DNA from: Laccaria trichodermophora
Lineage: Eukaryota > Basidiomycota > Agaricomycetes > Agaricales > Hydnangiaceae
NCBI GenBank assembly: GCA_018417955.1
Contig: JACTVC010000001.1
Location: 4,895,250 to 4,959,249, forward strand
Reading direction: 5' to 3'
Length of the DNA: 64,000 nucleotides
Below, one piece after another: positions 1 to 64,000 of the stretch (positions within the stretch are counted from its first letter, which is position 1; each line of letters opens with the position of its first letter). The translations under genes were made by a program, and so were the position numbers. The notes below the pieces were generated by a model. The model searched no databases. It was given only the letters and a program-made list of their open reading frames with translations, and was not told the DNA's origin.

Positions 1-234
1 TGCCTTCTCTTGCAATCTTTCTTTGACGTTTGTTATCTTTGACAGCCATTCCGATCCGAGACCTCCCAGCCTTCCAATTGACTTCTTAGCTCTCAGTGCT
101 TTTCTGCTATTACTAGCTACATTTTTTCACTAGTAGTATTTCGACACCTGCGCTTCACGGCGAATTGTCACCGTTTTTTTCCCTTCACTACAGTTCACTG
201 CTCGTTGGTCGGCAAGATTTCGGACTTTCAAATC

Positions 235-371
235 TATGGCGGTTGTTCTGCACATTTAATCCCCGCACACAACTTTCCGAGCACGCACGCAACTTTCGAC
301 CAGCGCACACGCAACTTTCGACTAGCGCGCAAGTTGCTTTCAACACTATTTCCACTGCACGCAATTTTTGA
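235..371 (+). repeat. Left terminal inverted repeat of the integrase transposon
   Basis: 137 bp, matching the reverse complement of 7086-7196 almost base for base over the shared parts. The outer 35 bp are identical. The inner part is an array of degenerate direct sub-repeats around the core CGCAACTTTCGACNAG, separated by GCGCAC-type spacers. This end carries about one more sub-repeat than the right end (137 against 111 bp). Sub-repeats of this kind are plausible transposase-binding sites, but that is inference. Confidence 0.92.
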
Positions 372-1630
372 TTTGTACTGTCTAATTAACTGTATTAGCT
401 ATTGTACGATGTTTCATCTAGGGAATGGTCACAAAAATAATTTTAATCTAATACTGGTAGCGTTGTTTTAGATTGCTGGGGTGTGTTAAATTGAAATTTC
501 TTGTCGAAGTGAGGCTCTAATGGGTTCTGTCGGAAAAATCCCAATTAGCATATGAGTCATTGCGGCAGCTGATAAACCTATGAGTGTTGATCAGTCTCCA
601 AGGGCAGACATATTTGCATGTTATCAGGTCATGTAACTTCGCGCGAAGTGCTAGCAACTGCTGAGAGGTTTCCGCAGACGAGCACATCAGAGTTTATTAG
701 ATTGTATCAGTCTACACTAATCTCGGGTATCCTTCATGAGCCCTGTCAAGCCTCTCAAATTGGAGCTTCCTATTGGCTTCCCAGACTTCTTAGAATGTGT
801 TGGACGAGGTGACATTGGTAGGAAAATTGTAGAAGTCAACATAGAGCACAGTCTGGGAAGCCGTTGGTGTTCAAACGTTCATAGCCGGCGCCGGAGCCCC
901 ACTGATTGTTTGGTTGGCATAATGCGTCATTTTATCGGAAATTCACAGGTGCAAAGTGGAGCAGCCCCACAACAGCCCCACAAACATTGAGCAAACATTG
1001 AGATGCTCGAATATATAAAGGGGGAGGAATCAACCCACCACGGATGCAGTCGCATAATCATTCCAATTCCCCAGCCCCCTTGGATTCAAAGAACATGCCA
1101 GTTCTCAGCATGGACGCTTCCCGAGCCGACTTGTTCAAGGTGACTGAAGTAGTTGTCCATTGCGTGGCGTCTAACTGATATCATGTGATTGCGTAACGCG
1201 TTTCGGACGCTCCCCAAGCCAAATTGAATCGTCTCAGTCACAAGTTTGCGGATATAACAAACGGCGAGGACGACAACTCCAGCCATCAGCCCAGAATGTC
1301 AGGATATCACCAACGACAAGGACAACAATTCCAGCCATCAGCCCAAACGTCGCCAAACTCACTGGATGCCGTGCTTCAGAGGTGGCTCAAACGACAGGTC
1401 GGGTTCGTTTGTATTCTATGAGAGCTGGCAGCGAGGCAACACTAGTCTAGTATCTGCCATTATGTAGTAGTGCACACCCAGCTCGAAATACATTGATTTG
1501 ATGGATTTGACATTCTCTTTGGTGTGAGACCTAAAGATTATGCTCAGAAAGATTCTGGTCCCAAATCGTAGTTTGTCAACCTAACCACTAACACACCTGC
1601 TCAGTACTAAAACGTCCAGTAATTACTGAT
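372..1630. other. Left non-coding arm of the transposon
   Basis: No recognisable gene. A strong TATA-like box (ATATATAAAGG) lies near 1010-1020, followed about 75 bp later by an ATG at 1094. That frame reads about 15 codons up to a possible GTGACT donor and matches nothing I know. A 36-bp sequence around CCAGCCATCAGCCC is repeated with a 52-bp period (about 1260 and 1312). I see no catalytic or zinc-finger motif in any frame. Confidence 0.5.
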
Positions 1631-2747
1631 CTAAGCGAGGGGGTCTATCACACCCATACGCAAGTTCTGTGGCTGAAATGCATCCCGAAATACTGATGAC
1701 CTGATGCGCACATATGAGCACCATATTGGTGCATCTAGGTTTTTCTCGAATTTTCCGACATCATCAGTCTGCATCTTCGTCAAGTCGGAAACAGCGTCAC
1801 TAATATACTCTTCGTCCTTGAGAAAAACTTTCCGTTCCTTGATCCACGCCACTGTCAACGTTTGACAAGCATCACATACGCCCGGTATCTTGACTTTCTC
1901 CAACTCTGCGAGGATCTCATGTCCCATTAAACCTGCATCCGGATGGAGGAGGAATTTCGCAAGACCATTCCACCACTCCTTCTTCCAGGAATAATCACAG
2001 TGGAGGGGGGAGGGGCACTCCGGGTCATTGATCGCCTCTGGAGGATGATAGGCGATTCCTTTTTTGAGCTCCTCGATGCGTGATTTGGTCTGGACGAGGT
2101 AGTGAAATGCAACAATCCCAATGCGTACGACATCGTCAAGGGAGAGTGTCAGAGCTGGCAGGCTGATGAGCTGTCGGAATGCAGGTTCAATCCAATGATC
2201 AATCCGATGACGGCGGGCAAGTTCAAGTTGAAGTGCTGGGTGGAAATCAGGTCTGCCTTCAAACTCTTTGATGGCATATGCGATCCCGTCCTCGATCTCC
2301 AGGAACGTTGAGAGATCAAGGATTGCAACAAGGAATTCATTGTCCCTTGGATATTCGCTAATAGCTTCCTCAGAAAATAAGATCATGGAAAGGGTAGGGT
2401 AATTCACACCTTGGCCCACAAAGCAAGTATGTCAGCAAATGCTCGAACTTTCCTGGCGTGATATTGGTTGATGGCAGTACAAAGGGATGGTCATCATCTT
2501 GACCATCCAGGGCACCTGATGACGTTGACAGGTCTCGCGGAAGTGAAAAAATCGTTGCGAATAGTTTAGAACGCCTCGCCAGGATACCAGTATGAAGACG
2601 ATATAAGGTCGTGTTCATCCGGTCTGACGCCTATTAGGCAGGTTAATCAACGGCTTGAAAACATGATATAACAAAGTTCCGCACTTGTAAGACGACATTT
2701 CCATCATCATAATAAAAAACTTCGTGCCTACGTCGGGAGGATTCCAT
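1631..2747 (-). CDS. BTB/POZ-domain protein carried by the transposon
   Basis: Predicted 336 aa from three exons (2747-2685, 2630-2410, 2357-1631) with short GT-AG introns. The N-terminal half shows the agaricomycete BTB pattern: YYDDGNVVLQ, then LYRLHTGILARRSKLFATIF, then FEHLLTYLL. It is followed by an alpha-helical part in which ARRHRIDHWIEPAF and a LSLDDVVRIGIV segment match the usual post-BTB region. Known: BTB domains dimerise and often serve as cullin-3 adaptors or chromatin factors. A target cannot be read here, as no C-terminal Kelch, MATH or DNA-binding domain is present. Its start codon faces that of the integrase only 6 bp away, so the two probably share a promoter region. The start was chosen because the first 21 codons complete the conserved BTB opening. 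The protein may be cargo or help transposition. Confidence 0.85.
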
Positions 2748-2753
2748 GACTGA

Positions 2754-4834
2754 GTGAATTTTATGGCAGAGTGGCCCACTGCCACGTTGATGCGAGACCC
2801 TGAAATCTATGATCACGATGATAACATAGTGTTTTATGCTTGCCTTCAATTCCTTATCTCGTCTCAATCTCCTCTCCCAACTATGGATGGACTTCCACAT
2901 TTCCCAGATCTTCCTGATCGTCAGATCAACCACCCGTGGTCACCGAATGTAATTGCGGCACACAGGATTCTCTCAGATACTTACGACCATGTGACAACCA
3001 TCTTGCGGCATGAAGATGCAGAACCGATACAATTGCGTATCCACGTAGAGACAATCAAAAGACAAATCTTTCCAATCCTTGCTGCACTTGAGGACGAGGA
3101 TGAGATGCGACTTGACCGGGACTGGGTTGTATGCTGTGCAAATATCTTCACGCATATCGCTCTTCAACTTCAGAGGGCCGCTCTTGCATTTGAAACAATG
3201 TAAATTTGTATTTGTTAATCCAGTGTTCTTAATCTAAGTATTATTTTTTACACATGCCTAGAGTACACGAGAAAGTAACACAAGTGATACCAGTGGGAGA
3301 AATACAGACAGGGTATCGTGGTCGGCCTCGAAAAACTTTTGACTGGGATTGGATGAGGGATGCAACATCTGCACGTCGTAACATCTCAATAGTTGCACTT
3401 TCCAAGGCACTCGGAATCCATCGAAACACTCTTAGAAATCATCTGCGAATGCACGGCATCTATCGGAATTTTTCTGCAATTACAGAGCCAGAAATCGATA
3501 CCCTGATTAGACACCTGAAGGAGAAGAAGCCCACGGCAGGTATTCGATATGTCATTGGATACTTCAGGCAAAATGGGATTCGAATACAACGACGACGAAT
3601 TCGAATGTCCCTCTATCGCATGGATCGGCTAGGACAAACTCTTCGGAATCAGGATGTTATCAAGCGTCGAAAATACAAAGTCCCACGACCAAATTACCTC
3701 TGGCATATGGATGGTCACCACAAACTAATTAAATGGGGTATAGTAATACATGGAATTATTGATGGTTGTTGTCGAACAGTAAGATGTCAAAATTCTTTGC
3801 CATATGCATTTTTGATTCAATTCGTGTGGTATCAAATTTAGAATGTTGGGATTAGGGCAAACACGAATAATCGGGCCTCAACAGTCCTGCAGCTGTTTCT
3901 TGATGCAATTCTGAAGTATGGTACACCCATGAAAGGCCGTGGTGACCGGGGTGGGGAAAATATTGAAGTGGCTGTTTGGATGATAAAATATCGAGGGCCT
4001 AACCGTGGATCATTCCTATGGGGAAGGTAATTCGGTCCAGTGGAAATTTAAGCTCAACTTTTTGATTTACTGCTATTCAGTTCAACAAGAAATTCTCGAA
4101 TTGAAAGATTTTGGGTAGAAGTCGGCTCTCAAGTTGCTCGACAATGGAGAGCATTTTTCACCCGCCTGGAAAATATTCATTCTCTAGATGTCAGCAAGTC
4201 ATGGCATCTGTGGCTGATCCATTTTTTATTTTTGGATGAGATTAACCATGATCTCTCAACATTTCAAGAAGAATGGAACCACCACCCTATTTCTCGTCTA
4301 GGGCATGAACAAAGCCCCCTTGTGAGTCCCAAAAAATCATAACAATATTCAAGTTATTTATGTAACCTGTATTTCAAGGATATACGGATGCTTTCAGAAT
4401 TAAAACATGGAAAATACAACGACATTCTACATGATATTCATCCAGAAACACTTCACCGATATTATGGAACACAGTCCTTGGATGGTGCAGATTCACAGAA
4501 CCTGGAGGACATGATTTCGACAGACCAACAACACCAACTTCGCCATGAACCAGTCAAGGTACCTGATCACACACCTCCGTTTGCTACACCAGAGGCTGCA
4601 GAAATATTTCTTGATGCTCTTGAAGACATAGATACTGCAGAAATTATTCCAGATGGGCTTGGTGTTGCAGAGGGAGAATGGGATATCAATGGTTATCCGG
4701 AGTCAGAAGAAATCAAGGTGGGGCGGAAGACTGTGGAAATTCAGTTACCATTCTCAATTTGGTGGCTGCGTGCTGTCCGTTGGGCCCGCACACTTGAACT
4801 TTTGGTTCACATTCAAATGGCGGAAAATCACTAG
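2754..4834 (+). CDS. rve-type DDE integrase/transposase
   Basis: Predicted 614 aa from five exons (2754-3199, 3262-3778, 3842-4026, 4081-4321, 4379-4834). Order: a helical N-terminal region of about 160 residues; a GRPRK basic motif near 170; a helix-turn-helix (ALSKALGIHRNTLRNHL, about 193-210); then the integrase core. The apparent triad is Asp299 in WHMDGHHK, Asp356 in RGDRGGEN and Glu391 in RIERFWVEV, giving 34 residues between the second Asp and the Glu, close to the classical D-35-E spacing. EEWNHHPIS and a PETLHRYYG motif close the conserved part. This family is common in agaricomycete genomes as integrase-core proteins. An apparent stop at 3839 is the acceptor end of an intron, so the gene is intact. 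The exact start is uncertain: ATG at 2754, 2763 or 2883 would all serve. Confidence 0.9.
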
Positions 4835-4971
4835 GTCTTCTTCATTACTAGTGCTAATTCAATGAAATCCAACGACGTGGTCATGTGATCAAATTTACTT
4901 TGACAAAAGGGAAGAAAAGCTTGTACGTCCACGTCAACTACTTTCCCAACCCCGGTCCCTGAGGACAGTGA

Positions 4972-6892
4972 ATGGCTTGTGGTGCAACCAAGCGCAATGG
5001 ACATGCCTGTGCCTGCACTCGATATATCAAACGTGAGAAGGACGAGAAGTGCTCGACATGTAAACACCTTCGATCCGCTCACACGGCCGAGAGCCCTCCC
5101 ACATTGCCCACTTCTCCTGTGAAGCTTACAGTCAGCGAAGTTCTCAATAAGTACAGAGAACGCACGGACAAGCTTCAGGCAAAGGCCACCGACACTGATG
5201 CTCGTCTTGAAGCGGGATTGGGTTTCCGCATTGACTCCGAGAAGAAGCAAAGCTCAAGGCGAAAGGTTAGTAACTTTGATATGTTCATGGTGCAAACGGG
5301 GCTAACCTTGACCAGAATGCAAGAGAACTCGTGCAGACCTCAGCCCCATCATCATCGAAACTTACAAAAACAGGTGCCGTGATGGTGTTACCCTGGGGAT
5401 TAAAAGTAAGTGTGCTTGAAGCGGAAATAAGCAAAAATTAAGGCTCACAATCGTAGCTCGATGGAACTTTGAAACAAGACAAGTGTCCCACAGCATCAGA
5501 GACAGAGATGTGGAGGCAAAGGGGCCTTGTTGTAGAAAAGGAACGTGGCAAGGACATCCAGTTCAGTCCGGATTGGGATGCTCGAGATATCGACAAATGG
5601 CTCCGTGGACTGTTTCCGAAGGTTTTCCAGTGGCTCGATGCATACCTTGGGAGTCCAACTGAAGGCTCGTTCCATTGGGTCCTCTTGCAGAAAGAACGGC
5701 GCAAGCTGATTGTGCTGGAAAGACCAGAGATGTCAGGAAAGGATCTCGTCTTGGCCCGGGGACCAGCAGGAAGAAAGTACTTGGAGTACACCATTCGTAT
5801 CGGTGAGTATAGTACAAAGCTGGAAAGTTTGGTCCACGTACTAATCTATGGCATGGTTGCTGATAGCCACACGATGCCAAATTCCGGAATCCGCTTCCCA
5901 AGACTGGGACGCTGCAATTGCGCATGCACAATCGGGGTCTGGAAGTGATACAAACGGTGATGGGACAGATGTGCGCCGAAAACAGGATGAATACGACGGA
6001 ACAGAGGAGGAGGAAGAGGAGCTAGCCCCTCGACGAATTTCGCACTGGCGTGGGGGCAAAGGCTCTGGTGGTGGCGATGAAAGTGTAGATCACAAGAAAG
6101 TCGCCAAGAATGTTCAGAAGAAACCCAGGCCCATCAGGGAAAACGATACGAGTGACTCCTCCGATTCAGACTTTCCCCGAGCCATCCTAGTGGACAAGGG
6201 GAAGGCTCGAAAGAGAAGTCCCCTTTTCGTCGAAAGTGGATCGGAGTCTGGCGATGTCCAAATTGTCGAAAACAACACTACGGGTATGTTAACTAGACTC
6301 CAGGCGGCCAACAGTGGTGACTCACCTTACATCCACAGGAACCCAACAATCACTTCGACGTTCCAAACGCCCCTCATCTCCCATCGACGAGCGCAGTTTT
6401 GAGGCAGACAGAGGTGAAGGCAAAGGAGTAAAGCGGCAGAAAGGTCCGTCAGTAAACCTCCCCATCAGGCCATATTGCTGATAATCCAACATTTGCGTCA
6501 CAGCTGCATCGTCGTCGCCTGGGTTAGATAACGATTTTGATTGGGCATATTATGCCTCACTCGATACGGCCGACGACTCTGGCGCAACAGGTTCCACTTC
6601 AGCCCCATCCGCTTCATTTGACCCAGAGTCCTATCTGGTGACGGACACTCTGCTTTCCCCTACCTTTCCTGGGCCCTCTTCGGTGACTAGCTTTCCTGGA
6701 CCCTCTTCGGTAGCCACTCTCCCATCTGGCATCTCTTCGACTCAGCCTGGCCCATCAGGATTACAGCGGAGCGCCCTCAGTAGCACCCTCAATACTCTGA
6801 CTGCTACCTCGCAGCCATCTACATCTTCACCACCAAAGAGGACGGGTTTCTCCAAAGCTCCGGAAGCCCGTTATAATCCTTGGAAGTACTAA
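4972..6892 (+). CDS. Cys-rich N-terminus, Ser/Pro/Thr-rich protein of the transposon
   Basis: Predicted 546 aa from six exons (4972-5265, 5316-5405, 5457-5802, 5867-6283, 6339-6443, 6504-6892). The first 40 residues hold Cys3, Cys13, Cys15, Cys27, Cys30 and His37, a likely small zinc-binding knuckle. A middle region (about 130-245) is folded-looking, with DIQFSPDWDARDIDKWLRGL and a KERRKLIVLERP segment. The rest is low-complexity, with acidic, basic-serine and repeated PGPSSV-type segments. Similar Cys-rich plus disordered proteins occur as hypotheticals in mushroom genomes, but I cannot name the family. Lying inside the terminal repeats downstream of the integrase, it may be a DNA-binding accessory protein (inference). 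The start is the first ATG of the Cys-rich segment. Confidence 0.78.
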
Positions 6893-7085
6893 GAAATAAT
6901 ATTGGGGATGGGGATTCTCAAAGGACACAACCGTTATCATATACCACCTACATTACCACCTCTACTTACACACTCCTTTTATCATCCCTCTTTCTGAAGT
7001 CTGTCTCTCGTTTAAATCCTTGGTCTATGCTATTTACCCTATTACTTAGTTGACTTAATATACTTTGACGGAAGAATTGATGAAG

Positions 7086-7196
7086 TCAAAAATTGCGTGC
7101 AGTGGAAATAGTGTTGAAAGTTGCGCGCTGGTCGAAAGTTGCGTGCGCGCTCGGAAAGTTGCGTGCGGGGATTAAATGTGCAGAACAACCGCCATA
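7086..7196 (-). repeat. Right terminal inverted repeat of the integrase transposon
   Basis: 111 bp, inverted relative to 235-371. Read on the minus strand it starts TATGGCGGTTGTTCTGCAC and ends in the same GCAATTTTTGA as the left copy. It lacks one internal CAACTTTCGAC-type sub-repeat. It is followed directly by CAAATC (7197-7202), the second copy of the target duplication. Confidence 0.92.
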
Positions 7197-7311
7197 CAAA
7201 TCGACGGAAAAACGCGATCTCCACGTGATTAGATGGAACCCTGAGGATCACTGTTTACATGTAACACACTGCGGCCGCTGTGCAGCTGCTCACGATACCA
7301 TACACCTCACA

Positions 7312-10161
7312 ATGAGCCAGCCCCCAGACCCACGTCAATACTCTTCACAACCAAAACGCCCAGCCTCGATCGCCGAGCTCGCAGAACGAGCTCTAGACAA
7401 CCTCTGGGACGAGAACAAGGATCTCAAGCACTATCTGCGCGTGGCCGAAAAGTACCGCCGCGATGGCAAGGAGTTTGCGAGGACGGGCGATCTGGAGAAC
7501 GCTTTTGTCCAGTTTGCGAGGGCCGCGACGCTGGTGCTTGAAAAACTGCCCACGCATCGTGATTACTACACGTTGCTGAAGCAGGCGCAGAGGCAGAATT
7601 TGGGATTGGTGCGTTTGTCTGTCTATCTATCCGCTGTTAGGTTTTGGTGTATTTGGGTTGTTGGAGGAATATCACTCTCATCTAACAGGCCAGCGCGAGG
7701 CAGATCATCTGTCGGGATACCCCAGTGCTGCTTCCGAATATGCATTGTTCACTTTCTTCGTTCCGTTCCCGATTTCCTTTAGTGATGTCATCTAACTTTT
7801 TGCTAAAAAACTACAGAACGGCCAAGACATTTTGGACAATCTCGGTGACCTGAAACCAACTCTAGTCGACAGGTTCGACAAGTGGATTCAAGCTCATCCG
7901 GATGGGATCGATAACGAACGCACACCTGATGCCAATCTGCCCCATCCGATGCCCAACGATGCTCAGGCCCAGCCATCAGCAGCGCAATACCACGAGGAAG
8001 AGCAAAGGCGAGAGCAGAGGAGGCTCGCAGCGGAGGAAGCTGCGCGATGGAGACGTCAGCGAGAAGAACAGGAAGAATTGACAGAGCGTACCCGAAAAGA
8101 CGCCTTTGCTGCCGCTCGTCAGGCCGCCAATGCCCCACAGCGGTCTGCAACGATCGACTATGGGTATTCCAGGCCACAATATGGGTCCTCGAACACGATC
8201 GTGGTGTCTGATGGGAGTCGGCACCAGCAGCAGCAGGAGGAGATGCGGAAGAGGGAGGAGGAGATCACAAGGAGGCGCGCAGAGGCGAAAAGGCTGCAGG
8301 AGCAGGAGGCGATCGCTCAGAGGCAGCAGGAGGCGGAGAATGCGGCTAGGGCTGCGAGGCAGGGACTTGGAGGCCCTAGCCCTAGTAGGCAGGCTGCGTT
8401 TCCTCAGCAAGCGGCGCATTATCAACAGGCGCCGACGAATAACTATTCTCAGCAGGCTTTTACCTCGGCAGCCGACTATTCCCAGCCGCAGCCATATCAA
8501 CAGGCGCCTCCTCCTCCCTCGACGAACAACTATTCTCAGCAGCAGCCTACTTCTTCGACGGGCAACTATCCCCAACAACAGAAGCAGCCTACGTCGGCTA
8601 TTAACTATTCACAACCTCAACAACAGGCGCCCAACTATTCCCAGCAGCAACAGGCGCCTCCTCCTGTCAACTACCCCCAGCAACAGCAGCAACAACAACA
8701 ACAACAAAAGCACTCTCCGTCGACTATCAACTACCCTTCTGCTGGGCCCTCGTCCGCAGGCCATGCACAACCCCGCCCAGTGTCGTGGTTTGACGCACCG
8801 AGGATCATGCCTTTGGAAAACCCGACTTATGAAGGGGACTCGACCGATTCGGAATCTGTGCAGAACCTCCAGCATGATTTTAGGCGGTTGGGAAAGCAGA
8901 AGCAGGCTTTGACGCCTGGGAGGGCTCCTGTTCGCAGGTATGTTTTACTTATATCTATCTGTAGTTGTTGTGTTGAGCTGAGAAACTTAGCCCTTCGTAT
9001 CCCCCGCCAATAACCACCACATCGCCCCCGCCCATCCAAGGTGGGCGAATATACTACCCACAATTGATGTCTCAGCACCAGAAGAGGCAGGGATATTACC
9101 CATCGCTTAATTCCATGTTCGTTCCTACAGATGATCAGACGCCTGTCCCGTCTACACTATTTTCAATGGACAAGTCTGGGTCAGGTGGTGGTGGTGGTAC
9201 AGGGAAGAGTGGTTATTCGACGAATGTACCTCCTCCTCCGCCACCGGCGCAATCAAGGTTGTATTATAACATGCCACCGCCTCCTCCACCACCACCACCA
9301 CAAGGCTCAGGGCAGTATTCAGCGGTGTATCAAGGCCCTTCGAGGCCTGCCCCCCCCGTCCCCTCTGCCCCCGCCCCACGCCCCGAATCAGACCCCTCAC
9401 ATACCCTTAAAAACGTTAGTCTTCCACGGGAGTGTCTTCCCCGTTTTTTGGCCATTGCGAGTTTGAATACGCTTGCGAATCGGGAGACGTGTGGGTTGTT
9501 GTTGGGGAAGGATAAGGGGCATCGGTATTCTGTTACGACGTTGTTGATACCGAAGCAGCATGCAACGAGTGATACGTGTACTATGGATGAGGAGGAGTTG
9601 GTTATGCAGTTTACGGAGGAGAGGAGTTTGATTACGCTTGGATGGGTGAGTTTTTTTTTGTATCTTTTTGAAGGTTGGGCTGATGGGTTGGGTGACTAGA
9701 TACATACGCATCCTTCTCAATCATGTGCGTATTGTTTTTTCTTTCTTTTGGGGGTTTGTGTGTTGGGCTGATGATGGGATGGATAGGTTTCATGTCTTCT
9801 GTGGATTTACATACCCATTCTGGATTTCAACGGATGTTGCCAGAGTCGTTTGCTGTTGTCTGTGCTCCCAATTCGAATCCAAAGTACGTTTCGGTCCAAG
9901 CCCTTGTTCATGCTCATGCTCATGTTGCTCAGCTTTGGCATATTCCGCTTGACGGACCCTCCGGGTCTTACCACTGTTCTAGAGTGTACCGTGAAAGAAG
10001 CGTTTCATCCCCATCCTGATTTACCCATATACACGGTACGTTGTTTGGCTTCATCGTCTTCCTTTTCTCCACTTAACCCCCCCCCCCTTTCCTTCCAGGA
10101 CGCGGATAAGGGGCATGTGCAAATGAAAGATTCTTCTTTGGAAATCGTGGATCTACGTTGA
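7312..10161 (+). CDS. AMSH/STAMBP-like JAMM deubiquitinase
   Basis: Predicted 786 aa from seven exons (7312-7608, 7817-8937, 8991-9645, 9700-9724, 9787-9883, 9933-10035, 10099-10161). Residues about 15-120 resemble the USP8-dimer/MIT-like N-terminal domain ([20 protein letters not shown]). A charged coiled coil and a Q/P-rich low-complexity middle follow (runs of Gln, then Pro and Gly). The C-terminal MPN+ domain has the JAMM glutamate in [10 protein letters not shown] and [14 protein letters not shown] for the catalytic zinc. It also has DLHTH plus [12 protein letters not shown], which supply the second zinc site seen in AMSH proteins. Known role: Lys63-linked ubiquitin removal at endosomes with ESCRT-0/III (fission yeast Sst2 type). 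The catalytic histidines sit on a 25-nt exon. A transposon lies just upstream and may affect the promoter. Confidence 0.95.
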
Positions 10162-10565
10162 ACACTCCCTCCCATGCATTCGAATTCTTCTTTCCCATGT
10201 AGCATCTATGTTGTTCCAGAATCCGTACTATGTATCTTACCCGGGCTCCCCTCCTTTCCCTCAACGTCGCATAGCCCCTTAGCATTCTCTTTTGATTGTA
10301 TCAAGCCATTCTTGCATGTATTTATGGTCCTTCTCTTCTCTTCTAAATGAAAAATGACAGAGTGGGCATTCTGCTCCGTTTTTCTTCTTTGTGCCTTGCC
10401 AAGCAAACACAAACTTTGAGCTGGTCTTGTAACAACCGTCAACGACAGTGTAGGTAACTCGTTCATTGTTCCTGCACCAGACGTTGACAAAAGGGATTTT
10501 TGCCAGGGACCACACGGTTTGCGCGACGTAAACGATAACGACGACCCAGGTCAAGCGTCGCCAGC
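10162..10565. other. Intergenic, AMSH 3' side and glycosyltransferase promoter
   Basis: About 400 bp holding the 3' flank of the deubiquitinase gene and the upstream region of the GT90 gene. I see no further gene or RNA. Confidence 0.6.
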
Positions 10566-12650
10566 ATGCGCGCACGACGACGGTCTATAACATCACGGCT
10601 TGCCAAGCACAGCGGCTACATCTTCCTCTTCCTCACCGCATCCATCTTCTTCCTCGTCGGATTTAACAGAGGGCACCGAGAGTACCTCGTCGTCGTCGTT
10701 CCAGAAGAACCCTCCTCACCGCCCCTCTCCTTGTCCGAAACCGAACCGAGGAAAAAAAGCGTCATTGATGAACATCCTATAGAACGACTTATGGAAGAGG
10801 CGGAGGAGGCTTATAGAGCCAAGTTATCGGGGCAGAGCAAGACGCTGGAAGCGGCTGTTCAGCAGTATAAGAAACGGTATCAGCAGGACCCGCCTCATGG
10901 TTTTGATGACTGGTGGGCGTTTGCGAAGAAGAATAATGTGAAGATGGTGGATGAGTTTGATGGGCTTATGGATGATCTTAGGCCGTTTTGGGAGATTTCT
11001 GGGGAGGAGTTGAGGAGGAGGGCGGGCCAGGTATGTTTGAGCGAAAAAACGCCTTTCTGAGTGCGATGCTGATGTGTTGTGGTATAGGCGGCATTGTTGC
11101 CTGATATCGACCTTGTGAGGATACAAGGTGGTTCAGCGATAAGTCTCAACTTACATGCCGGGAAATCGATATCAGACGTTGGTGGGAGAGCTGAGGGGTT
11201 TCGGTCAATGATGGAATTGTTCGTGGACAAGGTTCGAGCTTTCGTCTCTTCGTCTTTATTCTATCTCATACCCCTTGTCTAGCTCCCGGACATGGAATTC
11301 CCTATCAACGCAAAGGCAGAAGGTCGGGTGCTCGTACCCTGGGAACACCGGGTCTACCCAAACCTCACGGTCCAAGATTCAACTCTTGGGGTCCAAGCTA
11401 TGCTTGGAGGACCGTTCAAGCCCGACTGGGGCACGGACGGTAACGTCTGGGAAGCCTGGCGACGGACCTGTCAACCCGAAAGCAACGCTCGCAGACTCTT
11501 CTACTCAAAGACGGACGTATTCACGGGCAAGCCCTCCAACTACCTCAAACCCCACAGCACCACCACACCAGGCGACGACTTCACGTTCGCCTCTAAAACA
11601 GTCGCTGCCGATATCGACTTTTGCAATACCCCATACGCGCATTACTCGCAGGGACATTTTTTCTCTGATTGGCGGAGCATACAGGCGCTGTACCCTGTGT
11701 TTAGTCCTGCGAAAGCCAAGGGGTTCTTGGACGTTCGGATTCCCAGCCATTATTATTATGGGAATACGCCAAGGTATACGTATGGATGGGATTCGGTGAA
11801 TTTGGAGATGAAGAATGTGGATGCGATGGAGGTGCCTTGGGAGAAGAAGGTTGATAAGGTGTTTTGGAGGGGTGCGACGATTGGAGGGGGGAATCACCCG
11901 CCTGGGTTCGCTACTCAGTATCATCGGCATAGGTGTGTATGTTTCTTGACTGGTGAAACTCTTTGATCTTCAACTTTTTTTTTTAGGTTCTTGAGGATGA
12001 CTTCGGACGAATCCAATGAAACACGCAGAATCATCTTTGCGGATCCTTCGAGCCCGTCAACTTACGTTGCAGCGGAGGTGCCCATCACGGAGCTCAATGA
12101 CGACATCGTGGACGCCGCATTCGTCAAAGCCATCTCTCAGGAGAGCTTCCCAGGCGGTCTCAAGGGGTTAACCGACGCACATCGGTTCAGTGACTCCGTG
12201 CCTCTAGGAAAACACTGGTCATACAAGTACCTTATCGATCTAGATGGAGTGGGGTACAGTGGGAGATTCATGTCGTTCCTCGCAAGCGATAGCGTACCAC
12301 TCAAGGCTACCGTGTATGAGGAGTTTTATTCCGATTGGATACAACCTTGGTGAGCCACACCCTCTCTCTCTCGTAATCCCTCACTTTGATTGACTTTTGG
12401 TCGTAGGGTCCATTATATACCCCTTACAGCGACTTACAAGGAGATATACAATATCCGTGCGTACTTCTCCGGACCTACGGAGTCAGCTGTGAAGTCAGCT
12501 GGGTTGACGATTCCGGAGGTGGTTGGGTCTGAGGCTAGGGAAGGAGATAAACGTCTTCGGAGGATCGCTAGAGCTGGGAAACAGTGGAAGAAAACTATGG
12601 GACGGACGGCGGACATGGAAGGTCTGATCCTTCCTTCCATCTCTTCATGA
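10566..12650 (+). CDS. GT90 (CAP10-like) glycosyltransferase, type II membrane protein
   Basis: Predicted 621 aa from five exons (10566-11030, 11088-11231, 11283-11932, 11987-12349, 12407-12650). A short basic cytoplasmic tail (RARRRS) is followed by one membrane segment at about 17-33 (YIFLFLTASIFFLVGF), then a lumenal stem and the CAP10 catalytic domain. Recognisable blocks are DDWWAFAKKNNV, DFCNTPYAHYSQGHFFSDW, KVFWRGATIGG, KYLIDLDGVGYSGRF (about 500) and EFYSDWIQPWVHYIPL. These match fungal CAP10 proteins of family GT90, which add xylose to capsule or wall glycans or glycolipids in the Golgi. The donor specificity cannot be read from sequence. The frame is intact and the length is typical. 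Confidence 0.93.
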
Positions 12651-13949
12651 CCCAAGGCTGATTAGCCTCTTCGTCCAGCTTATGTATACAGACTATGCCT
12701 GGAGTGGGCTCGACTATGGGCTGATGACCGGGACTCGATGAACTTTTACCTATAGACGACGCTCACAGCATTTGGGATGGTTACTAGGACATTCTTTGAA
12801 CACAGGACTCAACTCATGGACTTTTTTGCTACTACAATTTTAGATCCCCACCTTTGCTTTGGTTCGGGGAGATGCTTGTTCTCTCGGCCTATCACGTTCG
12901 TTTTTCGTCCATGTATACGACAATGGTATCTTAGCTTAGTTTACTTGCGTAATATGTAATTCCTGCTTGAAGCCCCTCTCATTGGTGACGCGATCGGGAA
13001 AAGCCTCACGGCTTTCGCTCACCATCCGCGTATGGACATTGTGGACTCCGAATTCGTAAGATTCCCCTATCTATTAGGTATAAGGTATAATGCATTGCCT
13101 TCAATGCCCCTCTCCCTAGATGTCCTCAGCCTTGATACAACGAAGTTTGAATTCAATTGAGACTCGGAGGTCGCGTGATATACGCTTCAAATCTTCCGTC
13201 CCAACAGGACAATTGAGTCCTCTCTATGGGCAAACCATGCACGGGAAGCCTGCTGAGCTGGAAGTAGAAGCAATTAGGGGGTGGAGGGTGGGTATACTTA
13301 AGGAAAATGCATCCTCAGAGGCGTCGTAGTAGAAGAGATTAGACTTTAGGCTACAAACAAGCTGCATTGACCTCTCTTATGTAAGCCCTCTTCTCATCCA
13401 GAGCCAAAACTTCAAAGTCGAATTGAAGTCGAACTAGAAACTTCAAGTTTTTGCAGGGCTTTCATTTGCATAAATAATTTAACACTCTAATGTCCCACCC
13501 CGGACTGTGGCACTACTGGCATCTTGGTATGCTCAAGACACGGTGACACGCCTTTATGATATCACCGTAGTGTGTGCTCACCTCTCAATTTTTCGTTCTC
13601 ATGAAGACATATTGTTTCGTGTGGTTCACAGAGCTCTATGCATGGCCTTTTCGGAGTCACACTAATGCTTCCGGCGTCCGGAGCCCCACACTTCAATATG
13701 TTACGGATCCCAGCCAATCCAAGGCCGATCTTTAGCCAGGTTGGCTATTTTTGTTTGTCATCTCCCCCTTATCTGGACAGATCACACGGATAGGTAGCCT
13801 CAGTGTTCCGTGCTCAATCCGATATGCAACACGTTGCCTGCGCGTGCAGTGACGCGGTTGTATACTTTAGCTTCATTGCCCACTTTACCAAGAAAGCCAA
13901 CCACCTGTCCTCGTCATAATACCCACTCAAACAGACTTTGGCTCAATCA
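12651..13949. other. Intergenic, no recognisable gene
   Basis: About 1.3 kb between the glycosyltransferase and the dioxygenase-like gene. A short frame at 13120-13329 has no recognisable motif. No transposon end, tRNA or conserved domain was seen. Confidence 0.5.
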
Positions 13950-15525
13950 ATGTTCTCCAATCCTCGAATGCCCATCAGCAGGGCTGCGTCGCCTGCACCA
14001 GGAATTTCTCGGTCTTTCGATGGTGGTCCAGTTAGGTCTCCGAGCGTGATGGATTTTCAGATTGAAAAGGCTCCCAAGTCACCGAACATGGGCGGTGGGC
14101 GAGCAATGCCTTCCCAGGCAGCCCACCAAGATGATGTGCTGCTCAATCAATATGTATCTGCAATCATCGCCGCGAAGGACCGACAATTCGCAATTACCGG
14201 CAGTATCCCGCTGGATCCCTCACAACTTGTGTTGTTCTTCCGATCCAAGGTTCGCTAATCCACGTGCATCTACTACCTCGCGCTAGATAACCTCTCTTTG
14301 ACTCTTAGAGCGGGATCACTCACTCACTGGACTTCCCAATCGATGTTCACTATAACACGCCCCCTGCGCTCGATGTCCTCATCGCGGCATGCAGACCCCA
14401 TCAGACCTCGGACTACGACGGCTACTCCAGCCAAGAATCCCTTTTCTATCCACCTAATCTCCCCTTGACCCCCTCCTTGGAAATCGCCAACCATCCCATT
14501 CTCGACGCGGTCAAAGTGTCTTTATTCCCGTTCCTACCCCCGGGACAGCATCTTACCGCTGTCAGAGACAAACTGGAGGTTCTGGTAGATGGCGCGGCTC
14601 TAAGTCGCCAGCCCCCCAATCTGCGCAAGGACGGCCGTTCAGCGACGATCATCGTCACCCTCCCCGTTCGGCATGTGGGTGGAGAGTTAATTGTGCGGGA
14701 CACGGATGGGACTCAGGAGAGTTTCTTAGCCAAAGCGGGAAATCATGGGGAAATCGAATGGGTGGCTTTTTTGGCGGACTGCGAGTATGAGATACAGACA
14801 GTGAAGAGAGGTTGCATGCTTTGCGTCTCCTACGGAGTTTTTCTAAAGAACTTCGATTCGCCTTTGGTTAACGCTCCCACCTTGATTTCGCCGAGCGATA
14901 GGTTCTTCGACCTTCTCGCTCCAATCCTCAACATGTTGCGTGGGCGTAGGATTGCGTTCTACGTAACGCACACTTATGGGATAGATCCTTCCCAGAACGT
15001 CGCGGAATCCTTGATTCCTCAGGTGAGTCAACCATCCCGACGTCGCGTGATAATGTTATAACCCACCTACCGGTTCAGCTTAAAGGAGCTGATGCGTTGA
15101 TATACAACGCCTTCAAGATGTATAAACTCGGTGTTGCGGTTCACTGGACCGCGGGGGGATACTTGTGGCCTGTGGATCGCACCATCGAATTGTCTACAGA
15201 AGATATCACCCAGCCCCCGCACCTGAAGTCGAACCAAGGTCTGAGGATGCCTTTTGGCGTCGTCAATGGCCCTGCTAAACTTGGAGGCGTTCCTCCGGTT
15301 CGAGGTCCTTTTAACACTCAGGGCCATGGAGATATCGAAGCTGAGGCCGTTCGCGTGAGAGTCGAGGCGAGCGGTGCTACTCTGCTGGTGGACGAGGCCA
15401 TCACCATCCTGACGGACTGGAGTAATCCGGCCCCAGTTGTTGGGACGGAACGCGTTTCGTTTGTGTCTAACGGGGAATTGGAGAAGCTGGTCGTAAATGC
15501 GTTGCTGGTCGTTTACGTTCCGTAG
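13950..15525 (+). CDS. 2-oxoglutarate/Fe(II) dioxygenase-fold protein, atypical
   Basis: Predicted 486 aa from three exons (13950-14249, 14309-15022, 15079-15525). The first 70 residues are low-complexity (Pro/Ser/Gly). The middle matches the layout of a fungal prolyl-hydroxylase-like family: LPVRHVGGELIVRD near 220, then EWVAFLADCEYEIQTVKRG near 250-265 and a CVSYGVFL strand. As I recall the family, the second segment usually has a His after DCE and an Arg a few residues on. Here these are Tyr (CEYE) and no Arg (RGCMLCVSY), so the protein may not bind iron normally. The C-terminal 220 residues are conserved-looking but unknown. The start is the first ATG of the open frame (13950). Function unassigned beyond the fold. 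Confidence 0.6.
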
Positions 15526-16452
15526 GATCGTGATACTTTTTTTTTTTCGCTCTTCTACCAACTATATTATATTCGTCAACGTAATGATTTGTCCTACTGT
15601 TGTTCTGATGAGTGTTGATCGTTTGATAATTTTTTTGAAATCCCAAGAATCTCATGCATCATGTTTTACCTATCGACATCTTGAATCGGTTCAATCGACT
15701 GTTGATGGTGGTTAAGGTGCTCTAGAAAATGCAAATCAAGTTCTTGGAATTTCTTCAAGCTGAAGACTTTCATCATAAAAAGTTGTCGATTTGTGAATCA
15801 CATGCGTCGCCTGACGCTCGCCTGAGCATGATTTTACTCGTAAGTACTAATAGGCGATAGTTTGTAGCTGTGACCGCCCGAAGATCGGGCCGCCTCGATT
15901 CCGTGATCGTACATCTTCGTCCGCCGCTCGGCCTCCGAATGGTTTGTTCAAATCTTTTTCGTCTTCTACTTCTGTACGCTTGCTCGACGTTCCATCGCGA
16001 TGGCATCAAGGATGATTACCATATCGTCGGACTTCGCTCAGCTTCCGTCCTTACCACTGGCTACGTTCGAAGTCTGATATCTGGACTAGGCTTCCCTGAG
16101 CTCGACAGACGACTCAAAATTAAACTTCAACGCGTCTTTTCTTCCATTCGCCTCTCAGGCTGGCCGTCGATCTGCAAGAATCAGGTTTAAAACTCAGGCG
16201 CAGTCGTAGTATTGAGACCCTTTGTCCAAATGTCAATTCTGTGTGCGAGCTCGAATTCACCGTTGTGATTTGGTTGTGATAGAATAGTTATAACAGCGCA
16301 ACTTCGTTTGTTCGGTGGTGTTTGCGCTTCGTTTGTCGTTGTGGGGTACGCAAGGGGTACGTGCCGTACTTACCCCCTGCTTCTGCTTTACTACAACCGG
16401 TTGAGTTGAATGATTTCTATGTTTTTTGCTACCAACTCTAGAATCGGATCTA
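15526..16452. other. Intergenic, no recognisable gene
   Basis: Contains a T-rich 3' flank of the preceding gene and a short frame (15870-16190) without known motifs. It ends at the target duplication of MITE copy 1. Confidence 0.5.
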
Positions 16453-17134
16453 CGGCAACGCAAGGGGGTGGCGGAACGTGGATCCCGGATATAGGGTTAG
16501 GGGGGGGGGCTCCGGCGCTAGGGGGTCGAAATATTTTTTGTGACCTACTTTGAAAAAGTCCTGCCAATAAGCCAAATCGTGCTCCCAAAGAAGTAGGGAA
16601 GCTCAGATGCGCAGAAAACACCTAATTTACGTACTTACTGTCTGAAAATTTGACTGAGAGCCAAAAAAAAAGTCAACGAACTTTTTATAACGCTGCTATC
16701 GGATCGAGAGCATGCGAAGCCGCCATCTCCTCAAGATGGCAGCAAAACATACCAATGCATGACCCATTCGCTCCTTTTTTGGACCAAAAATCCCGCAAAA
16801 TCCACTAACGACAAGTGCACCGCTGCTCCTTCATTCAGCAGCACAGGTGGGTCCAGCTCGACAAACGGATTTGAGAGCCACGTCATGTGTGAAGGTTAGC
16901 CGTTCATCGAAGTTTTGGATGTATCCGACTTGTATGGATATGGGGATGAAGCATTGTCGCACGTAGTAACAGATACAAAAATGTAACATACTACTTACTT
17001 GAGTATGTTTTTGACATAGGAACTCGGAAGTTTCCTTTTTTGGGGGGGTGGGTAGGCTGAAGCCTGAGGGCGCTTTAATTCATAATGTGACTGTATATCC
17101 AAAACCCACGTTCCGCCACCCCCTTGCGGCAACG
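16453..17134. mobile_element. MITE copy 1, hAT-like, 666 bp with 8-bp TSD
   Basis: The element is 16461-17126. Both ends carry the same perfect 21-bp inverted repeat beginning CAAGGGGGTGGCGG, and it is flanked by the exact 8-bp duplication CGGCAACG (16453-16460, 17127-17134). There is no coding capacity. The end CAAGG fits the YARNG consensus of hAT elements, and 8-bp duplications are typical of hAT. A second copy with the same termini lies at 62815-63469, in the opposite orientation judged by subterminal sequence. The family must depend on a transposase elsewhere. Confidence 0.9.
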
Positions 17135-18340
17135 GACAAGCAACGAAACCATATTGCCGGATGGAAATAAAGTTTGTGATTCGTCATTTCAGTTTAAGGA
17201 GATAGTCATAACCTATCAAGGCAGTATTGGGACCGTCTATTACTTTCTTTCCCTGAACAAAAACTTTGTTGAACACTAGCGCTGAATCCTGATTTAATTA
17301 TACGGTAACATGGCTTTCTCCAAACGATTCTTGAAGCCTAATGTCTGCCTAAGGTAAGTACATGCACCATGAATAGTGACCTTACGTCCATTTCTTTTTC
17401 GTAGAAAACCACTGGCAGTAAGAAGACACCAGAGACAAGATATGCAATTTGATTCTAAAGTAAATCATCACAAAGACTAAACTTTCGGTGAGGTCAACGA
17501 TTGGGTTTCAGCCTTTTGAGTGTTGAAGATGACAGCGAAGCATGGAAATTGGCGCATAATCCAGCGCGTCGACTATCAGCTGTGTGGCCAACGTAGGCTA
17601 CGACACCGTGCGATAATACGCTGCTGATTTATCATTGGGGACTGGGAAGCAGATTCTGGCGACCAGGCGACGGATCGCAGTAGTTGGCTTAAAGGTAGAG
17701 AGTATTTGGCAGGGAGGGAAAAGCAGGGGGCGTTGGCTAATGAATCCCAACCCTTCGGTCGGTGAGTCCGCATCGCTGGGCGCCTACGTAGCGTCACATA
17801 CTTACTACTTCGGGGTGAGCTTATTCGCACCAAGTGAGCCAGGTCGTTTGATCACATCACCCGAATGATAACTGGATACTATCCTTCAATAGCCAGGATA
17901 TGTGGGGCCTCCTACGGCGTCCACGAGCTACTCGTCGCACATATCTTCCCTTGACACGTAGCAAGACTTTTTCAGGTGCGTTTGAGCCGTTCTGGAACCT
18001 GTCAAGACAACGAGGAAGAGGTCGGCGGAGTGATGCTGGAAACGACAGGAGCAAAAGAAAGCATGGCAGAAAGAAAAGGAACACAAGGATATTCAAGGTG
18101 GCAAGGGGCGGCCTCGAGGCTTATTGCTATGACGTTGTGTCAATGTCAAGGTTGGCCCTAACCACTTTTATGTCCCTCATGGCCGTCATGTTCCTGAATC
18201 CTGAGGAAATTCCCGTTTGCATCACAGTAAACTCCCTGACTTATCTATCTATGTATATATGGACAGGTCTTGTGTGGGCATTGATCTTGAAAGGTCCCCG
18301 AGTCGGGACACGCAGAGAGAAGAGATATCGGGTAGAACAT
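17135..18340. other. Intergenic, no recognisable gene
   Basis: About 1.2 kb. A plus-strand frame at 17900-18391 has a hydrophobic stretch but no family resemblance, and part of it runs antisense into the last exon of the methyltransferase gene. I do not call it. Confidence 0.45.
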
Positions 18341-20162
18341 TCACGCCACTTTTGTCGCAGTCCAGAAGGATGCATGATAAACGTATCCTAACATAGCCTG
18401 AGCGTTGCTTGTGTAGGTAGTGTCGATCGTCTTCTCGTTCTACGCCGACGGCATCGACGGCATGAGGCTTTAATTTGCACCGGTTAGTGAACAGCTCACC
18501 GAAAGCTTGAATCCAATCTTGCTGGCCAGGGATTTGACCTCTTCTAAATCAAGTTCGACAGATGGATCGTTTGTGTTGTTATTTTCCCAGTGCCAGAGAA
18601 GCGGCCCTGCGAAATTTGATCAAAATCCTTGATTGAAGACAAGAACGGCAAAAGCAACCCAAGTTAACCCAGACGCCGCCGGGGGCCAGAATGCGATGAA
18701 TAACACGAAGATAGTTGACAATGTTTTTGGCCTGTCAAAAAGATCTGTGAATGCTCCGAGATCGAGATGAGTAAGCCCACTGTGTCGATGAAAAAGCAGG
18801 TTAAGACGGCGTCCCACTGCCCGGATTGCGGTTCATCAGGATCGGATTCAGATCCGTATATTTCTTCAAAATCACCTAAAAATATTTTTAAAGCTCAAAT
18901 GGCAATGTCTTATGGCCAGATTTACCAGCAACAAGCGAAAAGTTGGACCCTGGAGGCAGGACGGATGGCAATACGTCTGGAATTGACACTTCCCGTAGGA
19001 TAGCTTGCCTAGAGGCAACGTTTGAGAAGGAGTGAACGTAGGGGTAGAACTTGTGCGCCCCGATCTCGGTGGTTCTTCAGGGTAAGGTCAGAGTGATGTT
19101 TTGCGGAATTTACAAGTAACGGCTTGGAACGAACTTGTTTAAAATGAAATACGAGGCCAAAAGCATGTAGTGCGAAAATTCGTTGCCTTGGCATGTGAAA
19201 CCTGGAACAATGAATCTCAAATGTACACGGGTATAAGAATCGGACGCAAGGAAACGCACCCAGACTGGCAACATCATACGCAAGGCGACCCAGGCCTGCA
19301 CCGGGGACGAGAACCCTCAGCCGTGTTCTGGAATACAACATCATGAAGGCACGAAGATGATGCCTGAACAAGGAAAAACCTTTCTTCAAGCGGCACGTGC
19401 GCGAAATGTTGCAAAAGCGCATCCTTCATGGGCTTATAGCAAGAATCACGCTCCACGACGCCCTGTGGTGTCAAAAAGATAGGTCTGCTGTCGGCTTGGA
19501 GGTAAAAAAAGGGTAGCACCTCCACACTCCAGTCACGGACAAATTGTTTAAGGGTGCTCCTCAGTTTATCCATATCAAAGTCAGTCGGCTTGTACCTTTT
19601 CCGATGCGTCGAGCGTCCATGTTGGTGTTCATGGCCGTGACTGTGTGGGTGCGAGTGTGTGTGCGGCATCCCTGTGTCGATTGTTTAGTTTGGCATTCCT
19701 ACCTCAAGTGAAGCAAGGAGGGGACCTGCATGATGTTCGTGTGAATTTACACGCTCCACGTTGCCGCTTTGCAGGTTTTCTTCATCCAAGTCAACATCGT
19801 GGCCGAAGATCTCGGGATTTTCAGCTATCTTCAAGAGAAAATCTGCGTTGATTAGGATAGCCTTGTCAACTTCATCGAGCTTTTGCTTATATCCTAGTTT
19901 CTCTAAGACTTCTTGATCAGCTTGGGGAAGGGTATACACGTCTTTTCTTCTACGATTGTTAGATGCTAGCTAAATAGAACAACTGATCGATAAAGCCGAT
20001 GATGCATCACTGAGAGGAACGTACTGAGTACTGAGCATAGTTACGAAATGTCGCAATGACGTTCGCAAAGTGGATCTGTTCTGCAGATTACATCGTTACT
20101 AAACGGGATCAACAAACCTAGGCGTATTTACCTTCATGGATGTCTTCAGGCTGGTGGGCCAT
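18341..20162 (-). CDS. Carnosine N-methyltransferase (N2227 family)
   Basis: Predicted 407 aa from 12 small exons. Reading down the minus strand they are 20162-20132, 20080-20025, 19969-19726, 19671-19520, 19462-19380, 19327-19260, 19201-19135, 19074-18926, 18875-18781, 18731-18659, 18606-18500 and 18439-18341. Family blocks appear in order: [53 protein letters not shown], the SAM-binding [63 protein letters not shown] and [17 protein letters not shown] His-rich insert (about 112-128) is an extra. Known role: SAM-dependent methylation of carnosine-like dipeptides (human CARNMT1, yeast YNL092W); the fungal substrate is not established. It is divergent with ISY1 over 167 bp. Confidence 0.95.
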
Positions 20163-20329
20163 GATGGCGATCGAGAACTTTGACGAGCTCGTTGCCACCG
20201 AACCCAAATGAGAAAAAGTGCTATTTGCTCATGTTGATCAAAGGCTTCTGACCAGTCACAAATCATTTTATTCTTCAACTTCGACGACTCTTGCCCAACT
20301 TCAAACATCAAGAGACTCGCAAATTCAGA
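20163..20329. promoter_or_regulatory. Bidirectional promoter between CARNMT homologue and ISY1
   Basis: Only 167 bp separate the two start codons, so the genes must share a compact promoter. I see no obvious TATA box; short pyrimidine-rich tracts are present. Confidence 0.6.
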
Positions 20330-21527
20330 ATGGTGTGCCGGACAAGTGATATTGAGGGACTTCATGACCTGATAAGTCCCTGCACAGGCTCGTAATGAGG
20401 AAAAAGCGCAATCTATGCTTTACCGTTTTCGAGAGGCCCAGGCGGCGGAGCTGGGTCTTGGAACACGAGCGGATCGTCGGCCACGGATGGCTAGCGCTTG
20501 CAAGAGTCTTAGAGAATGTGAAAGATGGAGAGGAGAGATTCTAAGAGAAATCAGCAGGAAGGTCTCAAAGATTCAGGATGGTGCGTCGGCTTCAATAGTT
20601 TGCGTCACTACTAGTCACTACTGATTTTGTGTAGCTGGACTTACGGATTATGAGGTTCGGGATCTTAACGATGAAATCAATAAGCTCATGCGCGAGAAAC
20701 GGCATTGGGAAAATCAAATAGTTGCTTTGGGAGGAGCGAATTACAGGCGTAATGTGGCCATGTTGGATGACGATGGCAAAGAGGTTCCAGGAACGAAAGG
20801 ATACAAGTGAGTTGCGTCTTATTCGTAGAAGACTGATGACGAATCGATGTCAGGTACTTTGGTCGCGCAAAGGATCTTCCAGGAGTCAAAGAGCTTTTCC
20901 AAAGTCGTAAAAACGAGGAGGAGGAGGAAAACCAGGTCCTCGCGTTTTACAAAAAGTTTTTGAACCAAGGTCCTGCGTACTACGGCGACTTGGACGAAAA
21001 CGATGGAAAAGTCCTCCAATATGAACGTGAAGCTGAGGAAGATGGTAGGTCCTTTGATGGAAGATTTTTGCGCATGCTGATGTTCCTTCTCCTTTTCACT
21101 CCCAGATTGGACCAATGCATGCATCAATGTTCGAGAGGTTTTGGGCCTGCCCCCCGACTCTTCCTTGCCTCCGTTGCCGAGAAATTCCGACAATCATCCG
21201 TCTCTCTCCCAGACGCACCCACCACCCACTGTCACATCGAAACGAAAAACCACGGGTGAGGACGAAGATGTCGAAATGGGGGCTGTGGAGGAAGATGCCA
21301 AACGGGCGAAGACAGTCTCTTCTCTGTCAACTAGTACGACAGACACAGCGTCTGAAGCCGACACCGCTCGCCGACATGCCCAGATGGCAGCTTCACACAT
21401 CGATTTCCTCGATACTGAACACCTTCTTCCACCATCACTTCCGACCCACCAAGAGATGGAGAACGTCTTGCTGAGCCTCAGGAAAAAAGCGCTCGTTGAA
21501 GAGTATTTTGGGGACGGCCAGCCCTGA
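20330..21527 (+). CDS. ISY1: Pre-mRNA splicing factor ISY1
   Basis: Predicted 326 aa from five exons (20330-20332, 20388-20580, 20635-20806, 20854-21044, 21106-21527). The first coding exon is only the ATG. The intron 20333-20387 joins it to ARNEEKAQSMLYRF, the conserved ISY1 opening. The N-terminal 140 residues are diagnostic: FREAQAAELG, RPRMASACKSLRECERWRG, EILREISRKVSKIQ, LNDEINKLMREKRHWE and GYKYFGRAKDLPGVKELF. The C-terminal half is variable, with a basic KRKTTGEDED stretch and an acidic/serine region. Known role: NineTeen-complex-associated factor in the activated spliceosome. Intact and of normal length. Confidence 0.97.
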
Positions 21528-24500
21528 TCCATTGCCGGGATTGGTGCTTTTGATCCAGAGAGAAATCCCATCATCCGTGCCTTCCATACGTCGAGGTCGC
21601 CAGGTACATATTGCGCCCAATGTCGAAGCTGTTCTTGTATTCTTCGCCTTTTGACGATACAATGCTGCCTTGCTGAGTTCATGAAGTATTCGGTGAGCCC
21701 GGTCTGGCGCTGTCGGACGTAGGTCGATTTCCAGGATAATCATCTGCGAAGACGCCCAGATGTAGTAATCTGACAGGCGTGTGCCAGGTATTCTGGCGTC
21801 GGTGTTCGCAAGATCAAACTGACCGGGGTAAACTTATCTCAGGGCAGATTTCCGACCAACAATGACATAAAGTCTATCATTCTTAACATCGCTGTATAGG
21901 GATAAATCACTTTCCTGAACTTCATGGATCAGGCTTCAGCTGCCTCGGAGTATAGCTGTCATGACAACAGGGCATGATGAATGTACAATCGCACAAGAGG
22001 CGGGTGCTGTGAACACCACTTTGTTCCGTTCAGCTTTCAAGGCGGATTTAGGACTTCAGGTTCGGATTTAGGTCAACATTTGGAATGAGAGTCGGAGAGG
22101 CATGTACTGCACAGGGTAGCGTATAGGTGAGTAACAGCGAGGAAGCCTTTGGAAGACTGATGTACGACCACTAGAAATTTTCTGGATGCAAGACTTCTGC
22201 CGTCTCTGGCGGCAGACGGCAAACTCTTCTTCCAGGATCGTCTTGCAATCCCCGACTCTCCGATTCCCGGGATTTATTCGGTTTTTCTTGAATTTGAGAA
22301 CGCTGTTTGATGGTCATCTGTGGAGATATTCCTCGAGGGTACTCAGCGTCTTCTGCACGTAAGACTATTCTGATGCGAGCGCGGTCTGGATTCTCGTCCA
22401 AGCGGTGAAGGCTTTCCTTCTGTGGTCTCGGCGCCAGTGTATTTTACTCTTGCGGCATTTCAGAACCGTGCCGCCGATGGTGGTCAACCAAAGGCTGATT
22501 AAAGGGAACTTGTGAAGTTGCGTTATCTTGCCCAGCTCAAAAGTTGTTAATGCTACTGACGTACCGTATGCAGCTATAATGAGTTTGTTTTGCAACCTAC
22601 TACATTAGTTGGCTTATATTTTTTAGCGCTATGCTATGTGGGATCGCGATAATCTGACATCGACTCCTTGCTGTGGACGCTACTCATACCTCAGCCAAAA
22701 AAATGTATGTTGCCCCTATTTTACAATCTCCGCCAGTCGCTACTGACTTGAATCCCGTTGGTTGCGATTTTAACTTGAGTTCAAGTGGCTTTTGTCGTAT
22801 TTTTAACTTTACTCCGAAAACCCTAGCAATTGATGCACCCTAGGTGGCGAATGAAACCGGCACTTGATTGACCCAGTATGAACGCTCAATTCCGTTTCTT
22901 ATTCGATGGCTGCCTTCCGTGAGTGCTTCTTCTCCTGATACCCATGGACTTCTTCGGCTCATTTTAGAGAAATCGCGGAAATTTTAGTGGAGAGTGCTTC
23001 GCCATGTAGGCAGGTCATACCATCAATCATCTATTAGCAGCTTGTGTGATGCATTTCGTTGTGGTCTATGATAGGGATTCAACCCCACGGAATTCCAGCT
23101 AACTCTAGCGATCGCTGATGAATACTGTAATCACAGTGAGTTTCCCTTTCTTTTCTTGGCCCCATTTCTCTTACTTTTTAGGCGATAAAAACTGGCGAGG
23201 CGACGTTCCTTTGACCTGAACATTTTCGGGACGGGTGGTTTACGCCCTCTTTAGCGGTGATTGTTAAGATCACAACTCAACTTGAAGGTGATTCGAATCG
23301 AAGAGCGTTAAATTCGGAACACCACCTCAGCCCGCATCTAAGTGATGAATCTTCCCTAGATCGTTCACAGGAATTTGAAGAGTCATTGAATAGTATGGCA
23401 CCACTGCAAATTTGGATGAAAGGTCACAGCCGCACCGACCACTCGGCACACTGTCAGCAAAAATTAATGGACTTCATTGTATCTATTCATCTCTCTTGGG
23501 CCGCTGATCTGAGGAGACCTGTGAAAATGCACGGTTCGCAATTCAAGACCCAACATTGTGGTATGACTTTTCAATAAAATGTCAAAATGCGTATGCGTTA
23601 ATGTTACTCAGGCTTCAATCGGACATCGCCGCTCGATTTCACACAAAGTAACACGGGTACTCAATGGTCTGCATAACTTCGTCCAAAATTGTTACATCTA
23701 CAACAGATCCGATCCACAAGGGTAGCCGCTCGGCTAGTTTCGTATCCCGAGGTGGCCGGGCAGCAAGCGTCTAACGGGTTTCGGCCTCTCCATACAGCAT
23801 TGCCCAACTAACACCTACTGTCAATTGCACGGCGCGCTAGCCTATTATCGGGATTCTTTTCTGAACATCTTTCGGCAGCAAAGCATTCGAAAAGTTATCT
23901 ACCACCATGTGAGGGTCTCCAGGTGCGTTCTCAATCTGCTTTGTAGATTTATGATCTTCAACAACGCAAGCCATTTGTGTGGAAAGAGAGATGCTCAACG
24001 TCACAGAAATTGAAACTTTCGAAGGTGAATTCTGACGTCTCGAATATGACTCCAGATCCGACCCCGCTTTGGCTCGATGATCTGACCCCTCCTTCGACAT
24101 GTGTAATTGCGCGTTGAGACAGTTGAGGCGCCCCTCCTACTTGTGCGTGCAAGCCAGCTTAGATCCGGAGATCAGGAAGCTGACCATGTAGTATACCTCC
24201 ATTTCCAGCATGGTTTGTGAATTTTGATCCTAGCTTGTGGCTAATCTAATCAGTATTCCAGTTGAAACGCTCGTGCTACCACCCTTGTTTTCTCGACTTG
24301 CACTGTCTTCAAGCTTGAAGCAACCGCCGGCGGTAATTGATTATTATTTTACCAGCTGAAATTTCTTGGAAACATAAATGGGGGCGCTCCACCACAGACG
24401 CCCAGGAGAACATATAATACACATCCGCAAACTATCGGTACGTTTCCGTCGTCAACATTTTTTGTCCAACCACATCTGGCTGACAATAATGATTGCAGAA

Positions 24501-25438
24501 CGCGCGGGGATACCTGGAGGTTCCTCCATAATGGCTACCCGAGTCGGAATCACATTACCAGCGCCTACAAGAAAAACAAACCGTCCTTTACGCCGATATT
24601 TGTAGAGAAATGGACAGCTACGTGTTTCGCATCATGTATCGCGGACAACTCAATAATAAACTGGTGGTAGACAGTAAGGCTGTCAATGAGGCTACCTTGG
24701 AATGACTTTGATCTGATCAACCCGGCGGTGCCGGCGTTATGGCAAGGCACGCAGTACAGTCCACAAATGACAAGAGCACATTTTTGGATTGTCAATTGAT
24801 ATTCGGGCAGTCCACTTTGCTCGGCTTTCCGAAGGGCACGTGTTAAGCGTCAAAGAGTCAAGAAAGATTGAAGGCTTGACAGCGTGCACTGCTAACTGCA
24901 AATGTGGTTATTATCCAAGGTATGCATGTAGGCGCAAGCGATGCTATGTGTGTGTGTTGTCACAATTTGTTATTCACTTGAGACTCAATACACACAAGAC
25001 CCCATTTCTAGCAAGCTCGGCGTGCGATATGAAGGGCGCGAAGATGTATGCCGCTTTCATGGCCTTATTCCATTTGGCATAGATCTCCCATGAGGCACGA
25101 AATCAATTCAAATTTTCCCTGACAGATCAGGAGAATGATCTCTCGGGATTTCAGGATAGTTCCCCACGCCCTTTGGGATTACGCAAACGCTACTTCCAAG
25201 AATCCTACTGATTCCATCAAGCCTTCCACTGCTGAATTCGGACTTGAAGATCTCTTCCACCTTCTCCCAAAGATGGATTGGTAGGTGCCACCGTTTGCGC
25301 ATGTGGGCCCACGCTCGCTACGGAGACATATAAAGCCGTTCAACGATGTTCCCCAGATCTTATTCCGTCCCCTTCCTCCGGTTTCACGACTCCCTTCTAT
25401 TCTCCTTGTAACTGTATAACTGTACACGTTTTACGACC
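21528..25438. other. Long intergenic region, no recognisable gene
   Basis: About 3.9 kb. Short frames on both strands (for example 22365-22595 minus with one hydrophobic segment, 23257-23577 plus, 24378-24605 plus) lack any motif I know and do not join into longer models. No terminal repeats with target duplications were found by eye. A TATA-like CATATAAAG near 25328-25336, about 105 bp before the UbiA start, is a plausible promoter element of that gene. The rest may be decayed repeat DNA. Confidence 0.45.
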
Positions 25439-26857
25439 ATGGGCAACAGTTCCGATAACGAAACGACTCTTCTCATTTCCCATACCATTCCTCCGACAAC
25501 GCCTCTCAAGTTCCCTCTTGGGTTGGTATCGGAGTCTGTACGACCATATCTCGAACTCATTCGGCTGGAGAAAGTGTGTACAAGAGGATTGTCTCTATGG
25601 CTGTCTATTCTGATGTTTTCCATAGCCGACAGGAACCATTCTTATGTTTTGGCCCTTCGGTATGTCACGTCGTGACAGGGACGTGGAGATTTCTTCGCTT
25701 ACTAATAAATGCCTCAGCCTGGGGCCTTACGATGGCTGCGTACAGCAGTAGCCTTCCGTTAGGGAACTACTGCGTTGACCTTGTGAAGTGCCTGATTGGC
25801 GCTTTCATAATGCGGAGCTCAGCATGTACCATTAATGATATCTTTGATCGAAAGATGGATGCCGGCGTTGGTGCGTTCAAGTCCACTCTCTTCAATGTTT
25901 CTTATTTACGCAGGCACGCAGAACGAACGCGCAACAGGCCTTTGGCCAGCGGCCGCGTTTCCGTATTTGCCGCCACTGTATATTTACTCGTTCAGTACGG
26001 GATCGGCATTGTGTTTTTCTCCCTCACTGTACGAGGTCTGGCGTATGTGCAAATTTCCAAAAAGTACTGAGAGTGTCCTCAAAATTCATTCGCAGGCTTT
26101 ATGTCGCACTCTTCCAACTTCTCCCTATGTGAGTATATTCGTTGATATGCGAACCCAAGTCTGATGATGACCATTCATAGTTTCGCCATTTACCCTCTCA
26201 TGAAGCGCGTGACCCACTGGCCGCAAGCGTGGCTTGGGTTCGCAATGAATTTCGGTTTCGTCACCGCCTGGGTTGCAACAACCGGCGACTTTAACATTAA
26301 TTTGATTGGCGCAGCGATGACCGGTTGCTGGTTGTATGTCTTTATTTTCTTTTGTTTCATACGTTTGCTCATCTGCTTTTCCTCCTTTAGCTGGACTATG
26401 TTGTACGGTACGCTACCCTTTCAGAAGGTCGTGGTTTCCTACTCATTCCTTTTTTCCTAAGATACCATATACGCTTGCCAGGATATCAAAGACGACGTGA
26501 AAATGGGCGTTCGTTCGACTGCCATCCTTTTCGGCGAGTGGATTCGGCCTCTTCTCATGCTTTGCGGAGTTGGGTTCGTCTCAATGCTTGGTCTCACTGG
26601 ATACCTCAACAAACAAGGACCGGCATACTTCATTTTATCAGTTGGGGGTGCGGCTTTGCATGTTATCTGGCAGTTCCTGACAGTTGACTTGGAAGTGCCG
26701 GCGAGTTGTTGGAGTGAGTTGCACATACTTCGTGATCTTTGCGACTCGGCTGACACTTTGTTGCGTTCTAGGGAACTTCAACCGCAACGGTCAACTTGGT
26801 TGGATCGTTTGGGGTGGCCTCTTTGTCGATTACCTCAACAGCTCCGGAGTCATCTGA
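25439..26857 (+). CDS. UbiA-family aromatic prenyltransferase
   Basis: Predicted 326 aa from nine exons (25439-25573, 25626-25659, 25718-25870, 25922-26042, 26096-26128, 26181-26330, 26391-26407, 26462-26713, 26772-26857), several of them tiny (34, 33 and 17 nt). Conserved blocks: RLEKPTGTILMFWPFAWGL; the first Asp-rich motif NDIFDRKMD (about 96-104) followed by RTRNRPLASG; and the second, YACQDIKDD (about 221). Eight to nine hydrophobic segments fit an integral membrane enzyme that transfers a prenyl group from prenyl diphosphate to an aromatic acid. The N-terminus (MGNSSDNETT) has no basic mitochondrial presequence, unlike COQ2. A secondary-metabolism (meroterpenoid) role is therefore possible, but no biosynthetic partner gene lies nearby. 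Confidence 0.93.
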
Positions 26858-27146
26858 TTCTACTGAAAGTATTAGTATTAGGTTTCTGACATGGATTCGC
26901 TTTGATGTTGTCCTGTTCTCCGCAATTTTGTAACGGACGCCCTCCTAACATCCACCACTATTTCTGTACCATAATACATCATGCATTTCCATCTCTGTAT
27001 ACCATCACACCTGTACCATAATTTTCCATCCTCAATTGAAAATCTCCCCCATCCTACCTTCCTCAAAGGAGGCAATGAAATATTGAACATGGTTTGATTC
27101 ATGCAAAGACGGCGTTCTACTATAAGTAGTTTATGGTCGAAAAAAG

Positions 27147-27228
27147 TGGACACTGTGGGAATTGAACCCACGACCTCACGCAATGCAAGCAATGCGAAGC
27201 GTGCGCGCTACCCCTGTGCCAAGAGCCC
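27147..27228 (-). tRNA. tRNA-Ala (anticodon CGC) with 10-nt intron
   Basis: On the minus strand the sequence begins GGGCTCTTGGCAC and ends AGTGTCC plus discriminator A. The acceptor stem pairs except a U-U at 5-68 and includes the G3-U70 pair that marks alanine tRNAs. The anticodon stem is CACGC/GCGTG, with loop TTCGCA then T. A 10-nt intron (27183-27192) sits after position 37 as usual in eukaryotes. The T arm is GTGGG TTCAATT CCCAC. A T-run of five immediately downstream serves as the Pol III terminator. The D stem has one A-C mismatch. Confidence 0.92.
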
Positions 27229-30200
27229 ATGCGGTAAGATAAGTTAGCCGTGCTACTCGTCTACTAAAAGTACTGATCTATTAGTATTAGAACCCCATGA
27301 CATAAGCTACCCTCCTTTAACTCACCACGCCTCGTGCAAGGACGAAAATCTCCACGTTCCGAGCTAGCCAAAAGAAACGGTCGGTAAATCAAACGGTGAA
27401 ATAAAAAATAGGCACCTTCAGGACACAGCGACTTCGTCTGCACCGTACGGCAATGGTGAGTAACAGATGGACAAGTTTCTCTGTTTAGTCGAAGACACGT
27501 TGGAGCATGGGGGGCATGAAGCATGGAAGGAGTGGAACATTCAAGGTAAGTCGCCTTTGATTCATGGATTCAACGAGAACAAAGCTTGCCATTCACTAAT
27601 ATACGCCCTTTCCACCGGTCTCAGGAGATCTTTGCTAGTGTCTTGTTGGTGTCTAGTTATGAAGATAGGCCCCAGTCCTCTCGAATCCCCAAACCGGTAC
27701 TTACGCTGAATTGGACTTATGAAATCCTCTGCTGCGAGTTTCGATGGTTGGTGTAACTTATTCAACCCATGGATGATGGTCTTTGGCCGTTAGCTTCCAA
27801 TTGGCTTCCAACTTTGATTGGAAGAAAAGTACCGATTCTTTCTGTTGACATTTAACTCTTTCTTCCGGATGTACCATGAGTGGTAACCTACCGGTCCCTA
27901 CAATGGCAAGCGCGAGGTGATTCATGAACCCCTGGCGGAGCTTAGCGCGGATTCTCTCCTGGGCCACGAATCCTGGGTTCCAACGACGCCCGCCTCGCAA
28001 ACTTTGAAATTTCTTTACGACATGCGATAGCCCACACTCTAGAATTCTTTATCTGTTCATGATCGGTCTTCCTGAAGTTGTGGCTCAAACCTTGGCGCTG
28101 TCAGGTGACGGCCTCACACTGTTCTAACAGTGCTGATAAACATTTGAATGTCCTCGCTCTGCTGCTATTAGACTGGGGGCGGTCAGGGGAACCGACTAAC
28201 GAGGAATAAAGATCAACTAGTGCAATGCAAGAGTGGAGCATTTTGGCAGAGTTCTCGACACTTGTGCAAGTAGGGATTGGGGGCGACCGAAATTGGTCAT
28301 TACCTCCTGCACGAAGGATGGTTCGGCACCGGCTATCGGGACGATAGCGCACCTTAGCGCACTCCTCCTTTCTAGAAGTTCTACAAGAACCATAGAGTTG
28401 ACGAATTTTTTTTTGCCAAGGGGGTACCACGGTACCTGCTCCGGTCCCCTGTGTTCAGCTGCCACGAAGTCGAACATGAGGCGTGCTTATTTGTCCCAAA
28501 AAATAAGCCGCTTTTCCCGGAATGGTGCCCGCTGTCCAAGCCTGGACTGAGCGCTGAATCTGGTGTCACCTGCGAACTTTTGGGACGCCGTCGTTTGAGA
28601 ACCGTTCATTGCTCGCTCATCCTGTGCATTCTTCCTTGACGCTCTACGGGAGCTTTATGTATGTATTTCCGTGATCGGGCCCCGAATCAAAGGTGATAAC
28701 GGTTTGAAGTAGTTTGAAGTCCTCAGATTATCTGCACAGGGAAGTAAATCCATAAGTATAATCTCAGGGACTCAGTACTCAGGCCTCAGGAACCGCCCGC
28801 TTCGGCTTCTTGTCGGCTCAAGTGTTAAACGTTAGACGCCGATTTCACAAGCTTATACATACACAAGAGCTTACCAATGCTTATCAGTGCGAGCGATAGA
28901 CGCATACCACCGCTACCTGGGTAGGGTACACCGTTTTAGTAAGTAGTAAGAGTGTTTGTTGTAGAACTTCACACTGCCTAGTACATACTAGGGTTCTGGA
29001 TGTTAAACTAAATTGGCAGTGGAGAAACAGTTGAAAGCTGGGTTAAGGCAGAATTGACCCTGTGTGATCGAAATGCCTGTTCATGGGATTACATTGCCGA
29101 TGATGTCAGGCATCACCTCAAGTCGTGTCAGGTCGTGCCATGACAGGAAACAGGGTGCCAGTGCACTTTACGGGCGCGGCTGACTATTTCGAGTATGCCG
29201 AGAGACCCGCTTTGAACAGAGTATGTCAGAAAGAATATGTCATGAGTTGGAAACATCAATACCTTGATGAGGTGACGCACGATACAAGCAGTAAGCACTT
29301 TATTATTGAAATAACATGATACACCTGAAATTAGATTTCAGATAGTACCCAGGTGGAAGTAAACGTCAACTGATCTTTGAGGCGCCGTTACTTTCCTGAT
29401 TGGCTTCTGTTAATCTTATCAAGCAGGTTGATCATGATCGTAGTTTGACACAAACGCAGATCATAACCACACGCCGCACGGAGCGTGGACGTTTGCCTAT
29501 GTTTGCTGGTTTGGGAGCAGCATGGCGTTAGATCACTAGATTGATCATGGTTTTGACAAGGGACGGAAGCAAAAGCACCTCTCTGAGCACTAGCTTGCAT
29601 AGCCATGAACCTAGGATTGTTTTTAAAATTTCAACGGAAGTAGCAATTCCTTAACAAAAACCTGAGGCAATCAGACTTCGTCATAGACTGCTGAAAGTTC
29701 ATTCCCTCTCCTCGGTTTTAGCGCTAAGCGATGCGAGCGCGACATCGAATGATGAACTGACATCGGATCCAAGGTCCAACACCGATGATCGGAGAGTTGG
29801 CGACAAAGTGAATTGCGAGTCCATCTTCGCAGCACATTGACCCAATAAGCCAGCGATTGGACATGATCTGGATAAGACAGCCCAATCCAAACAAGCTGAT
29901 CCTCACCATTAATCTCATCAAATCCTGAACGGAGTATCGAATACCCTGAGTTTGCTCAGATAAGATATGTGGTATTTCAAGTTTGCGCGGCGGAAACAAA
30001 TTTCTTCCAGCATTTGAAATCCTTCCTCGATGATCGGAGAAGTAAACCGAATTCATAACTCACATAAACACCCATTATTGTTGCCTCCATTTTACGCTCC
30101 CATGAGCGGAGGATTCTTTCGGGTTCCCTATGATCAGTAAATTAGAAGTGGAGGGCCCCCTAGAAGCGTAGCGCACCATAGCAGAATTGCGCCGAGTAAC

Positions 30201-30753
30201 GACAGATATCGGCGCCTTGTGAAGTTGTGCACAATGACTCAATAATGCTTGCTGTCGGAGGACGACGCTCTCCTAACGACGCTGTAACAGATAAGATGTC
30301 GTGAGCAAGGTCTTCTGAAATTTGAGCTTGCTAGTGAAGGGGCGCAGAACTGCTCCCCAAATCGTAGGTGCTACGTATTGCCCAACTACTGCCTAAGGAG
30401 CTGATGATCCTGAGCTTTTCGATTCACATTCAGCCAAAATTGTGACAACAAATTTTCGACGTTGCCTGAGCTTTCAGCCCAGCCTTTGGGCACTGAAGTG
30501 GTGGCGAGGCCGTTCCTGCGCGCGTTTATGAGGAGGGGATGCCTGAAAGATGGCTGAGTCGAAGACTCGGAGTCAGCTCATTTTCTTTGTTTATTCCTAT
30601 TGACGCGTCAAGTTCACGTGAACACACGCGCTCCAATGTTGAACGTTGAACTTTAAGCTTCTCCACAATAACTTCTACTACTCTGCACGCCGTCGTCGAC
30701 GACGCCCACGATTCTCTCTGTAATTTCAGAAGAACACTTCGACAACGGCGACT
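27229..30753. other. Long intergenic region, no recognisable gene
   Basis: About 3.5 kb between the tRNA and the FHA gene. Several short overlapping frames on both strands (27467-27709, 28101-28569, 29125-29319, 29724-30056) show no conserved motif and cannot be spliced into a sensible protein. No terminal-repeat element was identified. Confidence 0.45.
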
Positions 30754-33700
30754 ATGGACACCAGCGGCTTTAGTCAGGTTGGGCGCTACGGTACAATCAG
30801 CCTAATGAAGCGCCACGAACCCAATACTGTCGTCACGGCATTTGGTGTAGACTCGGAAGAGTTAACGTTTGGAAGGGATCCTGGATGTAGTGTGAGACTT
30901 TACTATCCTGAAGTTAGTCTGGTTCATTGTAAGATTGTGTTTGAGGACCGGAAGGCACGTTTTTTTGTTTCGACTTATTCAACTTGCTGGCTGAACTCAC
31001 TCTAGGCATTCCTTGTTGTCTTGGGCGAGGCTGGCCTCTTCATTGATGGTTGCAAAGTCTACCCAAACAATCCGGCCGCTGGGTCTTCGATGACCATACC
31101 ACTGACGAACAACTCGGAGCTTGAGATTCACTACAAACGTTTTCGATTTTCATACCCCCCCAAAGATCTCCGCGCTACGCTCATGGCATCACCAGCTCGT
31201 AAGTGATGATGTTTGACCGTCATGTAGCCCTGTAAAACAAATTTTTAACAGCACCGAGAAACCGCGCACTTCGGCTCTCAATGATTCAATCCGCTCAAGT
31301 ATTCACGCCCAGACCATCGAAAGACCCTCGAGAGAATCTGCGTGTTCTACAGAGCCCTTTAAAGAACACATTCAAAAGCCCTAGCAAGCCCTCATCCCTG
31401 TCCAGAACGCCCTTGAACGCACCCGAGGAGGAAGAAGAAATCGTCCTTGTGGATGGGAACCACCCCCTTGTCGTTGAAGAAGAACGGGATCTTGTTATAT
31501 TAGAGGACGTTGAAGTCCAACCCCCCGCGCCACCTGTGCCACCGCAATACCAGGCTCCACCTCAGACGCCACAACGCAAACGGTCTCTCTCTCGAAATAC
31601 CCTGCATCGAGCAGTGCTCATTCGGAGTGCACAGAGAGCTGTTTTACGCGCCGAAAAAGAGAGAGAGGAAGAAGAGGAAGAGATGGAGGTTCTCGGGGCC
31701 GTGGCTGCCAATGTCGAGGAGAGTGATGAGGAAGCAGGTCAAAGCGAAGAAGAGTACACCGATGAGGACGAGGACGAGGAAGAGTCGGAGCAGCATACCA
31801 CAGCACAGAAGTCTCTATGGAGAAAGAGTTTGGAGCGTATTTGGCCGTTTGGAAGCTCTAGTGGTGCCGAAGAGGAAGTTGATGTAAGTCATTTCATTCC
31901 ACCTGTTTACTCGAAGCTCATGGTGTATCTGAAGGACGATGGAGCCAAATCTAATTTCGGTTCTGATTCTGAGACAGAAGATACTCCAACCAACGAGATA
32001 CCCCAGGACGATGAACATGATGATGCTGAGATGGAGGAAGAGGAAAATCTCGCCCCTCTACCCACTGTCCCCGTGCAAACTCCCGCTCGGCGAGTCCTAG
32101 GCTCCTTCATGACACCCCAGGCACGAGGCCCGACTCGTACTACTTTCCCTCACTCGTCCGATAAAGGCCAAGCTCCCCCGCCACAACTCGCTCCCGGTGG
32201 GAGTGTAGGGCGCCTCTCTCTTGGAGGCATTGAGGCCAAACGAGTGCCCCTCCCCCAGACATGGCGCGTCAGGGACATCGTAGTGCCCATCAATCCCGCT
32301 CCGCCGTCCACACCTCAGGGAGTCAGAAAGGGAACAGGTTTCTCCCTCCAACAGACTACACCCCGTGCCGCCGGATTTTCCGGAAGACAGACCCTCACAG
32401 AGGAAGAACGGAAAGCCATACAAGATCGCAGGCGCAGTGCCTTGCGCGAAGCGGACACTTTTTTCGTTGGTGGTGTTCCGGGAATGTCATCATCCAAGCC
32501 AACGCCCGCCTCCTCCTCCTCCGGGTTTGCTGCGTCGAATTCAGCGTCACCCATGAAATTGACATCCAACCTGTTTGCCGTTCGCTCTCCTGTGAAGCCA
32601 GGTCAAGCTGCAGATAGGACGGAGAGCACAGGGGACGATGAAGACGAGTTGGACACGAGGAGCCTCTTGGAGAGGATGAAGGAGACAGTGGAGGGTATGA
32701 AGAGAAGGAGGAGTATGGCACCTGGAGTCGGCTTGGATAGTACTCCCCGTCCTGGAAGGGAGTTCTCAACTCCTAGAGAAATTCCTTCTACCCCTCTTCC
32801 TGCTCTCTTTGCCGCTGCGGCGGGTCCCATAAGTGCAGAGCCTGAAGAGACTGAGAAAGGCCTGGTCGAGGACAAGGAGCTCGAATCGGTGAAAGACGTC
32901 CCTTTCTCCTTGTTGGCTCCTGGTGCAAGAGAGGAACTCCTTACAAGGAGGCAAAGCGTAGTCGTGTTGGATCATGCTTCTACCGTGCCCGTGGTCATTG
33001 ATGCAGCTTCGGACGATGACATGAACGTGGACGAGCCTTCTACGGAGAAGACTACCACCACTAAAGAACGTCCGAAGGCAAGGCTTCTACGATCCAAGAA
33101 GAGTGCGGCTGAACCGGAAGAGGCAGAGGTGCCTATCGAAGAGCAAGAAAGCGCAAATCTCAATCTTGTACGTATCCATCCTTCTGCTTTGTTTACTTCA
33201 AGGCTTACACCTACTTAATCCAGGAACCTAAAACGAAGGCTAGAACTGGTGCTAGACGAGGTGCCACTCCCCGCGTACCAACTCCACAACCTGAACCTGA
33301 AGTTGATGTTGGGGAACCTGACGTTCATGAACCCAAGCTCAAGGTGCCTACTTCTCGTCGGACCCGGACGCGTACCGCAGATCCCGAAGAGACCCCAGTT
33401 CCTCCTCCCGTGGTCGCCAAGAGAGGGTCTGTTAGGAAAGCTACCGTCGAACCAGAGGAGGCACCTGCTGCCCCTGCACGACGCGGTCGCAAGGCTATCG
33501 CTGAACTTGAACCTGAGGAAGTACCAGAGGCGAAAACCGTTGTAAGGAGGGGTCGGAAGCCCGCTGCAGCTGCCGTCAAGGAGGATGAGGATGAAGATGC
33601 AGTTGTTCCTGCACCTACTACGGTTAAACGGGGTACCAGGAAGGGTGCTACGACCCCTACTGCAGACTTAACAAAGGGGCAACCAACTTCGTCAAAGCCA

Positions 33701-34192
33701 GCTACTGCAACAAAGCGAGGGAAGAAGGTTTCGGTTGACGATGAGGCCGATCCTCTAGCGATCGAAGTCCCTGAAGATGAGACGCCAGCTCCGAAGGCCA
33801 AAGGCAAAAAGAAGGTCGTGGCTGTGAAACAAGAGGACGAGCTGGAAGACCATGCCGATTTACCTCCACCACCAAGCAAGAAGCCTGTCAGAAAAGCCAC
33901 GGCTGTCAAGACTCCAGCTGCGAAACCGCGAGCGAAGAAGACGCCAGCTAGTGCGCCAGCAACCATTGAAGGCGAGGTAGATAAGGAGAATACGCCAAGA
34001 TCGATGTCGCCTGCTACGCCTGAGCTTGCTGAGGAGGGGGCTGTGAAAGTTAGAGTTCCCAGGACGAGGGGAACGAAGGCAACTGGAGCTGGGAGTTCGA
34101 AGACGAAAGTTAAGGTAGAGGACACTCAGGAGGTTGATGAGCCTGCGAGAGGTCGGTCAATGAGGTCGAGGACGAGGACAAAGACTGGTTAG
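30754..34192 (+). CDS. FHA-domain protein with long disordered acidic/basic tail
   Basis: Predicted 1092 aa from four exons (30754-30954, 31006-31198, 31252-33167, 33224-34192). The FHA fold covers about residues 12-115, with the phosphothreonine-binding LTFGRDPGCSV and VSLVHCKIVFE (S-x-x-H) followed by KAFLVVLGEAGLFIDG. The rest is disordered: acidic tracts (EREEEEEEMEV, DEDEDEEES), many S/T-P sites, and a C-terminal KRG/RKAT repeat rich in Lys, Pro and Ala that includes KENTPRSMSP. This is reminiscent of fungal nuclear FHA proteins related in layout to Ki-67. The first intron is best explained by a GC donor (AAG|gcacgt), the only way to keep the FHA strands in frame. Chromatin or cell-cycle phosphopeptide binding is inferred. 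Confidence 0.85.
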
Positions 34193-35339
34193 ACTTTCTT
34201 GAATGATATACCCCCCACTCTGAATTTCATGTCAGAGTTGTAACTCGTCTATAAAACTCCTTTCTCCGTTCAAGTCACCCAAGGCATCAACGTTCGACCG
34301 TCTGACCATGTTATCTACCTCCTTGAGACGCTGCAGCTTACATTTCTGTTACTGCCTCGAATGGTCTTAGTAGCAGTATCGACCAGCAGCCTCCCCTCAG
34401 GGTACACCCTCCCCACGACAGTGCCTAAACGATGCGTCCAGGATCCTGTAACACAGGTGTGTCTCACATACTGGAACCCAATTCCACCCATCCAGCCTTT
34501 CATAGAGATCAGCATCGCAGGTCATGGAAGAATTTCTTTCCTCTACCCTAACCTCGCTCTTCTCATGCACCAACGACGACGACGACAGCGCAAAAAAACT
34601 GAAGAATCAACCAATCCACGCATAGCTTGGCTCACGGGCAATCTGTCGGTGTCAGATACCTGAGCTCTCACACTACACCACTTGAACATCGCACAGACGC
34701 TAAACACCACGAAAACACCAAACAAGAACTACCCCAAGCAAGCCGGGAGGCAGGAAGTGACGGATACGCGTCTAAGAGGTGTTGCACATCATGGAGAGAT
34801 AGGACCGCGGAAACGAAAATGTAGGCACTCGCCTTGTTCCTCATTCACGATACTGCTCAGTGCTCACTCCCAACGCGTCCAGCAGTGTCCAGCATCACTC
34901 CATCGCCCTTTAGAGCACAGGCAACATATGGAGCTGATTACTTGACGCCAACAAACGACGAGCAATCTTGATACGTAGAACACATGGATTGCAGCAAGTA
35001 GTCGGGGTTGAAGGAATGCGCCTGCGGAGAACGCTGGATGAGCGATGGGGAACGACACATACGAAGTACTAAGTCCTGACATCGCTTGTCTGATGACCAT
35101 CCACGTCTGAAACTCGCCTTTTTTTCAGCATCAACTCAACGAGTTCTATTTCAAGTTGCACCAGCAAATACTCGGAGATTCAATAGCGCTCGCGGGTGAT
35201 TATAAGTAGCCTATCCCCTGAACATGGTACTACCAGGGTCATGTAAAGACTTTCTAGGTGTTCCCAAACTAATGACTACCGACAAGGAGGAAGCCTTAAC
35301 ACCATCGATTGAAATTGTCGGCGGTACTGGGGCGTCGAA
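34193..35339. other. Intergenic, no recognisable gene
   Basis: About 1.15 kb downstream of the FHA gene. Frames on both strands (34315-34725) overlap without known motifs. The region leads into the degenerate FHA-gene copy. Confidence 0.45.
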
Positions 35340-35560
35340 ACATGTGGTTGTCAAGACGCCAGCTTTTGCCCAGCGACCGTTGATCGGAAGGTTGGTTGAA
35401 GGCAAGGTGGATGAAGGGAACACACCTGTCACCGACATCGACGTCGCCTGCTACCCCTGAGGCTGAGGAGGAGGCTGTGAAAGTTGGGTCTCCGCAGGCA
35501 GTGGGAACCAAGGCGGTTTAGGGCATTCTGGGTGATATATATCCCACTCTGAGACGAGTT
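35340..35560 (+). pseudogene. Truncated, decayed copy of the 3' end of the FHA gene
   Basis: Similar in order to 33898-34235. Shared patches include GTCAAGACKCCAGCT, GAAGGCRAGGTRGAT, GTCGCCTGCTAC, GAGGCTGTGAAAGTT and, past the stop, a GATATAT..CCCACTCTGA tail. The copy has indels and a stop in the corresponding frame, and it includes 3'-flanking sequence. It is therefore a local segmental duplication, not a gene. A weaker match may extend left to about 35270. Confidence 0.75.
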
Positions 35561-35657
35561 AAAGGATCGCTTCAAGGTGAAATGATTGCGTGGTCACGTG
35601 CTTTTTCAATTATGAGACGATTCGATAAACGAATTCTTTTATCACCATCCACTGACC

Positions 35658-36999
35658 ATGTCGACCACTGCGGTGTTTGTCCTCGAAAGTGCACAGCCAG
35701 CATTTCCATTCGAGATAATGGAAAAAATTCTAATCGATATGGATGACATTCCCGAAACTCTTCGAGAATGCGCCCTGGTCAATTCCTTCTTCCGAGCTGT
35801 CGCACAGAAACGCATCTTTTCAACTGTTGAACTGGTCCATTATGACCAGTACAGTCCACACCCTCCGCATAACCAAATAAAATTTTTGGATGTCCTCAAT
35901 TTTGCACCACACCTGGCTCTCCACGTCCGCTCACTACAGATCCGATACGTCCAAACAAGCCAGCGCCATGACGTCTGGGATTGGACTGCTGTGTCCAATG
36001 AAGTAAACGAACCGAGTGACAATGTGATCTCGTCTATCCTTCCCCTCCTCACGAACGTGCGCAGCATCAGCCTCATCGCTGATACTTACCACAGATGGGG
36101 GACGTTATGCCCCAACGTCAGATCTGCCCTTATCTCTTCCTTTCACTCTTCTTCTATAACCCACCTCCAGCTTGGCAACATCGATGGAATACCACTTTTC
36201 ACAACTTTGGCCGGATGCAAGTCTCTTGAAGGCTTATCACTTTTTGGTTCCGTGACGGATGCCACTTGGGGACTTCCTCCAAGCAATGTTGAACTTTTAC
36301 ACCAGCAAAAATCTTGTCTTAAATACCTGGAAGTGAGGGAGATTCCGTCATTCGACAGCTTTGTGCGACACCTTCTTGACCCGTTTACGAGCCCGGTTAA
36401 CGTCATGCATTTGGAAAGCCTTGCCATTCAAGCAAGACCCGGAGAGGGTGACACAGGCATTTTACAATTGATCGATGCTTCTCACCGCACGCTCAAGTAC
36501 CTGGCCTTGTATCAAGGGAACAGATGTGAGTCGATCTCCCTGATTCTTGAGTTTATTTTCATCTATTTCAACATATGCAGACTGCGGATTTCCTATTTCG
36601 GCGCCCACACCCCTCACTCACATCCCTCATCTGCAGCGCCTAGACGTCAGATTTATACTGATGAAACCGCTTGACCCCCCTTCGCGTTCATGGCTTTCGG
36701 ATCTTTTGGAAACCATCCCACCAACGAGCGAATTGAAAGAGTTGAACCTCACAATCAACATACTGCGCCTGCCAGTGGAGGCTGTTTCCGAGTCCGACCT
36801 GAGAGATTGGATGTCCTGGGCCGATTTTGCCTTCGACCCTGCTTCAAAACAGGTTAATGGCCTTGATTTGGTCCAGCTCGTCATTCCTAGAAGTGAGGAA
36901 GATCTGGCTCAAAAACTTAGCCGAGTTTTTGAGGGAGATAAACAGTTGGAGCCGTTGCGACAAAAAGGTGCACTTCGTGTAAGCTTGGCAGGTATCTAA
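35658..36999 (+). CDS. F-box-like protein, tandem copy A
   Basis: Predicted 428 aa from two exons (35658-36525, 36581-36999). An F-box-like opening at about 13-60 (FPFEIMEKILIDMDD then ECALVNSFFRAVAQKRIFSTVEL) is followed by irregular leucine-rich segments (SSITHLQL, CKSLEGLSLFG, LQRLDVRF). A conserved DWMSWADFAFDPASKQV block lies near the C-terminus. It is paralogous along its full length, including intron position, to the next gene (37155-38530). F-box proteins usually recruit targets to SCF ubiquitin ligases; the target is unknown. Confidence 0.82.
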
Positions 37000-37154
37000 T
37001 TTTGAGGCTGGCATCTTCGTATCCATCATAGATGTTTTTAGTTTCTTGACAACCATGTCAGACCGCCAGTGTTTGTAAAGTAACGTGACCTCATAGTTGA
37101 CTACGGCCCTTTGAGTGCCACTCAAACCAGTTTTCAAGTTCAACGGCCACGGCG

Positions 37155-38530
37155 ATGGCTGCAATCTCCATCTTCGAGACCCTACAACCAGCATTTCCTT
37201 TCGAGATCATGGAAAAAATATTGATCGATGTTGACGACATTCCCTGGACTCTTGAAGAATGTGCACTTGTTAATTCCACCTTTCGCAAAATTGCACAGAA
37301 GCGTCTCTTTTCCACCATCGAACTGATCCACTATGATCAACATGGTGGACTCCATCCTCCACAGAACCAGATAAATTTCCTCGACGCCCTCAATTCCACC
37401 CCACACCTGGCGCTTCACGTCCACACACTGAAAATCCGGTATGAACAAACTGGAAGCCTCGAGTGGGAGGTTGTTTTTGACGAATTAAACGAACCGAGCG
37501 ACAACGCGATCTCGCGAATTCTTCCGCTTCTCGTAAACGTGCGCAACATTGGCCTCATCGCCGAACCATTTCATGTATGGCACACATTGTGCCCCAGCGT
37601 CAGATCTGCTCTTATCTCTGCCTTTCACTCATCTTCAATAACCCACCTGGAGTTCAACGCCCTCGATGAGCTCCCACTTTTTACAATTATGGCTGGGTGC
37701 AAATCTCTCGAAAGCTTATCACTTACCGGCACCTTCGGGGGTGATACGGCCTGGGGAGAAGTGACTCCGAGCAGTCTGGAACCCGTTCAACAGCGAAGGC
37801 CTTGCCTTAAATCCCTTCAAATGATACAGATTCCATTTCTTGAAGACTTTGTAATGCGCCTGCTTGACCCAGATACCACTCCTGTTAATGCTTGGAATCT
37901 ACGAAACATTCTCGTTCAAGGAGAGCCTATAGGGGATCACGCGGGACTTGTGCAACTACTCGATGCTTCTCATCGCACACTGAGATGCTTGACTTTGCTT
38001 CAAGGAGACGAATGTGAGTTGCGCATTCATGTCGTGAATTAACAAATGAGCTGTGTTGATCCTTATGTTCGGACATAGACTTCGGGGTTCCTATCACAGC
38101 TCCTGTACACCCACCTCTCGCGTGCCTCTTTCAACTTCAGCGCCTAGATCTCAGATTTATATTTCGGGCACCGCTCGAATACAGCAATGATAACTCCCCA
38201 TCGCACTCTTGGCTGTCAAAATTTCTGGCAACCCTTCCGACCGAACAAAATGAATTCTCAGAGTTGAACCTCATGATTGAAGCACGCCGGCAGGAGGATA
38301 TCTCTGATTTGGACCTGAGAAAATGGATGTCCTGGGCCGACTTCGCTTTTGACCCCACCTCAAAACAGATCTGCCGTCTCAATCTGATCCAGCTCATAAT
38401 TTCATCGGCTGATCGAGACTTTGCTCAAAAGCTCAGCCTCATTTTCGAGGAGGATGAACAGTTGGCACCGCTACGGGGGAAAGGGATGCTTCAGCTATCA
38501 ATTATATCGAGCAACGATTTTTTGAGCTGA
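37155..38530 (+). CDS. F-box-like protein, tandem copy B
   Basis: Predicted 436 aa from two exons (37155-38013, 38079-38530). It aligns with copy A from end to end: FPFEIMEKILIDVDD, ECALVNSTFRKIAQKRLFSTIEL, the shared NEPSDNAIS and SSITHLEF segments, a phase-matched intron after the DASHRTL block, and KWMSWADFAFDPTSKQI. The pair lies head to tail with 155 bp between stop and start, so it arose by tandem duplication followed by marked divergence. Both frames are intact. Confidence 0.82.
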
Positions 38531-38662
38531 CTAGGACAGTCTAAACTTCTGTAGCGATGACGAAAACATATAATACTAGCCAAATATTTTCAGAACATGG
38601 ATAACAGTCTAATATAAGTCTCTTTCGCATCAGGCCTCAGACTTCTACCAGTCGCCCTTCCC

Positions 38663-40660
38663 TCATGCAACTCGGTCGGCGTCGTCTTTCCGGACTGCCT
38701 GGAATACCTCGACAAACTCTCCGATTTGAAGCCACTGTTCGGCATTGTTCCCGTGCGTTGTGACCTTAACATGAGGGAAGAGGATATTAAGATGACGGGC
38801 GACAAGAAGTAAAACTCGGGAGTTCAATGGGATTGTAGTGCCATTGTCTCCGGCTGACAAGACTTCAAGCGGATGCGAAAGGGTATATCCCTTTGTGGAA
38901 TCGATCAGGGGGATATCGTCGAGACTAATATTAGCTTCAAGGACATTAAGAAGAGGGCAGGACAGGGCGAGAATGCGGAGAGGAGGTATTGTGATGTGAT
39001 CCGCCGGAAGATAAAGCGAGGTAAGTTTCGGCCAGGAGTGAGCAAGATCGGACATGGTGTTGTTCAGCGATGGACCAAAACTCCATCCACGGAAATCAAG
39101 AACCTCCAAGACTTCGCATGGCGTGAGAGAGGATATTGCATTTGTTGGTCCGCTGAAAATAGATGGTTGAGAACGGAAAGGTTTTATGTCAATAACACGA
39201 ATACAATTTGCCCATCGGGAGGCAATCCTGGACGACAAAGCCAAAAGCCGGTCATCAAGAGGGTCGCTTCGCACAAGCGCGTCTGCACAAAGAGGTTCGT
39301 TGCCTGGGACTGGGCGAGGCGGTCCGGAGCAACGTTTCGAACCAAGCTTTCCCTTTTTTTTAGTTGTAGAAGGTTGAGGTACAGGAAGTTCAGCCTGGGA
39401 TAGTTGAATGAGCAGGGTGACGGCATCCAAGTCAAGCGACGCAATACGGGACAAAATTTCGTGAATTAAAGATGACGATCCGGTAACACTAAGTGATCTC
39501 AGGGTCTTAAATCCAGCAATTTCTAAACTTGATAGTTTCGGAAGCGCGCAAGGAGGGCTGCCTGGTATGGCGGCCGTTGTGGATTGGGGTGGTGTGGCTG
39601 CGCGTATAGTATCCTGTGTCTCAAGCCTGGAATCACCAGGGGATATCCCTACAAAGCCGTCAAAGTCATACTCGACGTCTTTCTGATGTGGAGAAACTGG
39701 ATTTGGGAAAGGCTGTGATTCTGATCCAAAATCGGGGATGCAATTTGAAGGCGGACGATGGGGGAAATCAGGGTACGCTTGGGTAGGGGGAGAGTTAAAC
39801 GAGCCGAGTACAGGACCTGGGGACCCCTCGCCAACTTTTGTATCGTTTACGTTATCGTGCGGAAGAGCAGAATGGTCAGCATAGTATTCCGCATCATCTC
39901 CATCAACGACAAGCTCAAGGAGCTTGGGAAGGGTACCAATGCTTCCTAGCAATTGGCTGTCCCAGCGCGATACAGCGCCATTCAATTTCAATGATAGTAG
40001 ATCTTTAAAGCGGGGGATTGACCTCAACGACTCCGAATCAAGCAAACTGGGGCCAAGAACAAGAGATTTCAACGATAACCCTTCTTCGTCTGAGAGAGTT
40101 GTCAAGAAAGACCCAATGAGGTGAGCGTGGGACGGAGGGAATCCCGATATTTCAAGATAGTCAAGAGAGGGGGAAAGAAGGAGGAAAGTGTGCGATAGGG
40201 AAGCGGTAGCGTTGACAATTTGAAGACGACGGAGCGACGGAAATAGAGGAACGGCACCTTGAAACTGTGCGAGGCGAAGGTAAGTCAACGACGCGACACG
40301 AAGTTGTGGGTCCCCCTCAGCGTCCGAAAGGTAAAATTCCTCGACGACTTTGGCAAACGATTGGAGTTGGTTCCACGATTCCTTCGTTATAACACCGTTA
40401 AGGACCTAGAGATTGGATGGTAAGCGCAAGGCTGTCAAGGTCAAGAACTTGAGTCCCACGTATTCGTTTTGCTGCACGGATAGAGCTGGAAGAACCTGAA
40501 GTAACGGTACGAAGGAAGTTAGGGTTTTCCAATTTGAAGCCCCAAGGTTTTCGTGAGGTGATAGGGAATCGGGGATCTCGAGGGGAACAGTATCTACCAG
40601 CTCCATGTCGTCCATTGGAGTAAGGGAAAATTCGATGTCAGGCGAGGGGTGGAAAGACAT
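38663..40660 (-). CDS. F-box-family LRR-type protein with disrupted N-terminus
   Basis: Main model 647 aa from exons 40660-40460 and 40405-38663. NWKTLTSFVPLLQVLPAL and the segment after the intron (VLNGVITKESWNQL) match the linker after the F-box in the genes at 41752 and 57092. Leucine-rich segments follow (FPSLRRLQIVNA, LSLKSLVLGPSLL, PKLTSLYLPADHITIPPLRIL), interrupted by a long Pro/Ser insert. No F-box is found. An upstream frame (40820-40638) is put out of register by a 40-bp tandem repeat. The gene may be N-terminally decayed, or start at 40660, or use an unusual intron there. Confidence 0.68.
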
Positions 40661-40700
40661 CAGAGGGGCGGACGATGTCAGGCGAGGGGCGGAAAGAATG
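40630..40700. repeat. 40-bp-period tandem repeat at the 5' end of the F-box-family gene
   Basis: A 25-bp sequence containing CGATGTCAGGCGAGGGG starts near 40633 and again near 40673, one G/A difference apart, giving a 40-bp period. As 40 is not divisible by three, it shifts the reading frame of the minus-strand gene between its upstream and main open frames. Confidence 0.75.
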
Positions 40701-40820
40701 TGAGGCGAAGGACGGAAGGGAGGCGTGGGGCGGAGAAATATCAGCCTTGAGGTCTTTGAGGGCTGCGATAGTGCGTTGAATGTGTGGGAGTGAGAAGCAA
40801 ACCTTACATAACGTGTTCAA

Positions 40821-41751
40821 CCTCGGGACTTCTTGAACGTGGACAGCTTTTTTTGGCTTTTTGAATTGTGGGCGACGTCCAGGCTCGAGGTCTAGCCTAG
40901 TATTGATGGAATAGCATCATGGGCCATACTTCGTCCTTGTCCCAGTATCGTCCAATCCTCTTTGCCCCAGTCAATGGGCAGACACTGAGCAAAGGGCCTT
41001 GGAACCTCAACCCCAAGCTGATAGAAAATCAATCCTAACCAGTGCAAAGATTTCTGATGAACTGAACGCGTCAATAAATGAAGAGGTTGTCGATGAGTGG
41101 TGATTATGTTGACAAGATATCTTTGTTTTGGGATTCCGACTCGAAGTCTCGCCTCAAGGCTTCACCGGCACCATCCAGACCGGGTTCTCAGTTCCTAATC
41201 GAAATGCATCACCTACGTCTGTTTTCGTACTTCGCTGTGTTTTCTTGCCTGCCGCGTGGTGTATGTCAGATCCCAAGCCCCAGCCAACAGAGCGATCGCG
41301 TCTTGTTTTGGGCTTCAAGTCTATTCGGGATGGCAGCAAAAAACGATTCCACGTCCAAAAGTTGATAAGCAAGCGACAAGGCTCCAGTGAGATTCTGTCA
41401 TGCGTTGGTCTTCTACTGCATACGGTTGGCATACGGTTTGATGAGGTTGCTTCAGTGGGGATTGTGTGGAATGTAGCTCGCTCGAGTTCAATGTCAGGAC
41501 CACTCATAAGCCAAAGACAGAGAAAGACGTACGTGAACCAAGGTACGACTACACATATATCGAAGTCTGTCTAGGAGAGACTAAGAAAGACGCACCAAAC
41601 TTTGAAGTAACGTGAACCCGCCGAACAACTTACCTTACTTGGAACTTGTGTGGGTAGGGTTAGGGTCACTGATCGATGACATCACACAGAATCACAGGCT
41701 AACATTTGTCTCCTTAGCAATTCAAACTCAAACTCAAAACCATACCACGAT
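40821..41751. other. Intergenic between divergent F-box-family genes
   Basis: About 930 bp. Frames at 41078-41574 (plus) and 41154-41507 (minus) overlap and show no known motif. A double telomere-like box (TAGGGTTAGGGT, 41655-41666) lies 86 bp before the next start codon. Confidence 0.5.
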
Positions 41752-43338
41752 ATGGTTCTTTCCAACATTGACTCTGGAATTTTTGATAAAATTCTCGATA
41801 ATTTGGCGCACGATGCCCCGGATCTCAATTTAGCCGCAAGCCAGCGCAATAAACGAACTCTCGCGCGGCTTGCGATATGTTGCAAAGCCTTTCTGGAACC
41901 CGCACTGGACCATCTCTGGAGAAGGCTCGATTCCCTATTTCCGCTTTTAAAACTTTTGCAAGGTTTCAAGTCAAGCGACGGCATATATGTATGTCATCTT
42001 GCCGTAAAGGCTGAGCTCAGAGAAGCGTGGCTCAATAAGTTTTAGGTTCTGCGAGGCATTGTAACGCCTGACAATTGGAGTCGGTTTGACTGGTATGCGA
42101 GAAGAGTCAAGACTCTTTGTTATACCGGAAACCCGTTGGGTCAAGCGGTAGCGAAGCATGTTTACTTTCGAGTGTCCCAACTCCACTCGACGCCTCTACT
42201 CCCGTCCCTCCAGCATCTGCAATTCCGGCACTCGACCCAGAATGATTTCCTCACCTTGGGCGTCTGCCTTTTCCTATCTCCATCTTTGCAATCGGTTGAA
42301 TTTGATGGCATTAAAAGCGACAAACTTTGTGGCACATTTTTTGACGCCCTCATCTGCGAATCCGCTCCGCTGCAATCCATCACATTGCGTGGACAGGGGT
42401 TGTCTAAGGACACTCTCGACCTGGCCATTGGGTTCCAAGGCATTCGAAGGCTAGAAATCGATGGGAGCTACATTGATAAAGATTGGCTGAAGGGGGCTGG
42501 TGCCCTCCCTTCGCTCCTTCATCTCAACCTCAATTTTCTAGACTCGCCGATTGCGGCTTTTGATTTTGATCTTGGCTTCCAAAATGTTGAGAAACTCATA
42601 ATCACTGGGCCCTTGCCGCTCACAGACTCGTTTCTTATGAATACATCGACCAAGCACCTCGAATATTTTGACTGCCGAGTCCCTACGGGTGTAGCTAAAC
42701 CGGGCTACGAGAGCCTGACATATCGCGTTGTAAATCGATGGAGAGAGACACTTCGGCACTTTGGTATTGCGGTAATTTTTCAAGAACACCGGAAGGATGA
42801 ATTTCCCGCAAGTGCCCTACTTACTTTGGGGTCAGTCGGCCGACTGCAATCTGTTCGAGTGGTGAATTACTTCACAACTTGCCTGACGGACGAGATCATT
42901 GTAGAGCTTGCTTCTGGTTGGCCAGAAATTACCGACCTCCTCCTTCCCGACTCGCCACCAGGATTCTCCTTGCCAACTGTCATTAGCCTCCAAGCGCTGG
43001 CAGAGCGCTGCCCACACTTAAGGCATCTTCGAATACCCTTCAATGACCTGGCTCCAGAGCTACCACCGCTGCCTCATGGAGGTCTGAAACATGGTTTGAA
43101 GACCTTGACAAATGCGCGTTTTATTAATCCAGGAGATATAAGTGATTATCTTAGGCTTGGACGTTTTATTGATCGCCTCTTTCCGGGACTCAAGGTCGTC
43201 AATAAAGGAGAAGCGGGACATTGGGGTTTCGACTACGTCAAGTGGAAAGAATTGCATGACGCCGTTTCCCTCTGTCAAACTATACGACGGGAAACTAGGG
43301 AGGAGTATGAAAGCGTGGGTAGTAAAGAAAACCTTTGA
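41752..43338 (+). CDS. F-box/LRR-type protein
   Basis: Predicted 509 aa from two exons (41752-41988, 42046-43338). The F-box region (about 5-60) reads FDKILDNLAHD, LARLAICCKAFLEPALDHLW, then RRLDSLFPLLKLL. The single intron falls directly after GIY, and exon 2 starts VLRGIV. The same position and phrase occur in the gene at 57092-58706, so these are paralogues. Leucine-rich repeats follow (LPSLQHLQF, LFLSPSLQSVEF, RLEIDGSYI, EITDLLLP, CPHLRHLRIPF), ending in a RFIDRLFPGLKVV segment. Intact. A likely SCF substrate adaptor of unknown target. Confidence 0.87.
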
Positions 43339-43886
43339 AAAGAGGTCGGATGGTTGGGGTCAGGCCGGGGTCGAAATATTGAGCCTTCATTGTTCCACCT
43401 ACTAACGGTCTAAAGAGACGTTATACGGTATACCTACTAAGGACGTATATTTTTACTATCTATGACTAATGGAAAAGATTTCAAGGGATGTCGACCCGAC
43501 AAGGAAATAAAAGAAATGCAAAGGATTACCCATAAGCAGAAATAAATCTAGATCAATTGACGCGATTTTTTCTTGATTCTTTCCGAGTCGAGGAAGCAAG
43601 TATCTTGGCAAGTATTAGGGGAACGAAGGAATGGCAATGGTTCACAAAAGAAGAAACTCTAAAAAAAAGCTACGAGAATCGAACAGTAAATCAACTGCGA
43701 CTCTTTGATTTTATCTCTCCGCAAGAATGTTATAGTGAACACAACTTGGGAATTGAGAAACTTCAAGTTCAGTTAGGAGAGCAAAATCACGTGCTCTCGC
43801 GTCGCGTCACATTGAGTCACAACGCGCCTCGGCACTCGTCATCCTCTGACAGCAAGCACCAACATTTGAAAGGGGAAAGAACGAAT
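43339..43886. other. Intergenic, upstream of the DUF2461 gene
   Basis: About 550 bp. An open frame from 43557 is in phase with the first exon of the next gene. Its extra N-terminal residues are not conserved-looking, so I treat it as 5' flank. Confidence 0.5.
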
Positions 43887-45565
43887 ATGTCTCCCAAAAC
43901 TCATTCCGCCAAAGCCAAAACTGGATTGCGGAAGTCGTCAAGCCCAAAGAAACGCAAAGCTGTTACCGCTGACGAGGAAGAGGCGGAGTATGCCAAGAAG
44001 GTGTACGACAGCGACGCGCTGGATGAAGATTCATCAGAAGATACGAAGAAGCGTAAGCGCGTACGCGAGAACAAGAAGACAAGAACGCCCAGGAAGAAGA
44101 GAAGGGAGGTAGATGACGATGAGGAGGGTGATTTACAGGAGGGGCAGGAGATTGTAGGAGTTGTCGTTGAGGCTCCGAAAACAGGCCGAGGTGAGCGGAA
44201 ACTCTGGACACTGTGTTTGAGATTGATGCTAGTCCTACTCAACAGTTCCACCTGGTCAAATCTCGCAAAACACTCTGAACTTCCTAACGAAATTGAAGGA
44301 TCCCAAATGTAACGACAGAGAATGGTCAGTCCGTCAGAAACTTTTTTCCCCTCACGTGTCACATCTAATACGGTCCAGGTTCAAGTTGCATGGTGCATCC
44401 TTCCTTTGCGCTGAAGGAAATGACGCTGATTTTTCTGTAGAACCCGTGTACCGCTTGGCAGAGAAGGAGTGGAAGGATTTCATTGAGGGCTTCACGGATG
44501 TTCTTGCAGAAGTCGACACACAAATACCTCATCTTCCGCCGAAGGACGTCATCCACAGGATTTACCGTGACGTGAGTAATTTGAGCTCACAATTGTATGC
44601 TTACACATCATCTCGTCGTAGGTTCGCTTCAGCAATGATAAAACACCGTACAAGAGAGGGTTTTCCGCGAGCTTCTCTCGCAGCGGCAGGAAGGGTATCT
44701 TCGCCGGTTGTAAGTCGCTCCCTCTACCGCCAGGAACGTCTGGGCATTGACGATAAATATAAAACGCAGATCATGTGTGAGTTTGTTTCCTGCGATACTT
44801 ACTTCTATTAACGTATATCTAGGTCACGTATGTTCTCGCTGCCATGGCGTCATATCCTTCTTTAACCCCTCTTTCAGTCAAACCAGGAAATGAGTCGCTT
44901 ATCGCAGCGGGCTCATGGTGTCCTGGGCGAAATGAGCTCGCCACGATCAGGTACGTTTTGAGTCTTGAACGAGTCTTATGCCGCGTTTACTGATGCAAGA
45001 CCAAAGAAACAACATAAAGAATGATTCTCGTCGCCTCAGGCAGATTATATCTTCGCCTGAGTTTGTGAAGTTTTTTGGGGAAGCGAAGCCACATCCAAAG
45101 GGAGAAACGCAGAATATCTTTGGTAGAGAAGATGAACTGAAAGTAGCTCCGAAGGGCGTGGGGAAAGATCACAAGTAAGTAAGCTTTGACTTTCTCCGGT
45201 TAAAAATCCGTTGACGATTTCGATGATAGGGATATTGATCTACTGAAATGTCGCTCTTTCGCAGTTCTACATCGGTAATCACGTAGACTGTTATGTGAAT
45301 GTGGCTAACAACGTTATAGGTTCACCGACAGCGAGGTACTCGATCCCGAATTCAAACAGAAATTGGCCTCCGTCGCTAGAGTGATGCAGCCATTTGTACA
45401 CTGGTAACGTATTGTTTTTTTGTGATCCATATTACCCTAAATTGACGCCTTCCTTTCTTCAGCTTAAACGATATGATGACTATTGCTGGCGGCACCAATA
45501 ACAACGATGACGAGGAGAGCGGCGATGGAGAGCAAGAGGAGGGCGACGATGACAACGAAAAATGA
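43887..45565 (+). CDS. DUF2461 (TIGR02453) family protein with micro-exons
   Basis: Predicted 366 aa from 12 exons: 43887-44190, 44246-44324, 44379-44392, 44441-44571, 44622-44709, 44770-44776, 44823-44827, 44878-44950, 45007-45174, 45230-45274, 45320-45403 and 45463-45565. The N-terminal 100 residues are a basic/acidic disordered tail (KKRKRVRENKKTRTPRKKRR, probable nuclear signal). The DUF2461 domain follows: TLNFLTKLKDPKCNDREWFK, DVIHRIYRDVRFSNDKTPYK, FSASFSRSGRKGIFAGYHV, PGNESLIAAGSW and NELATIR. The C-terminus is acidic. The biochemical role of the family is not established. Exons of 14, 7 and 5 nt are required to keep the conserved REWFKLHEP and AGYHVSLKPG stretches, and the lengths sum to 1101 nt. 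Confidence 0.92.
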
Positions 45566-46391
45566 GTTCGGTTGGGTTGAGGATTTTTCTGTATGGATCA
45601 TGATGCGGGACGAATTTAACCATGAGCTTTTACCTCCCAGCTTGTTCTATGCCATTCTCCTTATCGACCTTGTGCCACTGTTTCACACTCGGTAAACTGA
45701 CGATTGTTACTGGTCGGAGAGAGCTTTCCTCAGCCACAAGTGAATGTTGGCAGGTGCTAGTATTGTTTGTTGTTTTTTGTGCTTTGACCTTGGGTATGTT
45801 TTGGTTTGCCTTGTCTCTCGCTCACTCCAGAATTAAGCGTCCCGAGGGGCAATCAGAAACCAAGAAGGATGAAGTCAGTGGCTTCAGACTCACTTGACCA
45901 TCAGAAGAACGTCCTACCAAGTCAAAATTCATTCCAAGCTACATCTTATAAATCCCTTGGATATCAAAATGAGGGGATTCATTGTACTGATACTATCTAC
46001 GACCTAGCTGCCTGGCACATCGATATCATAGACTAATATTCTCGGGACCATTACATTATAAACATGCATGTTCAGCCAACATGAAATATGCTAGCATGAA
46101 TTCATCTCCATTTTCTATACCGCCACGATCTCCTATAAAATTCTCCTTACTCCCCAATGTTTCTTCGGGTTTCGAGCAAGTGGTTTCAATTATTTACCTC
46201 AAACTGCGGGCCGCGAGCGTTTTGGGTCAGTGGCCACGTGGGAGTTTGTCACCGTAGGAAACGGCCAGGACGGCAACCACGACTTTCTTACCCACCGCCA
46301 GCTGAGGAGACCGGCCGTCTACCTTCCCTTGTCTTTTCTCCTTCAAAAAGTAATCCAGAGCGTCTAGCAGCGGCCCTAGCTGCCCGCCACG
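45566..46391. other. Intergenic, chitin synthase promoter region
   Basis: About 830 bp. A short frame at 45622-45897 has one hydrophobic stretch but no family match. The upstream in-frame extension seen from 46157 belongs to a different frame from chitin synthase exon 1 and is not coding. Confidence 0.5.
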
Positions 46392-49300
46392 ATGAACAGG
46401 CACTCTACTGCCGCCATGAACGCCCACCAACGCCTAGAGGCCGCCACCGACCTCGCAGGCCTCTCTCCGATTTCAGACGATATCATCGTCGCCTGTCTTC
46501 GCGAGAGATTCATGACAGACACCATCTACACCAACATCGGCTCCTCCGGCGTCGTCGCCCTCAACCCCCACAAATATGTCGCCTCAAATTCGGATTCCAT
46601 GCTGTACAAGTACGCTGCAGAGTACCGGGACTCGTCAGAACACAAGGAGAAACTCCCCCCACACGTTTTTCAGATCGCCAACAACGCTTACTACCACATG
46701 AGACGGACAACGCAGGACCAGTGCATTTTGTTCAGGTGCGTCGTGGCAACTGCCCCACAGCCTCTTTTGATGCTCATCTATCCATCAACAGCGGTGAAAC
46801 AGGGAGCGGCAAGTCGGAGAACAGGCGCCTCGCCATCAAGTCCTTGTTGGAGCTCAGCGTGAGCAATCCTGGCAAAAAGGGCTCTAAGCTCGCTACCCAG
46901 CTTCCGGCTGCAGAGTTTGTGCTTGAGACGTTCGGAAACGCTCGTACCCTCTTCAATCCCAACGCATCTCGATTCGGAAAGTACACTGAGCTGCAATTCT
47001 CAGACCGTGGACGGCTCAGCGGTGTCAAGACACTCGACTATTACCTTGAGCGGAACCGTGTGGCTGCCGTGCCTTCAGGCGAGCGCAATTTCCATATTTT
47101 CTACTATCTCGTCGCAGGAGCATCACCAGAAGAAAGGCAGCACCTTCACCTCCTCGACAAATCCACCTATCGATACCTTGGCCAACGTGGGACGGGGGTT
47201 ACGAGACCTGGGCGTGACGAAGATGCGCAGCGCTTCGATCAGCTCAAAATAGCTCTGAAAACAATTGGGTTTTCCAAACGACATGTTGCGCAGACGTGCC
47301 AGCTCATTGCTGCCATCCTCCACCTTGGCAACCTCGAGTTCACCGTTGACCGTCATCGCAATGAGGATGCGGCGGTTGTGCGGAATACGGACGTCCTTGA
47401 GATTGTGGCCGACTTTTTGGGCATCCAGCCTGCTGCGTTGGAGGCCGCATTGTCTTACAAGACCAAGCTTGTCAAGAAGGAGCTTTGCACGGTCTTCCTC
47501 GATCCAGATGGTGCATCTGATAACAGAGACGACCTCGCCAAAACCCTCTACTCGCTGCTCTTTGCATGGTTAAACGAGCACATCAATCAGCGTCTGTGCA
47601 AGGACGACTTCACCTCCTTCATCGGCCTTTTCGACCTCCCCGGCCCACAGAACATGTCGAGTCGACCCAACTCCCTCGACCAATTCTGCATAAACTTTGC
47701 TAACGAGCGCCTCCAGAATTGGGTCCAGAAGCGTTTGTTTGAAAGTCATGTCAACGAGTACAACCTCGAAGGCATCGCGCGGCTCGTTCCCCAAGTACCA
47801 TACTTCGACAACTCAGAGTGCATTCGCCTCCTGCAGAACTCTCCTGGGGGGTTGATACATATCATGGATGATCAAGCGAGGAGACAGCCGAAGAAGACGG
47901 ATCATACCTTGGTGGAAGCCTTCCAAAAACGATGGGGAAATCACTCATCTTTCAAGACTGGCGCAGTAGAGCGGTCAGGGTTCCCCTCGTTCACGGTCAA
48001 CCACTTTAACGGCCCTGTCACGTATTCGTCTGAAGGTTTCCTGGATCGGAATTTGGACGCCGTGAATCCGGATTATGTTTCTTTACTCCGTGGAGCTACT
48101 GATGGGCTGGAGGGCACGGGGTCGATCAACCCTTTCGTCAAGGGCCTGTTCTCAACCAAGGCTATCGCAACGCAGGCACATCCAAGGAATGAAGACACCA
48201 TCGTTGCAGCCCAACAGGCCGTCAAGCCCATGCGTGCCCCGTCGACTAGGAGAAAGAACACCATCAAGCGGATGCCAACGGTGAAAGAGGGGTTGGGGCC
48301 AGATATCGAAGAGAGGGACGAGGAGGAGGGGGGACCATCAGGCGGACCGTTGACGAGCTCCAGTCCGTGTGTTGCAGGCGAGTTCAAAGCTGCCTTGGAC
48401 ACGCTGTTCGAGACTCTGGATGAGACGCAGCCGTGGTATATTTTCTGCGTCAATCCGAATGACTCGCAGCTTCCGAATCAGTTGGAGGGAAGGAGTGTGA
48501 AGGGGCAGGTTAAGAGCACGGGCTTGGTGGAGATTGCGAAGAGGTGCACAAGCATGTTTGAGGTCAATATGACGCCTGAGGAGTTTTGCGAGCGCTATTC
48601 GGAGGGCTTGGAGGGTGGAGGCATTTCGGAGGGAGATGCTCGTGAGAGGGTTGATCAGGCTAGGACAACGTTTGGGTTGGGTGATCGAGATTTGGTGTTG
48701 GGTCAACATAAGGTGAGGTTTCCTTCGTTTGATTGAGGTTGATGCGTTATCTCATTATATGGTCATTCTTAGGTGTTCCTCTCCCAAGTCGCTTTCCACA
48801 AATTTGAGGATCAGCTAAGGTCTCACGACGTTGAAGAGCAAAAGCGAAATCGTATTCGCGACCAAGAAGCTGAGGCCGGCTTGGACCCTCGTGGTTTGCA
48901 CGACCCGTATGCGCCTTACCGGATACCAAACGACGACCTTGAACCTTCACCATGGGGCAATGGTTACCAAGAAGCCTTCAACAACTCCAACCAGGCCCTC
49001 CCCCTCGTCTCTAACGCGTCTCCGTTCCAGAGATCTGACTTCCCAGCAAACGAGATGTACGACGACTACGAGGAGAACAAGTCTGTTCGGAGCGAGGACT
49101 TTGATGGTCGCAGCAGGTTCACGAGTAATCGCGACGAATCTGTGTCAAACTTTGGGTCAGAGTCGTATGCCCCTTCTCGCAACATGTTCCAGAATACTGA
49201 CAAGAGGGGGCTCATGGAGAAGGAGGCGCTCGCCGGTGAAATTCAAGAGGGAGAGACGTCAGAGGTGCTGAAGGAGAGTTCAGCTCGTCGACGATGGGTC

Positions 49301-52300
49301 GCGTTGTGCTGGATGTTGACGTTCTGGGTCCCAACTCCTCTGCTCACCTACGTTGGGCGTATGAAGCGTATGGACGTGCGACAGGCTTGGAGAGAGAAGC
49401 TTGCTCTCAATCTCCTTATCTGGTTCATTTGCGCCTGTGCCGTCTTCGTCATTGCCGTCTTGGGGGTGGTTATCTGCCCTACTGAACATGTCTTTAGCAC
49501 GTCCGAACTCGCCTCTCACTCTTCCGTTCTCAATCCAAACAACGTTTATACCTCCGTTCGTGGAGAGGTTTTTGACCTAACTACTGTTGCTGCTACACAT
49601 CAACGAGTCGTTGGTGTTGTTCCTACTAAGGCTATCTTGAAATACGGTGGACAATCCGCGGACAATATCTTCCCAGTTCAGGTACGTTTTCCGTTTGATT
49701 TTCTCATTCTTGTCCTTACTCTTGTTTACGTAGGTCAGCGCTTTGTGCGATGGTACATCAGGTTCTGTCAGCCCTTACGTCACCCTGGATTCCTCGAATA
49801 ACACAGACCCCAACTCCGTGTACCACGATTTCCGCGCCTTTACCAACGATTCCCGGCCTGATTGGTACTTCGAGAGCATGGTCGTAATGCGGTACACGGC
49901 TCGCGTTGGGTTCCTTGGGTATACTCCCAAGGAAATTAGGAACATGGCCAGTGCTGGGAGATCTGCTGCCATTTACAACGGTCTGGTTTACGACGTCACG
50001 AACTACCTCACGAGTCCCCCCGCTGTTCGATCACCAGCTGGTACACAGGCTCCCGCCACGGACACCAACTTCATGTCTGGGGACGTTTTGAATCTTTTCC
50101 AGGTTCACGCGGGCACGGATATCACAAAGCGGTTGAATTCGCTGAACATCGACAGTGACGTCCTTGCGAGGCAGAAGGTCTGCTTGCGCAATCTGTTCAC
50201 TATCGGAAAAGTGGACAATCGCCAATCCCCTCAGTGCCTGTTCGCGACCTACATCCTCCTGGTACTTTCCATCATCATGGTATCGATCATCGGCTTCAAA
50301 TTCCTCGCCTCCATCAACTTTGGCTCTGCACGCGCTCCGGAGGACCATGACAAATTCGTCATTTGTCAGGTGCCGTGTTATACCGAAGGTGATACTTCCC
50401 TGCGCAAGACCATCGACTCCCTCGCTCAGATGAAGTACGACGACAAACGCAAGTTGCTCCTCGTCATTTGCGATGGAATGATTGTTGGTTCCGGCAACGA
50501 TCGTCCAACCCCGCGCATTGTCCTCGATATTCTGGGAGCTGATCCGAATTTGGATCCTGAGCCTCTCAGTTTCATGTCCCTCGGTGAAGGAGCCAAGCAG
50601 CACAACATGGGCAAGGTCTACTCCGGCTTGTATGAGTGCGCAGGTCATGTCGTGCCATACTTGGTCGTTGCGAAGGTTGGCAAGCCGACTGAGCGCAGCC
50701 GTCCTGGCAATCGTGGTAAACGAGACTCTCAGATGCTTCTTATGCATTTCTTGAACAAGGTTCGTCATTTCTTTCACGCTGTTAGCTTCTTTCCCTTACG
50801 CCGATTGAACAGGTCCATTTCAACTCTCCGATGAATCCGCTCGAGCTCGAAATGTACCACCAGATCAAGAACGTCATTGGCGTCAACCCATCTTTCTACG
50901 AGTACTTATTCATGGTGGACGCTGATACGACTGTGGACCCGCTCTCTGTTAACCGCCTCATTTCTGCGTACGTCCGTTTCCTTTGTCGATATTTTCGTCG
51001 GCTTAAGTTACCATACTAGGATGATTCATGACAAGAAGCTGCTCGGCGTTTGCGGCGAAACTGAACTGGCCAACGCGAAGCAATCTCTCATCACGATGAT
51101 GCAGGTAAGTTTGAAGTTTCTAGTTGGAGATCTAGCCTTCTTACGACCTCTTTAAAGGTGTACGAGTATTTCATCTCCCATCACATGGCAAAGGCGTTCG
51201 AGAGCCTTTTTGGATCCGTCACCTGTTTGCCGGGTTGCTTCACCCTTTACCGCATCAGAACGCCTGATACCCATAAGCCTCTACTCATTTCCAACCAACT
51301 TATCCACGACTACTCGGAGAATCGTGTCGACACACTGCATATGAAGAACCTCCTGCATCTTGGCGAAGATCGATACCTTACCACGTTGCTCCTCAAGCAC
51401 TTCCCGCTCTTCAGAACCCAGTTCATCCGCGACGCTCATGCGTACACCGTGGCTCCTGATGACTGGAAGGTTTTGCTGTCTCAACGTCGCCGCTGGATCA
51501 ACTCGACAGTCCACAATCTCGGGGAGCTCATCTTTTTGGAGCAGCTTTGCGGTTTCTGTTGTTTCTCGATGCGTTTCATTGTAATGATTGATTTGGTTTC
51601 GACCCTCACACAGCCCGTCACTGTTGCATATGTAGGTTTTACCTTTTCATTCGATCAGGTATCTGATTACCTCTCAAGATCGTGTATTTAATCTACCTGG
51701 TGGCCGGTGAAGGCAAATCCATCCCCACGTTATCGCTTATCATGATCGCCGCGATCTACGGTATTCAAGCCCTGGTTTTCATCATGCGACGGAAGTGGGA
51801 CATGATCGGATGGATGTTATTCTACATCCTTGCCATTCCCGCCTTCTCCTTCTTCTTACCTCTATACTCGTTCTGGAAGATGGACGATTTCTCTTGGGGT
51901 CAAACACGTGTCGTCCTTGGTGAATCTGGCAAAAAGATGATCGTTCATGTAAGCTTTCATCTCTCTTTTTGAGAGTACACGACGCTAACTTCCTTATCAA
52001 CCAGGACGAAGGCAAGTTCGATCCTCGGTCTATTCCTCTTAAGTCATGGAATGACTACGTGAGCTTTGCCTGTTCTCTTCTTTGTTTGTTCGCTAACACC
52101 CTTCATCAGGAGAACGAGCTCTGGGACAAGGAATCGAATCACAGTATCGGATCCTGGGTCCCTCAAACCAAAGCAAAGGAAGCTTACGCAGATTCTCGCA
52201 CTGCTTCGTTATACGGCCGAGAAACCTACTACGAGCCTCAAGGACGCAGCTTCTCACCAGCCCCATCTCAGCTCGGCATGTACCCACCTCCAGGATACCA

Positions 52301-52664
52301 ATCAGGTCGCAACACCCCACAGTCCCAGTTCCGACCAATGAGCGACGTAGGGCACTTCCACCAGCCTGCCCCGTCACGCCCTGCCACCAACTACCTAGAT
52401 ATGCCAATATCCACGACGCACAGCCCAGATACCTTCGATCTGTTACCCAACCTTGGTGGTGGTGGTGTGCTTGCTGCCGGTGGCGCACCAAGTGACTTCG
52501 AGCTCGAGCGGTCCGTCCAAGAAATCATGCGATCTGCGGACCTCAACTCCGTGACGAAGCGCGAGATTCGGCGCCAGCTCGAGGAACAGTTCGACATGGA
52601 CCTGACCTCTCGCAAGGCGACTATCAACGCCGCGATCGATAGAATTCTGCTCAGTCAGGCGTGA
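46392..52664 (+). CDS. Class V/VI chitin synthase with myosin motor-like domain
   Basis: Predicted 1930 aa from ten exons (46392-46735, 46792-48712, 48773-49681, 49734-50759, 50813-50967, 51020-51104, 51158-51631, 51679-51948, 52005-52058, 52110-52664). Residues 1-750 are a myosin motor: P-loop GETGSGKSE (about 116), switch [10 protein letters not shown] (about 170), and DLPGPQ in place of the usual switch II. Membrane segments from about 930 ([20 protein letters not shown]) and cytochrome-b5-like parts (about 1010 and 1140) follow. The chitin synthase core has [15 protein letters not shown] and SQRRRWINS (about 1588), then membrane helices and a C-terminal DEK-type domain (about 1870-1930). 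It polymerises UDP-GlcNAc into chitin at hyphal tips. Intact and of normal length for the class. Confidence 0.98.
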
Positions 52665-53046
52665 TTGAGCGGATTTACGTTGGAAGTCAACCTCTGGACG
52701 GTCTACCCTCTATTTCGTCATGCTTGGTACCCCTTTTAGTCTTTTCCTCGACTGACTCTCCTCATTGGTATTTTGAGCCCTCGCGAACCATTTCTTTATT
52801 AGTAGCTTACCATCAATCGGACTTGACAATTAGTATCATCTCACGTAGTAGGATCTCACTCCCCATCCCCCTCTCTGTCATACAGTCATTAGCATCAGGA
52901 CTTTGCACACTCTTTTCCCTTATATCTCTCGTCCCTCACCAAAACGTCGTGATAAATAGTTTCGTGTTAAGACTATAATGATAGAAGCAAGCATATGTGG
53001 TCCGTTCTTGTCTATTGCATCGTGATCATAATCAACCCATCGTCGA
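52665..53046. other. Intergenic between convergent genes
   Basis: About 380 bp where the chitin synthase and PTPA genes meet tail to tail. Pyrimidine-rich; presumably both 3' untranslated regions. No gene seen. Confidence 0.6.
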
Positions 53047-54544
53047 CTAATCAAATGGAACGGGCCTCACACCCGGCACCCCCGCCTCGCCCAACTTAAA
53101 CCCATGCTTCTTCTCCGCCTCCGCCCTAGCCGCAGCGAACACAGATGGCACAGGGATCCCGCAGCAGTCACCCCACCCAACGTCCTTCTGGCCAGCCCCT
53201 CCAAGGTCGTCATGTGTGTGCACGTGGTCCCCGTGCACTGTCTGGGATATCACGGGTTTCGAGGATGTGGAAAGCGCGGATGGAAGAGATGTAGCAGGCG
53301 GAGGCGGAGGCGGTAGAGGCCCGTCGTAAGGGAGGAACGAGCCGAAGAGGAAGTGTTGCATTACTGGGAGCTTGTTGAGGACTTCGGCAAGGTACATTTT
53401 GAGCATGCCTGAGTTGACTTTGTCCCATGTTTTTACCTGCGAAACAAAGAGGAAATGACGAGGAGGAAAAGAGGTGATAGGAGAGGAAGCTTACGGCTGA
53501 TATATCGTTGAGCATGGGGGAATGCCATCGGAGGGAGGCTGTCTTTATCTGTGTGAGTGAGAGTGCGTCAACATCAACAGCGCTCAATGACGAGGGGGGA
53601 AAGACGCACCGAATTGATGAAAGCGATACATGCGAAGTACATGTAGTCTTTTGAGTATTCCTCCACTATCTCGGGGTCGTGTATCGCCTTGGGACGGATG
53701 TACTTATGCCCTGACGTGCCACAGATCAGTTTTGGGGTCTCAGAGAAGAGTGGGATGACGTTGCCTACCTCGTAGTTGAGCAGAACCGAAGAGAAACGGG
53801 AGGAAGTGGTAGTCGTCCAGCCCCCAGACGCCATGCGATCCGGCCGGTTCTAGCCAGTAGGTCGATTGGAGTATCCGCATGATATTTATGTATCTGCCAA
53901 CGGGTCAGCCTTGTTCGGACTGAAATATGAGCAAGGCGAGTCACCTCCAGAATAAACGAATAACGATCGCTTTGTGGTCCGTTTCTCGTAAGACTTGCAG
54001 CCGTTCTAGACATAATCTAAGTATACGACGCGTTGAGCGATCAGAAAGAGGGAAGAAATTCGAAATTTACAGCCAGCACAGGAAATTGAGTTCCATCCCA
54101 CTCCCGTAATCGATGCGCGTGCGATTGCCCCATGCCTCGCTGAAATAGACCGACAGTTCCTCGATAGCCTCACTTGTCAAACCAGGAAGCGATGCGTGTA
54201 ACTCCGGTGAGATCTATGAACGATGGTTAGCAATCTAACTCCAGGATACACAAACGCACCTCAGAGACACGATCATAAAATGTTCTGAAAGCCGGATTCC
54301 CAAACCTCGACGCAGAGTTCTCCACGGGAAGCGTATCCCTCGCCACTTGCTCAACACTGTCCAAAAGGACGAGAACAGCAGCTGCACCAGTAGACAACGA
54401 ACATTCGTCGGTGAGCCTGACGCCGACGACTGCGTCGTTGAGGATCTCGATATATGAGACGAGTTCTTGATGTGTCTTCGAGGTTTGAAAAAATTCGAGT
54501 TGTTCCTTTGTTAGAATCGCCTTGCGCGGGACCTGGAATACCAT
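53047..54544 (-). CDS. PP2A phosphatase activator (PTPA/Rrd family)
   Basis: Predicted 389 aa from seven exons (54544-54260, 54213-54071, 54016-53945, 53893-53769, 53710-53610, 53548-53495, 53436-53047). Conserved blocks: [102 protein letters not shown] and [14 protein letters not shown]. Known role: peptidyl-prolyl isomerase and folding factor that activates PP2A-type phosphatase catalytic subunits. The C-terminal 90 residues are a Pro/Ser-rich tail. Sequence alone does not decide between the Rrd1 and Rrd2 types. Confidence 0.97.
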
Positions 54545-54600
54545 TTATCAGAAATTCGAGTTGGTGTGAAGATGAGAATTGTCTTATCAAATCAATACTC

Positions 54601-54620
54601 AAAACCCTAACCCTAAATTT
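54601..54620. promoter_or_regulatory. Interstitial telomere-like box upstream of PTPA
   Basis: AACCCTAACCCTAA at 54603-54616, about 60 bp before the PTPA start. It equals two telomere units read as CCCTAA. It could be a binding site for a Myb/telobox-type factor in a promoter, or a scar of telomere healing. Confidence 0.5.
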
Positions 54621-57091
54621 CAAGCTTCGTCTCCAAGTAACGCTACACAAACACTTTGATTGGACATACGAATGGGAGATGAGGGAATCGAGAAGTATTC
54701 TACATTATTGTTTCCCCACATTACCAATTGACGCTATAGGACAAAGATAGTTGACCCTCCTGCGGTTGGACACGAATCCGAGTTCAAACAAGTCTCTGGC
54801 ATTGCTCTCCAACGCAACCAGGAATCTCCCTCAGAGACTCGAATTCGAACTTGCAGTTGGATCGCAATAATTGAGCCCCATTAACCTGTCGCTTTATGTA
54901 AGGATTTTTCTCCTATCGTCCTTTCAAATCTGCGTTGTTCACCAGCACGCGGTCTGTCCACAATTTGCATTACCAGATATTCTCATAGGTTGCTCATAGG
55001 AAGCAATCTCTCTAAACTTCGAAAGGATTTTTTCTATCACGTACAGAGTTCAAGTAGTCCAGCGGACTCGAGAATACGACAACCACACGAAAAGCACATG
55101 TTTTTTTGCATTCCGCCTTGATCAAGTCCGAAATTTGACGAAGGGCTCTTGCCCAATCCCTCGAGCAGACTAGCGTAGTTAGGCGCTTACATAGCCGCGT
55201 CCAGGACAAACCTTTGTTTTCGATTTGGGCTGTCTCCGCCTCGTTAATTTCTAAAGTTCTGCAGGTGCCAAACTGCTTCAGACTCTACTCAAGTTCATCA
55301 TACCACTATCTCCGTCCGTGTCCTACATCCCCAAGCGCTCTTCTCCTCCAGGACTTCAAGATCCTCAATTTGAGATCAAACCGTTATATTCGTCATCTGA
55401 CCACGGCGCTCAGACAGCCAATCCCTCCTTCACAAAGATCCATGTCTTGCAGAATACCTACCACCTCCACCGGCTTTTTCTTAAAACACTCTCGGAGAAC
55501 TTGCCCAGCATGCCTACCATCGACACCACAGTCAAACCACAGTTGATATTTTTTTTCAGAGAATTAACACTGACATTCGCACAGGAGCCGACGAGTGATT
55601 GGGGAAGACAGGAATGATAATCGACGGGAAAGTGGCGATGACGACCATCTGGGACAGACTGCAACAAAACAAGGAACAGGAACGATGCGAACTGTGTACC
55701 GTAACGCGGCGCGAGGACGATGGGGATTAGTATGGTGAGCTTTTACCCTTAACTGTAGCCTGTCGATTCATTCTGCTATCACTCAGAAAACACACGTACC
55801 AAATACCTTCGACAACGAAGCGATGACCTGGGAAATTGCAGTCGGGAAGTCCGAGTCGCGCGGGTTGCATTAGGACGCGAAGATGAATTTTCGGAGGGCA
55901 AGAATCGGACTGAGAAGGCAGAACGATGCGTTTTCTGAAATAGTGTAAGTCATTTACGACAATCTCGATCCGTTTATTGACATGGCATATTCTACATCCA
56001 AAGTATTTCGACGAAAAACCAGGGAGCCTTTCCGTGTCCTCCACGAAGGAAACGGTAAGTAACTCTCCTTCCCTGCATTTCACAGATCACATATTTTGCT
56101 CCAGACCTCGCGAATCCATCCTCAAGTCCACATCACCACGATCAGTTGGACAACGACTGGACGAGATGATGATGCTTAAGCCGCGGCGAGGGTGGATGAA
56201 GGCTTCGGCAATGATCTAAATGAAAACGGGTTTGACGCGTCACGTAGAAATTCTCTTTCCTTTCATTCGTCTGATACTAACCGGAGATCACAGGGGCACA
56301 TACTTACACAGACTCCCAGACGTCGCTTTCTCTGCCGAAAATAGGTGGCTACCTACCAGTCACGTCACTTTTCGGAACGTTTGAATGTCGAGGCTGGCAT
56401 TCGTAGCAGGTTTGCGGCATCATCTACAGTGCCCTTTGTGTAAACTCCAGCACAAGGTCTGATCAACAATAACAGTCCGTAAGGCTTTTACTCAATCCTC
56501 ACCTCTTTTTCACATCGAAGCACAGGTTCATACAGGCCAATCAACGTCTCAGAGTTAGTCGGACTCTACAGTCAAATGGTGCGAACATATCAATCATGGG
56601 AACTGGCTATGGTCAAAGGCGCTTAAGACGATCGTTCCTATTGGTAAGGCGTGGACGGCGGAGGGTGGGTTTCCATGGGATCGAATGGATGCAGCCGAGA
56701 GCGTTGTTGACAATGGGCTGGGAGTGTAGTCTTCACAGATCGCTACTCTACGCTCCACGCGCAAAGATCCAAATGGAATGGCTATGGAGTCAATCCGGTA
56801 ACCGTTTATCAATGAGCAAGCCTCGGCATTGACTATACCGGCCAAACGACCCAATGTTCTTCTCCACAATGAATAATTACTGCGTGATGAAGGTTTTGGT
56901 CGTAAGAATGATTTATAGATATGTGCGTACTTAAAACAACATTTTGCAAGCGCTGCACTCCTAGATGATATCGGCTCTCCACATGAACGTAGCCAGATTC
57001 GTTGTCAAGTTCCAACGTTCTTCCCAAGCCTTGCAATCGTGAGTATGCCTCATAGAAGACATGAAGACTTCAATACATTGTCCACTCCCAA
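54621..57091. other. Long intergenic region, no recognisable gene
   Basis: About 2.5 kb. Short frames on both strands (55214-55617 plus, 55727-56083 minus, 56594-56869 minus) have no known motif and I could not splice them into a longer conserved product. They may be remnants of decayed genes. Confidence 0.45.
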
Positions 57092-58706
57092 TCACCCCCG
57101 ACAACTAGCAATCGTCTCCGCCCTAACCGTCTGCGCAAACCTCACCAACTCATTCACCTGCACCCACCGCTCGTCCTCATGTCCCTCATATGAACGCACG
57201 CACTTCAAACCGGGAAACAAACCATCTAAATACCGTCCAATACGAAAAGCGTCCCGCGTATCCCAATCGTCTACTACCGATGCAATCGTGAGCGTTTTCA
57301 GTTCATGTTTGAGCTCCGAATATAATAGTTTCCTCGATGATAGAAAGGGTTGCACTGCCTGTATGTCGCTCGTATCCAGGGGTATCCGCAGTTCCGTAAG
57401 CTTGGGACAACGTTCCGCGAGGACTCGAAGAGACTTCATCCTCGGCCGTATACGAGTGGGAGGGAGGAACGGGAGGAGTAGGTCGTTCAAGTTTGGCCAG
57501 GTCTTCGCCCACTCTTCTATCAGGTCATCGCTGATATCCATGAGGTATCCACGTAGACTGAGCGTGCGGAGGTTGTGTAGGGGGAATAAAGGCTTCAACG
57601 CGTTGAGAGGTAGCTCTTCCGCCTCCGTGTCCTCCGGTGTTAGTCTGAGCCCGAAACATCGTAAGGAGCTAGACCAGCGTGAAACGAGGTCCTCAACCAA
57701 GAGTTTCATGTCGAACCCTGGTTCAGGAGGTGAAAGGCAGACAAAGGTGTCTAGTTGGTCCGTTGATATGTTGGCAACGAACGATTGGATGAATGGGAGC
57801 GATGCGGAGATGGTAAGATTCCTTAGGTGTCTGAAGCCTACGGTTTTCGCCAAGGGGGGTATTGATGAGTCTATGAAGTCCAATTCGAGGTCTGTAAGCG
57901 CCGACAGTGCCCCAACGCGTTCCAACCAGGGCAATCTCAAAGATTTGCCCATACCTCCAAGTTCCAACACCCTCAGCTTCTCAAAACGAGGTATTAGCGA
58001 CATTGTCTCGTACCCCAGCCCCTCTCCCCTCAGTATAATCTTCGTCAACTCCGCACCGTCATTTAACAGCGTATACAAAAAAGTGCCACACAATTTATCT
58101 TCCACACTTGTAATCTCCCCGATCTCCACTGCTGCCAAAGACGGGGAGAGAAAGAGACATATGCCGGAGATGAGAAAATCGTTTGAGCTGATGGATGGAC
58201 AGTGGATGTGTTGGAGGGAGGGGAAGAGGATGGGTGAGGTTCGAAGTTGGGCGATGCGGAAGTAGACGTGCAGAGCAATGTCGAGGTGGTCTGGGTCACG
58301 GGTGTAGCTGAAGTTTTTAACGCGTTTGGCGTAGAAGTCGAAGCGGGACCAGTCGGTTGGTCCTCGAAGGACCTGATGCGAGTTTGCGAGAGGTTAAATT
58401 GAGATGCGCGGAGTAACTCACGTATGTTCCTTCACATCGGATAAATGATGGGAGGAGTTTGAGCAGTGGGAAGAGAGTATCGAGGGTGCACCAGAGGCGA
58501 TCTAGGGCGGGTTCCAGAAAGGTTTTGCATGTCACTGCTGCCTGCGCTAGGGCATGCTTGCACGCTATTGCGTTGTCCGAGTTTAGCTTGTGATCGTCAT
58601 CCCACAAAAGATAATCAAATATTTTCAGCAACAAGTCGGTGTTGCTGAAGAAGTCGTTCGCGTTGAGTTCTTTGCGGGTCGACAACGACGCCGTCTGTGA
58701 TTCCAT
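57092..58706 (-). CDS. F-box/LRR-type protein, paralogue of 41752-43338
   Basis: Predicted 521 aa from two exons (58706-58422, 58372-57092). The F-box region reads LLLKIFDYLL, QAAVTCKTFLEPALDRLW, CTLDTLFPLLKLLPSF. The intron follows GTY and exon 2 opens VLRGPTDWSRFDFYAKRVK, exactly as in the paralogue. Leucine-rich segments follow (LRVLELGGMG, LRNLTISASLPF, LRTLSLRGYLMD, PNLNDLLLPFLPP, KSLRVLAERCPKLTELRIPL), closing with RYLDGLFPGLKCV. Frame intact. Unknown substrate. Confidence 0.88.
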
Positions 58707-58818
58707 TCGTCTTCTTTGGTGAACGGACTTGTAAGTAGTAGATGTCAGTGGCTGAGATGACGATCGATGCCCTGCTGATGTAATCTCATCTCAGCTTCAC
58801 CTTGCCTTCCGAGTCACC

Positions 58819-60112
58819 ATGGCGTCCTTCGCTGATTTTCCTCCGGAAATCGTCAAAGAGATCACCGATGTTCTTCAAGACGACCCAATCTCCTTGAAAG
58901 CGTGTTCGCAGACATGCCAATTGCTACTGCCATTCTGCCGTCAACACATCTTTCGGACCATCAGTCTCATTCGCCATCACGCTCCTGGCCATCGCTCACG
59001 CATGCTCAAATCACTGAGGCTTCTTCTCGACCACAACGCAGATATCGCACATTATGTTCGAAATCTTGTCTACGAGGTTGAGCATAACGACGAGGGGGAT
59101 GACAACGTTAGAGTATTGGACAAACTTCATTCGATTCGGAGCCTCGAGCTTAATGGTTTTAACGCCCACTGGAATACATTGCGCTCACCGATGCAGGAAT
59201 TATTACTGCGTCTCCTTCATCCACACTCGTTGATACGTGCGCGAATCTCCTTCTTCTGGGACTTTCCAGTCACGGCATTCATTCCCTGCGTCACTCTCAC
59301 CGACCTCGCAATAAACTCAATTGGTCTTACTGCCGCCACAAAATGTGATAACGGCGAGGAGTATACTACCTTGGATCCCGTCCCTCATATACAGTCTTTC
59401 ACTTTCGGTTGTGCCGATGATCCTTTTGTCACGAAAGTTTTCCACGCCAAACGTTCCACCGGCGTTCCAATGCTCGACTTCAGTAACCTCAAGGAGTTGG
59501 ATATTCATGCGCGCTTCAAGCACTACTTTGAAGGGAGGAAAGCGTTGCTACAAGCCTCTGAAAAACTCGAAATTCTACATTATCGAGGTATGCACTGCCG
59601 AAATTCGTTTTCATCGGAACTTGATCTTGATGTTTCTAGTGACATATTTGGAAGACGGATGCAAAGATCTGTTTGCTTGGATGAACAAATCCTCTTTGTC
59701 GACGTTTAAGAGACTTCACTTCGTGTTGGGAATCAAACCAAGTTTCAAAGACCCCCTGTGCGGTCTTTGCGAGGAGCTCGCTCAATTTGCGGGACTCAAC
59801 GTAATCGAAGAAATCACCCTGAACGTCTTCACCTGGACTGACAAACAATGCACCACAGACCGTACAAAATGGGGGCGGCTTGACACCGTACTTGCCGACG
59901 GATTTCCTATGCTTCGTCGGGTTTCGCTTCACATTGATATCAAAATTTCTACATGTCGGTATGTGGGTGAGGATGATTTAGCGTTCCGTGAAAAGTTACA
60001 GAAGATTCCTGAATATTTTCCGTGGCTGTCCCGAAGTACCATTATTGATTTCAAATTCTTGACGGAAATAGTTGATAGTGACGATGATTGTGCTGTAATG
60101 TACTTTGATTAA
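58819..60112 (+). CDS. F-box-like protein
   Basis: Predicted 413 aa from two exons (58819-59587, 59640-60112). Opens with a standard agaricomycete F-box, FADFPPEIVKEITDVLQDD then LKACSQTCQLLLPFCRQHIF. Irregular leucine-rich segments follow (IRSLELNGF, VTLTDLAINSIGL, LKELDIHARF, KLEILHYR), and exon 2 contains a PMLRRVSLHIDIKI segment. It is divergent from the preceding F-box gene with 112 bp between start codons. It belongs to a different F-box subfamily from its neighbour. This is the most telomere-proximal gene I can support. Confidence 0.83.
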
Positions 60113-62806
60113 CTTTTTTTGCCCGGATATTTCCCGGGAGCCCCAATATCGCTCTAAATTTGCCCCTCCTGGCGTCAGTCTCCTTTTTCCCAGTTCAAAT
60201 ATTATTGAGGTCCTTGACGATAGCGAATTTCAGAAAGTGGACGTCCAACATTACTTATATGATATGCGTGAATTTGTTTGAGTAGATCTGGCGATGGCTC
60301 ACACTTGAGCTCACTACGCTTTCCAAATGAGAGGAATAGAAAATAATGATACCAACCCAGTGAATTCAGTGCAGGACTCTTTCCGCAAATTTCGTGTTTT
60401 CGCAACGCCAACAACGAACTAGGACCATTGCCCGTCGTCATGTCGAGTCTTTGATCTGGGTGCCAAGTTGGATCTCTCTATATCACAGAAAACCGGAAGA
60501 TAAAACTAAAGGCATGACGGCAAAGGTAGTGGAATTCGATATCGCGCTTCGAAGTCAAATTGGGGAAGACGGGAGACACCCATTCAATTAATATCAAGTC
60601 CGATTGGTTTTCTTAGATCGCATTGGTGACCGTGTGCCGTGTAAGGCTTACAAGGAATTCGCTACATGGTTATAATCAAAAGGACAGCGGTTGAAGAATG
60701 TTGTTTTGATTACGCACATGTTCTTCATGAATCCGCTACAAATATTATTCTTACCTCCAACAGACAGTGACTTTCACTAAAGTTGGAGAGAACATAAGAT
60801 CCCGGGGCCGTAGCCAGTATGTCGGGTTATTGGGATATTTTCGGGCGATGTGCGTAACAAATACTGAGGCTTCCTCATAGACGAACAATCACCGGCCTAC
60901 TCACTTCATAATCAGTGGGCCGTAGCCATTCCAATCAAATCGTTGTACGGTACGGACCTGCAGCGTCTCACAGCATATTGTCAACGATGCTCGCAGCTGT
61001 ATCCAGTCGATTCCATGTGACCGACCCTCCGACGTCCACGCGTTACGAGCAGGAACGATTCTACTACGCCCCTCGTATTCAACTGGCCATAGCCAGCTCC
61101 CGTGATTGACACGCTCGCTCCATTTGGCAATAGACTTGCAGTAGGTATTTAACCGATGTGTTGGGCGCTCTGGCGACGATGATTGGCACTATATGAGGGG
61201 GTAAACCTGTGCTTGGACGCGTCCAACGCAAAACTGACCTCTGCACTCGGATAACAATCTACATGCTTCGCTTCCCTCTCCATCCGACCACTCCATCGGC
61301 AAGTCGAAACAGTCCGTGTGGATTGATATATAATTTTCGGGTTTGACTTATTCATTCCCAACACAAGTTGACCATTCATTGAGCAGAGACGATGTCGTTG
61401 TTGAGTAGTTTATCCCCCCCCATTCCACTACTTTGTTACTACCCTCCTCTCCCGCCAGAGTCCTCGCGTGCAACCGCGTTCACCGCCGTTTCCCTCACGG
61501 ATGGAGGGAGCTCGTTGACTCGTCACTGCCCTAGGTAGATGACCAAACCCGCCATCTGCCCCTGCCGCGGCCTCACCATCTGTGCAAGCATCATCAGCTC
61601 ATCCACTCATTCTGTCCAACTGATCATGTTGTTGTGAACTGGAGAATCACTCACCGTTTCTCAACATCTCCAGCTTTTTGATGGACGATTCTCGGGAGTC
61701 TACATTCAGCGGAAATGAAATTGTGATTTCTCGTTGAAATACTTGGGATGGAGAGTAAGCCATGTCAACAGACAAATCGAAAGTGGCGTAGATGACCTAC
61801 ACTATTCCGTAATACGTGTAGTTCTGCCTTCTCAGTCTCGCTGTTACCCTCCGAAATTCATCTTCACGTCCCAGGACAACCCTGTGTGACTTCCAAACTG
61901 CAATGTATCAGGCATCGCTTCGTTGTGGGAAGAATTTAGTATTTGTGCTTTCTGAGTGAAACAAGATGAATCGACAGGCCACAGCTAAGGGTGAAAAAGC
62001 TCACCAGACCCCATCATCCCTGGGCTGCGTCTCGGTAAGTTCGTGTCCCTTCCTGTGGAATCCCTTCTCCTTGTGGAACCCTTCCTCTCCCCTCTTTCGT
62101 CGTGGCCTCAGCTGGTCGTCATCACCGCTTTGACGTCGATTATCACTTATGTCCTTCTTAGCTCCCCTGTCGTTGCTATCTTTGAGTAGGACCACATGGT
62201 GGTTGACGGAGTACTGCGTGCATGTCAGCGTTTCCCTCATGATGAAAAAAAAGAAAGAAATCACCTGTATGTAGGTATGGGGCCCGAGTTCTTCATGACT
62301 CATGAGGTTGTAAGAAGGAGCCTGCAAGACGTGGTGGGGTCGGGATTTGCGAAAGAGGCGGTTGGTTGCTCAATATGACGGCATAATTTCGAATTGACAA
62401 TCCTGAGAAGAGAGGACACAGGGTAGAGGATACGGACCGAGACACGGATGTTGGGCGGATGCAAGGCGGATGGTGAATAAAAGTGAAGTCCAAGCTCTTG
62501 ATCAACAAGTCAAAACAGAGGCCCTCACTCACCCCCCCAGCGGTCGTACTTATGGCGCATGTTTGCATCAGGACCTTTTTTTTACTTTCTATTTCGAAAA
62601 GAAGTCATCTTCAAATATTTTCCTAAAAAAATAAGAGCTGCAGCGAACGGCGCCGGCGCTCGGACCGGAGAAAAAAAGATTGAGATCTCGCAGGGAAGTT
62701 GTGTCGGGTCGACAATCCCCGAAATCCCAGCCTAAAATCAAAAAGTAGGTTAATCTACATGGGGGTGGTTGGTATCCTTGTGCACGGTTCCAAATAATTA
62801 CATCAT
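60113..62806. other. Subtelomeric gene-poor region
   Basis: About 2.7 kb without a recognisable gene. Frames at 60202-60591, 61149-61379, 62001-62378 and 62293-62568 have no known motif. I found no subtelomeric helicase or other typical telomere-linked gene. Confidence 0.5.
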
Positions 62807-63477
62807 ATACAGCCCAAGGGGGTGGCGGAACGTGGAAAATGTACCAACACTCCCTATTTTTTTTTCGTGGGTTTGGCTGACCTCCCCCCCTCCTCCTCCT
62901 ACTATATAAGGTATTTTTTCCGAGTTCCAATGTTTTATTGAATGTTTTTTTTATCCTATGATACCTACCTATCAATTCAGAACCCACAAAATTTCATGAT
63001 CATATTACAGTTAAAGATTGCAATATGCAAGGCTTTGCATGAAGGAACATAAGTGAGCGAAAGCACAATTTTACAAACTCTCAACAGCATATTTGCATGC
63101 GAAATCCGATGGCCTACAGTCCCTTCACTGTTGCAGACTTCATAACTACCTCACTGGCTCTCGCCCGGCTGGGGGAGAACTTAGTACGCATATTCCGTGT
63201 AGAGTTTGACAACCAGCTGGCGGCACTTAAAAAGCGGTGCGCAGGGATGATCCGTCCGCGTCATCATTAATGGTGGGTAGGTGATGAGCAGGGTATGCGA
63301 GGGCGTTGGACGCAGATGTTATGAATGCTAGGCCGGAGTTGGGAGCGGGCGAAACGACGCGATCAATTTGCAACAAAAATACGTGAGGTCACTATTTATT
63401 TTTCGGCCTTCGGCTGGACCCCCCCCTCTCCCAGCCAGTGTACGGGATCCACGTTCCGCCACCCCCTTGATACAGCC
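62807..63477. mobile_element. MITE copy 2, hAT-like, 655 bp with 8-bp TSD
   Basis: The element is 62815-63469. It has the same perfect 21-bp terminal inverted repeats (CAAGGGGGTGGCGG...) as the copy at 16461-17126, flanked by the exact 8-bp duplication ATACAGCC (62807-62814, 63470-63477). The subterminal sequence inside the right end (GTGGATCCCG then a G-run, read on the minus strand) matches the left end of copy 1, so the two lie in opposite orientation. The interiors are otherwise much diverged. Non-coding. Confidence 0.9.
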
Positions 63478-63983
63478 TTGTCAAACCGGGGAACGCTGAA
63501 GCTACTTCAAACAGAAATAAATGAACATTTATCAACGACAGCTGTGAATAACTTACGCAGAGTGGGTAGATTGAGGGAACCGTAAATTTCAGCCAAATTC
63601 CTTTCCACGCTATGACTATGATAATTTGACTATACCGGTGCGAAAAGTCGCTGAAGATGGGCGCGCCAACTTGTCTCCAACTAAAAAATGAGCAAGAAAC
63701 ATTGGGGGCAGCGTTTGACGGCAAGGTTGGAGAGAGAGTAATTATTTCCTTATTCAAACCTGATTTACGACGTCAGTGTGAGTATCTCCCTCCGTAACTT
63801 TATCCTTATTGCTGCTGGAAATGCTATAGGATTTCAGGTGCCGGTCACCTAGGTGTCCCAGGTGTCTTGGCTTATCTGTGCAATTCTGATGTCATGTATG
63901 GTATCAACAGATAGAGAATTTCGCTGTGATCGTTTTGGTAGTATTTGTGTGGTCATGTGACCTCTGCTGTTCTCACAATAGCC
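63478..63983. other. Telomere-adjacent sequence
   Basis: About 500 bp between MITE copy 2 and the telomere repeats. No gene or obvious repeat seen. Confidence 0.5.
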
Positions 63984-64000
63984 TTAGGGTTAGGGTTAGG
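63984..64000 (+). repeat. Telomere repeats (TTAGGG)n at window edge
   Basis: The last 17 bases read TTAGGGTTAGGGTTAGG, nearly three exact units, with the G-rich strand running 5' to 3' toward the right edge as at a right chromosome end. The unit is that of most filamentous fungi. The array is cut by the window, so its length is unknown; a short interstitial array cannot be fully excluded. Confidence 0.85.

Follow-up and report, generated by a model that had tools for sequence, protein, structure and literature searches.

An IS3EU transposon of Laccaria trichodermophora and the genes that recur beside its integrase

Transposons of the superfamily IS3EU, which has been in Repbase since 2013 and forms one lineage with GingerRoot, have TA..TA ends and usually generate 6-bp target duplications, according to the sections of PMC10045372 consulted here. 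The same sections give duplications of 4 bp for Ginger1, in which an HHCC motif is found, of 4-5 bp for Ginger2, and of 6 bp for Polinton (PMC10045372). As described in part of a study of rusts, IS3EU elements of these fungi have TAYGG..CCRTA ends, inverted repeats longer than 30 bp and 6-bp duplications, and they include a TET/JBP gene located between the transposase gene and an alpha-kinase gene of opposite orientation; fungal transposons of other superfamilies carry TET/JBP genes as well (PMC12730594). IS3EU elements have also been counted in the genomes of Ganoderma and Phlebopus (excerpts of PMC8955403 and PMC12411881). Styx, from Zymoseptoria, is a multigene element of about 8 kb with an IS3EU-type transposase and 36-bp inverted repeats, for which a duplication length of 6 bp was used in the search; its other genes encode GATA, CCHC and DUF3577 domains, and the term BTB is absent from the text of that paper (PMC10853768).

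The window analyzed here, a stretch of 64,000 nucleotides from Laccaria trichodermophora, includes at positions 235-7196 a transposon of this known superfamily that is real, recently inserted and for the most part intact. With high confidence, the locus as a whole is best explained as a complete, recently inserted cut-and-paste IS3EU transposon belonging to a lineage with a recurring three-gene set. An earlier note on this DNA had regarded the element as possibly an undescribed family; as a new kind of element this did not hold, because the features of IS3EU, including those of fungal representatives, are already published, in the parts of PMC10045372 and PMC12730594 consulted. What was not expected is the set of genes: a BTB-like partner is present at 16 of 19 integrase loci, and a third gene is common to the window's family and a second one.

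The element, its ends and a nested insertion

The features of the element are as follows.

229..234, no strand: left target duplication CAAATC.
235..371, plus strand: left terminal inverted repeat, starting TATGGCGGTTG; includes a 26-bp stretch absent from the right repeat.
270..319, plus strand: three CAACTTTC repeats starting at 270, 290 and 312, within the left inverted repeat; candidate binding sites.
528..1760, no strand: nested 1,233-bp transposon with ends TGTCGGAAAA and the duplication TC at 526-527 and 1761-1762; not in the C4, C28 and C25 copies.
1631..2747, minus strand: BTB-like gene, 336 aa, with a tail from the nested insertion; exons 2747-2685, 2630-2410 and 2357-1631.
2883..4834, plus strand: integrase (DDE transposase), 571 aa; exons 2883-3199, 3262-3778, 3842-4026, 4081-4321 and 4379-4834.
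4972..6892, plus strand: third gene, 546 aa, no Pfam family; exons 4972-5265, 5316-5405, 5457-5802, 5867-6283, 6339-6443 and 6504-6892.
7086..7196, minus strand: right terminal inverted repeat, with three CAACTTTC on the minus strand at 7116, 7134 and 7154.
7197..7202, no strand: right target duplication CAAATC.

The exon structures of all genes are predictions read from the sequence alone.

The first letters of the inverted repeats, TATGGCGGTTGTTCTGCACA, are read on both strands, and the right terminus stops at 7196. The repeats can be aligned as two pairs of arms, 235-309 with 7122-7196 (75 nt, 96% identity) and 337-374 with 7083-7120 (38 nt, 97% identity), and the CAACTTTC motif, present three times in each repeat, is found only once elsewhere in the window. 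The CAAATC hexamers on both sides are an exact 6-bp duplication. The inverted termini and the duplication recognized in the earlier note were thus both confirmed. The first 172 bases of the element matched 24 places in the 59-Mb genome to which the window belongs, which puts the termini far beyond chance. To the right of the element, at a distance of about 110 bp, begins a host gene encoding a USP8 dimerisation domain (window positions 7312-7611), and the insertion is therefore located just upstream of its likely start codon.

While the ends of the element stand as originally described, its size of 7 kb does not, because it includes the nested transposon. This insertion is unique to the window copy among the four long copies, the other three (C4, C28 and C25) reading through the site, and the element proper is consequently about 5.7 kb. 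The nested transposon has seven further near full-length copies in the genome, of which the C15 copy is 100% identical, indicating that it moved recently. By description only, its TGT..ACA ends and 2-bp duplications are like those of PlavakaA (PMC12730594, seen in part). The insertion also affects the minus-strand gene, which beyond the last shared residue has, in the window copy, 43 residues taken from the nested transposon in place of the 13 residues of the C4 copy. Therefore the original description of three intact genes was only nearly right: the integrase gene, with five predicted exons and GT-AG introns, and the third gene, with six predicted exons, are intact, but the minus-strand gene is an open frame whose tail is read out of the nested insertion.

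Copies in the genome and sites without insertion

The 24 places resolve into four long copies (the window copy on C1, and C4, C28 and C25), six short two-ended copies and three places at which a single end was seen. Apart from the element of the window, the genome thus holds three long and six short two-ended copies. The short copies, 0.87 to 1.13 kb in length, have only the ends in common with the window element and sort into two groups by their interior. Exact 6-bp duplications flank seven of the ten two-ended copies. The exceptions are the C4 copy, which has none, a C3 copy flanked by the end sequence itself, and a C23 copy in which four of the six bases are alike. The right end of the C4 copy is CCCTA. 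A TA-flanked insert with CAGTC..GACTG ends, which we take to be possibly Tc1/mariner-like, is found in the third gene of the C4 copy (about 6327-7003 of its piece).

These copies bear on the notion that the region is a domesticated host integrase gene surrounded by accidental repeats and not mobile. An intact integrase frame, such as that of the window, is compatible with domestication, but the four long copies occupy separate loci and share their ends, exact duplications flank three of them, and the integrase of the C25 copy carries stops. Domestication is thus extremely improbable, and it was rejected on the basis of the copies with inverted repeats and duplications.

To search for sites without insertion, the flanks of ten insertions were joined with a single copy of the duplication and compared with the genome; 40 of the 68 candidates were scored, and the sites so identified are related repeats elsewhere in the genome and not alleles. 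Six related places without insertion were among the scored candidates for the short copy at C1:837095, and the two that were examined, on C5 (96%) and C24 (92%), are uninterrupted and include a single ATATTG. The copy at C23:236291 has a related empty site at C23:331786 (89%), where CGTATC occurs once. The duplicates flanking this copy are TGTATC and CATATC (1498-1503 and 2547-2552 of its piece), each one CpG transition away from CGTATC, as expected from cytosine deamination. For the remaining eight insertions, including that of the window, the 40 scored candidates of the 68 yielded just their own flanks or one-sided repeats. The single hexamer anticipated in the earlier note was therefore found at empty sites of two short copies and not for the window copy. 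The related empty sites fix the ends of the element and the 6-bp length of the duplication.

The integrase, its relatives and the placement in IS3EU

The integrase matched the Pfam rva_4 core with an E value of 8.6e-62, and a weak helix-turn-helix match precedes the core. The candidate catalytic residues, assigned by eye, are D256, D313 and E348, with 34 residues between the last two. A pattern search found no HHCC ahead of the core, the region up to it including just the cysteines 84 and 85. When the protein was compared by sequence with solved structures only four weak matches were obtained, three of which were hemin-transport proteins, the fourth being a small protein from a bacterium. A search of viral contigs with exon 2, which reaches close relatives, gave four pattern matches and no relative, and no close relative of this exon was found in a collection of phage records. 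Among the matches listed in a literature search for rva_4 or PF24764, none was related except the Styx paper.

At least 19 integrase loci were identified in the genome, 18 of them from 19 matches, two of which on C56 were joined, plus one on C67. Two other, distant integrase families are located in elements of the same build as that of the window. The C10 element is 8,042 bp long, has inverted repeats of about 454 bp starting TATGGCTGTCC and is flanked by an exact TGGGGT duplication, while the C20 element comprises 7,015 bp, its 53-bp repeats start TATGCTGTTAG, and ATTGAC is exactly duplicated at its flanks. The integrase exons of these two elements share 45% and 52% identity with those of the window. 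For this genome, the view that such integrases belong to DNA transposons with long inverted repeats and 6-bp duplications, put forward from the window alone, is supported by two distant families. The C36 twin of the C10 element has no duplication. The C36 copy lies between TTTGTA and TACAAA, which are inverted and not direct (around 694 of its piece), in a region with inverted repeats of its own. No element ends were found for C14 and C17, and just one for C7.

The element agrees with the description of IS3EU/GingerRoot in its TA..TA ends, 6-bp duplications, lack of an HHCC motif and rve-like core, and the first D of its integrase, at residue 256, falls within the 100-300 residues from the N-terminus given for that group; it differs in having BTB-like and third genes, neither of which appears in the consulted descriptions (PMC10045372). 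The TA..TA termini are found in the window copy and in two other families. The window's family also shows the form known from rusts, with TAYGG..CCRTA ends, repeats longer than 30 bp, 6-bp duplications and a second gene opposite to the transposase, but this gene is BTB-like here and encodes an alpha-kinase there; furthermore, the third gene is located on the other side of the integrase, whereas TET/JBP lies between the transposase and the alpha-kinase in the rust elements (PMC12730594, in the part consulted). Styx shares with the window element the IS3EU-type transposase and the presence of several genes (PMC10853768, in part). The C10 and C36 elements, like the window's family, begin with TATGG. 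On the other hand, the TATGC start of the C20 family and the lack of an exact duplication at three of the ten copies and at C36 count against this placement, which was made by comparison with published features. The elements of C7, C14 and C17, whose ends are incomplete or were not found, the window copy, for which no empty site came up among the 40 scored candidates, and the three integrase loci that have no BTB-like neighbor likewise speak against the overall explanation.

That the element belongs instead to Ginger, to Polinton, to another retro-related integrase transposon or to a new superfamily is an alternative reading. The integrase core does match the general rve model, albeit weakly (28.6 bits, under the cut-off of 32.6), and Ginger1 and Ginger2 have an rve-type DDE core as well. 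However, the duplications of 6 bp, as opposed to the 4 bp of Ginger1 and the 4-5 bp of Ginger2, and the lack of the HHCC domain found in Ginger1 led to the rejection of a Ginger identity (PMC10045372, in part). Polinton would account for the length of the duplication. The TA..TA and TATGG..CCATA ends are nevertheless those of IS3EU, and Polinton carries a DNA polymerase, whereas none was seen among the genes of this element. Taken together, a placement outside IS3EU is quite unlikely.

For the IS3EU transposon a mechanism can be proposed, in which the spliced DDE integrase, with its helix-turn-helix stretch and without an HHCC zinc domain, would bind the CAACTTTC repeats within the terminal repeats, cleave at the TA..TA termini and insert the element into a new target through cuts staggered by 6 bp, generating the 6-bp duplication. 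The same protein may also move the short copies that retain just the ends. What were "integrase core" genes of one fungal genome can now be considered a transposon lineage for which exact ends, duplications and empty sites are known, and annotators gain a rule for finding such elements.

The partner genes

The lineage has a recurring gene set in which the integrase is accompanied by a divergent BTB-like gene and by a downstream third gene. The minus-strand protein of the window matched the Pfam BTB model (PF00651) with 19.1 bits, below the curated cut-off of 20.5, and the C14 counterpart reached 20.6 bits, just above it, while the C20 counterpart gave no BTB match up to an E value of 1. The gene had 38 matches in the genome, 21 of which were dropped because they correspond to the last 40-52 residues, i.e. 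the tail from the nested transposon. Of the 17 used, 16 are at integrase loci, upstream and on the opposite strand, with 0.82 to 1.88 kb between the match and the integrase exon, and this place and orientation are constant down to about 26-30% identity. Three of the 19 loci (C1:1751085, C15:499657 and C67) have no BTB-like neighbor. By contrast, the Pfam BTB model, with 22 matches in the genome, has none at any of the 19 loci, the nearest being about 26 kb away on C10. Thus, the genome has a set of BTB-like genes that are carried by transposons. The remaining match, C34:1261103-1261675, has no integrase match nearby and may be a decayed element or a lone gene.

In the largely open-access literature searched, no report tying IS3EU to BTB genes was found; the only paper in which both terms occurred, PMC8965078, deals with methylation in buffalo mastitis, as far as its consulted part goes. 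In this literature, no paper brought together BTB, integrase, transposase and Agaricomycetes, and none treated cut-and-paste transposons along with both Ginger and BTB.

The third protein matched no Pfam family, and with the window's own version of the gene as query no matches were obtained outside the four long copies of its family. The C10 protein encoded downstream of the integrase is related to this third protein, as indicated by BLASTP of the two proteins against each other (1e-07, 31% over 89 residues), by tblastn on a 10.7-kb C10 piece (9e-05) and by comparison of profiles (probability 95%, a reversed control giving 0.3%). Relatives of the C10 protein are found near the integrases of C36, C20:168k, C7 and C17:489k, and a further one at C17:446300, about 43 kb from the C17:489k integrase. 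The counterpart at C20:422k is likely kin to the window's gene, and no more than likely, since the evidence consists of one weak profile match (E value 4e-4, probability 36%) and position; used as a query, it found no other locus in the genome. A single-sequence structure prediction for the conserved exon of the third gene had a mean pLDDT of 42 and was not used.

Selection on the three genes was estimated from pairs of copies. The long copy that is most divergent from that of the window is C25; for this pair, dN/dS values of 0.26 (integrase), 0.31 (third gene) and 0.09 (BTB-like gene) were obtained, and C25 has stops in the integrase and third genes and none in the BTB-like exons. The ratio of silent to replacement changes in the BTB-like gene differs from those of the integrase (Fisher p 0.014) and of the third gene (p 0.005), both computed from rounded counts. 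The comparison of C10 with C7 gave 0.16 to 0.26 for pieces of all three genes, the C10 pieces being open frames and not checked exons, with one stop codon skipped; C10 and C36 gave 0 to 0.28 with few changes. In the older pairs, therefore, dN/dS is below 1 for all three genes, with its minimum at the BTB-like gene of the window's family.

The fixed position of the partner genes and the selection acting on them speak for a contribution to transposition or to dealings with the host. Most likely, the BTB-like and third proteins aid transposition or shield the element from host silencing, the former perhaps acting as adaptor for a protein of the host. Tentatively, and with somewhat less than even confidence, we propose that the IS3EU elements of this fungal group are a distinct lineage defined by a conserved set of genes, to whose working the BTB-like partner contributes, for example as an adaptor through which a host ubiquitin ligase or chromatin factor acts on transposition or silencing, and that this partner is under stronger selection than the transposase itself. 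A rival explanation, also held with less than even confidence, is that both genes are passengers, picked up by chance in a single event and serving no function for the element. Fungal transposons do carry genes that are passed on in this manner, such as TET/JBP in IS3EU (PMC12730594, in part), the near-identical pairs (window with C4 or C28) gave dN/dS values of 0 to 1.6 with too few changes to judge, and the third gene of C20 is only weakly similar to that of the window. A passenger, however, would not readily explain a BTB-like gene that keeps its place and orientation at 16 of the 19 loci across such divergence, nor a dN/dS that is lower for this gene than for the integrase and the third gene. 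The recurrence of the BTB-like partner suggests that the transposon depends on a second, host-facing protein besides its transposase.

Elsewhere in the window, positions 46157-49801 include two adjoining frames in which a myosin motor domain and a weak match of cytochrome-b5-like type occur, a layout that we take to be that of a fungal chitin synthase with a myosin head.
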